Shown here piece after piece: positions 1 through 64,000 of a stretch of DNA of 64,000 nucleotides (position 1 is the first letter of the stretch; each line of letters opens with the position of its first letter). Both the position numbers and the translations under genes were made by a program. Source of the DNA: Natronomonas moolapensis 8.8.11 (GTDB lineage Archaea; Halobacteriota; Halobacteria; Halobacteriales; Haloarculaceae); the NCBI RefSeq assembly GCF_000591055.1, contig NC_020388.1:1488001-1552000 (forward strand), in the 5' to 3' direction. The notes below the pieces were generated by a model, which ran no database searches, was not told the origin of the DNA, and saw only the letters and a program-made list of their open reading frames with translations.

Positions 1-1
1 A

Positions 2-1090
2 CAGGCCGAACGAGCTCGCAAAGAAGGAAACGCAAAAAAAGCAGCTCGATACTATCGACAGTGCGTTGAGGTTCTGCAAGATATTGCCGAGTTAGAGTCT
101 AGTGGACGGCTTACGCAGGAACGGCTTGAGCTGGCAAAGAACCTCAACACTGCGGCTGATCGGCTTGAGAACGATCAACCGCTTGTCAGTGACGAGACTG
201 ATAGCGAATCGTCAACGGGCAGTGGGTCCGGCAGTGGCGGTAATGAGGGACGTCCTGCAGGGGGCGATGGGGATGGCGACGAAGCTGACCCATCTGCGTA
301 TCTCGAAGATCCGCCCGATCTCAGTTTCGGCGACGTTGGTGGGATGACTGATCTCAAGGAAACGCTGAAGGATCAGGTCATAGATCCGCTTGAACGCCCA
401 GAGCTATATGAAGAGTACAACCTCGGCGTTGTCAACGGCGTTCTGTTATATGGGCCACCAGGAACCGGGAAGACGTATATTACAGAAGCACTCGCTGGCG
501 AGCTTGATTACAACTATATCGAAGCCCAGGCGTCGGACATCACCAGTTCCCTCGTCGGTGAAGCTGCCGAGAACATGAGCGAGATGTTCGAAGTCGCCCG
601 GGACAACCAGCCCTGTCTCCTGTTCATGGATGAGATCGAGGCGATTGCTGCCGAACGTAGCGGGGGCTCACAAAAGACGATGAGTGAGAGCCAGATGATC
701 ACTCAGTTTCTCACGGAAATGTCTGAGACCAAAGGTGAAGATGTCGTCGTTGTTAGCGCAACGAATCTCCCTGACGAGATTGATGCCGCGGCATGGCGTC
801 GATTCGACGAGCGAATCGAGGTACCACCGCCGGATGCGACTGCTCGTGGCGCGATTCTCCGAGTTCACCTTCGCGAACGTCCCGTCTTGACCGACGAAAT
901 AGAGTGGGACCAAATCAAGGAACGTACTGATGGCTACTCGGCAAGCGACCTCGAGATTATCGCTTCGACAGCTGCCCGGAAAGCACTCAAAGAAGCTCGT
1001 GCCTCGGATGAAGTTGTCCCGATAACGCAAAAACATCTCGAGATGGCCATCGAGTCGACGAAGTCTAGTCTTGAAGCATGGGATAAATGA
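2..1090 (+). CDS. AAA ATPase with MIT-like helical N-terminus (5' partial)
   Basis: The reading frame is open from base 2, so the start lies before the window; the first in-frame ATG (344) falls inside the conserved AAA region and is not the start. The visible N-terminus is a charged helical segment resembling an MIT domain, followed by a Ser/Gly/Asp-rich linker at about bases 160-300. The AAA core then begins with a FGDVGG motif. It has Walker A GPPGTGKT, Walker B LLFMDEIEA, sensor-1 SATN and the RRFDER arginine-finger region, as in Vps4/CdvC and CDC48 D-domains. These enzymes use ATP to remodel or unfold protein assemblies. The stop overlaps the FHA-like gene by ATGA, so the two are translationally coupled. 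The setting next to a PP2C and kinases suggests that it remodels a phosphorylated complex. The family call is firm; the substrate is unknown. Confidence 0.88.
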   Translation, partial: QAERARKEGNAKKAARYYRQCVEVLQDIAELESSGRLTQERLELAKNLNTAADRLENDQPLVSDETDSESSTGSGSGSGGNEGRPAGGDGDGDEADPSAYLEDPPDLSFGDVGGMTDLKETLKDQVIDPLERPELYEEYNLGVVNGVLLYGPPGTGKTYITEALAGELDYNYIEAQASDITSSLVGEAAENMSEMFEVARDNQPCLLFMDEIEAIAAERSGGSQKTMSESQMITQFLTEMSETKGEDVVVVSATNLPDEIDAAAWRRFDERIEVPPPDATARGAILRVHLRERPVLTDEIEWDQIKERTDGYSASDLEIIASTAARKALKEARASDEVVPITQKHLEMAIESTKSSLEAWDK

Positions 1091-1827
1091 AGAGCTATTT
1101 GACACCCAAACGCGACGCAACCCACGCCGAGACGGTTCGACGAATCCCGATTAACGGGCCCGTTGGGCTCTATCGGCTTGATGACGGAAGCCACGCCGTT
1201 ATTGCTGAGACCGACGATGAAACGATCGAACTTGGCGTCCGAGATGCTGCCGTCTCTCGAAAAAAGGGCGGGTCAGCACCAGTTGAACTCCTCCCCGACG
1301 CTCGTGGAATCCGTGTCCGCAATCAAAATAGCAAGAATCCAGTGAGCGTGAAAACAACCCTCCGTGAGCAACAACTCGCCGAAGGGGAGAATACAGTTAT
1401 CAAGGACGATTGTATCATCGAACTCGGTATCACGACCGAGATTCGCGCAACGGTCGAACGAGACCGTAACACCCTCTCGAAAGAGGAACTTAAGGAAAAG
1501 CTTGGAATGAAACAGGAAGGAGATGTCATGGAGGGTGTATCCCCAGCGGCTCATGCCCGCGCAATAGCGGTCAACTTTAGAAAAGCCACCAACGAATCGG
1601 TTCCTGAATGCCGAAAGTACGCAACCGAATTGAAGAACTTCGTCGCAGAACATGAAGTTGAGGACCCCGATTACGAGCCAGTCCTCGACGAGCTACAACA
1701 GGTAACCAAGCGGCTCGAAAACAAGTCATCTGGGGCACTCCGAGGGAGTGGTATCGACGAAGAGTGGAACGAAGAAATTGACCTGCTAGCAGATCGCGCC
1801 GAGAAGCTGTACGGGCGAGCTGATTGA
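1087..1827 (+). CDS. FHA-like domain protein
   Basis: A 246-residue soluble protein whose ATG overlaps the stop of the AAA gene. Residues about 25-120 have the beta-rich pattern of a forkhead-associated domain, with an LGVRDAAVSR segment and a later NQNSKNPV segment matching the conserved Ser-Arg and Asn turns. The usual His after Ser-Arg is Lys here, so binding to phosphothreonine may be altered. The C-terminal half is helical and charged, without a recognised fold. FHA domains bind phosphothreonine and act as readers for Ser/Thr kinases. The position between an AAA ATPase and a PP2C phosphatase, with three kinases downstream, supports this role. The call rests on pattern and context and needs a profile search. 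Confidence 0.6.
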   Translation: MKSYLTPKRDATHAETVRRIPINGPVGLYRLDDGSHAVIAETDDETIELGVRDAAVSRKKGGSAPVELLPDARGIRVRNQNSKNPVSVKTTLREQQLAEGENTVIKDDCIIELGITTEIRATVERDRNTLSKEELKEKLGMKQEGDVMEGVSPAAHARAIAVNFRKATNESVPECRKYATELKNFVAEHEVEDPDYEPVLDELQQVTKRLENKSSGALRGSGIDEEWNEEIDLLADRAEKLYGRAD

Positions 1828-1857
1828 TCGGTAAACAAGTGTGGAACGCTCTGAATT

Positions 1858-2583
1858 ATGAATACACACGAATTAACGGACGTTGGAATAAAAAGGGATG
1901 CGAACGAAGACGCCGTTCTGACAGCCTCAATCGGGGAACAGTACCTACTGGTTGTTGCGGACGGAATGGGAGGTCACGCTGCCGGTGACGTTGCAAGCGA
2001 TATTGCGACGACCCAAATCGAAGAGATTGTTGCGAACTCGCTTCCAGCTGAGGAAACCGAGTACGAAGCTATACTTGCAAATGCGATCTCTGCGGCTAAC
2101 AGAGAGATACATGCTCACGCTACAGATGACCCATCATTATCTGGAATGGGGACGACCGTCGTCGCGGCAATCATTGATGAAGCTGAGGCGACTGTCGCAA
2201 ACGTCGGTGATAGTCGGTGTTATCATATCGACGATGATATTGAGCAGGTAACCATTGACCAGTCGCTCGTCCAAGAGTTGATTGAAGCGGGTGAGATCAC
2301 GGAAGCTGAAGCTAAGGATCACCCACAGCGAAACGTCATCTCACAGTCGCTTGGAACAACGGACGATGTCGAGCCGGACTTCTATACGCAGGGTATCGAC
2401 GGGACGCTTCTACTCTGCTCTGACGGTCTTACTGAAGAAGTCTCCGACAGCAACATCGCAAAAATAGTTAGTGAGGAACCGACACTGACTGAGACGGCAG
2501 AAACCCTCGTTCACCGCGCAAATCAGAACGGCGGGAGTGATAATATAACCGTTGCAGTATGTACGAGATCTGAGGAAGAATGA
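1858..2583 (+). CDS. PP2C-family Ser/Thr protein phosphatase
   Basis: A 241-residue single-domain phosphatase close to the usual bacterial PP2C length. The metal-binding motifs are all present: RDANED near residue 13, VADGMGG near 37, ANVGDSR near 115, a DQSLV segment in place of the usual DHSLV, LLCSDGL near 180 and GGSDNITV near 225. It should be a cytoplasmic Mn/Mg-dependent enzyme that removes phosphate from Ser/Thr. It lies 30 bp after the FHA-like gene on the same strand and converges on the first kinase gene. The obvious inference is that it reverses the action of the three neighbouring kinases. Confidence 0.92.
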   Translation: MNTHELTDVGIKRDANEDAVLTASIGEQYLLVVADGMGGHAAGDVASDIATTQIEEIVANSLPAEETEYEAILANAISAANREIHAHATDDPSLSGMGTTVVAAIIDEAEATVANVGDSRCYHIDDDIEQVTIDQSLVQELIEAGEITEAEAKDHPQRNVISQSLGTTDDVEPDFYTQGIDGTLLLCSDGLTEEVSDSNIAKIVSEEPTLTETAETLVHRANQNGGSDNITVAVCTRSEEE

Positions 2584-2633
2584 GCGAGATATGCGTCTCT
2601 CACTACCTTGACCTACGATGCGTCTAAATCGAG

Positions 2634-5192
2634 CTATTGATACCTGTTGAGCAATTCCCGCAGGTCGTTCCTGAACAGCACAACTGAGTCGTATCTGTTA
2701 GATTTTTCTTTGGCCAATGCCGTCAGCAGGACCTGATCCAAGCCTTCCGGTACATCCGCAAGTTCGCTTGGTGGGGTTGGTTGTGTATGTAAAGCATTAT
2801 ACATCGCTTCTGCCGGCTCACCACTAAACGGTGGCTCTCCAGTAATCAAATTATAACAGACCGCGCCAAGTTGATAGATATCCGTAATATCGTCGGTTGC
2901 GCCATATTCGTCATCAAACTGCTCTGGTGCCGCGTAGTGGGGCGACATCCCTTCGACGCTTCCAGGATGTTCGAGCAAATGTTTCGATAAGCCCCAGTCA
3001 GCTATCTTTGGTACGTCCCATGCGTCTTGGACTGTACGAAACAGGATATTCTCAGGTTTTAAATCGAGATGCGCCACTCCTCGCCGATGTGCGTGGTGAA
3101 GCCCGTTTGTAATGGCAATACTAGTCCAGAGCGCTTGCTGGATATCCATCTCGCCATTCCTTTCGCCGAGATGTCCCCCGTCCATGTGCTCCATCGCAAT
3201 CCATGGCAGTGGATTGCTGCCATATTCTACGATACCGACAATATGATCATTGGAATCTAACTTGCTCCATATCTCAGCCTCTTTGAGCAGTCGTTCGATA
3301 TCATCAGTATGGAGCGTGCCATGCATTCGAGGCTCCTTGATTGCCAACGCTATATCCCCGTCGGCTGTCGGTAGTGTCGCCTTCATTACGTCGGCGTTCC
3401 CACCCTCCCCGATGGGTTCTCTATTCGTTAGCTTATCATATTCTACTTCCACACTAGGAACAGTTGGGATCTTATCCGGAGAATACAGGACCTTGCTTTG
3501 GGCCGTCTCCCTCTCTTTTGAGTTTAGTGTGAGCTCAGAAGTTGTGTCTAGTGATCTCTCCGATGCAGTGGTCTCTGGGGAGCTTGTTGTTTCAGTCTCC
3601 TCCATATCATCAGTATCTGTATTTTCGCCCTGTCTGGTCAGCCACCACTCTTTGACCCGACTGGGACTGAGGTATCCGAACAACACAGGGAGGACCTGAG
3701 CTGAACCATCGGTTGCTTGCTCTGTGCTCTCGTCCGGTTCCGTAGTATCATCTTCGTCAAACTCCTCGGCAAGCCACTCCTCAAACTCATCATCGGTAAC
3801 CGCATCTGCCTCCATACCGATTACTCCACCAAATGGCTCGTCGTTATCTGGAGTTTCCTCTTCAGTATCGTTTCCTCTTCGAGCAAGCCACCATAGACCA
3901 GCCCCCCCGATCCCAAGCCCACCAACTGCAGCGGGAAGAACGTTCTCTGCTTCCTCCGGGAGCACTCCAGGGCTAGCATCAAGATCTATATCGGGTACGC
4001 TATCCGCATCTATGCGTGGTCTGCCGGCCAGTATTCCAGCCTCTGTAAGCGCGGTCACTCCGTTGGTTGTCCCTAAATAGATATTTCCGTCAGCGATCGC
4101 CGGTGTGCTGTACGTTGCCCCAGTAACTTCGTATGACCACCTTTCGTTTCCATCAGATCTGTTTAATCCGTGAATGATACCCCGACTATCCAGTACGTAG
4201 ACTAGGTTACCAGCAATTGCGGGCTGAACATCGCCGGCGCGTATTTTATACTGCCACCGTACGTCGCCGTTTGAGGAATCCAGCGCATAAAGATCCTTAC
4301 CGATGACGAGCACAGTCTGCTCGGCTACACTTGCTGAGGAACTTCCGGAACCAGCCGTATCGAACCGCCACTTCTCGGTTCCCTCAGTTGTACTCACCGC
4401 GTGTAATATTCCGCCATCGTCGACAATATATACAGTTCCGTTCGCGACTGAAGGCGCGTTTTCAACTGCATTATCTGTCTCGTGGTACCACTTTTCAGAT
4501 CCTGTATCTGCAGAAAACGCATATAATCCAGTGTCGACTGAATCGCCGATATAGACGGTGTCATCAGCGACCGCTAATGACGAGCGGAGAAAGCTACCAG
4601 ATGGCGATGGTGACTCCCACTCCTTGGAGCCATCAGTAGCCGAAATGGCATACACATGATTGCCTCCACTAATATAAACAGTCCCGGCATCAACTCTCGG
4701 TTGGGTTTCGCCATTATTCAGTTCGTATGTCCACTGTTCGGTTCTATCATGTGTCGATAGCGCATATAGTGTTCCAGTTTCACCGTTTGGATCGCTGGCG
4801 ACGAAAACAGCGTTATTCGCGACAGAGGGCGATCCAAATGAAGTGTTAGTTCTGTCCCCAAATGTCCAGCGCTTGGTCCCGTCTTCCGTTGCCAGCGCGT
4901 AGAAACCAGAATCACCGCCAACGTAGACAGTTGCGCCAACAACTACCACGTCTGTAGTTATTCCCTGCGGACCAACATCCTCAAAGATCCAGGCCTGTCT
5001 GATGTCACCTGTTGGTCCAGTATTGCTTGCCGCATACCCCGTATTGGCGCTGATATATCCCGACTGGTGCCACCCTTCTGATATCGAACGGTCCTCAGCT
5101 ACGAAATCTGATGCTTGAAAAGGTGACCCGACAAAAACAGCCCCTCCTACAGACTGTAAGAACTGCCGACGGCCAGCCTTTTCATGAGCCAT
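2634..5192 (-). CDS. Receptor-like Ser/Thr kinase with exported PQQ beta-propeller
   Basis: About 852 residues from the ATG at 5192. A further in-frame start exists at 5261, but 5192 places a twin-arginine signal (GRRQFLQSVGG) at residue 6. PQQ-like repeats (W/Y-rich blades with DG-x-K/R-W motifs) fill about residues 40-400. A hydrophobic segment (LGIGGAGLWWLA) lies near 430, then an acidic linker, then a kinase domain from about 590 to the end. The kinase has a GEGGNADV loop, AIK lysine, HLDLKPEN catalytic loop and ADWGLSK in place of DFG. Topology is probably propeller outside and kinase inside, like bacterial PknD-type receptors. The propeller may bind a quinone-like or other ligand, which is inferred. 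It is convergent with the PP2C gene. Confidence 0.9.
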   Translation of the reverse strand: MAHEKAGRRQFLQSVGGAVFVGSPFQASDFVAEDRSISEGWHQSGYISANTGYAASNTGPTGDIRQAWIFEDVGPQGITTDVVVVGATVYVGGDSGFYALATEDGTKRWTFGDRTNTSFGSPSVANNAVFVASDPNGETGTLYALSTHDRTEQWTYELNNGETQPRVDAGTVYISGGNHVYAISATDGSKEWESPSPSGSFLRSSLAVADDTVYIGDSVDTGLYAFSADTGSEKWYHETDNAVENAPSVANGTVYIVDDGGILHAVSTTEGTEKWRFDTAGSGSSSASVAEQTVLVIGKDLYALDSSNGDVRWQYKIRAGDVQPAIAGNLVYVLDSRGIIHGLNRSDGNERWSYEVTGATYSTPAIADGNIYLGTTNGVTALTEAGILAGRPRIDADSVPDIDLDASPGVLPEEAENVLPAAVGGLGIGGAGLWWLARRGNDTEEETPDNDEPFGGVIGMEADAVTDDEFEEWLAEEFDEDDTTEPDESTEQATDGSAQVLPVLFGYLSPSRVKEWWLTRQGENTDTDDMEETETTSSPETTASERSLDTTSELTLNSKERETAQSKVLYSPDKIPTVPSVEVEYDKLTNREPIGEGGNADVMKATLPTADGDIALAIKEPRMHGTLHTDDIERLLKEAEIWSKLDSNDHIVGIVEYGSNPLPWIAMEHMDGGHLGERNGEMDIQQALWTSIAITNGLHHAHRRGVAHLDLKPENILFRTVQDAWDVPKIADWGLSKHLLEHPGSVEGMSPHYAAPEQFDDEYGATDDITDIYQLGAVCYNLITGEPPFSGEPAEAMYNALHTQPTPPSELADVPEGLDQVLLTALAKEKSNRYDSVVLFRNDLRELLNRYQ

Positions 5193-5294
5193 TGTATTCT
5201 TAATGTGAGCTAAGACAAAAAAGCTATTCTCATACAGCGCTGTAGAGCCATCAGATATCACCGTACTGTTTTTATCAGAACTCGACGAAAAAAT

Positions 5295-5422
5295 TGCCGT
5301 GTTGAATAGCGGTCTCTGAGCTAGGCTGAAGCGACATTGACTTTGAGGCCGCTTAGTAGTAGCCTCTGATACACCGACTCAAAGTCCGACCTCCCCAGCC
5401 AACAGCGCTATTCAACACAGCA
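5295..5422. mobile_element. MITE-like element, no coding capacity
   Basis: A 128-bp segment bounded by inverted repeats TGCCGTGTTGAATAGCG (left) and, on the other strand, TGCTGTGTTGAATAGCG, 17 bp with one mismatch. The flanks are GAAAAAAT (5287-5294) and CAAAAAAT (5423-5430), an almost perfect 8-bp target duplication. It contains no reading frame of note. It lies between the divergent starts of two kinase genes, so it may have brought or split promoter signals. No transposase with these ends is present in the window, so the parent element is unknown. Confidence 0.7.
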
Positions 5423-5496
5423 CAAAAAATAGCGGCTGAGGGCAATCTATACGTGGCTTTGGAACGCCATATATATCATCATCAACTCGATATCAG

Positions 5497-6771
5497 ATGA
5501 CTCTTAATCCAAACGAGTACGAACTGATCCCGGATCAAACGCTGGAATCGCCAGATATCGATATTGACCGCAATTCTCTGGAAGAATTGGAACATATCGG
5601 AAGTGGCGGAACAGCCGATGTGACGAAGATGCGGACGGAAAGCGGTACCGTAGTCGCACTCAAACAGCCACGCTTCCGGGAAACCCTCGACCATCGCACT
5701 ACGGACAGCTTCACCTCCGAGGCAAAAACATGGGCACAACTGGACGATATTACGGGCGTAGTTGACGTTATCGACTGGGGTTCAACGCCGGTTCCGTGGA
5801 TTGCGTTGGAGTACATGGATGGCGGGTCGCTTGCTGCCCGGATTGGGGAAACATCTATTGAGGAGTCTCTGTGGATTAGTTACTGCGTAGCCGACGCTGT
5901 TCACCAGGCACATCGGCGCGGTGTCGCTCACTTTGATTTAAAGCCTGATAACGTACTGTTCCGCTCAACTGCGACGAAGACATGGGACCTCCTGAAAGTG
6001 AGCGATTGGGGGCTTGCAAAGCAACTGTTACATGACTCACGCGATGTCAATGGGCTCTCTCCACGCTATTCGGCACCAGAACAGCTTGATCCCGACACCA
6101 GTGGGTCGCCGGATGATCTCACTGATATCTACCAGCTTGGCGTAATCGTATATGAACTCTTGACCGGTGAGCCGCCGTTCTCAGGGGATTCCCAAACGAT
6201 AATCAGCGGCCACCTCGCCGAGTCACCGGCACAACCCAGCAAAGTGAGCGACGCCCTGCCAACAGCTGTTGATACTGTCGTTGGAACGGCTCTCGCGAAA
6301 AAGAAAGCCGACCGGTACGAATCCATGCTTGATTTCCGTCGTGATATAGCGACACTATTCCGCGCTGTCGCGCTTGATGCTCCCGCTTCGTCTATTTCCT
6401 ACGACGATCAGTCGAAGTCATCCCCGGCTGCTGATTTTGATCCCTCGGTATCGGAAGACTCCAAGACTACCGTTGAGCCAGACGATCATTTCGCCGCTGG
6501 AAGCAACCTCCGGAACGACGCTGATTCTCCCGGTGTCTTAGATTCGATCCAAGAACACTCGAAAAGCGACGAGAACAGGAAGTTTCCTTGGCAGCAACGG
6601 GAGAATGCACCGGGATTGAATGACGTTGAACAGACCACCAGTCGCGAGGGGTCGCCTGCACTAGACGGTATGAAATCAAAAACAAAAGAGAATCATAAAG
6701 AGCAGTCGCAGGATTCGGCTCAAGTGCTGTCCATGCTCCTATCCGTATTAAAAAGGCTGTTTGGTAGTTGA
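5497..6771 (+). CDS. Soluble Ser/Thr protein kinase
   Basis: 424 residues. The kinase domain covers about residues 28-285: Gly loop GSGGTADV near 34, Lys in VALKQPR, HFDLKPDN near 144, SDWGLAK near 169, SPRYSAPEQ near 190 and DIYQLG. The rest is an acidic, low-complexity tail ending in a short hydrophobic stretch (VLSMLLSVLKRLFG) that could touch the membrane. No signal peptide or clear transmembrane segment is seen, so it is probably cytoplasmic. The catalytic loop lacks the HRD arginine and has DWG for DFG, as in the other two kinases. It is divergent from the PQQ kinase, with the MITE in the shared upstream region. It probably works in the same pathway; its substrate could be the FHA-like or AAA protein. 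Confidence 0.9.
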   Translation: MTLNPNEYELIPDQTLESPDIDIDRNSLEELEHIGSGGTADVTKMRTESGTVVALKQPRFRETLDHRTTDSFTSEAKTWAQLDDITGVVDVIDWGSTPVPWIALEYMDGGSLAARIGETSIEESLWISYCVADAVHQAHRRGVAHFDLKPDNVLFRSTATKTWDLLKVSDWGLAKQLLHDSRDVNGLSPRYSAPEQLDPDTSGSPDDLTDIYQLGVIVYELLTGEPPFSGDSQTIISGHLAESPAQPSKVSDALPTAVDTVVGTALAKKKADRYESMLDFRRDIATLFRAVALDAPASSISYDDQSKSSPAADFDPSVSEDSKTTVEPDDHFAAGSNLRNDADSPGVLDSIQEHSKSDENRKFPWQQRENAPGLNDVEQTTSREGSPALDGMKSKTKENHKEQSQDSAQVLSMLLSVLKRLFGS

Positions 6772-6789
6772 TCTCCGCGGGGATACGTT

Positions 6790-6832
6790 CCGGTATACTG
6801 TTTCATTTGCAAAGTATACCGGTAAGAAATAT
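6790..6832. promoter_or_regulatory. Perfect 10-bp inverted repeat after kinase gene
   Basis: CCGGTATACT (6790-6799) and AGTATACCGG (6823-6832) form a perfect inverted repeat around a 23-nt spacer, 18 bp after the stop of the soluble kinase gene. It could be a transcription terminator stem, a regulator site, or the ends of a very small insertion. There is no T-run directly after it, so a plain terminator is not obvious. Confidence 0.45.
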
Positions 6833-6912
6833 AGCCCCTAGTGCGGATTTGATTCATTAATTCGCAGAAATATTTTCAATTTCTGTCCCGTAGGAACATT
6901 TTAACTTATGTT

Positions 6913-8189
6913 CTCAGCTTTGCACGTTGAAGTAGTAGCGTGACGAAGGAAGTGACAAGGACGGATGATGCCGATTACAGACTTCTTATCGTGCACGCGC
7001 GTGTTCGACGAGTTTGAGTCGTTGTCTCCGGCACAACGTCATCACGCGAAAACTTACGCCACAGGTCTTGTTGCGGCCAGCAACAAGACCGTGGCGGGCA
7101 TCGCACGCGAAGTTCTCCCAGCACAGGGCAAGCGTGCTCTCAATAAGTTCCTCACTGAGTACGACTGGGACGAACGGCAGTTCAACCACGAACGCCTCGA
7201 AGAACTCCAGAAACACGGTGAGACACGGTGGTCGAAAAAGGGCTACATCATCCTTGACGACACGATCACCGAGAAAGCCGGGGACGAAGTCCCCGGCGTC
7301 GGGCGCTTCTACGATCACGCTGAAGGTGACACCGTCTGGGGTCAAGACCTCATCTACGCCTTCTACGCTGACGACAAAACCGCCTATCCACTCACCTTTC
7401 GCCTCTATGAACAGCAAGACGAGGATAACCAGAACCACGACACAAAGTACGATTTGGCCCGTGAGATCATCACTGAACTCGAAAACGAGGTAGGTGTCCC
7501 GGCGGATACCTACCTCTTCGACTCGTGGTTCGCCCACGATTCTGGCCTCCCTGAACGCATCGAATCCTACGACAAGGACTGGATCGGCCCGCTCCGGAGC
7601 AACCGCAAGGTGACCTACGCCGGCGAGGAAATTCGCGTCGATGCGCTGGCAGAGCGCATCGACACGACTGAACGCGACATCGAGGACGATACCTATCACA
7701 TCTGGACGAAGAAGCTTCCCGTCTCCCAGCTGGGAGACGTGAAGCTGGCTATTGCCGAAAAAGAGGCCGAAGAGGACGAAGAGAACCCGGTCAAGTACCT
7801 CGCTACGAACAAAATTGACGCACCGACCGAGCACGTGATTCGCTCCTACGGGATGCGATGGCGAATCGAGACGTTCTTCGAGGACTCGAAACAGGATTTA
7901 GGCTTGGGAGACTGCGAGATGCAGACCGAAGAAGGTGCCAGTCGGCACTGGCACCTTCTGATGGCTGCCTACAGTCTCGTTCGTCTTGATCTTGAGTCGA
8001 GCGCCTTGGGGACGGTTCGCTCGAAGGCGTCATCGCTTCGAGCGAACCTCGAACATTCCCTGAAAGAAGCCGTCTACAACCTTCTCTCGTGGGTTCGAGA
8101 CAACGATGACCGAGGCGTCGACGATCTCATGGAAGAGATTGATCACCTCTTCGTTCACTCAACTGCTGACGCTAACGTGCAAAGCTGAG
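6913..8189 (+). mobile_element. IS4/IS701-type insertion sequence, intact
   Basis: A 1277-bp element with perfect 16-bp terminal inverted repeats CTCAGCTTTGCACGTT (6913-6928 and, inverted, 8174-8189). It is flanked by a 7-bp direct repeat TTATGTT (6906-6912 and 8190-8196), which marks a single, recent insertion. It carries one transposase gene whose stop codon lies within the right terminal repeat. The element sits between the soluble kinase gene and a small reading frame. Confidence 0.92.
6965..8188 (+). CDS. IS4/IS701-superfamily DDE transposase
   Basis: 407 residues, a full-length transposase. The N-terminal helical domain is followed by an RNase-H-like DDE core: Asp in IILDDTITEK, Asp in YLFDSWFAHD and Glu in the YGMRWRIETFFEDSKQ signature (the Y-R-E-K type motif of the IS4 superfamily). 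It would cut and paste the surrounding element. A second ATG directly follows the first, so the start could be 6965 or 6968. The exact family (IS701 or another IS4 branch) is my best reading, not confirmed; the 7-bp target duplication is longer than usual for IS701. Confidence 0.9.
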   Translation: MMPITDFLSCTRVFDEFESLSPAQRHHAKTYATGLVAASNKTVAGIAREVLPAQGKRALNKFLTEYDWDERQFNHERLEELQKHGETRWSKKGYIILDDTITEKAGDEVPGVGRFYDHAEGDTVWGQDLIYAFYADDKTAYPLTFRLYEQQDEDNQNHDTKYDLAREIITELENEVGVPADTYLFDSWFAHDSGLPERIESYDKDWIGPLRSNRKVTYAGEEIRVDALAERIDTTERDIEDDTYHIWTKKLPVSQLGDVKLAIAEKEAEEDEENPVKYLATNKIDAPTEHVIRSYGMRWRIETFFEDSKQDLGLGDCEMQTEEGASRHWHLLMAAYSLVRLDLESSALGTVRSKASSLRANLEHSLKEAVYNLLSWVRDNDDRGVDDLMEEIDHLFVHSTADANVQS

Positions 8190-8213
8190 TTATGTTGTAG
8201 CGTACCATCTACC

Positions 8214-8351
8214 GTGCGAGTCTCGTCAGTAATTTTCGATGACAGCAGTACTGTCAGTGAAGAAAACGCGCGGGCGTTGGCGATTCACGAGGCGGTACGC
8301 GACGGGATTGAGGGGCATTTCAACCAACAGTGGTCCCGGCTGAAATTATAG
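8214..8351 (+). other. Small reading frame next to the IS (possible short gene or gene tail)
   Basis: A 45-codon frame from a GTG at 8214 to TAG at 8349, just after the right target duplication of the IS. It is acidic and ends in HFNQQWSRLKL. Upstream of the IS the same frame meets a stop codon, so it is not the tail of a long gene cut by that IS. An AT-rich TTTTAACTT segment on the left side of the insertion could have been its promoter. No homology is recognised. It may be a small gene with a disrupted promoter or a degenerate remnant. Confidence 0.3.
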
Positions 8352-8403
8352 TAGACACCAGAAGTAATTACTCACATTAAGAACAGAGAGTTTGTCGAGA
8401 GCA

Positions 8404-9056
8404 GTGTCAATCGTCGTCGGTGTCTGCTTCGGCGTTGCTGAAACAGTTTGAAAAACTGGTAGTTCGTCGTTTTACCTCTCGAAGGACACGTTTGACGCTA
8501 TTCCGATTTCCATGGCGTTCATATCTGAAATCGAGGCTGTGGCGGCGACAGACGTCTTTCAGTGAGTGCGAGCCATCTACGAGAAATACCGCGTCGTCAA
8601 CGTCATGTTTCTCGCGGAGTTCGGCAAAGAACGCGTGAGAGATTACCTTGTTTGTCGTCGGTTCAGGCGTTGTGTACAGTAATTTGCTTGTCTCAGGATC
8701 GACAGCAGCGTACAGCCAGTACTGCTCATTATTGAGTCGGATCATGGTCTCATCCACCGCAACGTGATCCGGATTCCGACCAGATTCGGGCTGTAGATCT
8801 GCCCTCTGAACCCAGTTGTGAATAGTAGATTGAGCTCGACTGACACCGAATATCTCAAGAATAGAAATGGTATTCGAAAGTGATAGGCCAGCTAAATGGA
8901 GTTGAATACCAAGCTTCATCAGTAATCTCGGTGTCGCTTCTCGCTCCACAAAACCTAATTCGATCTCGTCCAAACAGCCGTTGAGGTGGGCGTTTTTGGG
9001 CATAGAGCACTCAAAAAACGTACCGCCTCACTTTTCACTCTTATCTGAACACCGCC
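8404..9056 (-). mobile_element. Truncated IS6-family element (copy 1)
   Basis: The right end GGCGGTGTTCAGATAAG (on the minus strand, ending at 9056) matches the two complete 697-bp copies at 36663-37359 and 52421-53117. The left end is missing: similarity stops near 8404, about 44 bp before the expected end, so the terminal repeat and the end of the transposase gene are lost. No target duplication can be found. It is a fossil copy lying between the IS4-type element and the halocyanin-kinase gene. Confidence 0.88.
8407..9003 (-). pseudogene. IS6-family transposase, truncated and mutated
   Basis: 198 codons against 211 in the two intact copies; the C-terminal WLRSFAFAWNQLI segment is gone. The first two catalytic Asp are visible (AVDETMIRL and LVDGSHSL). 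The Glu of the DDE triad, in NSVERVFRE of the intact copies, reads NSVKRVLRE here, a Glu to Lys change. The protein is therefore probably inactive even apart from the truncation. Confidence 0.85.
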
Positions 9057-9104
9057 GCCGAACTGATGCAAATATTTGTAAACTACCTCCTAATAGTGTG
9101 CTTC

Positions 9105-11147
9105 ATGCCGAGTTTAGGAACGGGGGGCCCTCCAGAAACAATCCCATCTACCTCGGCACTTTCAGTTAGTTGGGATGATTTTTCAAACGGGAAACTCATC
9201 GGGCAAGGTGGTAACGCTGACGTGTATCAGGTTACTGTTACTCGGGACGGCAATACAGTCCCAGTTGCGATCAAGCAGCCGCGTTTTCAAGGCACGCTTC
9301 ATTCAGACGCCATAGACCGGTTTCGAGATGAGGTCCAAGTCTGGTACCAACTTGACGATCATGATCATATTGTAAGCCTGTTTGACGGGGGAACCGACCC
9401 GCTGCCGTGGTTGGCGATGGAGTACATGGACGGCGGGAATCTCCAGGGCTTGCTCAATGATGGAAGGCTTCCAGTGGAGCAAGCACTTTGGGTTGGATAC
9501 TGTATCTGTCAAGCGGTCCACTACGCTCATCGGCACGGCGTTGCCCATCATGACCTCAAACCCGCTAATATTCTATTTCGACAATACGGCGATAGCTGGA
9601 TGGTCCCGAAGGTAAGCGATTGGGGCCTCGCACGCATGATGCTTGATGAAACTGGAAGCGTTGACGGTCTCTCACCGCACTATTCGGCTCCAGAACAGTT
9701 TGACGCCGGAAAGTATGGCTCTCCAAATGACCAGACCGATATTTATCAACTCGGAACGGTGCTCTACGAGTTGCTAACTGGGAGACCACCATTCGAAGGC
9801 TCAATGACTGAAGTAATGCAGAGTATTCTCTCTCAGGACCCAACTCCTCCGAGCGATATCGCTAATCTTCCGACAGCGGTTGACGAAGTCATTATGCCTG
9901 CTCTTAAAAAAGAGCAGACTGCTCGCTACGACAGTATCGTCTACCTCCGAGATGGTGTCAAAAACCTAATTGAATCAACGACACAGGACACTATCGATAC
10001 GGATGGGTCATTAAAAAACAGTGTTCAGACATCGAATGGGGCCAGTGAAACAACAGGGAATAGCGGCCAGCAGGCTCAGCAAACAAAAGCCCCGGAGCCA
10101 GAACGAACCAAGCAGGAAACAGCCAACACACGGTCTAACGCGGGAACTACTGCTACAACAAAGAATACTCAATCATTAGTTAATCGACGATCACTGCTGG
10201 CAGTACTTGGTGCAGGGGCAGTAGGTCTCGGGGGCTGGCGAATTAGCGCAGGTACTTCTGACTCTCCGCCATCAAGTGCAGATAGCGGTGGAGGCGAAAC
10301 AGTAGTAAGCAGTAGCAATGACGGTGGTAACGATGATCGAGTCGAAAATGGTGTCGGCAACGGCGGTGCCGAAGGCCCCGAGGCCCGCGCGGAAGCGTTC
10401 GTCAGCGATAACGAGGCGAACCTCTATGGGGGATCCCTCGAGGACATGACCGGCCAGGACGAGGTCGTCATCGAGACGGGTGCCGGCGAGAACGGTTTCG
10501 CGTTTAGCCCCTCGGGCGTGGTCGTCTCCACCGGGACGAACGTCGTCTGGGAGTGGACCGGCGAGGGCGGCGCACACAACGTCGTCTCCGAGGACGGCAG
10601 CGACTACGAGTTCGAGAGCGAACTCACCGACGAGGCGGGCTACACCATCGAGCAGACCGTCGACGAGGCCGGTGCGGTCCTCTACGCCTGTATCCCCCAC
10701 CGCGCGCAGGGTATGTACGGCGCTGTCGCCGTCGTTGATGACGGTCTCGTGATAACTGATAACGGTGGCTCAGAGAGACCAGAGGCTCGAGCTGAAACGT
10801 TCGTCAGTGACAACGAGGCAAATCTCTACGAGGGATCGCTTGATGACATGACTAACCAAGACGAGGTCGTCATCGAGACGGGGGCCGGGGAAAACGGCTT
10901 CTCATTTAATTCCCCGGGAATGGTCGTCTCTACCGGGACGACCATCGTCTGGGAGTGGACCGGTGAGGGCGGCGGACACAACGTCGTCTCCGAGGACGGC
11001 AGCGACTACGAGTTCGAGAGCGAACTCACCGACGAGGCGGGCTACACCATCGAGCAGACCGTCGACGAGGCCGGTGCGGTCCTCTACGCCTGCATCCCCC
11101 ACCGCGCGCAGGGTATGTACGGTGCCATCGCTGTCGTTGATGAGTAA
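9105..11147 (+). CDS. Ser/Thr kinase fused to two exported halocyanin domains
   Basis: 680 residues from ATG 9105, chosen over 9066 because the first 13 residues are hydrophobic and unlike other kinase starts. The cytoplasmic kinase covers about residues 25-285: GQGGNADV loop near 31, AIKQPR, HHDLKPAN near 147, SDWGLAR near 171. A Gln/Thr-rich linker leads to an internal twin-arginine segment NRRSLLAVLGAGAVGLGG near 360. Two halocyanin-type cupredoxin domains follow (about 424-545 and 558-680). Each keeps the copper ligands: His in G-A/G-HNVV, then Cys, His and Met in YACIPHRAQGMYG. The layout fits a membrane receptor with the kinase inside and two blue-copper domains outside. A copper- or redox-sensing role is inferred. 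The upstream region is formed by the truncated IS6 copy. Confidence 0.92.
   Translation: MPSLGTGGPPETIPSTSALSVSWDDFSNGKLIGQGGNADVYQVTVTRDGNTVPVAIKQPRFQGTLHSDAIDRFRDEVQVWYQLDDHDHIVSLFDGGTDPLPWLAMEYMDGGNLQGLLNDGRLPVEQALWVGYCICQAVHYAHRHGVAHHDLKPANILFRQYGDSWMVPKVSDWGLARMMLDETGSVDGLSPHYSAPEQFDAGKYGSPNDQTDIYQLGTVLYELLTGRPPFEGSMTEVMQSILSQDPTPPSDIANLPTAVDEVIMPALKKEQTARYDSIVYLRDGVKNLIESTTQDTIDTDGSLKNSVQTSNGASETTGNSGQQAQQTKAPEPERTKQETANTRSNAGTTATTKNTQSLVNRRSLLAVLGAGAVGLGGWRISAGTSDSPPSSADSGGGETVVSSSNDGGNDDRVENGVGNGGAEGPEARAEAFVSDNEANLYGGSLEDMTGQDEVVIETGAGENGFAFSPSGVVVSTGTNVVWEWTGEGGAHNVVSEDGSDYEFESELTDEAGYTIEQTVDEAGAVLYACIPHRAQGMYGAVAVVDDGLVITDNGGSERPEARAETFVSDNEANLYEGSLDDMTNQDEVVIETGAGENGFSFNSPGMVVSTGTTIVWEWTGEGGGHNVVSEDGSDYEFESELTDEAGYTIEQTVDEAGAVLYACIPHRAQGMYGAIAVVDE
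10581..11122 (+). repeat. Near-identical tandem halocyanin domain repeat
   Basis: Bases 10581-10720 and 10983-11122 are the same over 140 bp except for one third-position change (T at 10691, C in the second copy). The period is 402 bp, or 134 codons. The N-terminal parts of the two domains differ more. This points to a recent tandem duplication or gene conversion of the copper-binding half of the domain. Confidence 0.85.
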
Positions 11148-11483
11148 TGAACTAACCGACACTACTATATCGAGGTCGAACTACCCGTGTGGGAAACGAG
11201 TTCATATGCATGGTAATAACTGATGTTGATGCGAGATAGGAGCCGTATTCCCAGTTGAAACGAACGACTTCGAGAATCGCATCCAGTTCAAGAATGTATT
11301 CAAATTGATTGAGACACCACGTAGTATACCGTCTCAACCAACTTTCTAAGTAAGCTATCAGGAGCATCCATGGTATAGTACAAAAGTACGTGTTTACCCC
11401 CAGATGGATATCGTCACTCTCTCGTGAGTGCCACCCAACTGGTGTCGTAGACTGATGCAACAGGCGGGCAAACACGCTTTCGA

Positions 11484-11512
11484 GGGATGGTCTCCAGACC
11501 GGAGACCATCCC
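11484..11512 (+). promoter_or_regulatory. Hairpin before the IS66 transposase start
   Basis: GGGATGGTCTCC (11484-11495) and GGAGACCATCCC (11501-11512) make a perfect 12-bp stem with a 5-nt loop, 13 bp before the likely start codon at 11526. It could limit translation from read-through transcripts, as in several ISs, or act as a terminator against incoming transcription. Confidence 0.55.
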
Positions 11513-11525
11513 GTCTCGCCTGTTC

Positions 11526-12923
11526 ATGACCTCTTCGGAACCTACCAAGGAAGAGATCCTTGAGCGTCTGGTCGCACTTGAGAAAGAGAACGAGGAACTT
11601 CGAGAGGAGAACAAGCGGCTCAGAGCCAAGCTTCGGTGGTACGAGGGACCCCATACACCACCGAGCAAAGACCAATCGGACCAGGAGGAGTCGTCCTCGT
11701 CCGATGGGGACGAGGACGACGAACAACCACGTACTGACGGTGGCACGCCTGGCCGAAAGTCCGGACATGACCCGGAATGGCGCGACGCTCCTGACCCGGA
11801 TCAAGAGATCGAGGTTACCTGTGACTGCTGTCCAGACTGTGGTGAAGCGTTCGACGAGTCGGCGGGCGTCAGCCCCCGACTCGTCGAGGAACTCCCGGAT
11901 CCACAGCCACCAGAGGTCACACAGTACAACCGCCATCACTACGAGTGCCACTCCTGTGGTGCCGAGACTGTCGCCTCACACCCCGACTGCCCCGATGAGG
12001 GGCAGTTCGGGGTGAATGTCATCGCACAGGCGGCGCTCTCTCGGTACGATCACCGCCTTCCCTACCGGAAGATCGCCGATCGCTTCGAACAACTCCACGG
12101 ACTGGAGTTCACGGGTGCGTCCGCGTGGCACGCGACCGAGCGCGTTGCACGCGCCGGTCGCTGTGAATACGAGCAGATTCGCCGTCAGATCCAGCAAGCC
12201 GACGTTGTCCACGTTGACGAGACTGGAATTAAACGCGACGGCGAACAGGCATGGATCTGGACGTTCACCACCGAGGAGCACACGCTGTACGTGGCTAGGG
12301 AGAGTCGAGGAAGTGATGTTCCCGCGGAAGTCCTCGGCGAGGACTTCGCGGGAACAGTCGTCTGTGACGGGTGGACGGCGTATCCGGCTTTCAGCAGCAA
12401 CCTCCAGCGGTGTTGGGCGCATATTCTACGGGAGGCTGAAGACGCCGCCGAGAAACAGACGGAAGGCGAACCGATCTACCGTGCCCTCAAACAGCTGTAC
12501 GTCGCTCTCCAGACCCGGCTGGAGAGCGACTTGACAGTCCGCGAGCGAGCAGAACTCCAACGTGTGGCGCGGAGAGAGCTTGAATCGCTGATAGAACGGT
12601 CAGTTCCTGACGGACCAGTGGCAACACTACTCGGCAAGATCGAAGGAGGCCTCGACCACTGGCTCACCTTTATCGGTGAGCCAGCGGTCTCCCCAACGAA
12701 CAACGCCGCTGAAAATGCGCTCCGTGAGCCAGTGGTTCTCCGGAAAATCATCGGAACACTCCGGAACGACCGCGGTATGTTCGTGCATGAGACGCTGCTG
12801 TCCCTGCTGGCGACGTGCCGCCAGCAGGGACGCAATCCCTACGACGAGTTCAAGCGAATCGCTCGAAACAACGAGATGATTTCACGAGCTCAGACCGTAC
12901 CCGCTGTTGCATCCTCGGGGTAA
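11526..12923 (+). CDS. IS66-family transposase
   Basis: 465 residues from ATG 11526; an earlier in-frame start at 11487 lies inside the hairpin and is unlikely. The order is an N-terminal coiled coil rich in Glu/Lys/Leu, a linker with Ser/Asp runs, a zinc-ribbon (CDCCPDCG ... CHSCG), then the DDE core: Asp in VVHVDETGIKRDG, Asp in VVCDGWTAYP and Glu in SPTNNAAENALREPVV. The closing segment matches the IS66 C-terminal region. It moves the surrounding element. All key residues appear intact. Confidence 0.93.
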   Translation: MTSSEPTKEEILERLVALEKENEELREENKRLRAKLRWYEGPHTPPSKDQSDQEESSSSDGDEDDEQPRTDGGTPGRKSGHDPEWRDAPDPDQEIEVTCDCCPDCGEAFDESAGVSPRLVEELPDPQPPEVTQYNRHHYECHSCGAETVASHPDCPDEGQFGVNVIAQAALSRYDHRLPYRKIADRFEQLHGLEFTGASAWHATERVARAGRCEYEQIRRQIQQADVVHVDETGIKRDGEQAWIWTFTTEEHTLYVARESRGSDVPAEVLGEDFAGTVVCDGWTAYPAFSSNLQRCWAHILREAEDAAEKQTEGEPIYRALKQLYVALQTRLESDLTVRERAELQRVARRELESLIERSVPDGPVATLLGKIEGGLDHWLTFIGEPAVSPTNNAAENALREPVVLRKIIGTLRNDRGMFVHETLLSLLATCRQQGRNPYDEFKRIARNNEMISRAQTVPAVASSG

Positions 12924-12939
12924 ACACATACGTACAAAA

Positions 12940-13240
12940 TAAGAGCGTCGTTCTCTGACTGTACTTTCACCGTGGTTCGCGAATCCTTTTAATAGTCGAC
13001 TCATTGGATACCCCTCCGTTCAGAAGATCCGGTGAGTCGCAGTGCCGGTCCAGCAATTAGCGAACGTCGATTCGCCCGACAGCGGAGGGGGTAATCCGCT
13101 GAGCTTCGATGCCGGGGCAACAGTTCTAATCGCCGTACTGCGTCGGGGTCGGTCGATCCGTTGAATCGGGTTGGTTTTTCACATATTGCTCGTTCCTCGT
13201 TTGAACGAGCGAAAATCGCAAGACAGCGGCAGGAAGGGGA
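12940..13240. other. Non-coding stretch left of the island edge
   Basis: No gene is seen here. A small stem, GCTCGTT (13188-13194) with AACGAGC (13204-13210), lies about 30 bp before the tRNA fragment. If this is the original downstream side of a tRNA-Glu gene, the stem could be its old terminator. Confidence 0.4.
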
Positions 13241-13282
13241 TGCTCCGTTTGGGATTCGAACCCTGGTCCTTGCCGTGAGAGG
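13241..13282 (-). repeat. Partial tRNA-Glu copy, likely island left attachment site
   Basis: Forty-two bases match the 3' part of the tRNA-Glu(CTC) gene at 57788-57829 with two adjacent mismatches (TT for CA at 13249-13250), in the same orientation. The match covers the acceptor 3' strand, the T arm, the variable region and part of the anticodon arm, then stops. This is the pattern left by integration of an element at the 3' end of a tRNA gene. It cannot be a working tRNA because the 5' half is missing. Confidence 0.8.
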
Positions 13283-13458
13283 CCGGCCAGCTTTGGGACG
13301 ACAAGGTTTCGAGTCCCAATTCGATGACCCTCCATATACGGTCTGCGCCTGCTACAGCGAGAATATTTTGCGCCGAGGTATATAAAACACCCAGCCGATT
13401 GCCCGGTCAGCACGTCCGATTCGAAGGACTGAGTCGGGAATATAACGGTTCGGTACTT

Positions 13459-13544
13459 CTATAGTAACCATCGCAAGTGATTACACATCAATCGCACTGC
13501 CGTCGTGCGATCGAGTGTGCAGTGTCTTCCGATCGCTACTATAG
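13459..13544. repeat. Imperfect palindromic element (MITE-like)
   Basis: An 86-bp segment opens with CTATAGTA (13459) and closes with TACTATAG (13537-13544). Interior segments also pair, for example TCGCAC with GTGCGA and ACAC with GTGT, so the whole can fold as one long imperfect hairpin. No coding frame and no clear target duplication are seen. It sits 46 bp before the DUF433 gene. Confidence 0.5.
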
Positions 13545-13590
13545 GCGATCAAGGCCGGACGTTCAAGTATAGTGGCAATGTAGAACGGCT

Positions 13591-13872
13591 ATGAGCCAAC
13601 CGGCGGGACGGATCGTGCGCGAACTCCACGATGAGCCACATCTCGACGGTCGACGGATCACTGTGCGGTTCATCAAAGAGCAAATCGAGGGTCGAGGACT
13701 CACTCCCAGAACCGTTGCCGATCGTCACGATCTCGACGTGGCAGATGTCTACCGAGCGCTTACCTACTATCACGACCACCCCGAGGAGATGCGCGCTGTC
13801 GAGCGGCAGCGCGAGGCCGCGATCGAGGAGCACGAGCATCTGACGACCGATCCAAACGATGTACGTGGCTGA
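13591..13872 (+). CDS. DUF433-family antitoxin-like protein
   Basis: 93 residues with the compact three-helix pattern of DUF433: an initial HLDGRRITVRFIKEQ segment, then LTPRTVADRHDLDVADVYRALTYYHDHPEEM, a helix-turn-helix-like motif. In haloarchaea such genes pair with a DUF5615 PIN-like gene. Here the partner begins at 13872 (the stop and start overlap) but is broken. DUF433 proteins are thought to bind DNA and block the nuclease partner; with a dead toxin this one may be an orphan. Confidence 0.82.
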   Translation: MSQPAGRIVRELHDEPHLDGRRITVRFIKEQIEGRGLTPRTVADRHDLDVADVYRALTYYHDHPEEMRAVERQREAAIEEHEHLTTDPNDVRG

Positions 13873-14114
13873 TGGAGTATCGGATTCTCGCCGACGAAAA
13901 CGTCTAACGGGCGACGATCAACTATCTCCGGAAGCTCGACCACGATGTCGAATGGATCGGTGATATTGAGGAACTCGGACTCGGTTCCGATGACGACTCG
14001 ATCGCTGCGTATGCACGAGAACGGAATCTGCTTCACAAGAGCGTAGACGATGATCGATCTGCTTCTAAGGAGGACGTCGGTGTGTTTGATTGGATCCGCA
14101 GTTGGTTTGAATAA
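13872..14114 (+). pseudogene. DUF5615 PIN-like toxin, decayed
   Basis: The frame starts MEYRILADENV and then has an in-frame TAA at codon 12 (13905-13907). Beyond it the frame continues with the family pattern (DHDVEWIGDIEELGLGSDDD, then AAYARERNLL) and ends at TAA 14112. The C-terminal segment that should carry the LTNDxDF acidic motif reads LLHKSVDDDRSA instead. Both changes suggest loss of nuclease function, leaving the DUF433 gene alone. Confidence 0.8.
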
Positions 14115-14234
14115 TTCGCTCCAGATTTAACTCTCCGAATCAGCGTGGCTGTTCTGTGACGTGCTTCGTTGATTTATACTAAACAGGCAATTATGCATAT
14201 CGGCTTCAACACTCAGTTGGGAGAGTGACATCCG

Positions 14235-14639
14235 ATGGGAAACGCTACCGACTGTCCGAAACGCATCGCTGACGAGGAATCGATTAAAACACTTCTCAAA
14301 ACGCTCGCTGATCAAGAGTGCCGGCAGATACTACAAGACCTCCATCAGACGCCGATGTCGGCACCCGAACTGGTCGAGGATCGCAACATTGCACGATCAA
14401 CGGTGTATCGTAAGCTCGAGCGATTGAATCAGATCGGACTCGTGGATACCCGTATTCGAGTAGACAAAACAGGGGCCCACGCCACAGAGTACGACATCGC
14501 CCTGCAGAATCTGCGTATCGAATGCGCTCCGAATGGTTTCGAACTCGTCCTCGAAGGTCACGAGGACGACAGCGAAACTGGTGGGGAAAAGCCGCCGACC
14601 CGGACCGGTTCGGATTCCGTTCCGTATCAGCAATTGTGA
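14235..14639 (+). CDS. Winged-helix transcriptional regulator
   Basis: 134 residues. The segment from about residue 15 to 85 is an ArsR-like winged helix: TLADQECRQILQDL, then SAPELVEDRNIARSTVYRKLERLNQIGLV, the recognition helix and wing. The rest is an acidic tail without metal-binding Cys or His clusters. It probably binds DNA as a dimer. Its target is unknown; the genes on either side point away or are decayed. This is a common haloarchaeal type of small regulator. Confidence 0.8.
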   Translation: MGNATDCPKRIADEESIKTLLKTLADQECRQILQDLHQTPMSAPELVEDRNIARSTVYRKLERLNQIGLVDTRIRVDKTGAHATEYDIALQNLRIECAPNGFELVLEGHEDDSETGGEKPPTRTGSDSVPYQQL

Positions 14640-14692
14640 TGGTTGTTTGCTTGCTATCATAAAAAATCCCACCGTCCACGTGTGACGGGCCC

Positions 14693-14707
14693 CGGGGCCA
14701 AGCCCCG
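14693..14707. terminator. GC-rich hairpin after the winged-helix gene
   Basis: CGGGGC, loop CAA, GCCCCG, 54 bp after the regulator stop, in a GC-rich stretch (14670-14898) that holds no gene. A short T-run does not follow. It may serve as a terminator for either or both converging transcripts. Confidence 0.3.
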
Positions 14708-14898
14708 TGGCGTCCACCGCGTTTCGCTCGTGAAACAGTGGCGTGGCCCGTAGCCCTATCGTGCCGAGTGGTCCGACCCCCGGCTCCCCTACCGCTGAGA
14801 GGCGGGGGCGGGAAACCGCACCGCAGTCGAGTGCTGTCCGACTACCCGCGGCCCCTCCGATCACTCTCCCTTTCGATGTGGAGGGGGCCGCGTTGTAC

Positions 14899-15276
14899 TC
14901 ACAGCTTCGATGATCCCGGGGGCCGATCGGTGTCAGCGCGGTGCCGGAGCAGTTCCTCGTGGGCACCCACTTTGAGTGTCACGTCGGAGTTCGGCTTTGC
15001 CGTGCAGATGAGCGCGAAGTCCGCATCGGCGTCCTCGCTGTAGTACCGCTTCGCGTCGGACTGATCGACGTCGCCCTCCAAGACCGTCGCGGCACAGGTG
15101 ATACACCATCCCTGTTGACAGTCAGCAGGCACCCAGAGCCCCTGCTCTCGGGCCGCAGCCAAAATGTACTCCTCGCTGCCGACACGGATCGTGTGGGTTT
15201 CGCCGGCCTCCTCGAGATCCGCATCAGCTGGGATCTCGATCGTGACATCCCACACGTCGGTATCGGCGTCGGACAT
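14899..15276 (-). CDS. Plant-type 2Fe-2S ferredoxin
   Basis: 125 residues. After an N-terminal acidic stretch, the beta-grasp domain shows the cluster ligands in CQQGWCITC (three Cys) and a fourth Cys in FALICTAKP, the chloroplast-type pattern with a CxxxxCxxC spacing. It carries single electrons in the cytoplasm. The gene lies 6 bp after the ferritin-like gene and is surely co-transcribed with it. By analogy with ferritin-associated ferredoxins, it may supply electrons for iron release or be involved in iron-sulfur turnover; this is inferred from position. Confidence 0.9.
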   Translation of the reverse strand: MSDADTDVWDVTIEIPADADLEEAGETHTIRVGSEEYILAAAREQGLWVPADCQQGWCITCAATVLEGDVDQSDAKRYYSEDADADFALICTAKPNSDVTLKVGAHEELLRHRADTDRPPGSSKL

Positions 15277-15282
15277 ATGTAG

Positions 15283-15942
15283 TTATGCCGAATCGTTGAA
15301 CGGGGTGTTCTTCGTGTAGGGCGCATCGCCGGGTTCGCCACGGGCGAAGTGCCCGGCGGGGTTGATTTCGCCGTCGCGCTCCTTCGAGAGCAACTCGATG
15401 AACCACGCTTCGTGGTCCATCTCCTCGTTGAGAATCCGCTGTGCCATATCGTAGGTGCGCGGATCGGCGCCACGGGTCATATCACAGATTTCGCTCCAGG
15501 TGCGGATCGCACAGCGCTCCGCCTCGAGCAGCACTTCGAGGATATCCTCGACCTCGAGGGTGCTGGTATCGAGGCACCCGTCGTCGTCCATCGGGGTCGG
15601 GACCTCCGCGTCGGGACAGGACGCACGATCCGCGAAGTCACGGATGTCGTTCGGAAGCGACCCCTCCAGTTCGTAGATCCGAGGGACGACCAACTCGAAG
15701 TGGGCTCGGTCTTCGAGCCGCGCGTCCTCGGTGATCTCCTTGTAGTCCTCCTCTCCAGCCAGATGCATCCGGAGGTTCGTGTAGTAGTAGTACGTCGTGA
15801 ACTCGGCTCCGACCGCGTCGACGAGTTTCTCTCGGAGCTCCTCGGGGTCACAGCCGCGTTCGCGGATGACTTCCGCACCGACTCGTTTGCTCGTATCGCC
15901 CGGTTCGATGCTGCCAGAGGCGTGTTGCTTTTGATCACTCAT
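15283..15942 (-). CDS. Ferritin-like (Dps/bacterioferritin-type) diiron protein
   Basis: 219 residues from ATG 15942; longer in-frame starts run through a non-conserved stretch. The four-helix bundle has the diiron ligands: Glu in [10 protein letters not shown], Glu and His in LEDRAHFE, Glu in LEAERCAIR and Glu-x-x-His in NEEMDHEAW. It probably stores or detoxifies iron in the cytoplasm. The gene heads an operon with the ferredoxin and is divergent from an HTH-10 regulator with a Cys-rich motif, which may control it. The C-terminal tail (about 40 residues) is loosely conserved and hydrophilic. Confidence 0.85.
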
Positions 15943-16134
15943 GGTCTGCCGGCACCTGTGTCTGAGGGGGGGCCGATGGTAGGAGTTGTTTTGATTATAC
16001 ACGAACCTCGGTGGCAAAATTGTATTCAAAAATCGCAATACATAACTCGAATAACGCGCAATTTTATATGCGGCCAGCCGATCCTAGTTTATACTAACTC
16101 ACCCGCTAATTACTTCACGTGAGATGGCACAATA

Positions 16135-16854
16135 ATGCAGGAGTTTGAATTTAGTATCCGGTTCGGCGAGGGGGTAGATCCGCTCATGGATATTTTTCGG
16201 GAGCACCAGTCGCTCTCGGCACGCTCGTCGTGGTGTTTCGTGACGGACTCGTCGATGTGGCGGATCGACCAGATAACTGGCTCGACGGAGGCGCTTCAGC
16301 GGCTCGACTCGCAGTATCTCGACTGCTCACAGTGTAACGAATGCCTCGATACGCCGAACTGCCAAACGCACCGGGAGTACCACGTCCTCGACAGCACGAA
16401 AACGACGCGAACGATCTACACGTACCGGACGGAGATACAGGACTGTCACTCGATCCCGTACGTCGTCGTCGACCACGTCGGCGAAGGCTGTGTATTCGAG
16501 GCCCGCCGGATCGACAACGAGTACCGCTGGCGCGTTCTCTACCCGAGCGAGCAGGCGATCGGAGAGCTGTACGACGCCATCGAGGGGTCGCTTCGGCCCG
16601 GCCTCTCGCTTGATCTCTCCCGGGTGCAATCGTCGGTTGGATGGGACGCAACGGCCCGTGCCGCAGCCCAGTTGTCCGTGGGACACTGGGAGACGCTCGA
16701 AACGGCGTTCGAACAGGGGTACTACGACCGACCCCGAAACGTGACCGTCGAAGACATCGCTGACACGCTCGAGACACCGTCCTCGACCGTCCAGTACCGG
16801 CTACGAACAGCCGAGGATCTGATCATGTCCACGTTCATGAACGACTCGGTGTGA
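16135..16854 (+). CDS. HTH-10 (Bat-type) transcriptional regulator
   Basis: 239 residues. The C-terminal 60 residues are the HTH-10 domain shared with the bacterio-opsin activator: FEQGYYDRPRNVTVEDIA followed by SSTVQYRLRTAEDLI. The N-terminal half is a variable sensor-like region with a Cys cluster (CSQCNECLDTPNC, about residues 63-75) that could hold iron, zinc or a cluster. It is divergent from the ferritin-ferredoxin operon, sharing a 190-bp upstream region with TATA-like TTTATAT. A role in sensing iron or redox state and controlling that operon is a reasonable inference. Confidence 0.85.
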   Translation: MQEFEFSIRFGEGVDPLMDIFREHQSLSARSSWCFVTDSSMWRIDQITGSTEALQRLDSQYLDCSQCNECLDTPNCQTHREYHVLDSTKTTRTIYTYRTEIQDCHSIPYVVVDHVGEGCVFEARRIDNEYRWRVLYPSEQAIGELYDAIEGSLRPGLSLDLSRVQSSVGWDATARAAAQLSVGHWETLETAFEQGYYDRPRNVTVEDIADTLETPSSTVQYRLRTAEDLIMSTFMNDSV

Positions 16855-16890
16855 AACTCCCCGATCACAACGGTTGGGGCTTCTCCGTGA

Positions 16891-17043
16891 TTCCCTCAGA
16901 CTACCGAAGCCGTCATACAGGCGGTAGCTGACGCACGCTTTGGTAGTACATCGCTTCCACAGCAGTGGCTCGAAGTGATTGATCGGCGGGACGAACTCGA
17001 AACGCTCGCACGGACACTGGCAACAACCGAGAGTACCAGGTGA
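16891..17043 (+). pseudogene. ADP-ribosylglycohydrolase C-terminal remnant
   Basis: A 50-codon open stretch without a start. It reads AVIQAVADARFGSTSLPQQW followed by a helical DELETLARTL segment, which matches the C-terminal end of ADP-ribosylglycohydrolase (DraG-like) proteins. The metal-binding part is absent. It is a gene remnant in the 370-bp gap between the HTH-10 gene and selO; the remainder of the gap (to 17227) holds no clear gene. Confidence 0.5.
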
Positions 17044-17227
17044 CAGACACTGAGTATATCAGAATCATGCTGCTGAATACAGAGCGCGAGTCTTGCATTT
17101 GTGAATACTGCTCTCTCGATCGGCGATGCCCAGCAGTTCATCGACAGTAACCGCCGTTTGCCCGATGATAGTGTCCTCGCCTGAGCAATGGCGAGTTGAT
17201 GAATATACCTACTTTGGTACGATTGGC

Positions 17228-18622
17228 TCACGTATTACAGTACGTTGTATACTCCGTATCGAATTCTCGTGGCGGTGGTTGCTGGAATTGTGAAGCCGTC
17301 TCCTTCGATATATAAGGGTTTTCCAGCACGTTCAATAACCGTTCGAATGTGGATAGAGTCCCAGTTTCGAGATACTCGTCCAGTGCCTCTTCAACCAGGT
17401 AGTTGCGAGGAATGTACCGCGGATTGGCTTCCTGCATCAACTCCTCATCTAGGCCGACAGCAGCCAGTTTCTCTCTGAGCTGTTCGAATTCCGTAGTTGC
17501 AAACGCTGGGTCATCAAACGTACCGGGCGTCTCTAATTCCAGAAACGTATTGGTATAGTCTGTGTTCGACTTGCGGAGCCACTCCAGGAATTCATCGACG
17601 AGTGCTTTCTCATCATCCGAGGTGATCCCCAGCTTCTTTCGCATCATCGTGTAGTATTGTGCATCAAATCGATCGTCAAATTCGTCCAGTTCACTTTCGA
17701 GTTCATCGTACGTGAGCGCCGTTCGTGTACACAGCGGTTGGAGCGCCTCTGCGAGACGTTCGAGATTCCACCGCAAAATGGGTCGCTGGTTGCCGAACGC
17801 ATATCGCCCGTGCTTATCGATCGAGCTGAAGACCGTCTCCTCATCGTAGTAATTCATGAACGCACAGGGTCCGTAATCAAACGTCTCTCCATCGATACTC
17901 ATGTTGTCGGTATTCATCACGCCATGAACGAATCCGACACGCAGCCAGTCGACAACCATCTCAATCGACGACTGCATGACTGCATCAAAGAAATCGAGGT
18001 ATGGACGATCCGTTGCAGTTAGCTGTGGGTAGTGTCTGTCAATAACGTAGTCAGTGAATCGCTGTAGTTCGTCGGCTGCTCGGCTTGCAACATACTGAAA
18101 TGTCCCGTATCGAATATGGCTGTTCATCACTCGGACAAGAATGGCTCCAGGTTCCGTCCGCCGTCGTCGGATCGCTTCGTCAGTTTCGAGGACCGCTAGG
18201 CTTCTCGATGTTTTGATGTGTAGATTCTGCATCGCGTATGAATACAGATACTCTCTGAGCATCGAGCTGACAGTTGCGTTGCCGTCGCCTCTCCCCGAGT
18301 ACGGCGTTCGACCGGAGCCCTTCAGTTGGATATCGTATCTATCACCATCGCGCACATGTTCGCCGAGTATCATCGCTCTCCCATCGCCCAGGGCGGTAAA
18401 GTTCCCATACTGGTGGCCTGCATATGCTTGGGCGATTGGGTCTTCCAAGAGGTCTTGGCCTGCTAGAATGGTAGCATTGAGTTCCGCTGGATCCAATCCA
18501 AGATCAGCACAGAGCCCGTCATTACGAACTACAATTTCTGGATCAGCGATACTTTTCGGGGTTACTCGCGAATAGAGGCTTGGGTCCAAATTTTTATACG
18601 TGGTATCAAATGAAAAGGTCAT
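17228..18622 (-). CDS. selO: SelO/YdiU family protein AMPylase
   Basis: 464 residues, close to the family length. Conserved blocks are present: the AYAGHQYGNFTALGDGRAM segment, QLKGSGRTPYSGRGDGNA with the Lys and Gly-rich loop, TSRSLAVLETDE, and the catalytic HGVMNTDNMSIDGETFDYGPCAF with the metal-binding Asn and Asp. SelO is a pseudokinase fold that transfers AMP from ATP to Ser, Thr or Tyr, and in bacteria protects against oxidative stress. The upstream region (18623-18700) is AT-rich. It has no co-directional partner here; its presence in an archaeal island suggests acquisition. Confidence 0.93.
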   Translation of the reverse strand: MTFSFDTTYKNLDPSLYSRVTPKSIADPEIVVRNDGLCADLGLDPAELNATILAGQDLLEDPIAQAYAGHQYGNFTALGDGRAMILGEHVRDGDRYDIQLKGSGRTPYSGRGDGNATVSSMLREYLYSYAMQNLHIKTSRSLAVLETDEAIRRRRTEPGAILVRVMNSHIRYGTFQYVASRAADELQRFTDYVIDRHYPQLTATDRPYLDFFDAVMQSSIEMVVDWLRVGFVHGVMNTDNMSIDGETFDYGPCAFMNYYDEETVFSSIDKHGRYAFGNQRPILRWNLERLAEALQPLCTRTALTYDELESELDEFDDRFDAQYYTMMRKKLGITSDDEKALVDEFLEWLRKSNTDYTNTFLELETPGTFDDPAFATTEFEQLREKLAAVGLDEELMQEANPRYIPRNYLVEEALDEYLETGTLSTFERLLNVLENPYISKETASQFQQPPPREFDTEYTTYCNT

Positions 18623-18833
18623 TTTGTATTAAGTAGTATTATTTTGCTTGTTAAATAAACTTACTTTTGAGGATATTAAGATGCGGTCAATAGAGATTCA
18701 AATCGGCGCGTGCTGCATACGTCTTCTACCTCTTATACACGGTTCTATCAAATGATGAGTCTCTTCTCCGGTTTGAGGAATAACAAACCCCTCAATCAAC
18801 GGTTGGAAGCGCCACTTAGCCCACCGATACAGC

Positions 18834-18840
18834 TTTATGT
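18834..18840 (+). promoter_or_regulatory. TATA-like box before the HTH gene
   Basis: TTTATGT lies about 25 nt before the ATG at 18862, the spacing expected for a leaderless archaeal transcript. The rest of the 240-bp gap after selO has no clear gene. Confidence 0.4.
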
Positions 18841-18861
18841 ATTCCGCGGAAATTAAAATAT

Positions 18862-19449
18862 ATGGCCAAATCAGCTCTCTCGGGTTCGCACCCGTTGGAT
18901 ACGATGCTGGCAGTTTCTGACGTGATCCAGAACGAACGGTTGGCACGTCTGTACGCTCGGGTACTCGAACTCGACACCCCCACTGTAGAGGAGCTCGCAA
19001 GCCGTTCTTCGAGTTCTCAAACCACGGTCTACGAGGATGTCAAACATCTCGTGGAAATCGGTGTCCTCAAGCGCGTGACGGACTCTCAGCCGCACCGATA
19101 TAGTGCTCGTCGGGTCGATATGACCATACAGACCGGGGAAGAGACGTTTCAAATCACCCCGACGCTTCTCGTTGCCCTGGCTCAACGCGACTCAAACGAC
19201 AATATCGAACTTTACCTCGAACGCCACGAAGTCAGCGGTCTGGCGACGGCCATCGAATACGCTCGGGCCTACACGAAATCGGAGATGACTGCCCGGATTA
19301 TGGCTCGCGAGCAGGAGATTCCCGTCCTCGAAGCCGAAACAATCCTCCAGGAACTCCAGGAGATCCTCCTTGATGCAGAGAACGAGATTTCGACGGAACT
19401 CGATATAGAGACGTTGGATGCAGATGTCGACGAGCGAATCGGCGAGTAG
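18862..19449 (+). CDS. Helix-turn-helix protein, likely antitoxin/regulator
   Basis: 195 residues. Residues 30-75 form a winged HTH: LDTPTVEELASRSSSSQTTV, then YEDVKHLVEIGVLKRV. The C-terminal half is helical and acidic and includes an AYTKSEMTARIMAREQEIPVL segment. It ends 5 bp before the GTG of a PIN-domain gene. This order, a DNA-binding protein followed by a PIN nuclease, is the layout of a toxin-antitoxin pair. It may repress its own promoter and neutralise the PIN protein through its C-terminal part; that is inferred. Confidence 0.75.
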   Translation: MAKSALSGSHPLDTMLAVSDVIQNERLARLYARVLELDTPTVEELASRSSSSQTTVYEDVKHLVEIGVLKRVTDSQPHRYSARRVDMTIQTGEETFQITPTLLVALAQRDSNDNIELYLERHEVSGLATAIEYARAYTKSEMTARIMAREQEIPVLEAETILQELQEILLDAENEISTELDIETLDADVDERIGE

Positions 19450-19454
19450 TACCC

Positions 19455-19988
19455 GTGCCGGAACACCTCTTTCCCGATGTCGAAAGCCACCTCATCGACA
19501 CGAATCTCTTCATTCGATTCGAGCGCCACGATACGATTGGCCTACTCGAGCGGGCAGTGACCGAACACGATATCGTTCTGTTGGTCCCGCAGCGAGTATA
19601 CGAAGAGCTCACGCCAGAGTCCTGCCCCTACGACCAACCTCCAATTGACGATGCGATCGAATCCGGCTGGGTGCAGGTCCTGGATGAAGTTGATTACTCG
19701 AACCCCATCGTTTCAGCTACGATGGATATGGTTCGACAGTACATCTCCGTCGCCAGCGATCGTCCCGAGCACACGGTAGAGCAAGCCGATGCAGAAGTGG
19801 GTGGGGCAGCAGCGACACTCTTGGAAGATGGACGCACAAACTCGATTGCGATCTACACGAACGACAGGGCCGCATTCCGCGGGATCGAGCGAGCACTCTC
19901 CCAACACAACTACGAGAACCACGTTCAACTGATCAAGGCGTTCGATTTCGCGGATACCGTCGAGAACAGATACCAATTCTCTGGATAA
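19455..19988 (+). CDS. PIN-domain protein (toxin-like RNase)
   Basis: 177 residues from a GTG start 5 bp after the HTH gene. The PIN fold is visible: HLIDTNLFIRF with the first Asp at residue 15, Glu in VPQRVYEELTPES, Asp in QADAEVGGAAATLL and a final IYTNDRAAFRG motif with Asn-Asp. These four acidic positions bind Mg or Mn in RNases of this fold. It probably cuts RNA when freed from its HTH partner. The length is slightly above a typical VapC. Confidence 0.85.
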   Translation: MPEHLFPDVESHLIDTNLFIRFERHDTIGLLERAVTEHDIVLLVPQRVYEELTPESCPYDQPPIDDAIESGWVQVLDEVDYSNPIVSATMDMVRQYISVASDRPEHTVEQADAEVGGAAATLLEDGRTNSIAIYTNDRAAFRGIERALSQHNYENHVQLIKAFDFADTVENRYQFSG

Positions 19989-20124
19989 CCACTCTTTCAG
20001 CAATTTGACCAATACAGTCATCACCGAGAGCCGTGCCTCGTTTCTCTATTCGGAATTCGCTTCTGAAAACCGACCGTTGTACGCTCTTCGACGGTAGAGC
20101 GCCATTTTTGTCGCCCCCTGACAG

Positions 20125-21669
20125 GTGAAGGGGCTGGAAAGGCCCAGACAGAACGCCTCGACCATCAGAACTCATGTCCTCAGCATCCACCGCGAGTGGC
20201 GACTCCCCCAGCGTGAAGGAGGCAACATCCCTGTCGAGCGAGTGGCGCTACGAGTGTCCGACTACGTCGACCCCTCCGATCAAGATGCCGCAGATCTTAT
20301 CGATGAAGGGGCTGACGCCGGCATCTACACGCTAGATCGCTCTTCGGGCGGGAACGCCACCATCACCGGCGTCTCACCACAGGGGACGGAACCGAAGGTA
20401 ATCACCGACGCCTTCGGCGAACTCCAGCAAGACACTGACGTCGACTTCCGCGTGATCAGCGTCGTCACCGATTCGATTAATGACGCGCTCTATGACGTCG
20501 GCTACGACGACTTTGCGTCGCTCGCGGACGCCAACGTTGACGACATCGCCGACCTCACCAGCACGCTCACCGAGGGCCGTGCCGAGAACCTCCTCAAAGA
20601 GGCCCGCACGCACGTCCCCGCTGGACTCCGCCTCGGAAAGACCGCTGCCACCTACTACGGCCAACGGATCGATCCCGACACCGAACGGGCCGCCGCTCGC
20701 GTCACCGACCTCTCGCTTGTCACCGATTCCGTCGGTGAACCCCAGCACCGTTCCGAGGGATGGGGGCCCGACGACGAGCGCGGGATGTACATCTCCGATA
20801 TCGGCCGCAACTCCGGGAGTCCTGTCCCCACTGGCCTGCACATCCTCGACGATCCCGACTATCCGAGCGTCCCGAAGGCCGCGACTCACCCCGACGCAGC
20901 CTATAACGCGCTCCCGGTCGACGACAACGGCGAGGTCGTCCCACCAGCCGTCCCCATCGACCCACGCTTCCAGGTCCCCCTCGATGAACTCATCGCGAAG
21001 AAACTCGCTCGTGGCCTCGTCCCGGTTCGGGTGGTCGGGCCGCGTGGGTCGGGGAAGAACTATCTCATCAAGTATTTATGCCACAAGACGAACCGGGGCT
21101 ACCAGTCCATCGATGTCGACCGAGCGACCGAACCCGAGGATCTTTTCGGCTCGCTCGTTCCCGATGGCGACGTCATCGTTCCCCGAGACGGCGCCGTGAA
21201 ACAGGGTCTTCTGAACGGCGATACGATCGTCATCAACGAGTCTCCCGTCATGCAGGCCGGCGCCGCCATCGCATTACACCGGCTGTTGAACGAGGGGACA
21301 CTCCTGGTGAAGAGCCACGGTGAACTCGTTGAGCCGCACCCGTCGGCTCGAATGGTCATCACTACGAACCCGCCGACACGCGAGTACCGGGATTCGGAGC
21401 CGATGAACTCGGCAACGAGAGGCCGCTTCCGTTCGTTCGAGCAGCCCTACATTCAGGAGATCGAGGAAGAAGTGGAGACACTCGGTAGGCAGGTGAACAG
21501 CAACGACCCCGTCGTGGACCGACCGACGCTCAAGAAAATCGTCCAGTTCGCCCACCAGACCCGAGAGAACGAGTCTTGGCCCACGCTCTCGACGCGGAAT
21601 CTCACGATCCTCTGTGAACACATCGAAGACGGAGTGTACCCGAAGGCCGCCGTCAAGGGGGTGCTCTGA
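20125..21669 (+). CDS. MoxR-like AAA ATPase with altered Walker motifs
   Basis: Up to 514 residues. The N-terminal half includes a helix-hairpin-helix-like segment (DDFASLADANVDDIADL). The C-terminal half is a dynein-related AAA domain (AAA_5/MoxR-type): Walker A is GPRGSGKN, with Asn replacing Thr/Ser, and Walker B is TIVINESPVM, with Asn-Glu in place of Asp-Glu. Sensor and arginine-finger regions look normal (VITTNPP, SATRGRF). The start is uncertain: the first 40 residues read poorly in this frame, while an ATG at 20174 opens the +1 frame, so a frameshift or a later start (GTG at 20245) is possible. MoxR proteins usually act with a vWA protein; none is adjacent, but one lies at 31.8 kb. 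Confidence 0.8.
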   Translation: MKGLERPRQNASTIRTHVLSIHREWRLPQREGGNIPVERVALRVSDYVDPSDQDAADLIDEGADAGIYTLDRSSGGNATITGVSPQGTEPKVITDAFGELQQDTDVDFRVISVVTDSINDALYDVGYDDFASLADANVDDIADLTSTLTEGRAENLLKEARTHVPAGLRLGKTAATYYGQRIDPDTERAAARVTDLSLVTDSVGEPQHRSEGWGPDDERGMYISDIGRNSGSPVPTGLHILDDPDYPSVPKAATHPDAAYNALPVDDNGEVVPPAVPIDPRFQVPLDELIAKKLARGLVPVRVVGPRGSGKNYLIKYLCHKTNRGYQSIDVDRATEPEDLFGSLVPDGDVIVPRDGAVKQGLLNGDTIVINESPVMQAGAAIALHRLLNEGTLLVKSHGELVEPHPSARMVITTNPPTREYRDSEPMNSATRGRFRSFEQPYIQEIEEEVETLGRQVNSNDPVVDRPTLKKIVQFAHQTRENESWPTLSTRNLTILCEHIEDGVYPKAAVKGVL

Positions 21670-21731
21670 GGAGTTGCCGAACCAAACCAGTACCCCGAAG
21701 ACGCCTACGAAACGCTGAATGGATTGACCGG

Positions 21732-21910
21732 ATGGTCAAACTGGCGGATGTTCACTACCCGGATGCGGATTGCATCCGGGGTGTGATGGATCAGCTCAAT
21801 ACGCATAAGCCGGCTGCCTTCTACGACTTCTTCTCACCAGCGCAGGCGAAAGCGTATCTTGATCGATTCGAATTCCACTATACTCCAAAGCGAGGCAGTT
21901 GGCTGAGACC
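21732..21910 (+). pseudogene. IS630-family transposase remnant
   Basis: The frame shows the central-to-late part of an IS630 DDE transposase: LADVHYPDADCIRGVMDQLN, then THKPAAFYDFF and FEFHYTPKRGSWL. The first catalytic Asp and the Glu region are both absent, and no terminal repeats are found. It is a fossil that follows the AAA gene directly and may mark the place where a partner gene was lost. Confidence 0.78.
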
Positions 21911-21960
21911 TGCTCGATGGGAGGGACAGTTCTTAGGTACTACAATGAGTAGTACCGCGT

Positions 21961-22239
21961 ATGAGCACCGAAAACGAGACTGATGGTGAAACGACTCGTA
22001 TCACTCGGAAGGGACAGGTGACGATCCCGAAAGAGCTTCGGGAGGAGTTCGGGCTACAAGAAGGTGACGAGATCCGCTGGGAAAAAACCGAGGACGGGAT
22101 TCGGGTCAGAAAGGCCACGCGATCGAGTGGACGTGGGATGCTCGTCGATGAGGATGTTTCCACAGGGAAGCGCGAAGAGATGGCCGAGGAGCTGGAAGCC
22201 GAGATCCACGAGAAGCGACGGACAGAGTGGCAGCCGTGA
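21961..22239 (+). CDS. SpoVT-AbrB-type antitoxin
   Basis: 92 residues. The AbrB/MazE-like swapped-hairpin domain is clear: TRITRKGQVTIPKELREEFG followed by LQEGDEIRWEKTEDGIRV. The C-terminal 40 residues are acidic and helical, as in antitoxins that clamp a PIN toxin. The stop overlaps the start of the PIN gene by GTGA, so the two are translationally coupled. It probably binds its own promoter and the PIN protein. Confidence 0.9.
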   Translation: MSTENETDGETTRITRKGQVTIPKELREEFGLQEGDEIRWEKTEDGIRVRKATRSSGRGMLVDEDVSTGKREEMAEELEAEIHEKRRTEWQP

Positions 22240-22637
22240 GCCGCTATACCGCAGACGGCGTTGCGATGGCACGGTATCTCATTGACCGCCTTCCACCCGC
22301 TGTTGATGAACTTTTCGAGCGGGCCGAGCAGGGAATCGACGTGATTGAGGCACCGACAGTTACTGTAAGTGAGGCCATTTGGACGACAGTTAATAAAAAA
22401 GAGATCGCCGGCGTCACGGTTGACACGACACCGAACGCAGTGCTTCGGGGCTTAGTGAACGATGGCCCCGTACAGATTGCCCCTGCCGACGAGCAGGATC
22501 TTGCGGTCGCCGGGAGTCTCATCGACCACTACACGCTCCATGACGCCCTGCTCATCGCGAACCACCGAGTACGGGGCACCGAGGCGGTCATCACGAAAGA
22601 CGAGGCATTCGCCAGCGAAGCCACCGTTTGGCGGTGA
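22236..22637 (+). CDS. PIN-domain toxin partner of AbrB protein
   Basis: 133 residues from the GTG at 22236 that overlaps the antitoxin stop; a GTG at 22227 is also possible. The PIN acidic residues are Asp in RYTADGVAMARYL, Glu in VTVSEAIWTT, Asp in YTLHDALLIAN and the end of AVITKDEAFA. The first motif reads ADGVAMA in place of the canonical DTNVL, a variant seen in some haloarchaeal VapC-like proteins as I recall them. It probably acts as an RNase toxin. Confidence 0.82.
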   Translation: MSRYTADGVAMARYLIDRLPPAVDELFERAEQGIDVIEAPTVTVSEAIWTTVNKKEIAGVTVDTTPNAVLRGLVNDGPVQIAPADEQDLAVAGSLIDHYTLHDALLIANHRVRGTEAVITKDEAFASEATVWR

Positions 22638-22708
22638 GTGACCACACACAATTTTTCGAGGACGTTCGCTTATCACCCGGACACGAATGCGTCACTGATA
22701 CCTCCCGA

Positions 22709-23209
22709 TTACTTGACGAGTCGAAGGTCCCCCGTATTTGGCTCATACGCTTCGCCGCGGCGGTACAGACGCTGGATCCACACCCAGGTCTGTTCGCGAT
22801 CTGTGCCCAAACTACGGGCCTTATCAATGACTCTCGGAATCGGAATAACCTGCTCGTCTGAGGACATATGCCGTATTAGCGCTTTCAGATCATCTGGGTT
22901 CTTGAGCTGGCCATCGGTGTTGGTAATCACCAGTTCTTCCGGCGAGCGGACGGTTACCTCGGCAACTGCTGGCAATCCATCCGGATCGAGTTGGTCCATA
23001 TCGGCCTCTACCTCGACGAAAATGCGGGTGGATTCTGCTGCATCGACGCCTGTGATCGTAACCTCGGATCCAAACGCTTCATTGAGAATATTTCGGACCG
23101 ACGTGCGGGCTTCAGCAGTTAGCTTGTTGGCTTCATGTCGCTGTTCTGCGGCTGTCGTGAGCTTCTCAAATACGGTGTCGAGGGACTCATCGGACGTCGG
23201 GCCGGACAT
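22709..23209 (-). CDS. Conserved haloarchaeal-type protein of unknown function
   Basis: 166 residues, acidic. The N-terminal half is helical (EKLTTAAEQRHEANKLTAEA); the middle is beta-rich, and the C-terminal part (VIDKARSLGTDREQTWVWIQ, then RLYRRGEAYEPNTGDLRLV) has the pattern of a small winged helix, like the C-terminal wing of replication or repair proteins. No catalytic motif is visible. It is convergent with the AbrB-PIN pair and divergent from the next gene. No function can be given. Confidence 0.7.
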   Translation of the reverse strand: MSGPTSDESLDTVFEKLTTAAEQRHEANKLTAEARTSVRNILNEAFGSEVTITGVDAAESTRIFVEVEADMDQLDPDGLPAVAEVTVRSPEELVITNTDGQLKNPDDLKALIRHMSSDEQVIPIPRVIDKARSLGTDREQTWVWIQRLYRRGEAYEPNTGDLRLVK

Positions 23210-23404
23210 ACCTCGGATACGATCTGATCTCGATAAAGACCTACGCCATCTAGACTGAAACTACAACTGGAACCGGACCGAAAAGACGGCCACGAACTGC
23301 GATGCTAGTGTGGTGGTTATGAACGCTTCACACCCTTACTTTTATATAGGTGAATGAGTTAAACCGCCAGTCTCAAATACTCGTTCTGCCACCGTGTACC
23401 TCCG

Positions 23405-23863
23405 ATGAGTGCTGATTCGACTGTTGCCATCGAGTACACAGCTATCCCTGAGTATGCTCGCTGGACGCTTGTCCTGGTCCATCCGAAGGATCTCCGGGCG
23501 TACGGGGAGTTCCGGATGGGGTTCAATCTCGTCCACCCAGAGACGTTTGATGAAGGCTGGGAGCATCCGACCATGTCAGGGTGGGATGGTGACGAAGAGG
23601 TGTTCGGAGTCCAACTGGGAGTGGGAACGGACTTGCCAGAGACGATGGAGACAGCGGAATTCGATTCACCAACGGATGTTGCAGACCCACTGTCGCTTGC
23701 GGCGTCGATGGTTCGCGGCCAACCGGGGGTGTTCGTGGACTGGACGCGCCTACGTATCGATCTGAAGGCATTAGCGGATTATATTCGAACGATAGAGAAC
23801 GCTGAATCAGGAATGACGTCGTTGCCGGAGATCGGCTTTCGACCGGTTATCGGCATGCCATAA
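23405..23863 (+). CDS. Hypothetical protein
   Basis: 152 residues, acidic, with no signal peptide, membrane segment or recognised motif. It has many aromatic residues (YARWTLVLVHPKDLRAYGEF and WDGDEEVFGVQLG). The coding look (haloarchaeal codon use, good Asp/Glu content) supports a real gene. It precedes another unknown gene on the same strand by 82 bp. No function is recognised. Confidence 0.6.
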   Translation: MSADSTVAIEYTAIPEYARWTLVLVHPKDLRAYGEFRMGFNLVHPETFDEGWEHPTMSGWDGDEEVFGVQLGVGTDLPETMETAEFDSPTDVADPLSLAASMVRGQPGVFVDWTRLRIDLKALADYIRTIENAESGMTSLPEIGFRPVIGMP

Positions 23864-23945
23864 TATCCTCTTCGACTCTCGCACCTGTATACTCTGTTTA
23901 TGCGACTGGCTAGGATTTACCTCGCTGGCAAAACCACTTTCGAGC

Positions 23946-24272
23946 ATGAAGGTGGATGAGACTGCGATTACGCAGGATGACTCTGGGTTGTTGCACGCTG
24001 CTACGATAGCCAGATACGCATATGTCCAGAACAGATCAGTTGAGAGTCTCTCCTTCGAAGACTTCGAGAGTTGGGCGATCGAAACCGATGCAGAATTTAT
24101 AATCGACACGGAGAGAGAGTTTCGCTGGCTTCAGCGACAGATTGCGAACGACAAATTCAATGCTGATAGAGCGGCCAAGCTATCTACACTTTTAGAAAAA
24201 CAGGATGGAGATGATGATACATATATGAAGGCGTTGCTGCACTTCCTTGGGGATGGCGAGGCGAACGCGTAA
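23946..24272 (+). CDS. Hypothetical protein
   Basis: 108 residues, acidic and mostly helical, for example SVESLSFEDFESWAIETDAE and a later KLSTLLEKQDGDDD stretch. No known motif is seen. It could be a small partner of the gene before it. The support is codon use and length only. Confidence 0.5.
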   Translation: MKVDETAITQDDSGLLHAATIARYAYVQNRSVESLSFEDFESWAIETDAEFIIDTEREFRWLQRQIANDKFNADRAAKLSTLLEKQDGDDDTYMKALLHFLGDGEANA

Positions 24273-24389
24273 TTGCATCCGGGCTCCACTCCCGAGATTA
24301 ATTTGCGGGTGCTTTCAGAGCCCAAATCAGTCTGCAGAGCAGATATGAATCAAGTTGCCACGCGGATCGGTAATTGTCCCGCGATTATG

Positions 24390-24818
24390 TTACTCCTCTA
24401 CTGAGTGGAGATACTGCCATGCCCAGTGGTATTTTTGCTGTTTCTCCAGTAGCTCCTGGCTGACAGATGATAGCCGGGTCAAGTCCATATTATCCTCAAT
24501 GTCAGCGATCTTGACTCCCCGTGCAAGGTCGTTCGTTGCGGCGCGTTGGATAAACGACTCGTACGTATCCTCGCTATCGCGTCGTGTCAGCGCATCCACC
24601 GCCTCACGGACCGTCACGTCGAATTTCGCTTCGATATCGTCGAGCGTCTTCGGCGTATCCTCGGCGACATCGTGGAGGACTGCGACGACACGTTCCCGAT
24701 CCGTCTCCATTTGTTGCATCACGCGCAACGGGTGCCGCATATATGTCTCTCCGGCCTTATCGGTCTGCCCGGCATGGGCCTTTGTCGCGAACGTAATCGC
24801 CTGTTCAAGATCGTTCAT
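24390..24818 (-). CDS. HD-domain (SpoT/MESH1-like) phosphohydrolase
   Basis: 142 residues, a small stand-alone HD hydrolase. Metal ligands are His in KAHAGQ, the YMRHPLRV His, His-Asp in AVLHDVAEDT and a later Asp in VKIADIEDNM, the pattern of the ppGpp hydrolase domain of SpoT and MESH1. No synthetase domain is present. It may hydrolyse ppGpp-like alarmones or another nucleotide. Stand-alone hydrolases are known as antitoxins of small alarmone synthetases, but no synthetase is visible nearby. Confidence 0.82.
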   Translation of the reverse strand: MNDLEQAITFATKAHAGQTDKAGETYMRHPLRVMQQMETDRERVVAVLHDVAEDTPKTLDDIEAKFDVTVREAVDALTRRDSEDTYESFIQRAATNDLARGVKIADIEDNMDLTRLSSVSQELLEKQQKYHWAWQYLHSVEE

Positions 24819-24994
24819 TCTATCTTAGCTTGATAATCCGACTCCGACTGTTTCATTCTGTCCCCAGAGAAACTAACAGCTCCTACAAAACAGACCGATC
24901 CAGAGTCGGCGGAATTGCAACCCCGTTGGCTATGTTTTCTAGTGGAAGAGTCGACCGAGTGCGAAGCTCTACTGAGGGCAACGCATCCGACGGT

Positions 24995-26194
24995 CTACTC
25001 CTCGATAGAATCGACCGCCAATTGAGCGACGTCCCGGACATCCTCGTCGGGATCAGCCGCTGCAACCTCAGTCAGTTTCTCGACCGCTGCTGTCGCGTCA
25101 ATTCGTTTCAACGCCCAGCAAGCATTGAACCGTGTATCGGCCATCTCGTCGTCAAGTACATCTATTAAAGACTCGATCGCTGGTTCAACCGCATCTGGAT
25201 GGGCTTCTGCGACTCGAGCGAGGATGGATGATGCGTTATATCGGATGTGATCGTTTTCATCCTGCAAGAATTCGATCGCTCTGGGAGCTACTGCCTTCAC
25301 CTCAGTTGGGTACTCATCGGCGAGATCAGCCAATACGCCGGCTGCATTAGCACGAAGTACGGTCGGCTCAGCATCCACTAGTTCAGCCGCGATTGGAATC
25401 GTCTCTTTGGCGATGCCTGGGTGTGTCTTACTGAGGTAGCCAACAGCCGCGAGCAGCCATGTGTGGGCTGGTTGTGGTTCAGTCTCAAGATATCGCTCCA
25501 GCTTTGGGACGACTGGGAGTAGCGCGTCCGGATTCGATTGAGAGACACTCAAAAGGAGCTGTGTAATCACCTCCGGATCGATTGCGTCATCATGAAGCAG
25601 CGTCGCTAACCGTGGGACGGCTTCTGTGAGCGGTTCCACGTCGTGGTCGGCAAAGGCTTTGAGAAACTGTAGTGCCTCGTTTTGGAGCAACTGGTGTGTC
25701 CCATCGGACAGTCGACCGATAGCCGCGTCGACGGCTGGTCGTACCGCTTCAGGATCGGCGTCGGCGATATTCGTGAGGATCCCGAGCGCCTCTCCTTGGA
25801 CGGCAGGAACGGCATCGCCCAAGAGCGTACACATGGGTTCAGCTGCTGGAATCGATTCATCCGGGTGAGCGGCTGCAAGGTCAGCAAGTTCTACAAGCGC
25901 GAGACGTAGTGGCTTCCCGTCGGCTGTCTCGATTCTCTGAAGTACTTCATCAAGCCGCTCAGGATCAGGTGATTCCGGAAGTGTCTCGAAATCGTCTTGC
26001 GTATAATCGTTCCCCTCGCTGTCGAAGAGACTGTACTGCGTCATCTCTCCGTCCGGTCTCGGCGACATCTCCGAGAGTTTCAATCGATTCGTATGAGTCA
26101 ACGCCATCAGCCGTTCCTCTGGTGGTTTTAGCATATCCCACTCAGCGATTTGGTACCCGACCTCTGGATATGCGTGATCGAAATCAAGACTCAT
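24995..26194 (-). CDS. HEAT-repeat protein
   Basis: 399 residues. From about residue 95 to the end there are roughly seven helical HEAT-type repeats with a phased period near 40 residues (for example PAVQGEALGILTNIADADPEAV, shortened here by its core ALGILTNIADADP, and SILARVAEAHPDAVEPAIES). The first 90 residues are different, with DYTQDDFETLPESPD as a linker. HEAT solenoids bind protein or other ligands and have no catalytic activity of their own. No neighbour is co-directional except the HD hydrolase downstream, so its partner is unknown. Confidence 0.85.
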   Translation of the reverse strand: MSLDFDHAYPEVGYQIAEWDMLKPPEERLMALTHTNRLKLSEMSPRPDGEMTQYSLFDSEGNDYTQDDFETLPESPDPERLDEVLQRIETADGKPLRLALVELADLAAAHPDESIPAAEPMCTLLGDAVPAVQGEALGILTNIADADPEAVRPAVDAAIGRLSDGTHQLLQNEALQFLKAFADHDVEPLTEAVPRLATLLHDDAIDPEVITQLLLSVSQSNPDALLPVVPKLERYLETEPQPAHTWLLAAVGYLSKTHPGIAKETIPIAAELVDAEPTVLRANAAGVLADLADEYPTEVKAVAPRAIEFLQDENDHIRYNASSILARVAEAHPDAVEPAIESLIDVLDDEMADTRFNACWALKRIDATAAVEKLTEVAAADPDEDVRDVAQLAVDSIEE

Positions 26195-26490
26195 ACTGAT
26201 AGTCTATACTCAACTGATCGGTCGTGAACACTTAATATTAGATGTCGAAAGGACGGATACAATCCGCCTATCCTTACCTCGATATGGCGAGATATTCCAT
26301 AATGAGATTGTCCGGCTTGGCGAGAGTAGCATCAGCTAGGAAACAAGCGATAGACTACGATCCGTGTTTATACTTTCACTCCGGTTTGAGGAGCTATTTA
26401 TTTCCTTGGGCCAACCGATCCATATAGAGGGTATCAGACCCTCAGTGTCACGCGCCCCTCCCCTTTCAAACAACTACGAGGCGAGAATCA
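26195..26490. promoter_or_regulatory. Upstream region of the zinc-ribbon operon
   Basis: A 296-bp gap without a gene. A perfect inverted pair, AGGACGGAT (26251-26259) and ATCCGCCTATCCT-like sequence just after it, is suggestive but not exact. A TATA-like CTATTTATTT lies near 26393, about 95 nt before the first ATG. Confidence 0.3.
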
Positions 26491-26704
26491 ATGTCCACAA
26501 CGGATCTCTCAACACTCGGTGACTGTCCCCGCTGCAGTGCGAGCGTGACGAGTATTGATGTCCTCATCGAGTACAAAATTGATGGGCAGCCAGCTGTTTA
26601 CAGGCTGTCGAGGCGAATGCCGCGGGGCTTGACCTCGTGGATGAAGCCGACAATCCGTGACATAAGCCATTAAGTAGCAACACAACGATAATCGAGGTAC
26701 AGCG

Positions 26705-28009
26705 ATGTGGTACGACTACCGCTTCCGCGCCTACCCTGACCGAACAGGTGTGACTGCGGAGGCGGAACGCCACATCGACATCCACCGCCAAGCCTACAAT
26801 CACACCCGCTACGAATATAATGTCCTCGACATAGACGAGGACAACATCGGTTCGGCGTACCAACACCAGAAACGCCTCACCGAATGGAAGGACGAGTGGC
26901 CTGTGTTCTCCGAAGTCCACTCGAAGGCGTTGCAGAAGACCGTCGAACGCTTCTACGACAATCTCTCGAACCTCTCCAAGAAAAAGCAGAACGGGCACAA
27001 GGTTGGGTGGCTCAAGTGGAAGTCCTCAAAAGAGTACCAGAGTATGACGTACTCGCAGTCTGGCTTCGAACTCAAAAACACGAGTGGTCGGACTGCCACG
27101 ATCTGGCTCTCCAAAATCGGTGGCATCCCCATTCGCTACCACCGCGAAATCCCCGATAACGCCACTATCAAAGAAGTCACGTTGAAAAAGGAGACGACTG
27201 GTGAGTGGTACGTCACGTTCGGCCTCGAAGTCGAGGACGCCACGCTCCCCGAGAAACCCGACATAGACGGCTTGGATGTTGAGGACTGCGTTGGCATCGA
27301 CCTCGGCATCAACAACTACATCTACACGTCGGACGGCGACAGCGTGGACTGGCTCGACGTTTCTGACGAGTACGAGCGCCTACGTCGGGAACAACGTAAT
27401 CTCTCACAGAAAGAACACGGGAGTAACAACTGGGAGAAACAGCGCCGTGAGGTCGCCAAGGTCAAGCGCAGAATTAAGCGGAAGGTTGAAGACTTCCAGC
27501 ACAAGCTCACGACGTGGCTCGTCAAGACGTATGACGCTGTGCTCGTGGAAGACTTGAACATCGCGGGGATGCTCCAAAGCGACGGAAATTCACGGAACAA
27601 GCAGGACGCCGCGTGGCGCGGATTCATCGAGATGCTGGAGTACAAGGGCGACCTGCACGGTACGCACGTCGTCCAAGTGAACCCTGCGGGGACGACCAAG
27701 GAGTGTGCGGAGTGTGGTGTTGAGACGGAGAAGCCGTTGTGGGTTCGGGAACACAGTTGTCCGAGTTGTGGGTTCGAGGTGGACAGGGACGCGAATGCGT
27801 CGTACAACATTCTTTCTCGTGGGCTTCAGGAGTTAGGTTTGGGACAGGCCGAAGTCACGCCCGTGGAGACTGCGACCGCTGTGGAAACCGATGGAGGTCG
27901 GTCTTCGTCGGTTCCTGCAAGTCGTGTCGTTGAAACGGGAAGCCTCGGGGTCGTACGGAAGACGAAGTCTTCCGCGATGACGAGACGCTCCGCGTCTCGA
28001 ACCACTTGA
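26705..28009 (+). CDS. tnpB: TnpB RNA-guided nuclease
   Basis: 434 residues. The N-terminal OrfB-type domain is followed by a split RuvC core: Asp in VGIDLGINNYIY, Glu in VLVEDLNIAGML, a zinc finger CAECG ... CPSCG and Asp in DRDANASYNIL. All catalytic positions are kept. TnpB proteins use an omega RNA from the element's right end to cut DNA next to a short target-adjacent motif, which favours element retention. Here the motif is probably TTTAC or TTAC, the sequence directly left of the insertion. The C-terminal 80 residues are loosely conserved and overlap the presumed omega RNA region. Confidence 0.93.
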   Translation: MWYDYRFRAYPDRTGVTAEAERHIDIHRQAYNHTRYEYNVLDIDEDNIGSAYQHQKRLTEWKDEWPVFSEVHSKALQKTVERFYDNLSNLSKKKQNGHKVGWLKWKSSKEYQSMTYSQSGFELKNTSGRTATIWLSKIGGIPIRYHREIPDNATIKEVTLKKETTGEWYVTFGLEVEDATLPEKPDIDGLDVEDCVGIDLGINNYIYTSDGDSVDWLDVSDEYERLRREQRNLSQKEHGSNNWEKQRREVAKVKRRIKRKVEDFQHKLTTWLVKTYDAVLVEDLNIAGMLQSDGNSRNKQDAAWRGFIEMLEYKGDLHGTHVVQVNPAGTTKECAECGVETEKPLWVREHSCPSCGFEVDRDANASYNILSRGLQELGLGQAEVTPVETATAVETDGGRSSSVPASRVVETGSLGVVRKTKSSAMTRRSASRTT

Positions 28010-28025
28010 CCCTGAGGCGGTTCAC
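27956..28025 (+). ncRNA. Candidate omega RNA 3' scaffold of the TnpB element
   Basis: Two perfect hairpins lie at the right end of the element: CGGAAGAC-GAA-GTCTTCCG (27956-27974) and CGAGACGC-TCC-GCGTCTCG (27981-27999). They overlap the end of tnpB, where omega RNAs of this class are found. The guide would begin at 28026, just beyond the element. The 5' end of the RNA cannot be set from sequence. Confidence 0.6.
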
Positions 28026-28063
28026 GCTGAATGTCCGGGTTGTCAAGCAGTTATAAAGCCAGC

Positions 28064-28216
28064 ATGAGTACGATCAGCCGACTGAAACAGATGCTTGCTC
28101 TCGGGACGTAGGCCCCTAGTGTAAGCGAGTGTCGGCGCTACGGGACATCCATAGACAGTGGGGCGGATACCTGTCCCGAATGCGGCTCAGATGAGATTGC
28201 ACGGTATGAGTTCTAA
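28064..28216 (+). pseudogene. Second zinc-ribbon mini-protein with internal stop
   Basis: The frame opens MSTISRLKQMLALGT, meets TAG at codon 16 (28109-28111), then continues APSVSECRRYG ... CPECGSDEIARYEF to TAA. The last part is a typical haloarchaeal CxxCG zinc-ribbon tail. The first Cys pair is also incomplete (only one Cys in ECRRYG). It was coupled to the split zinc-ribbon gene by ATGA, so the whole small operon is inactive. Confidence 0.75.
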
Positions 28217-28367
28217 CCGCCTAGCGGGTCAGAATCGTTGGTAAGCCAATCCTCAACTCTCCTCTGGCTACCACGTTACTATTGGATATCGCGCAGCCTT
28301 TTGACAGCCTGATTTCGGTGTTCCCCTCTGAATAGCCCCGCTGCTGTACTCAATGGGCACACCGGCC

Positions 28368-28388
28368 TTGGTGGTAATTTAACACCAA
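28368..28388. promoter_or_regulatory. Inverted repeat over the promoter of the CARF-PIN operon
   Basis: TTGGTG (28368-28373) and CACCAA (28383-28388) form a perfect inverted repeat around GTAATTTAA, which contains a TATA-like core. It lies 32 bp before the CARF gene start. A repressor bound here would block the promoter. The rest of the gap from 28217 has no gene. Confidence 0.5.
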
Positions 28389-28419
28389 TCGTTAATTACA
28401 CTCCCGAGACATCCCCCAT

Positions 28420-28899
28420 ATGGATCGGTACTGGGTGACAACGGGGAGCACGAACGCCGAGGCAGTAGTAAATCCACTCGCCGCTGCGTGTACTGAATGG
28501 GAGTACGTTCCTAACCACATTTATTTGCTCAGCAATCCGGGTGTCGAATCTCACCTTGATCGGGTTATTGACCTCGTCGAAACCATCGTTGAAGCGTACG
28601 GTGGCGACACCCCCACTGTCGAGTGTACGTCGCTTGAGTCCGAAACAAATTTCCAAGCGATCGTCGATCACTTCCGAGACGCTATCGAGGCTGCCAAAGC
28701 AGCTGACGGGGAGGTCGTCGTTGACGTGACGCCGGGGCGGAAATTCATGTCAGCCATCGCGTTCCAAGCCGGAATTCGATTTGAAGCGACCAAAGTCTGT
28801 TATCTCCATGTCCACTCCGGGAAACTCTTCGGGCGCGTGTACGCGGATCTTCCGCGGAGTGCCACGACGCTGTACGACTTCAGAGAGGTGTTTGCATGA
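28420..28899 (+). CDS. CARF-domain protein (stand-alone sensor)
   Basis: 159 residues, the size of a single CARF domain. The Rossmann-like pattern starts with YWVTTGSTNAEAVVNPL (first strand and Ser/Thr loop) and includes the hallmark VVVDVTPGRKFMSAIAFQAG near residues 99-118, with Lys108 in the ligand loop. CARF domains bind cyclic oligoadenylates made by type III CRISPR complexes and switch on attached effectors. Here the effector seems to be the next gene, which overlaps by ATGA. No CRISPR repeat or Cas10 lies in the window, so the signal may come from elsewhere or be different. Confidence 0.8.
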   Translation: MDRYWVTTGSTNAEAVVNPLAAACTEWEYVPNHIYLLSNPGVESHLDRVIDLVETIVEAYGGDTPTVECTSLESETNFQAIVDHFRDAIEAAKAADGEVVVDVTPGRKFMSAIAFQAGIRFEATKVCYLHVHSGKLFGRVYADLPRSATTLYDFREVFA

Positions 28900-29939
28900 T
28901 CCTCTCTCGAGACCATCTGACGGTGCTTCTGAATGGACTGTACGAGACAGGGACCAGACGAATTACTGTTTCACATCCATGCGACGAAGTCGGGGAACTG
29001 CTGCAGTTCGATCTTGGCGACCCTTTCGAGAGCCCAGTCCGATTTACGCAGTCGCTGTATGAGTACAACGACGCCCGAGAGACCGTACAGCGACGATACG
29101 TCCAGGATGCATACGATGATCTCCCGGACGATAGCACCTACGTCCGCTGTTTGGTCGCCGGCGGCGTTTTAGATCTTCATAACAGAGACGCGATCGAAGC
29201 GTGCGTTGACCGACACGGATATCGTGACCTTGAGGCGGGCCACGCCCCGCTCGTGATCGGTATCGATGCGAATATTATGCCCTGGCGGATCGCAAACGTA
29301 CTCGATATTGATCATCAACAGGGGACACCGGATGATCGGGGGCGGTCGCCGACGAACGGATATGCGCTCGCGACGGGCGTCAAAGAGGAACTTGACTGGC
29401 ATTACAAACAGCATCAGACCTCATCGCTGGTGACAGCATTCGGTGAAGAGTTCGAACGACTCGATAACCAACCGGCAGGAGCCAACCGGGAAGGCTTCCT
29501 TGGCCTCTACGAGTATCGTCGTCTCATGGCCGAACGCAATATCGATGTGCTTGAGAGCGATACTGGCGATGAAGCGATCGTCGACGCGTACCACACATTC
29601 GACGCCGAGAGTCGTAAGGAGGTGCTTCTACTGAGCAACGATTTCGGATTCATCGACGTAGCCGAGGAGGCGGGTCTCCGCGCACAGCATGTCGACTTCC
29701 CACAATTTCTCCCGGATAGATCGACCGCGACGTGGGATGACTTCGGTAGCTTGCTGTATCATCTTGCGATCCGATTTGGGGTTATTCGGTTACCGGGCGT
29801 GACGATCTACGGTCTCTGGAATGAGAAGGATGGACGCCACTGGCAGAACGAGGAGTTAGTCATCGAAGCCCGGAGTCCGAAGGTAGAGCCGTTGCTCGAA
29901 CGGGATCGAACCATCGCTAAAGCCTTCGACACTGAGTGA
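28896..29939 (+). CDS. PIN-like nuclease, partner of the CARF protein
   Basis: 347 residues, overlapping the CARF gene by 4 bp. Residues 1-115 are an unassigned N-terminal domain. The PIN core follows: LVIGIDANIMPWRI (Asp124), Glu in GVKEELDW (164-165), Asp in TGDEAIVDAYHTF (225 or 230) and LLLSNDFGFIDVAEEAGL (Asp249). These match the four acidic sites of PIN RNases. The C-terminal 70 residues form another region with no known motif. The coupling suggests that the CARF protein senses a nucleotide and activates or releases this nuclease. The PIN call is good; the mechanism is inferred. Confidence 0.78.
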   Translation: MILSRDHLTVLLNGLYETGTRRITVSHPCDEVGELLQFDLGDPFESPVRFTQSLYEYNDARETVQRRYVQDAYDDLPDDSTYVRCLVAGGVLDLHNRDAIEACVDRHGYRDLEAGHAPLVIGIDANIMPWRIANVLDIDHQQGTPDDRGRSPTNGYALATGVKEELDWHYKQHQTSSLVTAFGEEFERLDNQPAGANREGFLGLYEYRRLMAERNIDVLESDTGDEAIVDAYHTFDAESRKEVLLLSNDFGFIDVAEEAGLRAQHVDFPQFLPDRSTATWDDFGSLLYHLAIRFGVIRLPGVTIYGLWNEKDGRHWQNEELVIEARSPKVEPLLERDRTIAKAFDTE

Positions 29940-29946
29940 CCGGTTA

Positions 29947-31518
29947 TCAGCAGAGCAGTAGATACAGCCAGTAGGGCAGCTGAATGATCCCATCTCCTGT
30001 CTGCTGGATCGCCGTGTTGTCGCCGACAGTATCACCGGTGACGAGGAAGCCAACCGGGGTCTCGTACGTCTCGAGGAACGCGTTCAAAGCCGCCCGCTTG
30101 TCGTCGACGGGGGGCTGGTAGGCGAGGGCAATCGGAATCGGCGTGCCGTCGACTTCGAAGACGAAATCCACCGTCCCGTGGCGACTCTCCCAGTACTCGA
30201 CTGTGGGTTCGACGTCATTCCCGTTGGCGGCGTTAACCCCGTAGGCGAATCGCATCGTATGATCGAACGCTGCGATCCGCGCGAGGTTCGCCTCTACGTC
30301 CCGATCACGCAGAGCCGAGGTCGGCCCGCCATCGGTAAACGCCGTGACGAGCCCTGTATCGCGAAGGTAGAGCCGAACCGAGCGTGGGCGGGCGTTGTCG
30401 TACTCCGTCGTCGCCGTCAGGAGATACAGTTCGGCAAGCGCCGACAGGTAGCTATCACGGATCGTTCGTCGGTCGACGTCGAACAACTCGACGAGTCGCT
30501 GATACCGGACCGACTCCGTCGCTTGATTGCGCGCCGCCAGCGCACACACCCGCTCGAGATCCGCGATCGTCTTCACCGACTCGAAAGCCGGTACCTCCCG
30601 ATACAAGGCGTGTCGGACGTCCCCGAGCAGGCGGTCGTACGCGGCGTCGTCGAGATCGCTCGCGTCCTCGATCGCTCCGTCCTGCGCATAGCTCAGAATA
30701 CCGCCCATCGCGAGGTAGTGGACGACCTGCGACTGGATGCGTCGGGTGACGTCCGAGACGCGGTCGTGTTGCTCCCGGATCGTCTCGACGAGCGCTGCCG
30801 GGTCGCCACCGTCGAGTGCCGCCGGCAGGCTCGAATCCCCATATCGGAGCGGCGTTGGGCTCACACGGCGGTCTGTGTCCTCTAACGAGGGGTACAGCGT
30901 GAAGAGGTAATCGCGGAACTTCTCCGGCAGGATCGGCTGGACGTCGTACTCGTCAGCAGCAACTCCGACGCGGTCGAGTTCTCGCTCGATTTGGCCGCCG
31001 GCGCTAGCTGTAACGACGACGTGGCGTCCGGGAACGGACTTGAGCGTCTCCGCCACCGCCGTTCCCCATCCCTCGATAGAGCGCTTGGTGGGGTGGTCGA
31101 CCCGATGGACGTCGTCCAAGAGTAGAAAATGCGGGGTGGGATCGTCCAACCGACCCAGAACGCGGCTTTCGTAGTAGCGGATCGCCTGGTGGAGTTGATC
31201 GTCGGACTGCAACTGATACAGCGGGTCGGCGTCGAATGGGATATAGCAGAACCGTTCGGGCGCGTCGCCGTCGGTCAGCCGATCGTAGATGAACTGCCGC
31301 AGTAGCGTCGTCTTCCCGACGCCGAACCGACCGGTCAAGCCGAGAACAGACTGGTCTTCGAACTGGCTGCCCGCCGAGTCGGGGCGGGCCAGATGATAGT
31401 AATCGCTCCGCCGTCTCGCCGGCAGCGTCGGCGCGAGGGCGGTCGCACCGTCGTCCCACCACGGATTGTGCTCTCGGAGCGCTCGAACGAGCGTATCGTC
31501 GCCGACGTCGAAGCTCAT
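29947..31518 (-). CDS. AAA ATPase with DUF4143-like C-terminus
   Basis: 523 residues. Walker A is LTGRFGVGKTTLL near residue 62 and Walker B is HFLLLDDVHR near 130, with a sensor VVVTASAG. The middle and C-terminal parts follow the AAA_14-DUF4143 pattern: a winged helix (VELFDVDRRTIRDSYLSAL), LYLRDTGLVTAF and a nuclease-like VDFVFEVDGTPIPIALAY segment. Such ATPases are common in archaea and their role is poorly known. It converges on the CARF-PIN operon with an 8-bp gap, so a shared function is possible but not shown. Confidence 0.85.
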   Translation of the reverse strand: MSFDVGDDTLVRALREHNPWWDDGATALAPTLPARRRSDYYHLARPDSAGSQFEDQSVLGLTGRFGVGKTTLLRQFIYDRLTDGDAPERFCYIPFDADPLYQLQSDDQLHQAIRYYESRVLGRLDDPTPHFLLLDDVHRVDHPTKRSIEGWGTAVAETLKSVPGRHVVVTASAGGQIERELDRVGVAADEYDVQPILPEKFRDYLFTLYPSLEDTDRRVSPTPLRYGDSSLPAALDGGDPAALVETIREQHDRVSDVTRRIQSQVVHYLAMGGILSYAQDGAIEDASDLDDAAYDRLLGDVRHALYREVPAFESVKTIADLERVCALAARNQATESVRYQRLVELFDVDRRTIRDSYLSALAELYLLTATTEYDNARPRSVRLYLRDTGLVTAFTDGGPTSALRDRDVEANLARIAAFDHTMRFAYGVNAANGNDVEPTVEYWESRHGTVDFVFEVDGTPIPIALAYQPPVDDKRAALNAFLETYETPVGFLVTGDTVGDNTAIQQTGDGIIQLPYWLYLLLC

Positions 31519-31787
31519 CTCGCCCCGATGGCTGCTGGGAGCTGCCTGTCCCGCGCAATAGACCGATCGGTCGGTCTCTCACACGGGCGTGCAGTGCACT
31601 CTATCAACATTACGTTGTCGCTTACAGACGCTCTAGTAGCATAACACTTCCCCTCGACGGAAGATTTAAATCAATAAGGCGCAAAGTAGTGCGTGGGGTG
31701 GGTGGGAAAACGGCATCGCGATGTCGTTTTTGACACCACAACGCGCATGACCGCCCGGTTGGCGTCCGGGATACGACGCCGCTCGTG

Positions 31788-33872
31788 ATGAATACCGATA
31801 CAACAGCTCCAGACGGCGCGTGGGAGGAACTGACAGCGACGATCGTCAGTCGGCGTGTGATTGACTGCGACGGAACGCTTGTCCAGCGACTGCTGGTCGA
31901 GAGCACGGACGGAACGGAGGTGCCTGTCCTGGCTGGTTCTGCGAGTGACAAACTCGCTGGGCTTGTTGCAGGCGAGCAGTACGTGTTCGCGGATGTCGTC
32001 CACTGTGAGACGAAGACGGAGTCAACTCAGGAAGTATGCCCGGACTGTGGCGGGGCGCTTCGCCGCGGTACCGCGCTCGATAGCTTTGAGTCCAGCCTCT
32101 GGACAGCTGTCGACCGGCTGGACCTCGACGGCATGGTGGCGGTCGTTACGGACCAGAGTCGTGTCTCCGAGGTGCAGCCGGACACTGAAGCCGAGACTGA
32201 CGATTGGATCCCGATGGAGTCGTCGAGTCCTCTGTCTGTTTCAGGCCCCGAATTCGTCTGTGTGGACTGCGGGCAGTCGGTCGAATCACAGCAACGCTAC
32301 GCGACGAACGAGTCCCACACGGGCGAGGTACTGATGGACTCCATACAAACGTCAGTTGCCTCGCCTGCATCATCCAGTGACTCACTCGGAATGGCGACGG
32401 GTGGGGCCGCCGACGTGACGAACTTCCGGGAGAACATCCGAAGCGGATACACGCCACAACCGGACGCGCTGGCGACCGAGGGGCTCTTCTACGATTACCA
32501 CTTCCAGACCGGCGGGACTGCCCCGAAGACGGATGCCCTGTTCGCTCCGCAGTACGCGTCGGCTATCAGCGAGCATCCACTCACCGACGAGGTGGAGCCA
32601 TACGTCGCCGTGGGTCTCGATTCGAACATCTCCGCCGCGGACTTCGAGCGTCCGGCCCTCGATCTCGTGGCGGTGCTCGATATCTCCGGATCGATGGACA
32701 GCCAGTTCGATCAGTACTACTACGACGAACACGGTCGCCGTCGCGAGACCGACGCCGGCGAGGAGACGAAACTCGAAGCCGCCATCGACTCTCTCTGTGC
32801 GTTGACCGAGCAACTCGAGGCCGACGATCAACTCGGGGTCGTGCTCTACAACAATCGCTCCCACGTCGCGAAGCCGCTTCGTGACGTCGAGACGACGGAT
32901 CTGCCGGCGATCCGACGGCACATCCGCGAGATCACGGCTGGTGGGGGCACGAATCTCGCCGATGGCTTCGAAGCCGCCTGGGAGCTGCTGGCCGACACGC
33001 CCGCTGAGGGCCGCGAGCAACGAGTCGTCTTCATGACGGATATGATGCCCAACGCGGGAGCCACCGACGAGGGCGAACTCACGTCGCTGTTCGCGGACGC
33101 TGCCAGTGCCGGCGTTCATACGACGTTTGTCGGGATGGGTCTCGACGAGAACGCCGACCTCGCCGCCGCGCTTTCGGGGATTCGGGGGGCGAATCACTAC
33201 TTCGTGACGTCGGGCGAGGAGTTCCGACAGCGACTCGGCGCGGAGTTTGCCTACATGGTGACGCCGCTGGTGTACGACCTCGCGCTCGAACTCGACAGCG
33301 AGGGCTGTGCGATCGAAGCCGTTTCCGGGTCGCCCTCAGCCGACAGTGCGACGGGGCGGCTCATGCACGTCGGGACGCTGTTCCCGTCGCCGAAGCAGGA
33401 CGGCGAGACCCGCGGTGGGATCGTCCTCGTCCGGTTGGATCGAGCCGCACTGAGCGCCGATCTCGAGTTGGTCGCGTCGTGGACCGAACGGGATGGCGAG
33501 GCCTACAGCCAGCGGCTTCGGATCGAGCTGCCAGACGCCCCCGAGTCGTACGCCCACGATGGCGTCCGGAAGGCGATCGCGCTCTCCCGGTATGCCCGTG
33601 AACTCCGTGAGTGGGCGGAGACCGTCCATACAGCGTCGGATCGTTCGGCTGCCGTCGACGACTGGCTGCTCGAGGACGGTCGAAGCGAGCACGAGCGCGA
33701 CTCCGTGCCGCTGGCCGTTCCGGATGATGTCGCGGCCCGATTCCAGCAGCTTCGGGCGTATCTCGCCGACGAGATGGTGGCGGTTGGCGATGAAACGCTC
33801 CAGCAGGAACTCGACCTGCTGACGAGGCTCTGTAGCGACACGGCGGTCGAGTTGTCTAAACGATCGGAGTAA
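31788..33872 (+). CDS. vWA-domain protein with two zinc-ribbon pairs
   Basis: 694 residues from ATG 31788 (a GTG directly precedes it). The N-terminal part has two zinc-binding pairs (CPDCGG near 83 and CVDCGQ near 157). The vWA domain covers about residues 285-470, with an intact MIDAS: DISGSMDSQ, then GGGTNLADG and the VFMTDMMP region. The C-terminal 200 residues are beta-rich and then helical, as in inter-alpha-trypsin-like vWA proteins. No signal peptide is seen, so it is cytoplasmic. vWA proteins often pair with MoxR-type ATPases and with PP2C/kinase modules; both kinds occur elsewhere in this window. A TATA-like TTTAAAT lies near 31664. Confidence 0.85.
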   Translation: MNTDTTAPDGAWEELTATIVSRRVIDCDGTLVQRLLVESTDGTEVPVLAGSASDKLAGLVAGEQYVFADVVHCETKTESTQEVCPDCGGALRRGTALDSFESSLWTAVDRLDLDGMVAVVTDQSRVSEVQPDTEAETDDWIPMESSSPLSVSGPEFVCVDCGQSVESQQRYATNESHTGEVLMDSIQTSVASPASSSDSLGMATGGAADVTNFRENIRSGYTPQPDALATEGLFYDYHFQTGGTAPKTDALFAPQYASAISEHPLTDEVEPYVAVGLDSNISAADFERPALDLVAVLDISGSMDSQFDQYYYDEHGRRRETDAGEETKLEAAIDSLCALTEQLEADDQLGVVLYNNRSHVAKPLRDVETTDLPAIRRHIREITAGGGTNLADGFEAAWELLADTPAEGREQRVVFMTDMMPNAGATDEGELTSLFADAASAGVHTTFVGMGLDENADLAAALSGIRGANHYFVTSGEEFRQRLGAEFAYMVTPLVYDLALELDSEGCAIEAVSGSPSADSATGRLMHVGTLFPSPKQDGETRGGIVLVRLDRAALSADLELVASWTERDGEAYSQRLRIELPDAPESYAHDGVRKAIALSRYARELREWAETVHTASDRSAAVDDWLLEDGRSEHERDSVPLAVPDDVAARFQQLRAYLADEMVAVGDETLQQELDLLTRLCSDTAVELSKRSE

Positions 33873-34177
33873 CGCTCGTGATCACCTATCGCGACGGGCC
33901 CGCTGCTGCTCCGCACCTGCGCGTTAGCCGAAAGCCTGTCTCCCCGAGGTCGACTCGAGCATCACTCGGTGAGACGGGAAAGCCGGCTGACGCCATCAGG
34001 CTGCACCCCCGTCACAAGGGGTCCGCCATCCCAGGCCTCGCCGACAGCATGGGGATGCACCTACTGCCTGGGACAGGCGACGGAACACGAGACGACTCCA
34101 ATTGGGTGTCGTAATGTGGGCAAAGGCGCTGATTTCACCGATACGTATATGATGATTCACATGAACCGAGGTACCAC
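33873..34177. other. Gap before the helicase gene
   Basis: A 305-bp gap with no convincing gene. A 70-codon frame (33969-34181) with CTYC and other Cys exists but lacks haloarchaeal acidity. No tRNA or repeat is seen. Confidence 0.3.
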
Positions 34178-36667
34178 ATGACCGGGTTGGGGGGCTATGA
34201 GTACGAGTACAATTTCTTCGGGGAGTATCAGTCCGCTGTGCTCTCAAAACGGCCAGCGATTGAGCAACTCGTCTTGCTCGATGATGAGGTCGCTAACAAA
34301 ATCATCATTTCCAGATATGAGGGGCCGGTTGACCCCGTCGAATGGGAGTATCTGGAAGAGTACTATAGTGGGCTCTTTGCTGATTTCATCACTGAGCGAA
34401 TCGAGGGACTCGTCGATCCAACACCAGTTACTCGAAACCGCGAGCGCTTCCATCAATTTCGATCGGATATCGTTGCTCTCAATCGAAAACTCCCTGCGCA
34501 ACGATCCGCTCGAGCCGACGTTCTCTCAGGCCCCGCCGAAACCGTCCTATTGAAACACCTTCGCGAGCGCGGATTCGATCCGAGTGCGCTCGATATCACA
34601 CATATCGGTCGCGGTGGGGGGCTATATCTGCTTGAACTCTTTGTTACTGCTGCCCAGCAGGAAGCCTATGCCGAACGGTCCTTATTGCAGCCGCTGTTGA
34701 GCGAAGCTGCTGCATTAGGGGATCTTAGCGAAGCCGAGGCTCGTAAGCGGTTACGTGCCCCGTTGTTGATGGTTTCACTGTGGGCAAATCAGGAAACCGG
34801 GCTCGAACGTTGGCAGCAAAATGATCGCGAGGGTATTCTCGAGATGGCGACGGCGACCGGTAAAACCGTCGCTGGGATCGCTGCGATCGCGGACGTCTGC
34901 GGAGCGTTCCCAGAACAGTCGGAGTCGACACGAACGGATGAGGCCCGGATCCTCGTGGTCGCTCACTCGAATGCGATTCTTAAACAGTGGGAGCGTGAGA
35001 TCCAGGAGAAACTCGGGCTACCGATGCCAGCACACGACCCCGGCGAACGAGCCGCTGACGTGAGTTTCACTGATGGACGAGTTGAGTTTCAGACCGCCCA
35101 ATCACTGCTACCGCGGTACGACCGCGATTTGGCTGACGAATACGATCTCGTCATTTACGACGAAGTCCACCACTACGCCAACGAAAGCGGCTACGGAGCA
35201 GCGATTGCCCGACCAAATTACAAGGCTGCGATGGGGTTGTCGGCGACGATCGGGGACGACGCAAGCATGAAACGTCGGCAACTCACTGACTTGCTTGGCG
35301 ACGTTGTGTACACCTACGGTGTTGAGCAGGCCCAGCGGGATGGAATCATCCCGGACTTCGACTGGACGGTCCATCCAACGCCGCTTGATCCCTATGAGCA
35401 AGAGGAGTGGGACGAGACCACGGACCGGATTTCGAACCAATTCGAACGCCTCAAGCATGCGGATGCGACAACCGAATTGCTGGAACGACTCCCGGTCCCG
35501 TTCGTCGAACTTGAGGACCTCGGAGATTTCATTCGCGCCCACGAGGCAGCTGGCCGGACGCTATCCAACGATGCGATCCCAGAAGAATGGGAGAACCTCG
35601 CTGCAACGATCCACTCGCGAAGTTGGATTCGGCACCGTTCACAGCCAAAAATCGATGATGCGGTTGCACTCGCTGAAGAATATCTCGCGGATTCAGACTC
35701 TCCGATCAAACTCGTTATTTTTGCGATGGACATCGAGACAGCGGATGAAATAGCCGACCGACTGTCGGGGACAACTGACGACGTGTATCTCGCCCACTCG
35801 AAGCTAGAATCGTCGTCCCGGAAGACACGGCAGACCGTCCAGCGAAACATCGACGCGTTCAGCAGATGTGACAACGGCGTCTTGATCTCGCCGAAGATGC
35901 TTGACGAAGGGATTGATGTCCCCGACGCTGAGGTCGGCATCAACGTCGCCGGGACGAAGACTAAACTCCAATTGGTACAGCGAATGGGTCGAGTGCTTCG
36001 GAAACACGGCGAGCAGCGGCCTCACTTCCATCACTTCATCGCGATGCCGGAGGAAGGCGACTACGTCCCCGGGCTTGACTCAAAAGAGTACGTGCAGGAA
36101 CTCAATTGGGTCCGTGAACTCGGGGAGATGATCGGCGTTCAACCGGTTATTGATGACGCCGGTGTCGACAGCGAGCTCTTAGAGCGGGCTGAACAGCGTG
36201 GTCACGAACTGTGGGCGCAAGACCTGCTAGAGGATCTGGAGGTTGAAACTGTTCAAGGGAACGTCCAACTTGAAGAACTCCTGAACGCACTCACCTTCGA
36301 GGCGACGACTGAGTTGCTGGCGACATTAGATCTTGACGGGGCTCGTCTTGAACAAGACAACTGGCAGACGGCGATGGACAATCTCCGTGAATCCGAGACA
36401 CTGCCCGTCGAAGGCCTCCAGCGCGTCTGGTGGCTCTTCCCGCTGTATCACGAACGTCCAAGCGAACTAGTGGAGCTGCTTGAAGCCTCACGGGAGGCAC
36501 TGCAACCCGACGAAGACGAGACAGACTCGGTGGCAAATGAGCAATCACTAACCGAGTTGGAAGATATGGATCTGGAAGCCGGTGAGAATAAGCCTCAGGA
36601 AGCATCCAACAGTAGTGGAGACAACAGCCCCTCAGAGGTCGATTCAACGACACGCTCGGAGGGGTAG
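34178..36667 (+). CDS. XPB/Rad25-like SF2 helicase, C-terminus cut by IS6
   Basis: 829 residues as it stands. An N-terminal domain (about 1-210) is followed by a superfamily 2 helicase: Walker A MATATGKTVAG near 227, motif II IYDEVHHYA near 328, motif III LSATIG near 353 and motif VI LVQRMGRVLRKHG near 605. The acidic tail ends in SEG and a stop formed by the IS6 end at 36665. Without the IS6 element and one 8-bp duplication, the frame continues through 37368-37558, giving an 891-residue protein. The helicase core is intact, so activity may remain. Helicases of this type occur in defence islands; here a PD-(D/E)XK gene and AddA/AddB-like genes follow. Confidence 0.88.
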   Translation: MTGLGGYEYEYNFFGEYQSAVLSKRPAIEQLVLLDDEVANKIIISRYEGPVDPVEWEYLEEYYSGLFADFITERIEGLVDPTPVTRNRERFHQFRSDIVALNRKLPAQRSARADVLSGPAETVLLKHLRERGFDPSALDITHIGRGGGLYLLELFVTAAQQEAYAERSLLQPLLSEAAALGDLSEAEARKRLRAPLLMVSLWANQETGLERWQQNDREGILEMATATGKTVAGIAAIADVCGAFPEQSESTRTDEARILVVAHSNAILKQWEREIQEKLGLPMPAHDPGERAADVSFTDGRVEFQTAQSLLPRYDRDLADEYDLVIYDEVHHYANESGYGAAIARPNYKAAMGLSATIGDDASMKRRQLTDLLGDVVYTYGVEQAQRDGIIPDFDWTVHPTPLDPYEQEEWDETTDRISNQFERLKHADATTELLERLPVPFVELEDLGDFIRAHEAAGRTLSNDAIPEEWENLAATIHSRSWIRHRSQPKIDDAVALAEEYLADSDSPIKLVIFAMDIETADEIADRLSGTTDDVYLAHSKLESSSRKTRQTVQRNIDAFSRCDNGVLISPKMLDEGIDVPDAEVGINVAGTKTKLQLVQRMGRVLRKHGEQRPHFHHFIAMPEEGDYVPGLDSKEYVQELNWVRELGEMIGVQPVIDDAGVDSELLERAEQRGHELWAQDLLEDLEVETVQGNVQLEELLNALTFEATTELLATLDLDGARLEQDNWQTAMDNLRESETLPVEGLQRVWWLFPLYHERPSELVELLEASREALQPDEDETDSVANEQSLTELEDMDLEAGENKPQEASNSSGDNSPSEVDSTTRSEG

Positions 36668-37359
36668 TGTTCAGATAAGCTGATTCCATGCGAAGGCGAA
36701 TGATCGAAGCCAATTGTCGGCGGTATCTGCTTCGGCGTTGCTGAAACAGTTTGAGAAACTGGTAGTTCTACGTTTTACCTCTCGAAAGACACGTTCGACG
36801 CTATTCCGATTTCCATGTTTTTCATATTTGAAATCGAGACTGTGACGGCGGCAAGCGTCCTTCAATGAGTGCGAGCCATCGATGAGAAACACGGCGTGTT
36901 CTACGTCGTGTTTCTCGCGGAGTTCAGCAAAGAACGCGTGAGCAATTACGCTGTTTGTGGTTGGCTCAAGCGTTGTGTATAGCAATTCGTTTGTTTCAGG
37001 ATCGACAGCCGCGTACAGCCAATATTGTTCATCATTGAGCCGGATCACCGTCTCGTCAACGGCGACGTGATCCGGATTTTGACCAGACTCAGGCTGTAGA
37101 TCTGCTTTCTGAACCCAATTATGCACAGTTGACCGAGCACGATTGACACCAAATAATTCAAGAATAGAAACAGTATTCGAAAGTGATAATCCAGCGAGAT
37201 GGAGCTGAATACTAAGCTTCATCAGAAATCGTGGTGTCGCTTCTCGCTCCACAAAACCTAACTCGATCTCGTCCAAATGGCCGTTGAGGCGGGCGTTTTT
37301 GGGCATAGAGCACTCAAAAAATGTACCGCCTCACTTTTCATTCTTATCTGAACACCGCC
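36663..37359 (-). mobile_element. IS6-family element (copy 2), intact
   Basis: A 697-bp element with 17-bp ends GGTAGTGTTCAGATAAG and GGCGGTGTTCAGATAAG (two mismatches), flanked by a perfect 8-bp duplication CTCGGAGG (36655-36662 and 37360-37367). Length and ends match copy 3 at 52421-53117 exactly. It is inserted in the last part of the helicase gene. Confidence 0.95.
36671..37306 (-). CDS. IS6-family transposase (copy 2)
   Basis: 211 residues, complete. An N-terminal helix-turn-helix region is followed by the DDE core: Asp in HVAVDETVIRL, Asp in VFLIDGSHSL and Glu in NSVERVFREVKRR. The stop lies inside the terminal repeat. IS6 enzymes work by copy-out replicative transposition that can fuse replicons or delete adjoining DNA. 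Compared with copy 3, differences are scattered (FLMKLS for LLMKLG, VELF-type changes), so the two copies are not from one very recent event. Confidence 0.94.
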   Translation of the reverse strand: MPKNARLNGHLDEIELGFVEREATPRFLMKLSIQLHLAGLSLSNTVSILELFGVNRARSTVHNWVQKADLQPESGQNPDHVAVDETVIRLNDEQYWLYAAVDPETNELLYTTLEPTTNSVIAHAFFAELREKHDVEHAVFLIDGSHSLKDACRRHSLDFKYEKHGNRNSVERVFREVKRRTTSFSNCFSNAEADTADNWLRSFAFAWNQLI

Positions 37360-37367
37360 CTCGGAGG

Positions 37368-37558
37368 CCTCCAAAAGTTTAGTAGAAGCGGAGTCCAACG
37401 ACGGGGGTGATCGTAACGGGCCTTCATCAGCGGCATCTGGTGCCCAATCAGAGCCTCAAACATCTGTAGAAATTAACGCTGGTGAGGCGAATAAAAACGA
37501 CGACAACAAAAGCGACGGGATCGTCGGTCGGATCCGTGAATCACTATTCGGCGATTAA
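37368..37558 (+). pseudogene. Detached C-terminal end of the helicase
   Basis: The frame begins right after the 8-bp duplication and is the exact continuation of helicase codon 828. It encodes an acidic, Asn/Ser-rich tail that ends in GIVGRIRESLFGD, a short amphipathic helix like that closing the soluble kinase gene. It has no start of its own and is probably not translated. Confidence 0.85.
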
Positions 37559-37870
37559 TATGTGAGATATAGGACGCCGCCCCAAATTCTGTTTGTCAAA
37601 CGTCCACTATTGCTTAGCAAGATGACTCGGTGATTGTTTATAAGCACTGACCACCATCGGACGTAATCCTGATACTGACTCATTTTGACTGACCGATTCG
37701 CGCCTTTCCTTTTGTACGAGGCGTTCTGGCAGGAATCTAATTAACAAAACCAATTCCGCGGAGTTCGCAGTAGCCATCTAATCAATAAAAACATTCATTA
37801 ATACGGTGCTCTCAGGACAGTCGAATTGATCATGCCAGTTTATGTTTATCGAAAATAAATATCATTAAGC
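37559..37870. promoter_or_regulatory. AT-rich upstream region of the PD-(D/E)XK gene
   Basis: A 312-bp gap with no gene. It is richer in A and T than its surroundings and has several TATA-like segments (TTTATGTTTATC near 37840, ATCAATAAAA near 37780), so at least one promoter for the next gene is expected here. Confidence 0.4.
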
Positions 37871-39133
37871 ATGGATCAGACCGTTGACGATCTTCGAACG
37901 CAGTTAGAAGACTTCGCGACAACGGTTCAGGCCGTTCCGGAGGTTGACGAGCCACCCAAGACGACGTTAGAAGTGCTCGACCGCCGTCCTCGAGAAACGT
38001 ATTGGATCTCTTGGCTTCAGTATCTTCTCGATCCGTCGCAGCCACACGGCTTCAACACGACGATCCTTGACGTAGTTCTCAAGCTGGTCACCAAGGGAAG
38101 CGAGGACGCCGAGCTTGAGTATCAGTCTCCAGATGACATTGTCGTCAAATCAGAAGTAGGCGGGTCACACGGAAATCGATTGGATCTACTTGTAGCTCTA
38201 CTCGAAGAGTGGGCGGTCTGTTGCGAACTGAAGGTAACGTCGGGGGAACGGGATGGACAGACTCGCGACTACTACCGAGACTCTGACCTACCCCCAAGTG
38301 ACCTTTCGGTTCCCCCAGACAGCGAGTATTACGTGTACATCTCGAAGGCAGATCGACCGAATGCAAGCGCCGAGGCTTTTCAGGATGTCTCTTGGCAGGA
38401 GCTCGTCAACGCTTTTGACGACGTACTGCTGTCCATCCAAGGTGACGCGACAGAACGGGGCATGGCTCAACTGCGAGATTTTCGTGACACAATTACTAGA
38501 GAGGTAAGCATGACCGACCAAGAATATTCGGAGCGCCAACGCGAAAAGATGGAATTGTACCTCAAGTACCACGACGAAATCCAGCAGGCTCGTGACGCGT
38601 TCGAAGACATCCACGATCGAGAGAAAGAACGCTGGACGGAGCGATTTCTCGAGGAGTACAGACCGGACACTTGGTCCGACGAGTGGAACTGTGAGCACTC
38701 AAAACGAGGTCTGATTTATCGGGATGACTGGCGACTCGATGCGAACCGGACTCCCGTTGATGATCGCGATGCTGCCGTGTATCGGCTCGAATTCCAGCAC
38801 TTTCTCCGGAAGCGGTCTACGTTCACCGACGGTCGACTTAGGGTTCGAGTCTACACATCTCGCCACGGGGTGCCGAATACCTATCGAGAAGCAATCAAAG
38901 AGCTGACAAACAACGAATACTACGATGAGTTAGCTGACATCCGGCAGCAATACGGTATTGAACACGTCGCCGGAAAGAAAGTCCACGCCGAAAAGTACTA
39001 TTCCTTCGATCCAACCGGCGGGCCCGACGTAGCCTATGAGACACTGGCACAGGCGTTTGAAGAATTCATTGAGCTGGCACCGATACTGACACAAATCCAT
39101 GAACAGGCACTCGACCGAGCGATGAACCAATAA
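37871..39133 (+). CDS. PD-(D/E)XK nuclease superfamily protein
   Basis: 420 residues. The nuclease core is in the first third: a WISWLQYLLDP start typical of PDDEXK_4-type proteins, Asp in GNRLDLLVAL near residue 101 and the ExK motif in VCCELKVTSG near 118. A central coiled-coil-like region (RQREKMELYLKYHDEIQQA) is followed by a C-terminal domain of unknown fold. This layout occurs in proteins of bacterial and archaeal defence islands. It probably cuts DNA in the cytoplasm. The neighbouring helicase and AddA/AddB-like pair make a defence role plausible. Confidence 0.82.
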   Translation: MDQTVDDLRTQLEDFATTVQAVPEVDEPPKTTLEVLDRRPRETYWISWLQYLLDPSQPHGFNTTILDVVLKLVTKGSEDAELEYQSPDDIVVKSEVGGSHGNRLDLLVALLEEWAVCCELKVTSGERDGQTRDYYRDSDLPPSDLSVPPDSEYYVYISKADRPNASAEAFQDVSWQELVNAFDDVLLSIQGDATERGMAQLRDFRDTITREVSMTDQEYSERQREKMELYLKYHDEIQQARDAFEDIHDREKERWTERFLEEYRPDTWSDEWNCEHSKRGLIYRDDWRLDANRTPVDDRDAAVYRLEFQHFLRKRSTFTDGRLRVRVYTSRHGVPNTYREAIKELTNNEYYDELADIRQQYGIEHVAGKKVHAEKYYSFDPTGGPDVAYETLAQAFEEFIELAPILTQIHEQALDRAMNQ

Positions 39134-39138
39134 TTAGT

Positions 39139-39414
39139 CATGGTGATATCTGTATAGAGACGACGAGGCGACTCTCCGAACGAAACGAACTTTACGCGGA
39201 AGGAAGACAGTACAGCGTTGTAAAGCTGGACACGTGGAAGGTTCCGTCAGACGACGATGTCGTCTACAAGGTTGGCGAAATCGACTCATTGGAGGCTGAC
39301 CGAAGAACGATGGCTGGTCGAGCTGAATCTGTCCTCGTCCTTGATGAGAATGGGAATACGGTATCGGAGAATAGTGGCCCGAACCGTCCGACGGATTGTA
39401 CCACACGCGAGTGA
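39139..39414 (+). pseudogene. Unidentified gene remnant
   Basis: A 91-codon open stretch without a start codon near its beginning, directly after the nuclease gene. It has good haloarchaeal coding character: ETTRRLSERNELYAEG, YSVVKLDTWKVPSDDD and a GEIDSLEADRRTMAG segment. The family is not recognised. It is probably the tail of a gene whose front is lost. Confidence 0.45.
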
Positions 39415-39841
39415 CCACGGTACTTTTCCTGACGCTTATTTTGTCTCCAGGAGGTACTTTTTTTGAGTCCAATGGCCTGGATCTATTTTTCCCGTTCTGA
39501 AGCCGTTCAACGATCCATTCGAAATAGCTGGCAGACCCAACTGGCCACCATTTGTAATCCGCTGTCAGTGCCTGATCAGCGGTCTGATGCCAAGATCGAC
39601 CAATATGAATCAAGCATAGGAGATGCAATATACGCACGTTCCATCTTGCACAGCCCGATTTCCCAACTTCGATACAGATACTAATGTTTCGCTGTCTTCG
39701 GTAAGAGCCTCTCAGGGAGCCCCGTGTTGGCATTCGTACGGTATAATAAGTCCTGAACCGATCACCCCAGAGAATTCCTCCGAAGCTGACTATTCCGATT
39801 CCGATGCTCTTCACTCGAAGCGGTGGTGTGACTGAGGCGTC
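39415..39841. other. Gap with no supported gene
   Basis: About 430 bp. A minus-strand frame contains an aromatic-rich piece (KWWPVGSASYFEWIVERL) that might be a gene remnant. The rest has poor coding character. Nothing else is seen. Confidence 0.3.
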
Positions 39842-42800
39842 TCACCTGCTCTCTTCGGGGACCTCGGCAAGCAGCGTCCTCTGGATCCCCTCTTGGATCG
39901 ATTCGATTTTAGCCGGCTCAAGCTCGGTGGTCCAGTCCGCATCGATTGCTGTGAACACGAGCGATATTCGAACGGATCGTGTCGTATCCTGTTGGGCCAA
40001 TGCCACCGCGTAGGCATGCATCTGTTTGACGTAGTAGGCCGCGTCGTCGGCTATCTCGTCCTCGGTCACATCGCCGGTCTTGTAATCGATTATGTGGTAT
40101 GCCGACGGCGTGACGAGTAGATGGTCGATGTAGCCAACAATCTCACCGCGGTCGAACTCCGCGGTCACGTATAGCTCGTCATAGCGCTGGTCGACATCCG
40201 CCGCAGCAGCCCGCTGTTGGATGTACTCGATTCCACGTTGGGCATGCTTGCGCACTCGGGCCTGCAGGTCCGGAGTCAGGTCGACGGCTGCCTCCTCTGC
40301 AGCCAGCGTCTGTCGCATGATATCCGACCAACGGCCCTCCGGGGCCCGGAGCTCACACAGCTGGTGGACCATTTCGCCGAAAATATTCGATTCGACGTCC
40401 GAGACCGCCTGTGTAGACTCCTCTTGATTGGCGTCGCTTTCGGGCCCACCCTGTAGACTTGCCGACTCGTCGCCGTGACGGCGATCCGGACGGTCGGGAT
40501 CGACCTCTTCGACGTAGAGCGTCCGTGCCTCTGTATCGAGCGCCAACTCCCCGTACTCGCTTTGCAGCGCCGCCCAGTCGGTGGCGGACAGGCGGAACGT
40601 AACCTCAGGTGTCGGCGGCGACTCCGAAAGCTCGACAGCCGGATCCTCGGCGGTCGTCGCCGGCGTTCGTTCGATGGGCGGCGTCGGAAGCGAGACAGCA
40701 TACGATCCGTCGCCGTATGCTCGCTCGACGCGAGTGGCCGACTCCAGGGCCCTACACACATCTTCTGTGAGGAGCTCCGGTTGCACCCAATCGCGCCAAC
40801 TCGAGGCATCGTCGGGCGTCGCCTGCTTGAGCTCGGTAAGTGACGACACGTCAGCCTCGCTATCCGACTCGTGCAGCCCGCTCAAGAGGAGATGGTCGCG
40901 AGCCCGTGTGCAAGCGACGTACAGCACCCGTTTTTCCTCGGCGCGTTCTTCCGCCCGACGCTGGTCCCGGAGCGTGTTTCGGGCCATCGTATCGGTCAAC
41001 TCGAACGGGTCATCCGGTTGCGGGGCTTTCATTCCGACCGCGTGTTCGCCGTTGATTTCTTCGAACTCGACCTGGTCGTTGAGGGACGGCTTGTCGTTGA
41101 ACTCTCGACCGATTCCCGGGACGACGACGAAGGGAAACTCCATGCCTTTGGCGTCGTGGATCGTCAGAATCTGGACGCCCTCCGCGGTGGTATCGGCCTC
41201 GCTTTCGCGCCCACCACGGCTCACGCGGCGTTCGATCCGGTTGACGAGCGTCGTGAGACTGCGGACATCGTCATCACTGTACCCGCGCAACTGCTCGCGG
41301 AATTTCTCGACGTTTGCGATAGCCTGCTGTGGCCGGTCGCCAACGCTGATGTTGACGAAAAAGCCTGTCTCCTCGATAATCTGTGTGAGATACGACGCCC
41401 ACGAACCACTGAATTCGGCCTCCACATCGGGTTCCTCGTTCGTATCATCATCGCTGACCGTGATTCCGGCCTGCCGTCGCCAGCGCGTGAGCAACGTATA
41501 GACCTGGGCGAGGTCCTCGTGGTTGCTCTCTCCGAGTGCGGCCCACAGCGGCTCGCCGTGCCGTTTCAATCGCGCGAGCGTATCATCTGCCAGCCCGAAT
41601 AACGGTGACCGCAGCGCCGCGTACAGCGCCCGTTCGTCGCTCGGGTCGGCCAGCGCACGGAAGAGGTTCAATAACGCCGTGATCTCGGTCGTTTCATAGA
41701 AACCTAATCCGGACGCGACCGAATAGGGAATCTCTGCGTCGTTCAACGCCCGCTCGTACGTCTTGAGATGCGTTCGACTCCGAAGGAGGATCGCAATATC
41801 GTCCGCCTCGAGCTCCCGCGTCGGGCCATCTCCCGACTCCGCGGCATCGTCGCCGCCCTCGTCGGGGTACACCTGTGTTGGCTTGTCGAGTAGTTGCGAC
41901 AGCCGTGCCGCAAGCGCCATCGCCTCGAGTTCGCTGTCGTGTTCCGGCTCGGCGTCGGCAAAGTCGGGATAGTGCTCGAAGCGGGCGGCCCGCAACTCGG
42001 GATCGGACGGCACCGCGAGGTATTCGACGCTGCCTACCTCGGCTGGGTCGTCTCGGGCCGGAGTCAATCGCTGTGGCTCCGCCTCGTAAGGGTCGCCATC
42101 CGCCTCGAAGACGGTCTCGAACAGCTGGTTGATCGACTCGAGCACTGTCGGCAGTGTTCTGAAGTTCGTCGACAACTGGTCGTCGTCCGCTGCAGTCCCG
42201 TCGCTTTCGTCTTGGTGTACGGCTGGCTGGTCATCCTCGTCAGCGACGGCTTCGAGGATATCGGCTGTTTCGCGAAACTGGGTGACGTCGGCGTTTCGGA
42301 AGCGATAGATGCTCTGTTTGACGTCGCCGACGACGAAGACGTTCTCCGCGTCGAAGTCATCTGGATCCGCCGCCGTGAGAAGCTTGATCAGATCCCATTG
42401 TCGGGGATCGGTATCCTGGAACTCGTCGACCATCACGTACTCGAAGCGATCCCGGAGTTCCTGCCGGACAGCTTCGTTTCGCTCCGCTTGCAAGAACTCG
42501 ACGGTGTAGGAAACGAGATCGCCAAAGTCGACGGCGTTCTGTTGGGTTTTGCGGTCCTCGTACTTCTCAGCAGCGAGTAGGGTTAACTCCGCTAGCGCTG
42601 ACACGAGTTCGAAGCTATTGCGCTCGACCTCGAGGTCGACGCTGACGGTGTACTCTTCCGGGCAGAGCCGGTCGACCAGCGTCTCGAAGGCATTATCGAA
42701 CGCGGTCTTGCGCGGGTGGCCGTCCCAGTTGGTTTTCGCCCCCGAATAGCCCGCGTACTGCTCACCATCGCCTGTGGTGAGATGTTGGCTCAGATCGGCG

Positions 42801-43666
42801 ATCAACGCCTGTTTGGCTCGCGTCGACTGACCGTCGTCATATCCTGGTTCGATGATTTCAACGACGCCCGCAGCCCGTTTCCATACCCGCCCGCCAGTGT
42901 CGATATCCGGCGGCTGTTCGATGATCTCGGTGAGAGTCTCGATCGCGTCGACGACCGCCGGGTCGGCGAGCACTGCAGCGGCGACGTCCGGATCGATCGG
43001 ATGGAGATGCGTCTCGACGAAGTCGATGTACTCCGTTTCGGTCGCGTCGGCCCACTCGTCGGCCCAGTCGATGCTTTCCGGTCGCTCCCCGAGCAGATCG
43101 GTCACCACTGACCGGAGCTGATCCCGGGAGAAACGCTGGGCCAGCGTCTCCATCGCGTCGTGTGTGTCGTATTCTTCGAGTACGGCACCGACGGTGTCGT
43201 CGATCAGCGCCGCTGCCTCGTTCTCGTCGAGCGTGTCGAAGCCTGGGTCGACGGCATCGACCGCGAAGGCGTGCTCGCGCAGGAGTCGCGCACAAAACCC
43301 GTGTAGCGTGTGGATGTAGCCCTGCTCGAGTTCGTCTGCGATCGTCCGCCAGGCATCGAACGCGTCGGGGTCCAACTCGGCGAGTCGGTCCGTGATCTCG
43401 GTTCGGATGCTTTCTTCGAGTTCGTTCGCGGCTCGCTCGGTGAACGTCGTCGTGACGATGTGTTTCGGCTGGAGTGGCGGGTCGTCGGGGTCGAGCGTCT
43501 CGGGATCGGCTGTCGCGAGGGCATCCTCCAGCATCCACAGATACCGGGCGGTCAGCGTTGTCGTCTTGCCCGTCCCCGCCCCTGCTGTCAGCGTCACGTT
43601 TCTGTCGAGTGCATCGACCGCCCGTTGTTGCTCGTCGGTCAGGTCCTCGTAGCTCACCATCGTCAT
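39842..43666 (-). CDS. UvrD/AddA-like helicase-nuclease
   Basis: 1274 residues. Superfamily 1A helicase motifs are clear: Walker A LTAGAGTGKTTTL near 27, HTLHGFCARLL near 115, DEFQDTDPRQW near 422, VVGDVKQSIYRFRNAD near 455 and VLYVACTRARDHLL near 925. The C-terminus has a PD-(D/E)XK domain with GYIDHLLVTP and YHIIDYKTGD. This is the AddA/RecB layout. It should unwind and cut DNA ends, with the AddB-like partner whose stop overlaps its start (ATGA). Such pairs act in end repair and in destruction of foreign DNA. Confidence 0.92.
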   Translation of the reverse strand: MTMVSYEDLTDEQQRAVDALDRNVTLTAGAGTGKTTTLTARYLWMLEDALATADPETLDPDDPPLQPKHIVTTTFTERAANELEESIRTEITDRLAELDPDAFDAWRTIADELEQGYIHTLHGFCARLLREHAFAVDAVDPGFDTLDENEAAALIDDTVGAVLEEYDTHDAMETLAQRFSRDQLRSVVTDLLGERPESIDWADEWADATETEYIDFVETHLHPIDPDVAAAVLADPAVVDAIETLTEIIEQPPDIDTGGRVWKRAAGVVEIIEPGYDDGQSTRAKQALIADLSQHLTTGDGEQYAGYSGAKTNWDGHPRKTAFDNAFETLVDRLCPEEYTVSVDLEVERNSFELVSALAELTLLAAEKYEDRKTQQNAVDFGDLVSYTVEFLQAERNEAVRQELRDRFEYVMVDEFQDTDPRQWDLIKLLTAADPDDFDAENVFVVGDVKQSIYRFRNADVTQFRETADILEAVADEDDQPAVHQDESDGTAADDDQLSTNFRTLPTVLESINQLFETVFEADGDPYEAEPQRLTPARDDPAEVGSVEYLAVPSDPELRAARFEHYPDFADAEPEHDSELEAMALAARLSQLLDKPTQVYPDEGGDDAAESGDGPTRELEADDIAILLRSRTHLKTYERALNDAEIPYSVASGLGFYETTEITALLNLFRALADPSDERALYAALRSPLFGLADDTLARLKRHGEPLWAALGESNHEDLAQVYTLLTRWRRQAGITVSDDDTNEEPDVEAEFSGSWASYLTQIIEETGFFVNISVGDRPQQAIANVEKFREQLRGYSDDDVRSLTTLVNRIERRVSRGGRESEADTTAEGVQILTIHDAKGMEFPFVVVPGIGREFNDKPSLNDQVEFEEINGEHAVGMKAPQPDDPFELTDTMARNTLRDQRRAEERAEEKRVLYVACTRARDHLLLSGLHESDSEADVSSLTELKQATPDDASSWRDWVQPELLTEDVCRALESATRVERAYGDGSYAVSLPTPPIERTPATTAEDPAVELSESPPTPEVTFRLSATDWAALQSEYGELALDTEARTLYVEEVDPDRPDRRHGDESASLQGGPESDANQEESTQAVSDVESNIFGEMVHQLCELRAPEGRWSDIMRQTLAAEEAAVDLTPDLQARVRKHAQRGIEYIQQRAAAADVDQRYDELYVTAEFDRGEIVGYIDHLLVTPSAYHIIDYKTGDVTEDEIADDAAYYVKQMHAYAVALAQQDTTRSVRISLVFTAIDADWTTELEPAKIESIQEGIQRTLLAEVPEESR

Positions 43667-46600
43667 TCCACCTCCGCCGGTACGACGTCCTCCGGCGACT
43701 GCTCGCGGGCTTTCGGTGGCACGTAGACCGGGTGGTCCTCGGCATCGATCGTGTCGATGAGCTCTCGCCGCTGGTGAGACCGAACATCGCAGACGTGAGC
43801 GTAATCACAGAACCGACAGCCGGCGTCGTCAGGATCTAAGATTGTTGGCTGGAACTGCCCGGTCGCGATCCCGTTCGTGAGTTGGCCGAGTCGGCGCGGG
43901 GTCGTCTCCTCGATAAAACGACGGAACGCCGCGTGCGTCTCGAAATACGGGTATGTATGCCGCACTAGTGGCGTTCCAATGTCGTCGCTACCGTGATGGA
44001 CAGCCATCGATTGGGAGGTGACAAGCCCCTTTCGGGAGCTGACCGAACTCGGCGAGGAGATCTGATAATACGTGCCGCCCACGGTCTCAGCCGGGAGTGC
44101 GTCTTCGGCAAGCAGCGCATACAGCGGCAACTGGAAGCTCGTTCCGAGCAACGAATCAGATTCGCTCGGCGTGTTGGACCCGGTTTTGTAATCCCGAACG
44201 ACGAGTTGGGTCGGCGTCGTTCCGGGGACGACCTCGATCCGGTCGATCAGCCCGTGGACCGGCACCGGGCCGTGTGGCGTCTCGATCTCGGCGGGGGCGT
44301 CCTGCAGCGGTGTGCCGGCATCGTACGGCGTGCCGACGCGGCCTTCGAACCATGCTGGCTGGGCGGTCGTCTTCGCCACCTCGCCGAACTCGTGTTCGAG
44401 GAACCGATATAACAGGCCACGAGCCACCGGCTGGCCGGTAGCCGTCTCACGGTCGGGGCCGTAGTAGTCGTTCTCCGTTGGCGAGCCGAGCCCGGCCAGG
44501 ACCGTCGTCAGCCAGCGGTGCTGGAACGCCGTGTCGCCCGCCGTGCTGAACGCCGTCTCCAGCCGCTCGAGGGCGACGTCGAGTAGGTGCCGCTGTCGGG
44601 TCTCGAAATCACCATCGGGAGCGACCGGTTCACCGATCGACGACTGCAGTTCCAGATAGTAGTGTTCGAGGACGTCGTGTATGTAGGTACCCCGCTCGCC
44701 GGCATCCGGCTCGGGCGTCAGCGGCTCGGGGGCGTCAATCTCTACGACTCGTTGCATATAGTATTTGAACCCACACGCGGCGTAGGTTTCCAGCCGGCTG
44801 GCGCTGTAGGGCTCCCGATCGGCTTCGTCGTGCACCATCGCGACGGTCTCGGGCGTCAACACGCCATCGTACGGCGTCAGCCGATCCGGGTCAGCCCGGG
44901 CGGCGGCGCAGGCCGTGCCCGAGTTGATGCGTGCGTGTTCCGACGGCGTGAACGTCCCGGCGGCGACGCCGTCCTCTACAAGCGCTGTCGTTCGCTCGAC
45001 GTCGGTCGCCGGGAGCCCACCGATCGCCCGCTGGACGTCCTCTGGCGAGCCGGGCGGTGACGCATCCGTGTCAATCGTGACGGGTGAAAGGTCGACGAGC
45101 CGGCGGAGCTCGGTCAGGATATCCGCCTCGACGTAAGGTTCGCCGTCCGTGCTCCGTCGTGGGATCGAGAGATGCAGCGTCGCATCGCTGCTCAGGAGCG
45201 CTCCGACGTGAGATCGAGCCTCGGCGGCGACGTCGCGCTGTTCGAAGTCGGCGTGGGCTTCGTAGATCGGGCGAGTGAACGCTGACTCGGGGGGATCCGA
45301 CGGGACGTGTGAGGCGGTCATCCCGAGGAGGTAGACCTGCTCGAACGCCCGCGGCGGGGCGTCGGGGAGGCCACAGATGACGACGTGTTGGTCAGTGCCG
45401 CCGTTCGTTCCGCGGACCGAGACGCCGTTGAGGGCACGTTCCAGCCGCGCTATGGCATCGCCGGCGTCGAGATCCGCCAGCGGTGCGGTCATCGCCAGCG
45501 TCTCGAGGACGCGGTCGAGGCTCAATTTGGCCTGCTGTTCGCGATTCAGGCGGCCTCTGGAGAGTGTCCGTTCGCCCTCCAGCGCCGCGTCGATCCCGAG
45601 TCGGGTGAACAGCGTCTCGAGTTGCGCCGGCAACGCATCGAGTGACGTGGTCGCGAGCGCCTCCACGTCGCGGAGCAGCGACTCGACGCCCGCGGTGACG
45701 GACTCGTCGGCGTACGCGAGTGTCGACGCGAGTCGGTTTGTGTCGGCCCGGGCCGCGATTCGAGCGATGGCGCGGTGATCGATTTCGGAGTTATCGATAG
45801 CCACGAGCGGGTTCGTGAGTAGCCCGAGGAGGTCATCGACAGCGCGTGGCTCCTCGGCAAGTGCTGAAATGGTCGTGACGGCGTCGCCGAGGGCCGTCTC
45901 GGCGAGCGGCTGGTCGGTTTCGATGTGGAACGGGATGTCGTAGGCCTCGAAGAGCTCCTGGATCTGTGCGGCGTACTGGGCGGGATTCGTCAGTACGACC
46001 CCGATCTCCTCCGGCGGTGTTCCCTCCGCAAGCCGGACGCGGATATCGCGGGCGACCGAGCGGAGTTCCTCGGGCACGGTTTCTGGTTCGGCGACCGTGA
46101 GATCGAGCGCCGTCGGGTCGATGTCGGACACGGACGGGCCGACGCTCGGGTGCCGATAGAGGTTCCGCGTGAGCCGACGTCGGGCAGCCGTCCGCGGCGC
46201 TGTCGCTGGCTCGTGGTAGTCTTGTTCGAAGCCCAACTCGAGATACGTGGCGATCGCTTGGGCTGCGCCTACGTCTACCCCGGCTACGTCGTCGGTGTCG
46301 ACCTGTTGGGGCGCGACCGCGATGGTCGGCCACGTCTCGACGAGTTGCTCAAGGAATTTCTGTTCGAGAGCTTCAAAACGGGTGAAGCCGCTTATGACGA
46401 TCGCTTCGACTGACGGGAACAGCTCCGACAGCGAGCACTCCGTTGTGACATGTTCCATCCGCTCGGTCCGGTACGTTTCGGGGTACTCCTCAGCGAGGAG
46501 CTCGGTTCGTGCCGCCTCGATTTCGGCGGCTAACTCCGCGACGTGTACGGCACGCTCGTTGAGCCCTTCGGTTTCAAGTCGGTTTTGCATCCCCGTGGCG

Positions 46601-47004
46601 GAGAGCAGGCCAGCGAACTCCAGGTTCGTGAAGAGGTCTTCAGCCTCTTCGACGAGCCCGGCGCTTGCAAACGTATCACCGGAGTATAGGGGATTTTCAG
46701 GCGAATCGATCCCCTCGACACCTAATTCCACGAGTCGAAACAGTAGTGGCCGGTCGATATGCGTGATATCGTTTTTGTACTGATCGCGCCGGTACGCCGT
46801 TGAGACGATGTCATCGAGTGTGAGCACGCTCGCCATCGTTGGTGGGGCGGCAGCATTCCAGCGATCGCGTGTGGCTTCAGTTGGATGATTCTGTGGCGTG
46901 ATGTGGAGGACGCTTTGCGGGTGCGTATCGACGCTTTCTATTAATAAGTCGATTGCAGCGGTTTCAAGCGAGGGAAGGGCAGGCCCTGTCAGCAGGCGAC
47001 GCAT
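43663..47004 (-). CDS. AddB-like PD-(D/E)XK helicase-nuclease partner
   Basis: 1113 residues from ATG 47004; an ATG at 47058 lies in a poorly coding stretch. The protein has an inactivated helicase-like body, as in AddB, with SVLHITPQN at the start and no Walker A. A C-terminal PD-(D/E)XK domain shows VHGLIDRIEV and VVRDYKTGS. It has the Cys residues of an AddB-type iron-sulfur nuclease: one in YAACGFKYYMQ near 695 and CRFCDYAHVC near the end. It is translationally coupled to the AddA-like gene. Confidence 0.88.
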   Translation of the reverse strand: MRRLLTGPALPSLETAAIDLLIESVDTHPQSVLHITPQNHPTEATRDRWNAAAPPTMASVLTLDDIVSTAYRRDQYKNDITHIDRPLLFRLVELGVEGIDSPENPLYSGDTFASAGLVEEAEDLFTNLEFAGLLSATGMQNRLETEGLNERAVHVAELAAEIEAARTELLAEEYPETYRTERMEHVTTECSLSELFPSVEAIVISGFTRFEALEQKFLEQLVETWPTIAVAPQQVDTDDVAGVDVGAAQAIATYLELGFEQDYHEPATAPRTAARRRLTRNLYRHPSVGPSVSDIDPTALDLTVAEPETVPEELRSVARDIRVRLAEGTPPEEIGVVLTNPAQYAAQIQELFEAYDIPFHIETDQPLAETALGDAVTTISALAEEPRAVDDLLGLLTNPLVAIDNSEIDHRAIARIAARADTNRLASTLAYADESVTAGVESLLRDVEALATTSLDALPAQLETLFTRLGIDAALEGERTLSRGRLNREQQAKLSLDRVLETLAMTAPLADLDAGDAIARLERALNGVSVRGTNGGTDQHVVICGLPDAPPRAFEQVYLLGMTASHVPSDPPESAFTRPIYEAHADFEQRDVAAEARSHVGALLSSDATLHLSIPRRSTDGEPYVEADILTELRRLVDLSPVTIDTDASPPGSPEDVQRAIGGLPATDVERTTALVEDGVAAGTFTPSEHARINSGTACAAARADPDRLTPYDGVLTPETVAMVHDEADREPYSASRLETYAACGFKYYMQRVVEIDAPEPLTPEPDAGERGTYIHDVLEHYYLELQSSIGEPVAPDGDFETRQRHLLDVALERLETAFSTAGDTAFQHRWLTTVLAGLGSPTENDYYGPDRETATGQPVARGLLYRFLEHEFGEVAKTTAQPAWFEGRVGTPYDAGTPLQDAPAEIETPHGPVPVHGLIDRIEVVPGTTPTQLVVRDYKTGSNTPSESDSLLGTSFQLPLYALLAEDALPAETVGGTYYQISSPSSVSSRKGLVTSQSMAVHHGSDDIGTPLVRHTYPYFETHAAFRRFIEETTPRRLGQLTNGIATGQFQPTILDPDDAGCRFCDYAHVCDVRSHQRRELIDTIDAEDHPVYVPPKAREQSPEDVVPAEVE

Positions 47005-47399
47005 ATGCCGTCGTCTCCCGATTCGCGTAAGTAATTTTGGACGACACCAGCGTGTCATATAGCCGACTACAGATCACGAGAACCGCTCGTTTACTGAATG
47101 ATCCGCATACGCGATTCCCCCGGCCAGTACAAACATTCCTCGAAACGGGGGTGAATACGTCGCACTCCAGCAGAAGTCAAACTCAAGATGCTCAAATAGT
47201 GGAACTGTCTCGGTAGCCGTTGCATTCAATAAATCGTTGACTGAAGTAACGTTCTACAGGGCTTTGGAGCTGGTGGACACAGTTTCCAAACCCTGCCACT
47301 TCGCACGTGAATAGGCTCATATGAAAACTGGGGGTTGCTGTTGTGAATTGAGCGTTCCCCACACAAGGTTATTTTGTCCGTTCTGTCAATGCTGGATGT
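47005..47399. promoter_or_regulatory. Divergent intergenic region between addB-like and mcrB
   Basis: A 395-bp gap with no gene. A partly paired stem, CAGGGCTTTGGA (47257-47268) and TTCCAAACCCTG, lies in the middle. TTATTTT near 47367 is a TATA-like box for mcrB, about 30 nt before its start. Confidence 0.4.
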
Positions 47400-49739
47400 A
47401 TGGTTAACGTGGTTTCAGTAGGGGAATTTGACCTTGACGGAGAGGCCCTCCACGCGGCTACCGATACGTACCTCGATTTTAAATCGGCTGATGAGGATCA
47501 GAGAGGCCGGACCCGAGATATTCTGGATAGCGGCCATTCGTGGCTCAACCAACGCGACCTGACTGCGGACACGGTATCGCAATATACGTCGGAACTGAGA
47601 GAAGGAACGGGAGACGATCACCCAATTCTGTCCGGGGAAGACTTCGACGACTTGGAGGCGAAGGTAGCTGACGACGCTGGAAGTTTTGTCGAGGATCTGG
47701 TAGCGCTATTCGAAGATGAGAGCCCACTCGAAGATCGCATCGAGCGATTCAGGACGAATCAAGGTATAGATCTCACGGTTATTAGTGCTCTCTTGACGAC
47801 TTCTGACCCCGACCAATACGTACTGTACGATGAGGAAGGCTTTGAGACGCTCATTCGTTATTTCACTGGGTTACACAGTCCCGATCTCGGCGATCTTTCG
47901 GTCGGGAGAAGATACGATTTGTATCGGAACTACTGTTCGACAATCCAGATGGACGTTTTGAGCGAGAAACTCGTCGACGCTACGCTCCAAGACGCTCAAG
48001 AGTTCGTGAGAACTGTAACGCACTCGGCGGAATGTAGATACAATCTCATTCTCAGATACTTCTTCAGACACACTCGCCAGTTAGAGGAATTCGAGGAGGA
48101 AACCTCTGTGTTCCTCGACGAAATTCGCATGCTACCACAGGCATTTCTCAGAGATCAGCTTGAGGCGTACGAAGGACGCCAGAAAATAGCCAAAATCCGG
48201 TACGATGTGCTCGATGCTATCCTTGACGATGAATCCGTAGATATCGATAAAATCGCCGCACGAGAGAATGTAAACCACGAAAAGAACATTATGAACTCGT
48301 GGGACGACTACAAGATCCTCGCCCAGATTTACTACAACTATGCCAAAGACCGTGTAGAGGCGTACATCGAGGATTTACTCGATTATCTGCGAAACGAGAT
48401 AGACGCTGACCAACTGTCTACTCACTACGTCACCTACCAGGGCGCAACTAACATCCCGAATACTCGTTCGTGGGCTGTTCTGTATCCGAGCGTTCTCGGA
48501 GATCACAAATCAGCATATCAACTGTACATCTATTTCTATCCCAACGAGATCGAATATGGGATCGACAACGGGAGCGATGTCCCTCGAAAGGAATACGATG
48601 ACGAGTCGTTCGAGTCTGAAGACGAAATATCGATCCAGAACGTGGTCGAAGCGTACAGAGAACGGTTGGACACGTTCTGGAGGTGGAACGAAGAACTAAT
48701 CGAAGAACCGGACTCCGCAGAGTACGACGAGTTATCGTGGTTCGAATCCGTCGAAAAACATCTCCAGCGCAAGAAACAGATCGTTTTCCACGGCCCACCA
48801 GGAACTGGGAAGACCTATGGAGCGCTCAACTTCGCCAAGTGGTGGATAGACAGGGGACTGGACGAACAGGACCATTTCGACGACGCTGTTGAGGGCCGCC
48901 TTCGGATAGTAACGTTCCATCCGACGTTTTCATATGAAGACTTCATCGAGGGAATAACGGCGAAAACTCGGGACGGCGACCTCGTGTACGAACCCGAGGC
49001 TGGCGTGTTCAAGGAGATGGCTGAGGACGCCGTCGAGGCCTACGAAGACGCCGACTCGAAAGCAGATGCCCCCAGATACATCCTTATCATTGACGAAGTG
49101 AACCGGGGAAACATCCCGAAGATCTTCGGCGAGACGATTACTCTCATCGAGAACGACAAGCGACTCGGTGAACTGAACGAGATGAGAGACGAGCTGCCAC
49201 ATTCAGAAGACCGGCTCGTAGTGCCCCCGAACCTCTACATTATCGGGACGATGAACACGGCTGATCGGTCAATCGCCCTCGTCGATGCCGCGATACGTCG
49301 GCGATTCCGATTTCGACACTTCCCGCCGAACTGCGAAGTTCTTTACGACGAGCTTGGCTTCGATGGTGAACAGGACGTCAAAACCAAGGCTTCAGTCGAA
49401 GAGGGAGAGGACCTCGGTGCTCTCTCCATTCTCGCACTCAGTGCGATCAACGAACGTATTCGGGACAGTGGGAACCTCGGGAAAGGCAAACAGGTTGGTC
49501 ACTCCTACCTTATCGGTGGTACCACGGACGAGCGTCTCGTAGAGTCCTGGAAGAACGAGATACTCCCGCTGCTCGATGAGTACTACTTCGGAGACATGGA
49601 GCGGCTCAAAGAACACATATTCGATGGCGGGGGTGAGAACCTATTCAACTGGAAGGAACAGCGGATCGCCGATTTCGATTCCGACGCTCTCCGCGCCGCG
49701 CTTTCCGAACTCGTTGACGAGGATGGTGGAGTGGAGTGA
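47400..49739 (+). CDS. mcrB: McrB-type GTPase/AAA subunit of a restriction system
   Basis: 779 residues. The N-terminal 440 residues form a long, helical recognition domain unlike EcoMcrB. The AAA domain follows: Walker A HGPPGTGKTYG near 466, the THPTFSYEDFIEG-type segment, Walker B ILIIDEVNRGNIPKIFGE near 560 and the McrB signature MNTADRSIALVDAAIRRRF near 618. McrB uses GTP (or ATP in some relatives) to move along DNA and direct McrC cleavage at modified cytosines. The gene overlaps mcrC by GTGA. What the N-terminal domain recognises cannot be read from sequence. Confidence 0.93.
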   Translation: MVNVVSVGEFDLDGEALHAATDTYLDFKSADEDQRGRTRDILDSGHSWLNQRDLTADTVSQYTSELREGTGDDHPILSGEDFDDLEAKVADDAGSFVEDLVALFEDESPLEDRIERFRTNQGIDLTVISALLTTSDPDQYVLYDEEGFETLIRYFTGLHSPDLGDLSVGRRYDLYRNYCSTIQMDVLSEKLVDATLQDAQEFVRTVTHSAECRYNLILRYFFRHTRQLEEFEEETSVFLDEIRMLPQAFLRDQLEAYEGRQKIAKIRYDVLDAILDDESVDIDKIAARENVNHEKNIMNSWDDYKILAQIYYNYAKDRVEAYIEDLLDYLRNEIDADQLSTHYVTYQGATNIPNTRSWAVLYPSVLGDHKSAYQLYIYFYPNEIEYGIDNGSDVPRKEYDDESFESEDEISIQNVVEAYRERLDTFWRWNEELIEEPDSAEYDELSWFESVEKHLQRKKQIVFHGPPGTGKTYGALNFAKWWIDRGLDEQDHFDDAVEGRLRIVTFHPTFSYEDFIEGITAKTRDGDLVYEPEAGVFKEMAEDAVEAYEDADSKADAPRYILIIDEVNRGNIPKIFGETITLIENDKRLGELNEMRDELPHSEDRLVVPPNLYIIGTMNTADRSIALVDAAIRRRFRFRHFPPNCEVLYDELGFDGEQDVKTKASVEEGEDLGALSILALSAINERIRDSGNLGKGKQVGHSYLIGGTTDERLVESWKNEILPLLDEYYFGDMERLKEHIFDGGGENLFNWKEQRIADFDSDALRAALSELVDEDGGVE

Positions 49740-50938
49740 CAACTGCTGACCTGATAGAACTGTCCGAGTACGACGAATCGGACCCAATCGACCTGTCCAA
49801 TGACGATATCGAGATGATCGAATCACAGGTCGATGGATTACGAGTGGAGTACAGACGAGGCAAACAGGTCGTACTGCACACGGATCATCGAGTCGGAGTC
49901 GTCGCTCTCCCCGACGGACCCACTATTGAGATACAACCGAAGATCGGGGATCCGAACCTAGTCACGCTACTACGATACGCAAACGGGGCAGAGCCAACCC
50001 ATCTCTCGCGCGAAACGGAACTCGAAAGCGGGACGAATTTTGTGGACACGGTAGCAGCCCTGTTTCTCGAAGAGCTGGAGGTAGTTCTGTCTCAAGGTCT
50101 CAGGAGAGAGTACGTCAATGTAGAAGGAACAGAAGAGTATCTCCGTAGCAGACTAAACGTCCAGAGACAGCTCGCAGGAGGTCCCGGGAAGACGGATTTC
50201 GAGTGCGACTACGACGAATTTACCTATGATACCAGGCTAAACCAGACGATTCTCTGCGTTGCGAACGCGCTGTCGTCGGTGGTGGATAGCACCGAGATCG
50301 CTGGTGAACTACGCGAATACGAATCGCGGCTCAGACGACGAGTGACGCTCCGAGAAGTTTCGATCGAGGAAGCCGAACGGATCGAACTGACTCGCCTTAC
50401 TGATTACTATGAGAAGGTTCTGGTCTTGTCTCGGCTCGTACTGAAACACATCTACCTCGAAGATATCGTCGCCGGTGAGGGTGCATCGTACTCCCTATTG
50501 ATCGGAATGAATGAGGTGTTCGAAAAGGTGGTGGAGAGAACTGCACGCGAAACTGTGGACGAACGAGATGGCTGGAGCGTTGAAAGGCAGGCTCGAACCG
50601 ACAATCTACTTAGGGGGAGTCCGTCGATTCGTATGCGGCCTGATTTCATCGTCAAGCGTCACGGTAAGCCAGTATTGGTCGGGGACGCCAAGTGGAAGAC
50701 CGGCGTCAAGAATAACGACGTCTATCAGGTCGTAGCGTACCAGACAGCCTATGATGCGCCGGGTGTGCTGGTCTATCCAGACAACGATGGTGCTGTCGAG
50801 AATGACTACTCCGTGAAGAACGGGTATGATTTAGCGATGTTGGAGCTACCGACAGGGGTGAATACTGCAGATGTTGATGAATTCGGTCGAGAAAACGTTG
50901 GGCGATTTTTCGATTTTCTCTCCCGGACCGTGAGTTGA
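49736..50938 (+). CDS. mcrC: McrC-type nuclease subunit
   Basis: 400 residues from a GTG that overlaps the mcrB stop. The N-terminal beta-rich domain with VALPDGPTIEIQPKIG is typical of McrC. The C-terminal PD-(D/E)XK nuclease has IRMRPDFIVKRHGKPVLVGD with Asp, and then DAKWKTG, followed by VYQVVAYQTAY. McrC stimulates McrB NTP use and cuts both strands. All catalytic residues look intact, so the system should be active. Confidence 0.93.
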   Translation: MTTADLIELSEYDESDPIDLSNDDIEMIESQVDGLRVEYRRGKQVVLHTDHRVGVVALPDGPTIEIQPKIGDPNLVTLLRYANGAEPTHLSRETELESGTNFVDTVAALFLEELEVVLSQGLRREYVNVEGTEEYLRSRLNVQRQLAGGPGKTDFECDYDEFTYDTRLNQTILCVANALSSVVDSTEIAGELREYESRLRRRVTLREVSIEEAERIELTRLTDYYEKVLVLSRLVLKHIYLEDIVAGEGASYSLLIGMNEVFEKVVERTARETVDERDGWSVERQARTDNLLRGSPSIRMRPDFIVKRHGKPVLVGDAKWKTGVKNNDVYQVVAYQTAYDAPGVLVYPDNDGAVENDYSVKNGYDLAMLELPTGVNTADVDEFGRENVGRFFDFLSRTVS

Positions 50939-51089
50939 CAACACGGAGGGAGGAGTGGTGAGCTCTCGAACCGGATCCTGTTAGTTGGAGTCGTAGCCGA
51001 GGGCAGCTTGTGACTTGAGCTTTGTTGAGGGAATTCAAACCGAATTAGAGTCCTATCGTGTATAGCAGGGACCTGATCTTGAACCGCGC

Positions 51090-52007
51090 TCAGAGCGAAT
51101 CTCGAACCAAATCGTCGAACTCGATCAGGATCTGCTCAGGGACGAACTGTTCGAAGGCCACCCATCCATCCGGAAATCCAATTGTTACTCGCGGATGCAG
51201 CGGTTCGCCGTGTTCTATCGAGTGGACATTAGTCGGAACGGTGACGAGTCCCGTCGCTGCGCCGAGTTCCGTGTCACTACGCCGGAGGAGGTCGTCAACG
51301 ATTGCGTCGGTGCGGACATCGATGATTTCCTTGTCTTCTGCTTCCTTGGAACGAACCTGTATCTCTTTTGTGTTAGCCGACGTTGTCGTGTGCCGAAGCT
51401 GAAGCGTAGAATAGCCTTCAATACAGTCAGCTTCGAACCGCCCACGGAGGCCGTTCTCCAGGAAGGATATACGAGATGCTTCGTCCAACCCAAAATGACC
51501 CACAACAGTCTGAGTGGTTGCATCCGCAGTTCCCTCATCAGGCGCACGGATTGCGAGAAGCCGCGTCCTCGGTTTGAATGTTGCAACAGTCGTCTGAAAA
51601 TGCTTCTCCGAAAGCGTCAGCTGAGCTTGCGAGCCCGTTTCCGGAACATTGCAGACGACGTAGAGTCGGTCGTGATCCCTGCGCGTCTCTCGAACCTCAG
51701 ATCCGTAGGCACCTGAGGATCCATCATCGTCACCCTCGTTGATTGCATCATCCGGAGATACCTGACGGAGGTCATCGACACGATAGTAGTATATCGTTCG
51801 GGCTCCCGCAAAGCGGAGCTGTGATACTGCCTCTCGCAGTTCGATTTGTGAAAGTTCATCCAGCGCTTCAGCGAAGCTCCAGTCATTCACATCAAGGTCG
51901 ATCTCTGATGCTTGGAGAACACGACGACGAGCAGCCTGTGACGGGAGATTTTGAATGAGCTCTTGGGGAGGTGCGTCGTTGTCCGCGGGATCTATTGGGA
52001 GGTTCAT
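51090..52007 (-). CDS. Protein of unknown function downstream of WYL gene
   Basis: 305 residues, acidic, no signal peptide or membrane segment. The N-terminal part is helical (ELIQNLPSQAARRRVLQAS), and the rest is beta-rich with a C-terminal VTIGFPDGWVAFEQFVP segment. No known motif is seen. It lies 70 bp after a WYL-domain gene on the same strand and converges on mcrC. WYL proteins often regulate defence genes, so it may be an effector or sensor of that kind; this is context only. Confidence 0.65.
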   Translation of the reverse strand: MNLPIDPADNDAPPQELIQNLPSQAARRRVLQASEIDLDVNDWSFAEALDELSQIELREAVSQLRFAGARTIYYYRVDDLRQVSPDDAINEGDDDGSSGAYGSEVRETRRDHDRLYVVCNVPETGSQAQLTLSEKHFQTTVATFKPRTRLLAIRAPDEGTADATTQTVVGHFGLDEASRISFLENGLRGRFEADCIEGYSTLQLRHTTTSANTKEIQVRSKEAEDKEIIDVRTDAIVDDLLRRSDTELGAATGLVTVPTNVHSIEHGEPLHPRVTIGFPDGWVAFEQFVPEQILIEFDDLVRDSL

Positions 52008-52077
52008 GCCACCAGATGTGTTATTGTTATCATGGCTTCACAAAATACTGAATTGAACTAGTGCGTGGTGAGTCCTT

Positions 52078-52371
52078 CTATAGTCGGCAGTATATCTGCG
52101 TCATTCGCTTATCGCTTGGCGAATACTGTGGCCTCGGACCGGAAAACGAACCGTTGGTGACGTTCAGATTTCCGATTTTCCTGAGCTTGTATAGTCCCCA
52201 ATCCGGAGGGTTGATTTCGTTGCCGCGGCCCCCACTCTGGTAGCCGCTGAGAACGACGTTTCCTTTTGTCGTCTTGCCCACCTTGTGTGGCTCTACGACT
52301 CTAGGCTGGTTTCGATACTGGAGTTCGACGACATTTCGATTCCCAATCGCGTTACAGAGGGTAGAACGCAT
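52078..52371 (-). CDS. Single-domain WYL protein
   Basis: 97 residues. It shows the WYL-type pattern from the start: CNAIGNRNVVELQYRNQPR, then VVEPHKVGKTTKGNVVLSGY, and a C-terminal WGLYKLRKIGNLNVTNGSF and GPRP. The usual DNA-binding HTH before the WYL domain is missing, so this is a bare ligand-binding module. WYL domains bind nucleic acid or nucleotide ligands. It is next to the unknown gene at 51090-52007 and between McrBC and a Fic-like gene. Confidence 0.75.
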   Translation of the reverse strand: MRSTLCNAIGNRNVVELQYRNQPRVVEPHKVGKTTKGNVVLSGYQSGGRGNEINPPDWGLYKLRKIGNLNVTNGSFSGPRPQYSPSDKRMTQIYCRL

Positions 52372-52420
52372 TGGACATCAGTTGACTGCAGTCTCTTATA
52401 CAATTTGTGCGTGGTAGCTA

Positions 52421-53117
52421 GGCGGTGTTCAGATAAGAATGAAAAGTGAGGCGGCACATTTTTTGAGTGCTCTATGCCCAAAAACGCCCGCCTCAACGGC
52501 CATTTGGACGAGATCGAGTTAGGTTTTGTGGAGCGAGAAGCGACACCGAAATTGCTGATGAAGCTTGGTATTCAACTCCATTTAGCTGGCCTATCACTTT
52601 CGAATACCATTTCTATCCTTGAGATATTCGGTGTCAGTCGAGCTCGATCTACTGTTCACAACTGGGTTCACAAGGCAGATCTACAGCCCAAATCTGGTCG
52701 GGATCCGGATCACGTTGCGGTGGATGAGACCGTGATCCGACTCAATAATAAGCAGTACTGGCTGTATGCTGCTGTCGATCCCGAGACAAACAAATTACTG
52801 TATACAACGCTTGAACCGACGACAAACAAGGCAATCGCTCACGCATTCTTTGCCGAACTCCGCGAGAAACACGACGTTGACGACGCGGTGTTTCTCGTAG
52901 ATGGCTCGCACTCACTGAAAGACGCCTGTCGCCGCCACAGCCTCGATTTCAGATATGAACGCCATGGAAATCGGAATAGCGTCGAACGTGTCTTTCGAGA
53001 GGTAAAACGACGAACTATCAGTTTTTCAAACTGTTTTAGCAATGCCGAAGCAGACACCGCCGACGATTGGCTTCGATCCTTCGCCTTCGCATGGAATCAG
53101 CTTATCTGAACACTACC
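52421..53117 (+). mobile_element. IS6-family element (copy 3), intact
   Basis: A 697-bp element with ends GGCGGTGTTCAGATAAG and, inverted, GGTAGTGTTCAGATAAG. It is flanked by a perfect 8-bp duplication GGTAGCTA (52413-52420 and 53118-53125). The orientation is opposite to copy 2. It lies upstream of the WYL gene, between it and a short frame, without breaking a recognised gene. Confidence 0.95.
52474..53109 (+). CDS. IS6-family transposase (copy 3)
   Basis: 211 residues, complete, with Asp in HVAVDETVIRL, Asp in VFLVDGSHSL and Glu in NSVERVFREVKRR. It is closer to the fossil copy 1 than to copy 2 at several places (TISILEIFGVSRA). It is the likely working copy, and could also act on the ends of copy 2. 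Confidence 0.94.
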   Translation: MPKNARLNGHLDEIELGFVEREATPKLLMKLGIQLHLAGLSLSNTISILEIFGVSRARSTVHNWVHKADLQPKSGRDPDHVAVDETVIRLNNKQYWLYAAVDPETNKLLYTTLEPTTNKAIAHAFFAELREKHDVDDAVFLVDGSHSLKDACRRHSLDFRYERHGNRNSVERVFREVKRRTISFSNCFSNAEADTADDWLRSFAFAWNQLI

Positions 53118-53222
53118 GGTAGCTATTCGATCGAGTGTGGTTGCTGTCTGGAATCCAGTCTGACCCACTAACACAGCCATGCAAGAGTTTATACGGTCGC
53201 ATGTCCAACTTTGAGTTGAACA

Positions 53223-53327
53223 ATGAGTCTTGACGAGGCGGTTGACGAGGCGCTCGCGGCGTACGATATGTCGCGTAGCGCAGAGGCCGAGGAAACGGGC
53301 CGAACAGTCGCCACGCTTCAGGACTAG
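53223..53327 (+). CDS. Short acidic protein, possible antitoxin-like fragment
   Basis: A 34-codon frame: MSLDEAVDEALAAYDMSRSA and a short helical end. A TATA-like TTTATACGG lies about 35 bp before its ATG, which supports expression. It is acidic and helical and could be a small antitoxin for the Fic-like gene that follows on the other strand, or a truncated gene. No homology is recognised. Confidence 0.4.
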   Translation: MSLDEAVDEALAAYDMSRSAEAEETGRTVATLQD

Positions 53328-53337
53328 TCTAAATCGT

Positions 53338-54213
53338 CTATTCCAACTGGCGAATCCTTTCTGCGAAGTCTGCTTTCGACAGCCCCGGCTCATCTTTCAG
53401 TTCTGGATAGCCAGCTTGTTCGGCAGCCTCCTCGACGAAGTCTCTCCAGAGGTCTTCGTGCTCTTGGGCATAGAGGACGTCCGCTTCGTGAGGATACATA
53501 TCGAGCTCGTATTCATCCAACTCGATCATGACCCCGTGTTTCCGCTCAAGTGTCGTCGCCCCGAACTCGCGCAGATATTTGAACCGGACGTTCTTCCGGC
53601 GAACGGTCAGTAGCCGCTTTGATTCGTTGATATACTCGTTCACCCACTCGCGCCAGTCGTAGGTCTCGGGCTCGATCTCCACCTTCGTTTCCGGCATCGA
53701 GAAGTCCGAATTGAGACGACGTAGATAGAACTGGATCAGTGCAACGGCAGTCCGATGGTTGGCGTTCGGCAACGCATGTTTTAGAATCAGATTCGACGCG
53801 AGGCTCCCGGCAACATCCGTTGCAGACCCTTCCCACGACGTCTCGTCGAGAGCCTCAGCCAGTGCTTCGACATCCTCCCGCTTGTACGCTTTAACCGGCG
53901 TGCCCTCTTCCTCTTCGTTCTGAGAAAGTAGCGCCTGGTAGATCTCGAAAAGCCGGGCAACGATGGTACCGTTGTCGTCGTCCATCTCAGCGAGTGCCTC
54001 CTTCAGGTTAAACTCCATATTACTCACAGCACCACCGCCAACGCGAGAGGTGTATACGACGTAGAACTCTCTATTGAGGTCGTATTGGCTAATCTTCACC
54101 GCTACGTCATCGTCGTATCCAACAACCTTCGAAACGACTTCAGCGGGATCGGGATTGACGAAGTCAAGAGAGAACTGCTTGTCCCCGGGATAGTGATAGT
54201 ATACGTGGCCCAT
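53338..54213 (-). CDS. Fic/Doc-fold protein with variant motif
   Basis: 291 residues. The central Fic-type motif is KHALPNANHRTAVALIQFYLR near residues 139-160, split here as KHALPNANHRTAVAL; the standard form is HPFxxGNGRxxR. His and the Asn-His-Arg end are present, but the Gly before Asn is Ala. The preceding helix (SATDVAGSLASNLI) fits the fold. The N- and C-terminal parts are unassigned. Fic proteins usually transfer AMP or phosphate to a protein; with this motif the activity cannot be assigned. It is divergent from the methylase gene. Confidence 0.7.
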   Translation of the reverse strand: MGHVYYHYPGDKQFSLDFVNPDPAEVVSKVVGYDDDVAVKISQYDLNREFYVVYTSRVGGGAVSNMEFNLKEALAEMDDDNGTIVARLFEIYQALLSQNEEEEGTPVKAYKREDVEALAEALDETSWEGSATDVAGSLASNLILKHALPNANHRTAVALIQFYLRRLNSDFSMPETKVEIEPETYDWREWVNEYINESKRLLTVRRKNVRFKYLREFGATTLERKHGVMIELDEYELDMYPHEADVLYAQEHEDLWRDFVEEAAEQAGYPELKDEPGLSKADFAERIRQLE

Positions 54214-54342
54214 CTCTCGGTTCTAAACACGACTCGTGGGCTATATTAAACCAAGTCGTAAGAGATGGCCCATGGTGATATCTCGGGTTCTAGTTACGTA
54301 TTTTTATATGGCTCCTGCGGAAAAGGACGGTAAGGCTCACTT

Positions 54343-56532
54343 ATGTCTAAGCAGGAACAATCTGAGAAGTCGGAGGGTCGTCCTGAACTCCCGATTGAAC
54401 GTGGGTTCCCGATCGAGCGGGTAAACGAGATTGCTGAGAAGGAAAGTCGGGCAAAGCAATACTACCGTCCAATCTACACGATGCACAAATGGTGGGCGCG
54501 GAGGCCGGGCTGTCTGTTCCGTGCAATCACACTCTACTCGCTGCTCAACGAAAGCACGACCGCAGACGATGTCGAGGTCTATGAACCAGGCGAAAATAAG
54601 CAACTCGGGAACAACGGACTGAGCAAAGATGACCTCGTCCAAGCCATCAACGATGTCGATATGGACGATCCCGAGTCACTGTGGGACTTCTACCCGAAGG
54701 ACATCCGGATCAAAGACAAGAAGATTCTGGATCCGTTCATGGGTGGCGGCACGTCGCTGGTCGAGGCGTCGCGCTTTGGCGTCGAATCGGTAGGTGTTGA
54801 TCTGAATCCGGTCGCTTGGTTCGTCACGAAGAAGCAACTTGATGCCGGCCAGACAGACGTTGAGGATGTTAAAGTTGCCTTCGAACAGGTCAAAGAAGAT
54901 GTTGCTGACGAGATCACTCAATACTACAAAACACCTTGTCCGAATGGTGATCACAACGCTGACGTGATGTACAACTTTTGGGTCAAGGAACTCGACTGCG
55001 TCTCCTGTGGACATACCGTTCCGCTATTTAAAGATTATCGGGTAGCAGCGGGCCGTTACGAAAACGACGACAAGTATAACGTCCTTTGTCCGGACTGCGG
55101 GGAAGTTATACTCGTAGATAATTGGCAAGAGGAAAACACCTGTAGTGAGTGTAGCAGCACGTTCACCCCGAGCAACGGTAATGTGACTAGAGGTAACAAT
55201 TATAGCTGTCCAGAATGTGGGCAAAAGTACGGGATTCCGGACGCCATTCAAGAACAGAATGGCGATACGGAGCGTCTCTACGCGGTTGAATACTATTGCG
55301 AACACTGTGACGATCGTGGGGAAACCAAGTCCGTTGTAAAAGGTTACAAATCGGTCGAAGCGGCGGATATCGAGAACTACGAGAGTGCGGCAAAGGAGTG
55401 GGAAACGAACTCAGATATACATCGATTTGTTCCCTCAGAGCCGATCCGACCTGGCTGGTACACCGCTTCGACACAATATGACGGCTCCGCTCCTGGAGCA
55501 CATGACGTTCATAAGTATGGGTATACTCATTGGACAGATATGTTCACAGACCGTCAACAACTCTCTATCGCAAAGCTACTCAGAAGTATCTCCAAGATCG
55601 ACGATGAAAACGTCCAAGAATTCCTACTTCTCGCCCTAAGCGGCTCTCTCAGGTATACGAACCGAATGGTTGGATATCATCACACCCGAAACCACATACA
55701 CGACATATTCAAGACCAATTCATTCGATCCCCCCACAAAGCCGGCAGAAGCAAACGTTTGGGGAACCGAATATGGGCTCGGTAACTTCCGCTCGTCGGTT
55801 CAGAGTATTATCAACGGCATCCAGTACGCGAACGCTCCTACCGAGCGATACGTAGATGGAAACGACTCCAAAGAGACGGAACCTTTCTCACAGCCGGTCG
55901 GTCAAAATTCGGATGTCTTTCAGGGAGATATGCGGCGACTTGACGCCGAAGAGGAGTATGACGTGGTTATCACTGACCCCCCCTACTATCACAATATTCT
56001 GTATTCCGAACTCTCGGACTACTATTACGTGTGGCAGCGGGTGCTACTTGGGGACAGATACGAATGTTTTGAGGATCCCGCCGCGCCCCGGGACGAAAGT
56101 ATTGTGGTAAATCCGGCAACAAATAAAGGGAGTGAAGAGTTCGAGACTGAACTTACAGAGGCGTTCTCTGTGGTTCGGACTGCACTCAAATCGGACGGAG
56201 TACTCTCGTTCACTTACCACCATAGTGACTCCGAATCATGGGGTGAACTGCTGGAATCCCTATGTAACACAGGATTTGAGGTGACGGCAACCTACCCGAT
56301 CAATTCTGACCTGAACAAGTTCATCGAAGGGGGAGCTGTTGATTTCGATATCGTCATCGTGGCCCGACCAACGGAAAACCGACAGCCGATATCGTGGGAT
56401 TCCCTTCGACGTCGCATTGTCCGAACTGCCAGAGAAACCCGTGAAACGCTCGAAGAGAACCGAGAACTCGCGGGCGGAGACATTGGTGTCATCGAAATGG
56501 GGAGATGCTTCCAAGGGCACTGTCTAGTTTAG
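54343..56532 (+). CDS. Zinc-ribbon DNA methylase (COG1743/DUF1156 type), 3' truncated
   Basis: 729 residues as it stands. The N-terminal DUF1156 segment has YYRPIYTMHKWWARRPGCLF. The SAM-binding motif is ILDPFMGGGTSLVEA near residue 127, several zinc-ribbon Cys pairs lie in the middle (CVSCG, CPDCG, CSECS, CPECG), and the catalytic motif is VVITDPPYYHN near 548. It is an amino-type (N6-A or N4-C) DNA methylase. The last five codons come from the IS6-type element that starts at 56516, so the native C-terminus is lost. Family members are usually longer. In other genomes, as I recall, such methylases sit with ATPase and nuclease genes in defence loci; none follows here. Confidence 0.85.
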   Translation: MSKQEQSEKSEGRPELPIERGFPIERVNEIAEKESRAKQYYRPIYTMHKWWARRPGCLFRAITLYSLLNESTTADDVEVYEPGENKQLGNNGLSKDDLVQAINDVDMDDPESLWDFYPKDIRIKDKKILDPFMGGGTSLVEASRFGVESVGVDLNPVAWFVTKKQLDAGQTDVEDVKVAFEQVKEDVADEITQYYKTPCPNGDHNADVMYNFWVKELDCVSCGHTVPLFKDYRVAAGRYENDDKYNVLCPDCGEVILVDNWQEENTCSECSSTFTPSNGNVTRGNNYSCPECGQKYGIPDAIQEQNGDTERLYAVEYYCEHCDDRGETKSVVKGYKSVEAADIENYESAAKEWETNSDIHRFVPSEPIRPGWYTASTQYDGSAPGAHDVHKYGYTHWTDMFTDRQQLSIAKLLRSISKIDDENVQEFLLLALSGSLRYTNRMVGYHHTRNHIHDIFKTNSFDPPTKPAEANVWGTEYGLGNFRSSVQSIINGIQYANAPTERYVDGNDSKETEPFSQPVGQNSDVFQGDMRRLDAEEEYDVVITDPPYYHNILYSELSDYYYVWQRVLLGDRYECFEDPAAPRDESIVVNPATNKGSEEFETELTEAFSVVRTALKSDGVLSFTYHHSDSESWGELLESLCNTGFEVTATYPINSDLNKFIEGGAVDFDIVIVARPTENRQPISWDSLRRRIVRTARETRETLEENRELAGGDIGVIEMGRCFQGHCLV

Positions 56533-57260
56533 CACCTCGTCAGCTGGCGTTCGTCCGTTGAGCGATTGATGCGGTCGTTGGCGGTTGTAGTAGTGTGTGA
56601 ACTGTTCAAACCATTCACGTGCGCTTGACCGACTGCCGACCCATGAATTATGGAAGCGGTCGACCCGCATTTTGAGTGTGTGAAACCACTTTTCGATGAG
56701 GTTTCGGTCGACGTAATCAAGCCGACCACTCAGTCCTAACCGAGCAAGGGCAGTCTGATAGCCATAGCCATCGACGAGAAACACGGTGTCGGAGAGATCG
56801 TGCTTCTCGCGGAGTCCATGCAGAAACGCAGCCGCCGGATCGGTGCCATGTCGTCCAAACAATTGTACGTCGAGGATCAACTTCGTCTCGATGTCTATTG
56901 CAGCGTATAACCAAGACCACTCTCCATTGATTTTGACAGCAGTCTCGTCGACAGCGACCCGCGTCGGCTGCGCCGACGGCGGGTCAGGAACGCTGTCAGC
57001 AACCCGATGCACCCAATTCCAAACCGCTCCGTGAGAGCGTTCTACGCCTAATTCAGCAAGAATCGTTGTTGTTTCTCTGAGTGAACAACCGGTCGCGTGG
57101 AGTCGGACGGCGAACGCCCTGACGGGCGTCACCGTCCGCTCACGCTCCCAACATTCTTCTAAATCCGCCGCAAAACACTCGCTGAGCAGGTCTGCGAGCA
57201 TCATCCCAAATTGCCTCGACGACCTGCTCGTTCCTCAAACTAGTTTAACTAGACAGTGCC
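56516..57260 (-). mobile_element. IS6-type element of a second subgroup
   Basis: A 745-bp element with 14-bp inverted ends GGCACTGTCTAGTT. Its flanks are CTTCCAAG on the left and TTGAGCAG on the right, so there is no target duplication. The left side is inside the methylase gene and the right side is inside an integrase gene, each cut short. This is what an IS-driven adjacent deletion or recombination between two copies would leave. Confidence 0.88.
56524..57204 (-). CDS. IS6-type transposase (second subgroup)
   Basis: 226 residues, complete, clearly different from the 211-residue transposases of copies 1-3. The DDE core is Asp in RVAVDETAVKI, Asp in VFLVDGYGYQ and Glu in RNLIEKWFHTLKMR. The C-terminal RPHQSLNGRTPADEV motif is typical of a subset of haloarchaeal IS6 enzymes. 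It seems active. Confidence 0.93.
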   Translation of the reverse strand: MMLADLLSECFAADLEECWERERTVTPVRAFAVRLHATGCSLRETTTILAELGVERSHGAVWNWVHRVADSVPDPPSAQPTRVAVDETAVKINGEWSWLYAAIDIETKLILDVQLFGRHGTDPAAAFLHGLREKHDLSDTVFLVDGYGYQTALARLGLSGRLDYVDRNLIEKWFHTLKMRVDRFHNSWVGSRSSAREWFEQFTHYYNRQRPHQSLNGRTPADEVLN

Positions 57261-57601
57261 TTGAGCAGCATCTTAACCGCTTTTTGACAGTTCGTCTTAT
57301 GAGTACTACTGTAATCTTCCTGCGCTAAGTGTTTCATCCAAGCGTCAGCGTGACTCGTCGTAACATTGGCAGTGTATCCGTTTTCTTGATCCCAAACCCA
57401 GCGGTAAAACTGATCCATCCGGTATGCGCGTGGTTTGACGGTACCGAGCGCATAGCCCTGGCCTTTCTCCGGTTTCTTGCCGAGTGTGAGGAGCCACGAA
57501 AGACACTCTTCGCGTTCTGAGCGGTAGTCCAGTAGCTGCTTTGGGTTGAGATACTGTTCCGCGACATCGGTGACGACAGGGACCTCATCAGGGATAGTCA
57601 T
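57245..57601 (-). pseudogene. Island integrase, N-terminal fragment
   Basis: Only the SAM-like (core-binding) N-terminal domain of a haloarchaeal tyrosine integrase remains, about 113 residues: EVPVVTDVAEQYLNPKQLLD at the start, then YRMDQFYRWVWDQENGYT and SSTHKTNCQKAVKMLLK. The catalytic domain with the Arg, His and Tyr residues is gone, replaced by the IS end at 57260. The gene starts 187 bp from tRNA-Glu, the usual place for the integrase of a tRNA-integrated element. Confidence 0.85.
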
Positions 57602-57732
57602 TGGTTACCCCCCGTAGGTATCGGTTCAGGTAGACGCGGGATTCGTTCGAATCCACGTGGTCTGGCAATACGGCTAATCGCAAGACGGCGTCGGGATGCC
57701 GATTTCGTCCGAGTCGATTTGCCCTTAGACAT
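57598..57732 (-). CDS. Small basic protein coupled to the integrase
   Basis: 44 residues: MSKGKSTRTKSASRRRLAIS and a Pro-rich end (ERIPRLPEPIPTGGNQ). It is very basic, unusual for this organism, and probably binds nucleic acid. Its stop overlaps the integrase start (ATGA), so the two were translated together. A role as an excision or integration helper, or as a regulator of the integrase, is inferred from position. Confidence 0.6.
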   Translation of the reverse strand: MSKGKSTRTKSASRRRLAISRIARPRGFERIPRLPEPIPTGGNQ

Positions 57733-57787
57733 TGGTCTGCTCTCTTGGGTGATATGGGCAAAATCGCCGGAAGGAAGAGGGGTAGGA

Positions 57788-57862
57788 TGCTCCGTCAGGG
57801 ATTCGAACCCTGGTCCTTGCCGTGAGAGGGCAAGATGATTGGCCGGACTACACCAACGGAGC
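57788..57862 (-). tRNA. tRNA-Glu (CTC)
   Basis: The minus strand folds as a full cloverleaf: acceptor GCTCCGT/ACGGAGC, a D arm, anticodon stem CTTGCC/GGCAAG with loop CTCTCAC (anticodon CTC), and T arm CAGGG/CCCTG around TTCGAAT. The discriminator base is A and CCA is not encoded. It is the right-hand attachment site of the island; its 3' part is repeated at 13241-13282. Confidence 0.96.
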
Positions 57863-57955
57863 GTCAAGCGCGTTTCTACGTATCAGTGAGTAATGTATAA
57901 CGGTTGCGTTTCACCGTCGCCTTGTCTCGGTTTCACACCGTCGGTCCGGCCTCAA

Positions 57956-59275
57956 TCACCCTTCGTCGTCGAACGGGGAGCCGGCAGCGTCGGGTTCGTG
58001 CCCGGCGAGCGAGACGATGTTCTCGCGGCCGACGCGGAGCTTCGAGATGACCCCGTCGTCTTCCATCTCCGAGAGGAGCATCGACACCTTCGATTTCGAC
58101 CACTCCGTGCCGTCGACGATGTCGACCTGTTTCATCCGGCCGCCGTGGTCTTCGAGCAGGTCGACGACCAGTTCCTCGTCGGACCGCAGTTCGGCCTCGG
58201 ACACCGCTGGTGGCACGTTCGTGTCCGTCTCTTCGGCCGCGGCAGCGCCTCCCGTCTCGGCGGCGCTTCCCGTCCCGGCGGCGCTTCCCGTCGTCTCGGA
58301 GGCCGGCTGTGGCTGTTCGGTCGGAGGTGACGTCCCCTCGACAGCCCCGGTCTCCGTGTGGGTCGGTTCGTCCGTCAGGCCATCCGAGGAGTCCCGGCGG
58401 TCCCGCGAGCGGTACGCGAGTGCGGCGCCGATGCCGAGCAGAACCACAAAAAACGCCGCGAGGAGCGAGACGGGAGAGCGGAAGCCAGGAGGCGCCCCCG
58501 ACCCCGTATCGGCTTCCGTACCGGCGGCAGCCCCGGACCCGGTACCCGCCCCCGTATCACGGAGGTAGTACACGATTCGGGGCCGGCGATCGGTGAACTG
58601 TTTCTCGCCGAGCCAGGTGACCGAGGCGCTCTCCTCGAGCGTCCCGGCGGAGACGCTGTCGGGGTCGGGTGCGACCGACTCGAAGCGAACGTCCGGGCCG
58701 CGGTCGAACCGGAGCTGTTGTTCGGGGCCGACGTAGAGTCCGTCGACGAAGACGTCGCCGACGACGAGACGGTTCCCGTCTGACTCGGCGAAGTTCGTCC
58801 AGACGAACGACATCTCTACGACCCCGAACTCGTCGCCCGAGGGGGGTCGCTCTTCGATACGGGCGTCACGCCGGAACTGCTCGGCCGCCATCTCCCGTCC
58901 GGTTACGCTGGTTCCGGACCCGGTGAGCGCCGTCGCTCGCGCCCGGAAATTCGCGTAGCTTTCGGTCTCCTCGCCGTTGAATCGCTCGGCGTAGGTTTCG
59001 AACGCCCCCGTGGCGTTCGAGTCCTCGAGGCGCTGTTCGTATCGGAACACCCACTCCGAACTCCCGTTCTCGTAGACCGTAATCAGAAACCGCGTCCGGT
59101 CGGCCTCGAACGCCTCGGTCGAGAGGTCGCCGAGGCTCCCCTCGACCGCCGGCCGTTCGACCGATGACGCCGGTCCCGCCGGGACTCCCGCAGCGGTCGT
59201 GGCCGCGAGGGCACATGAGCACAGTAGCACGCCGACGAACAGCCAGACGACCCCTCGACCGGATGCACGATCCAT
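57956..59275 (-). CDS. Membrane-anchored winged-helix regulator
   Basis: About 439 residues from ATG 59275. An N-terminal signal-type segment (VVWLFVGVLLCSCALAATTA) leads to an external beta-rich domain (about 30-255). A transmembrane segment (SLLAAFFVVLLGIGAALAY) follows, then a long Glu/Thr/Pro/Ala linker and a C-terminal winged helix (LLEDHGGRMKQVDIVDGTEW and SKSKVSMLLSEM, then GVISKLRVGRENIVSL). This is a common haloarchaeal layout that may link an outside signal to transcription. The high GC content and gene order mark the return to ordinary chromosome. Confidence 0.85.
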   Translation of the reverse strand: MDRASGRGVVWLFVGVLLCSCALAATTAAGVPAGPASSVERPAVEGSLGDLSTEAFEADRTRFLITVYENGSSEWVFRYEQRLEDSNATGAFETYAERFNGEETESYANFRARATALTGSGTSVTGREMAAEQFRRDARIEERPPSGDEFGVVEMSFVWTNFAESDGNRLVVGDVFVDGLYVGPEQQLRFDRGPDVRFESVAPDPDSVSAGTLEESASVTWLGEKQFTDRRPRIVYYLRDTGAGTGSGAAAGTEADTGSGAPPGFRSPVSLLAAFFVVLLGIGAALAYRSRDRRDSSDGLTDEPTHTETGAVEGTSPPTEQPQPASETTGSAAGTGSAAETGGAAAAEETDTNVPPAVSEAELRSDEELVVDLLEDHGGRMKQVDIVDGTEWSKSKVSMLLSEMEDDGVISKLRVGRENIVSLAGHEPDAAGSPFDDEG

Positions 59276-59347
59276 CGATACTGGGTTTCTCACCCGCCGT
59301 CGTATAAAACTCCGCGGGTCGGGACCGAGGTCGATGGCGTCACGCGC

Positions 59348-59851
59348 TCACTCGCCGGCGGACGTCCGGCGGTACGTGACGACCGAGACGTCGCCGACTC
59401 GTTCGCGGCCGTGTTCGGTCCACTCGTGGCCGATCTCCGGAAAGTGCGTGTCGCCCGCTGGCGCTTCGGGGATCTCGGTCACGACGAGTTCGTCCGCCCG
59501 GTCGAGACACGCCTCGTACACCGTTGCGCCGCCGACGACGTAGGCCGTCTCCTGGCCGGAGGCGAGGGCTGTCTCGGCCGCCTCGAAAGCGGCGTCGAGG
59601 TCCCGCGCGTGGACGGCTCCCTCGGGGAGACAGAGCGAGTCGCGACGCGAGAGGACGACGTTCGTCCGACCGGGGAGTGGGCCGCCGAGTCGATCCGCGA
59701 TCGATTCGTAGGTCTTTCGCCCCATGACGACCGGGTGCCCCATCGTCGTCTCCTTGAACTTCCGGAGGTCCGCCGGGTAGTGCCACGGCATCTCGCCGTC
59801 CGAGCCGATGACACCGTTTTCGGCGACCGCGGCGACGAGCGCGACCTTCAT
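59348..59851 (-). CDS. folA: Dihydrofolate reductase
   Basis: 167 residues, the usual length. Conserved parts are VALVAAVAENGVIGSDGEMP with the substrate loop, the MPWHYPADLRKFKETTMGH active-site region with Asp, VVMGRKTYESI for NADPH, and YVVGGATVYEACL. It reduces dihydrofolate to tetrahydrofolate with NADPH. The ATG overlaps the stop of thyA, so the two steps that use and regenerate folate are coupled. Confidence 0.96.
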   Translation of the reverse strand: MKVALVAAVAENGVIGSDGEMPWHYPADLRKFKETTMGHPVVMGRKTYESIADRLGGPLPGRTNVVLSRRDSLCLPEGAVHARDLDAAFEAAETALASGQETAYVVGGATVYEACLDRADELVVTEIPEAPAGDTHFPEIGHEWTEHGRERVGDVSVVTYRRTSAGE

Positions 59852-60876
59852 TCCGCGACCGAAAAGGAAATTCCGGGGGCCGGATCGTACGCCGAGAGCC
59901 GGATGTCCCCGTATTCGAGTTCGTCGAGCGGTTTATTCGCCACCTCGATCCGCGGGCGCGAGCGCGGCTCCCGGGAGAGCTGGGTCAACAGCCCGGGCAC
60001 GTGGTCGTACCCCGTCTCGCCGTCGACCTCCGGCGGGGCGGCCTCCTCGAGCCACTCGCGCACGTCGAGATAGCTCTCGCGGTCCTCGACGCCCCGGAGC
60101 CGTTCCTGCAGCGCCGGGAGGTGCTCGGCGTACCACGACCCGCGCTCGCTCGCCCCGCAGTAGACGTGGGCGTCGACGATCGTGTGGCCGAACGAGCCGA
60201 CCTCAAAGCCGGTCCGGTTCGCGACCGCGTGGGCGAGAAGCGAGTACGCCGCGAGGTTGAACGGGACTCCCAGAGCGATGTCACCGGAGCGCTGGGTCAG
60301 GTGGACGTTGAGGCGGTCGCCCTGGACGTTGAACACGAACGTGTAGTGACACGGCGGCAGCGTCGAGACGGCGGCGTTGGCGGGGTGCCAGGCGCTGACG
60401 ACCATCCGCCGGGAGTTCGGGGCCTCCCGGAGCGTGTCGAGGACGTGCCCGAGCTGGTCGAACACCCGCCGGGAGCCGCCCTCAGCCGTCGACTCGGTCT
60501 CGACGCGGGGGTGTGACTCGTCCGGCCAGCTCTCGCCGGGGAGCTGATCCGTCCCCTCGGGGATCGGGAACCGACGCCAAAAGCGCCCGTAGGCGGTGTC
60601 GAGGCGGCCCGCCTCGTCGGCCCACGCGTCCCAGATCTTCGTCTCCTCGCGGAGGGTCCGGACGTGTTCGTCCCCCGAGAGATACCACAGCAACTCGTGT
60701 ATCAGCGAGTTCCACCGGTAGCCGTCCATCCGCTTCGTCGTCAGGAGGGGAAACCCCTCTGCGAGGTCCGCCTCGTAGTGGTGGCTGAAGGCGGCGACGG
60801 TGTCGACGCCGGTCCGGTTCGGCTTGTACGTCCCCTCGGCGAGAGCCTCGGCGACGAGGTCGTGGTACTGACGCAT
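59848..60876 (-). CDS. thyA: Thymidylate synthase
   Basis: 342 residues from ATG 60876; longer in-frame starts lack family similarity. Key parts are NRTGVDTVAAFSHHYEADL with the phosphate-binding Arg, WNSLIHELLWYLSGDEHV, the catalytic Cys in TLPPCHYTFVFNV, LTQRSGDIALGVPFNLA and FGHTIVDAHVYCG. It methylates dUMP to dTMP using methylene-tetrahydrofolate, making dihydrofolate for FolA. A roughly 20-residue insert with Glu/Ser (DESHPRVETESTAEGG) is longer than in E. coli. Confidence 0.96.
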   Translation of the reverse strand: MRQYHDLVAEALAEGTYKPNRTGVDTVAAFSHHYEADLAEGFPLLTTKRMDGYRWNSLIHELLWYLSGDEHVRTLREETKIWDAWADEAGRLDTAYGRFWRRFPIPEGTDQLPGESWPDESHPRVETESTAEGGSRRVFDQLGHVLDTLREAPNSRRMVVSAWHPANAAVSTLPPCHYTFVFNVQGDRLNVHLTQRSGDIALGVPFNLAAYSLLAHAVANRTGFEVGSFGHTIVDAHVYCGASERGSWYAEHLPALQERLRGVEDRESYLDVREWLEEAAPPEVDGETGYDHVPGLLTQLSREPRSRPRIEVANKPLDELEYGDIRLSAYDPAPGISFSVAE

Positions 60877-60956
60877 TCGGTTGTCGGTGTTGCGTCCCGA
60901 CGCGCTATGTTCGTTTCGGAGCGCGCCGAGGCCGATCCCCGAACCGCGGGACCGCA

Positions 60957-60963
60957 TTTATAT
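60957..60963 (+). promoter_or_regulatory. TATA box of the cupin gene
   Basis: TTTATAT lies about 26 nt before the ATG at 60986, so the transcript is probably leaderless. Confidence 0.6.
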
Positions 60964-60985
60964 TTCGCCGGAACGACCGCCCGGT

Positions 60986-61339
60986 ATGGCCTACCAGACC
61001 GCGAGCGCCGGCGACATCGACAGCGTCGTTCCCGAGGAGTTCGGTGGCATGTGGTTCTTCCGGGAGCCGCTGGGCTGTGAGAACCTCGGCATGACGCTTC
61101 TGGAACTGGACCCGGGCGCGAAGGGCAAACCCCACGACCACGCCGAGGACGGCCAAGAGGAAGTGTATCTCGTCGTCGACGGCGCGTTGACCGTCCGGGT
61201 CGGCGGCGAGGGAGGCGACCCCGAGGCCGAACGGACGCTCTCGGAGGGGGAGGCGATCCGGGTCGACGGCGAAACGCACCGGGCACTGTTCAACGAGGGC
61301 GACGAGCGGGTTCGAGTCGTCATCGCGGGCGCGCCATGA
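60986..61339 (+). CDS. Small cupin-domain protein
   Basis: 117 residues from ATG 60986, chosen because of the TATA box just upstream. It is a single cupin barrel: GAKGKPHDHAEDGQEEVYLV has the two His and the Glu of metal-binding motif 1, and ETHRALFNEGDE has the His of motif 2. It probably binds a divalent metal; the substrate is unknown. It is divergent from thyA. Confidence 0.88.
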   Translation: MAYQTASAGDIDSVVPEEFGGMWFFREPLGCENLGMTLLELDPGAKGKPHDHAEDGQEEVYLVVDGALTVRVGGEGGDPEAERTLSEGEAIRVDGETHRALFNEGDERVRVVIAGAP

Positions 61340-61485
61340 GTCCCCGTTCAGTGTAAACCGGCCGCCGCCGATACAGCACGACAGATTCGTCCCGCGGGTG
61401 AAGCCGTGGACAGTCGCCTGTATCGCCCCTCCAGACGTCGACCGGTTTTGCATCGTTTAACAACGTGGAGGACGTCGGCACCCGT

Positions 61486-61896
61486 ATGTACCTCGGAGAC
61501 GCGACGTGGCCCGACGCCGGCGCGGAACTCGCCGACACCTCGACCGCGCTCGTCCCGATCGGATCGACCGAACAGCACGGCCCCCACCTCCCGCTGTCGA
61601 CCGACCACGTGATCGCCGAGGGGTTGGCGCGCGCGGCGGCCGACGGCGCCGGCGTCGTCTGCACGCCGACGATCACGATCGGGGTCAGCCCGCACCACCG
61701 CCAGTTCCACGGGACGCTGTCGGTCGACGCGCCGACTTTCCGGGACTACGTCGAGTCGCTCTCGCGGAGCCTCGTCTATCAGGGTGTCGACCGGATCGTT
61801 TACGTGAACGCCCACGGCGGCAACGTCGAACACCTCCGGGAGGTGGGGCGTCGCCTCCACGACGACGGCGCGGCATACGCGGTCGAGTGGACGTAA
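61486..61896 (+). pseudogene. Creatininase-family protein, cut by a mobile element
   Basis: 136 residues from ATG 61486 (a GTG at 61465 is also possible). The family's metal motifs are present: LVPIGSTEQHGPHLPLSTDH with Glu, His and Asp, then ITIGVSPHHRQFHGTLS and VNAHGGNVEHLRE. The normal length is about 240 residues; the frame stops at 61894 right where GC-rich DNA changes to AT-rich DNA. The C-terminal part, presumably beyond the window, has been separated by the element that begins here. Confidence 0.85.
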
Positions 61897-61922
61897 CTCT
61901 GTTTTTAGAGAAAATTGTTAAT

Positions 61923-61941
61923 ACGTTGGGTTTTGCAACGT
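61923..61941. promoter_or_regulatory. Inverted repeat before the DNA-binding protein gene
   Basis: ACGTTG (61923-61928) and CAACGT (61936-61941) with a 7-nt spacer lie 10-28 bp before the ATG at 61951, over a TATA-like region. It is a likely binding site for the protein encoded directly downstream. Confidence 0.5.
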
Positions 61942-61950
61942 TATACTGCA

Positions 61951-62592
61951 ATGTCAGAGGAATACAAGACCGTAGCAGTAAGACTGTCCAAAAAGAAGAA
62001 GCAAAGATGGGAAGACTATGTGGAGGAAAGTCCCATGACAACGCTGTCGGAGGTGCTTCGTCTTGCCATGGAAAAAGAGATTTCTCGGGATGGGCCAATC
62101 ACTGCAGCAGCCACGCATGGGGCAGACTCGGAGGAGCCGTCACCTGAGGTGATACACAAACTGGACCAAATCTCGAACAAACTCCAGTCGATGGACCGTA
62201 GGCTATCCGCTATCGAATCTGACCGCTACGGGGATGAAGACCTTACTAAACTGGCGACAGAGGTCTATAGAATCCTCCCGAGTTCCATTTCGGAGATTCA
62301 GCAGGCCGTGGCACAAAAAGAAGGTGCAGTCCCAGGCGAGGAAGATGAGGTAGATATAGAATACATGGCGGAGGCCATGGGTCCTGACGAGCAGGAGGTG
62401 ACATCTCCGTCCAGGAGTACTACTCAATCTGGTCGGGGACCATGTACCGGTTCAATAGACGATATCGCTGCTATCCTTGATGCTGATGAAGAAGCCGTGC
62501 AGTTAGCTATCAACCGGTTGCAGAGTACGACTCATTCTGTATACTCCACCGAATCAGCTGCTGGAACCGTCCACTACTACAAAGAGGACTGA
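61951..62592 (+). CDS. Ribbon-helix-helix-like regulator of the second element
   Basis: 213 residues from ATG 61951. The first 45 residues look like a ribbon-helix-helix DNA-binding domain: YKTVAVRLSKKKKQRWEDYV then SPMTTLSEVLRLAMEKEI. The middle is a coiled coil (VIHKLDQISNKLQSMDRRLS) and the end may be a small winged helix. It is 5 bp from the integrase gene. Such genes beside haloarchaeal integrases are thought to control integration and excision. Compared with the DNA before 61896 it is clearly less GC-rich. Confidence 0.72.
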   Translation: MSEEYKTVAVRLSKKKKQRWEDYVEESPMTTLSEVLRLAMEKEISRDGPITAAATHGADSEEPSPEVIHKLDQISNKLQSMDRRLSAIESDRYGDEDLTKLATEVYRILPSSISEIQQAVAQKEGAVPGEEDEVDIEYMAEAMGPDEQEVTSPSRSTTQSGRGPCTGSIDDIAAILDADEEAVQLAINRLQSTTHSVYSTESAAGTVHYYKED

Positions 62593-62597
62593 GTCCT

Positions 62598-63872
62598 ATG
62601 CTCAGGTCAGCAGAAGCCTTCATCGGTGAGTGTCGAGACTGCGATTACGCAGAGTCAACCATCAAGACTCACAACCAATCTCTGAGCTCCTTCTCCGAGT
62701 GGATTGCGGAGCAAGATTTTTCCGAGACGGAGTGTGGGGCAACGGAGATAGAGGAATTCGTCCAGTGGGTCAAGCAGCGGAAGCCAACACCCTATGGAGA
62801 TATCCGGTCAGGTGTCTTCTGGAGTCTCAAGAAGTACTTCGTTTATCTCGTTGAAGAAGGCGAGATTCAACAAAATCCATGTGATAACGTGGACATTGTC
62901 GACTGTATCATTCTGGATGACGCTTCTCGGTATCTCCAGCGAACAAGAGCGACCAAAGCCGAAGGGACAATCCAGAATCGTGAACTTGGTCTCATCCAGT
63001 TCACTGAGTGGCTCGAAAACCAGAATGAAGAGACCCTTCAGGAATTCACACCACTCAGACTCGAAGACTACGCGATACACCTGAAGCAGAAGGGATACGG
63101 CGATACGACAATCAAGGACAAGTTCGCGGCTGTCTCGATGCTGTATGAGTTCTTGCACGACAAAGCGAACGTCATAGATGAGAACCCAGCAGAAGAGGTC
63201 AACCTGAACCAGGCGGATATCGTCGATTATCGGAATCCCACAAAGAAGAGCGACAAACTCGCCGAGGACATCCCATATGTGACCAGAGAGCAGAAAGAGG
63301 CGATGAAAGAGCACTGCCCTGGTCCTAAGACTCGGAACGAACTATTGATTGAGTTGATGTGGCAGACCGGTCTCCGTCGTGAGGAAGCTGCGGACATACT
63401 ACTCGACAACCTCGACAGAGAGAACAGAGATATTCAGATTCGAGGCAAGAACGACAAGAATCGGGTTGTCTTCTATCAACCGACTCTCGATACACTCCTG
63501 CAGATATGGCTTGATAGCGGCTATCGTCAGAGCTACAACTGGGCTGAGAAATCGAACCACCTTTTCGTCTCTGAGCGAAGTGGTCGACTCAACCCCCACC
63601 AAATCAACCAAGTCATCGTGAAGTCCGCCAAGAACGCAGGCATCCAGTCGAAGATGTATACTGATGGTAACGGCCAGAACAGATACAAAATCACTGCTCA
63701 CTCCCTGCGACACGGATTCGCAGTCCAATCTCTGAAGAACGGCATGGATATCAAGACGCTAGCGGATATCATGGGTCATGAGAGTCTGGATACGACAAAG
63801 CAGTATCTCCGGTTGATTACTGACGACCTCCGAGAGCGCTATCGGAAGTACGGGCCTGAAGGGACTGAATAG
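62598..63872 (+). CDS. Tyrosine integrase, complete
   Basis: 424 residues. An N-terminal core-binding region is followed by the catalytic domain: Arg in WQTGLRREEAADILL near residue 258, Lys in the IQIRGKNDKNRVVF hairpin, His-x-x-Arg in AHSLRHGFAVQSL near 373, His in ADIMGHESLDTT near 395 and Tyr in TKQYLRL near 402. All catalytic residues are present. It should integrate and excise the element whose left edge is near 61897. The flanking small genes give the three-gene layout described for SNJ2-type haloarchaeal virus integrases, as I recall it. Confidence 0.93.
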   Translation: MLRSAEAFIGECRDCDYAESTIKTHNQSLSSFSEWIAEQDFSETECGATEIEEFVQWVKQRKPTPYGDIRSGVFWSLKKYFVYLVEEGEIQQNPCDNVDIVDCIILDDASRYLQRTRATKAEGTIQNRELGLIQFTEWLENQNEETLQEFTPLRLEDYAIHLKQKGYGDTTIKDKFAAVSMLYEFLHDKANVIDENPAEEVNLNQADIVDYRNPTKKSDKLAEDIPYVTREQKEAMKEHCPGPKTRNELLIELMWQTGLRREEAADILLDNLDRENRDIQIRGKNDKNRVVFYQPTLDTLLQIWLDSGYRQSYNWAEKSNHLFVSERSGRLNPHQINQVIVKSAKNAGIQSKMYTDGNGQNRYKITAHSLRHGFAVQSLKNGMDIKTLADIMGHESLDTTKQYLRLITDDLRERYRKYGPEGTE

Positions 63873-63877
63873 TTCGT

Positions 63878-64000
63878 ATGTGTGGTGAAGAGATAGACGA
63901 CCCTCGACATGCATGTGCAGCCTGCGGTGAGTACAAGCCGAATCTCGTGGCTCACCACGTCTCGTACAAGGAGAATATCCGAGTGCCGGTCTGCAAGAGC
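63878..64000 (+). CDS. HNH-like zinc-finger protein (3' partial)
   Basis: The first 41 residues are visible: MCGEEIDDPRHACAACGEYK, then VAHHVSYKENIRVPVCKS at the window end. The CAACG pair, the AHHVSY segment and the following Cys look like an HNH-type or zinc-finger fold. It starts 5 bp after the integrase and belongs to the same operon. Its role beside the integrase is unknown; it may help direct recombination. Confidence 0.6.
   Translation, partial: MCGEEIDDPRHACAACGEYKPNLVAHHVSYKENIRVPVCKS

Follow-up and report, generated by a model that had tools for sequence, protein, structure and literature searches.

A Ser/Thr protein kinase fused to two halocyanin domains in Natronomonas moolapensis: a candidate redox- or copper-responsive receptor

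Results

The fused gene resides in a low-GC island rich in protein kinases

Natronomonas moolapensis 8.8.11 possesses one chromosome of 2.9 Mb with a GC content of 64.5% (PMC3623002). The DNA studied here, referred to below as the window, is a stretch of 64,000 nucleotides from this chromosome (NC_020388.1, positions 1,488,001 to 1,552,000), and it includes part of an island of about 50% GC that extends from approximately 1459 to 1501 kb and contains the gene under study (Table 1). About eight kinases are encoded in the island: four of them are placed behind Tat-like N-terminal parts, mostly PQQ-type propellers (44-48% identity among the propeller kinases of window and island), one is fused to Hsp70 and one to TPRs; a PP2C phosphatase and several transposases are found there as well. 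The Hsp70-linked protein, located upstream of the window (1089 amino acids; G000:C1:1474012-1477278, minus strand; loci L061/L062), is an unusual chaperone-kinase fusion in which an Hsp70 region (Pfam, 4.6e-192) is joined at its C-terminal end to a Ser/Thr kinase of the same family. Encoded near the kinases is a coiled-coil protein of about 670 amino acids (L062, 9117-11114, minus strand; no Pfam match), which reappears on the Halovenus contig considered below (L064, 4157-6253, plus strand) and is a possible conserved partner.

Table 1. Features of the fused gene and of its neighborhood, in window coordinates
Feature	Position	Strand	Evidence and remarks
PP2C-type Ser/Thr phosphatase	1855..2580	+	Pfam PP2C_2, 3.4e-16
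Paralogous kinase, reverse domain order	2634..5261	-	Tat signal, PQQ/BamB-type propeller, TM, C-terminal kinase; PQQ_2 3.6e-40, Pkinase 1.7e-29
Paralogous soluble kinase without ectodomain	5497..6771	+	Pfam
Transposase genes flanking the fused gene	6965-8188, 8407-9003, 11487-12923		DDE_5-like; IS240-like; IS66
Fused kinase-halocyanin gene	9105..11147	+	680 aa from ATG 9105; stop 11147
Kinase domain	9183..9926	+	Pfam Pkinase, 3.4e-36, 125 bits
Kinase catalytic residues	9273-9275, 9552-9554, 9618-9620	+	VAIK Lys; HHD Asp; DWG Asp
Linker	9927..10184	+	Low-GC; Ser/Thr/Gln-rich, disordered, predicted cytoplasmic
Signal-anchor	10185..10250	+	RR 10185-10190, then LLAVLGAGAVGLGGW; no lipobox Cys
Halocyanin domain 1 (hal1)	10386..10748	+	TIGR03102; 1BXU alignment; cupredoxin-fold model
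Copper ligands of hal1	10575-10577, 10689-10691, 10698-10700, 10713-10715	+	His, Cys, His, Met
Halocyanin domain 2 (hal2)	10788..11144	+	TIGR03102
Copper ligands of hal2	10977-10979, 11091-11093, 11100-11102, 11115-11117	+	His, Cys, His, Met
Gene-conversion tract, 3' half of hal2	10930..11118	+	Identity to hal1 and the native gene about 90-100%, in the core 97-100%

The IS240-like element is a truncated copy that precedes the fused gene by about 100 nt, and another copy is present near G000:C1:1464482. A provirus has been described at nt 1501283-1545787, beside a partial tRNA-Glu (PMC3623002). This interval corresponds to positions 13283-57787 of the window, and ARAGORN places a tRNA-Glu at 57788-57862. 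The published provirus begins about 2.1 kb beyond the fused gene; relatives of the gene were absent from viral contigs, and phage records contained only distant bacterial-phage kinases, so that we rejected the notion that it is virus cargo.

One uninterrupted reading frame encodes the kinase and both halocyanins

The open reading frame on the plus strand (9066-11147) comprises 693 codons when counted from its first ATG, which adds 13 residues to the protein starting at ATG 9105 and would give it a hydrophobic N-terminus. We prefer the latter start, as did the original prediction, because the alignment with the Halovenus homologue begins at the same Met (M.SLG.GGPP). Some 27 nt before 9105, the A/T-rich element caaatatttgtaaa suits, as judged by eye, a leaderless haloarchaeal start. 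A scan for promoters of the bacterial type gave nothing relevant.

The encoded protein has the order Ser/Thr kinase, linker, internal twin-arginine anchor, halocyanin 1 and halocyanin 2. Pfam, NCBIfam and the uninterrupted frame thus bear out the single-chain architecture that had been proposed from the letters of the DNA, and the E-values of the domain matches rule out chance. Downstream of residue 270, the frame has no ATG, GTG or TTG until position 10446, which is already within hal1; since no start precedes hal1, kinase and halocyanins belong to one chain, and two separate genes can be dismissed. An assembly artefact is unlikely as well, given the single contig of 2,912,573 bp and the same architecture in independent genomes. 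A structure model of the full-length protein had a pLDDT of 39, too low for use.

The kinase domain finds its best match among solved structures in PknB (9.7e-34), with the VAIK Lys and the Asp residues of the HxD and DxG motifs aligned. Lys57, Asp150, Asn155 and Asp172 align with their PknB counterparts and are invariant among related kinases. In the window and Halovenus kinases the motifs appear in the variants HHD and DWG, with all catalytic residues kept. The predicted Ser/Thr kinase is hence apparently an active, PknB-like enzyme of the Hanks type, as far as its motifs tell. The equivalog model for PASTA-type Stk1/PknB proteins (NF033483) scored 202.8 bits, mostly from the kinase part, and stayed below its cut-off of 450.

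Both halocyanin domains retain a type-1 copper ligand set

Halocyanins are normally electron carriers. Two stretches of the fused protein match Pfam Copper-bind (4.4e-28) and the NCBIfam halocyanin model TIGR03102, the latter with 262.2 bits and well above the curated cut-off of 93.8. Among solved structures, hal1 is closest to the plastocyanin 1BXU (4.4e-10), whose copper ligands line up with its His, Cys, His and Met, and all four ligands of hal1 and hal2 align either with those of 1BXU or with each other; the complete His-Cys-His-Met sets that had been read in both domains therefore stand. The same type-1 set, HCHM, is present in 100 of the 109 halocyanin domains that we compared. A model of hal1 built from three sequences (pLDDT 67) returned cupredoxins as its best matches (Z 5-6.7; 2.2-3.3 Å), which is moderate evidence when taken alone; together with the plastocyanin match it supports a cupredoxin fold. 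By analogy to the known families, hal1 and hal2 should bind copper. Tandem arrays of three to four halocyanin domains occur elsewhere (L039, 736-2394; L070, 1739-3022), with His-Cys-His-Gln in every copy, a replacement of Met by Gln like that of stellacyanin-like sites.

The internal anchor has features that fit a Tat signal

The fused protein contains the internal motif NRRSLLAVLGAGAVGLGGWRISA, and the twin-arginine membrane segment foreseen in the original prediction is thus present: NRRSLL is followed by a Gly-rich, weakly hydrophobic stretch with a KD value of 1.43. The RR is found about 360 residues into the chain and not, as in the usual Tat criterion, at a free N-terminus. A twin arginine in front of a weakly hydrophobic TM was found in 14 of 14 proteins with halocyanin, solute-binding, Peripla_BP_6 or PBP-like tails (KD about 1.4-1.8, with L174 falling below the scan threshold of 1.4). 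One protein of unknown tail combined RR with a KD of 2.16, and four proteins with other tails, three carboxypeptidase-regulatory-like and one short, were devoid of RR and had values of 2.4-3.0. The proteins compared are mutually related, so that these counts are not independent; they cover at least two deep branches. In known dual-targeted proteins, low hydrophobicity routes such segments to Tat (PMC5449189). Tat export of the halocyanin ectodomain is accordingly what these anchor features make likely, and the placement of the halocyanins outside the cell, as originally suggested, fits them; the topology with the kinase inside and the halocyanins outside would follow that of known families.

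Fusions of kinase and halocyanin recur in related microbes

Among about 465 genomes of the order, at least six, belonging to three lineages, encode a kinase-halocyanin fusion; this number is a lower bound, as the larger searches scored the best two or three candidates of each genome. The architecture consequently has relatives, and the fear that it might be a chimera not conserved elsewhere does not hold. The window gene, with intact kinase motifs and two HCHM halocyanins, is accompanied by a fusion in a Halovenus MAG (L013 = L064 = L088) whose kinase is 56% identical, its closest relative, and which has the same order of kinase, RR anchor and halocyanin, the latter single and with a His-Cys-His-Asp set. 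This Halovenus protein (L064, 6288-8003, minus strand) has an HHH_5 helix-hairpin-helix region, weakly L32e-like, between kinase and anchor. A third fusion (G141) combines two HCHM halocyanins with a degenerate kinase, whose VAIK motif is without its Lys (VRIF) and which reads HFDLTPES. The remaining three (G164, G379 and G337) stem from one genus, of groups f4/g25, that we label Halorubrum-like; these proteins of 972-979 amino acids (L085, 2816-5752, minus; L198, 3267-6188, minus; L199, 3451-6366, plus) consist of a kinase-like domain, an RR anchor, a halocyanin and a solute-binding domain. Their kinase motifs read VAIR and HLALHPDC, and the domains may be pseudokinases. A thermosome gene adjoins the fusion in L085 and L199.

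In a tree of 88 kinase domains, the window and Halovenus kinases are sisters (SH-aLRT 99), the other fusions fall into a distant clade, and the presence of halocyanins requires at least five changes. These data indicate that the combination of kinase and halocyanin arose at least three times in related microbes. Within the Halorubrum-like genus, orthologues from five genomes (G408, G176, G207, G761 and G444) carry the solute-binding domain and no halocyanin, which in loci L200-L203 is missing exactly between the anchor and the solute-binding domain. Such presence and absence at one position appears to be the behavior of a swappable ectodomain. Two further proteins, in which kinase and RR anchor are joined to Peripla_BP_6 (L209, 1357-3630, minus) or PBP_like_2 (L210, 1866-3851, plus), are candidate solute-sensing archaeal receptor kinases.

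Searches in other directions yielded no additional fusion. Large halocyanin reading frames elsewhere (500-880 amino acids) contained no kinase; PLSDB matches were kinase-only or halocyanin-only, with none covering 80%; and no kinase-cupredoxin fusion was present in a small sample of 75 kinase-related loci, nearly all bacterial. In the openly licensed literature, we found no paper on kinase-halocyanin fusions.

The fused gene is a mosaic

A sharp break in base composition at about position 10,350, which had escaped the initial reading of the sequence, divides the fused gene: GC3 amounts to 0.26-0.66 across kinase and linker and to 0.86-0.94 in hal1. The DNA from 10359 to 10748 is 93% identical to the genome's native stand-alone halocyanin gene (L005), which encodes a Tat lipoprotein at G000:C1:2181396 and has a GC3 of 0.85; at the protein level, the identity is 93% across 104 columns. 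This close similarity of hal1 to the native gene had likewise gone unnoticed in the initial reading. In hal2, the 5' half reaches only about 60-90% identity per 40-nt block, and its dS to the native gene is about 0.97, against 0.15 in the 3' half. As the sister kinase also carries a halocyanin, these patterns are most simply read as a recent conversion in which the native halocyanin gene was the donor and a pre-existing fused gene the recipient. Part of the exact fused sequence is hence young, owing to recent patches from the resident halocyanin gene. The dN/dS values are 0.24 between hal1 and the native gene (0.039/0.161) and 0.13 between hal1 and hal2 (0.062/0.466); these low values argue that the sequences have been kept functional, with the proviso that part of this history may predate the fusion. 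For the halocyanins of the Halorubrum-like trio, dN/dS is likewise below 1 (0.21-0.48).

Discussion

In its layout, the fused protein resembles bacterial receptor kinases of the PknB/StkP type, in which an N-terminal cytoplasmic Hanks-type kinase is followed by a juxtamembrane linker, one TM and a C-terminal outside sensor. It differs from them in its predicted copper ectodomain in place of PASTA repeats, its twin-arginine anchor, and the replacement of Arg by His in HxD (HHD) and of DFG by DWG. With the Natronomonas lipoprotein halocyanins (L005 and L256) it shares membership in the TIGR03102 family, the four ligands and a Tat motif before the domain; however, the free proteins have an N-terminal Tat signal with a lipobox Cys (LAGC), whereas the fused protein has an internal signal without Cys, preceded by a kinase, and two copies of the domain. 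An internal twin arginine, a weakly hydrophobic TM and an outer cofactor domain are also known from the actinobacterial Rieske protein and other dual Sec-Tat proteins (PMC5449189), but the examples of that paper have at least two TM helices before the Tat motif, where the fused protein has none, only a soluble kinase and a linker. The PQQ-propeller kinases of the island have a related kinase domain, a Tat-type outer domain and one TM in the reverse order, with the Tat signal and propeller N-terminal and the kinase last. Finally, the Halorubrum-like proteins possess a kinase-like domain, an RR anchor and an HCHM halocyanin like the fused protein, but differ by degenerate kinase motifs, an extra C-terminal solute-binding domain and a separate branch in the kinase tree.

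We give an even chance to the reading that the fused protein is a single-span receptor Ser/Thr kinase with a paired blue-copper halocyanin ectodomain, assembled by Tat and gated by copper or redox state. The N-terminal kinase would remain cytoplasmic, the internal twin-arginine segment would serve as an uncleaved signal-anchor, and the folded, probably copper-loaded halocyanins would be exported by Tat while the kinase stays inside. The ectodomain would exchange electrons with free-halocyanin partners, bind them, or load copper; its state would alter the dimerization or the activity of the kinase; and the PP2C phosphatase of the same island would reverse the kinase output. We infer that the kinase would respond to redox or copper state, with redox exchange the more probable input of the two, since hal1 is almost identical to the cell's own electron carrier. 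Because it is interchangeable with ligand-binding domains, the outside copper domain would most simply be an input module.

We count in favor of this receptor reading the domains and their ligands on one chain, the sister fusion in Halovenus, the two further lineages with such fusions, the exchange of halocyanins at one position in the Halorubrum-like genus, the weakly hydrophobic RR anchors, the low dN/dS values, and the PP2C phosphatase and about eight kinases nearby. Against it we count that large parts of hal1 and hal2 derive from recent gene conversion, that the halocyanin sequence differs between the window gene and its closest relatives, that in Halovenus Asp replaces the Met ligand, and that degeneration of the kinase motifs affects four of the six fusions found, which leaves two genomes (window and Halovenus) in which a kinase with intact motifs is joined to a halocyanin. 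Two negative findings weigh in the same direction: mostly by-eye reading of the genes beside the fused gene and of the listed neighbors of the other fusions recognized no copper or respiratory genes, and we found no proven precedent for a Tat signal that is fully internal and preceded by a soluble domain.

The mosaic structure of the gene raises the question if it is a recent chimera devoid of any signaling role, generated when the resident halocyanin was pasted into a kinase gene of an IS-rich island, with a product that is neutral or being lost. The 93% identity of hal1 to the native gene, the abrupt rise of GC3 from about 0.3 to 0.9, the half-converted hal2, the transposases on both sides with a remnant just 100 nt upstream, and the absence of such a fusion from the other 19 genomes of the genus are all in line with this explanation. 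We nevertheless regard it as unlikely: the sister kinase already has an RR anchor and a halocyanin, so that conversion probably renewed an existing domain; no damage is seen in the frame, the catalytic residues, the RR or any of the eight ligands; the dN/dS values are low; and other kinase lineages are fused to halocyanins as well. Quite unlikely, in our estimation, is that the halocyanins are tethered electron carriers or docking modules which, without any sensing, bring the kinase to a respiratory or copper partner that it then phosphorylates. Given the near-identity of hal1 to the free native halocyanin, hal1 has probably retained the docking surface and the potential of that protein, two copies would fit multivalent docking, and the pseudokinase versions retain the halocyanin; yet kinase and ectodomain are predicted to reside on opposite sides of the membrane, and at the same position halocyanins are swapped with solute-binding, Peripla_BP and PBP-like domains, which are input modules.

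The chances are slim that the kinase cluster as a whole serves as an anti-virus island in which the halocyanin kinase senses disturbances of membrane or respiration linked to infection. A provirus adjoins the low-GC, IS-rich region, many of its kinases have varied input domains, and PADLOC models of the PD-T4-6 and MAD6 kinases match. These matches, however, reflect generic kinase similarity, as the fused kinase scored 109 bits with the curated MAD6 model (NCBIfam) and thus fell below the 460 required; the neighboring genes gave weak coiled-coil matches, and no complete system was recognized among them.

Returning to the receptor kinase gated by copper or redox state, we note that this combination of domains originated three times or more, which suggests that the fusion is a candidate for a redox- or copper-responsive receptor of a kind not described before. 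Tentatively, and with less than even confidence, we envisage a new receptor class that has a fully internal Tat signal and in which a pre-folded halocyanin, copied from the cell's own and kept similar to it by gene conversion, taps extracytoplasmic electron transfer (or the copper supply) and passes this on to the cytoplasm through phosphorylation.

The kinase-halocyanin protein is a real observation, and its copper/redox interpretation is plausible on sequence grounds. A twin-arginine signal after a soluble kinase of 300 residues recurs in about 15 proteins with folded outer domains, and such anchors make it testable whether Tat can use a signal without a free N-terminus or preceding Sec-inserted helices. 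The fused gene also exhibits a route of domain renewal, the conversion of a fused domain by a resident stand-alone gene. To our knowledge, blue-copper proteins are electron shuttles and not sensor domains of kinases, and the inputs of archaeal Ser/Thr kinases are poorly known. If the redox or copper state of the halocyanins gates the kinase, the fused protein would provide a direct link, within one protein, between the archaeal respiratory surface and cytoplasmic phospho-signaling, and it would reveal what at least one archaeal Ser/Thr kinase responds to.
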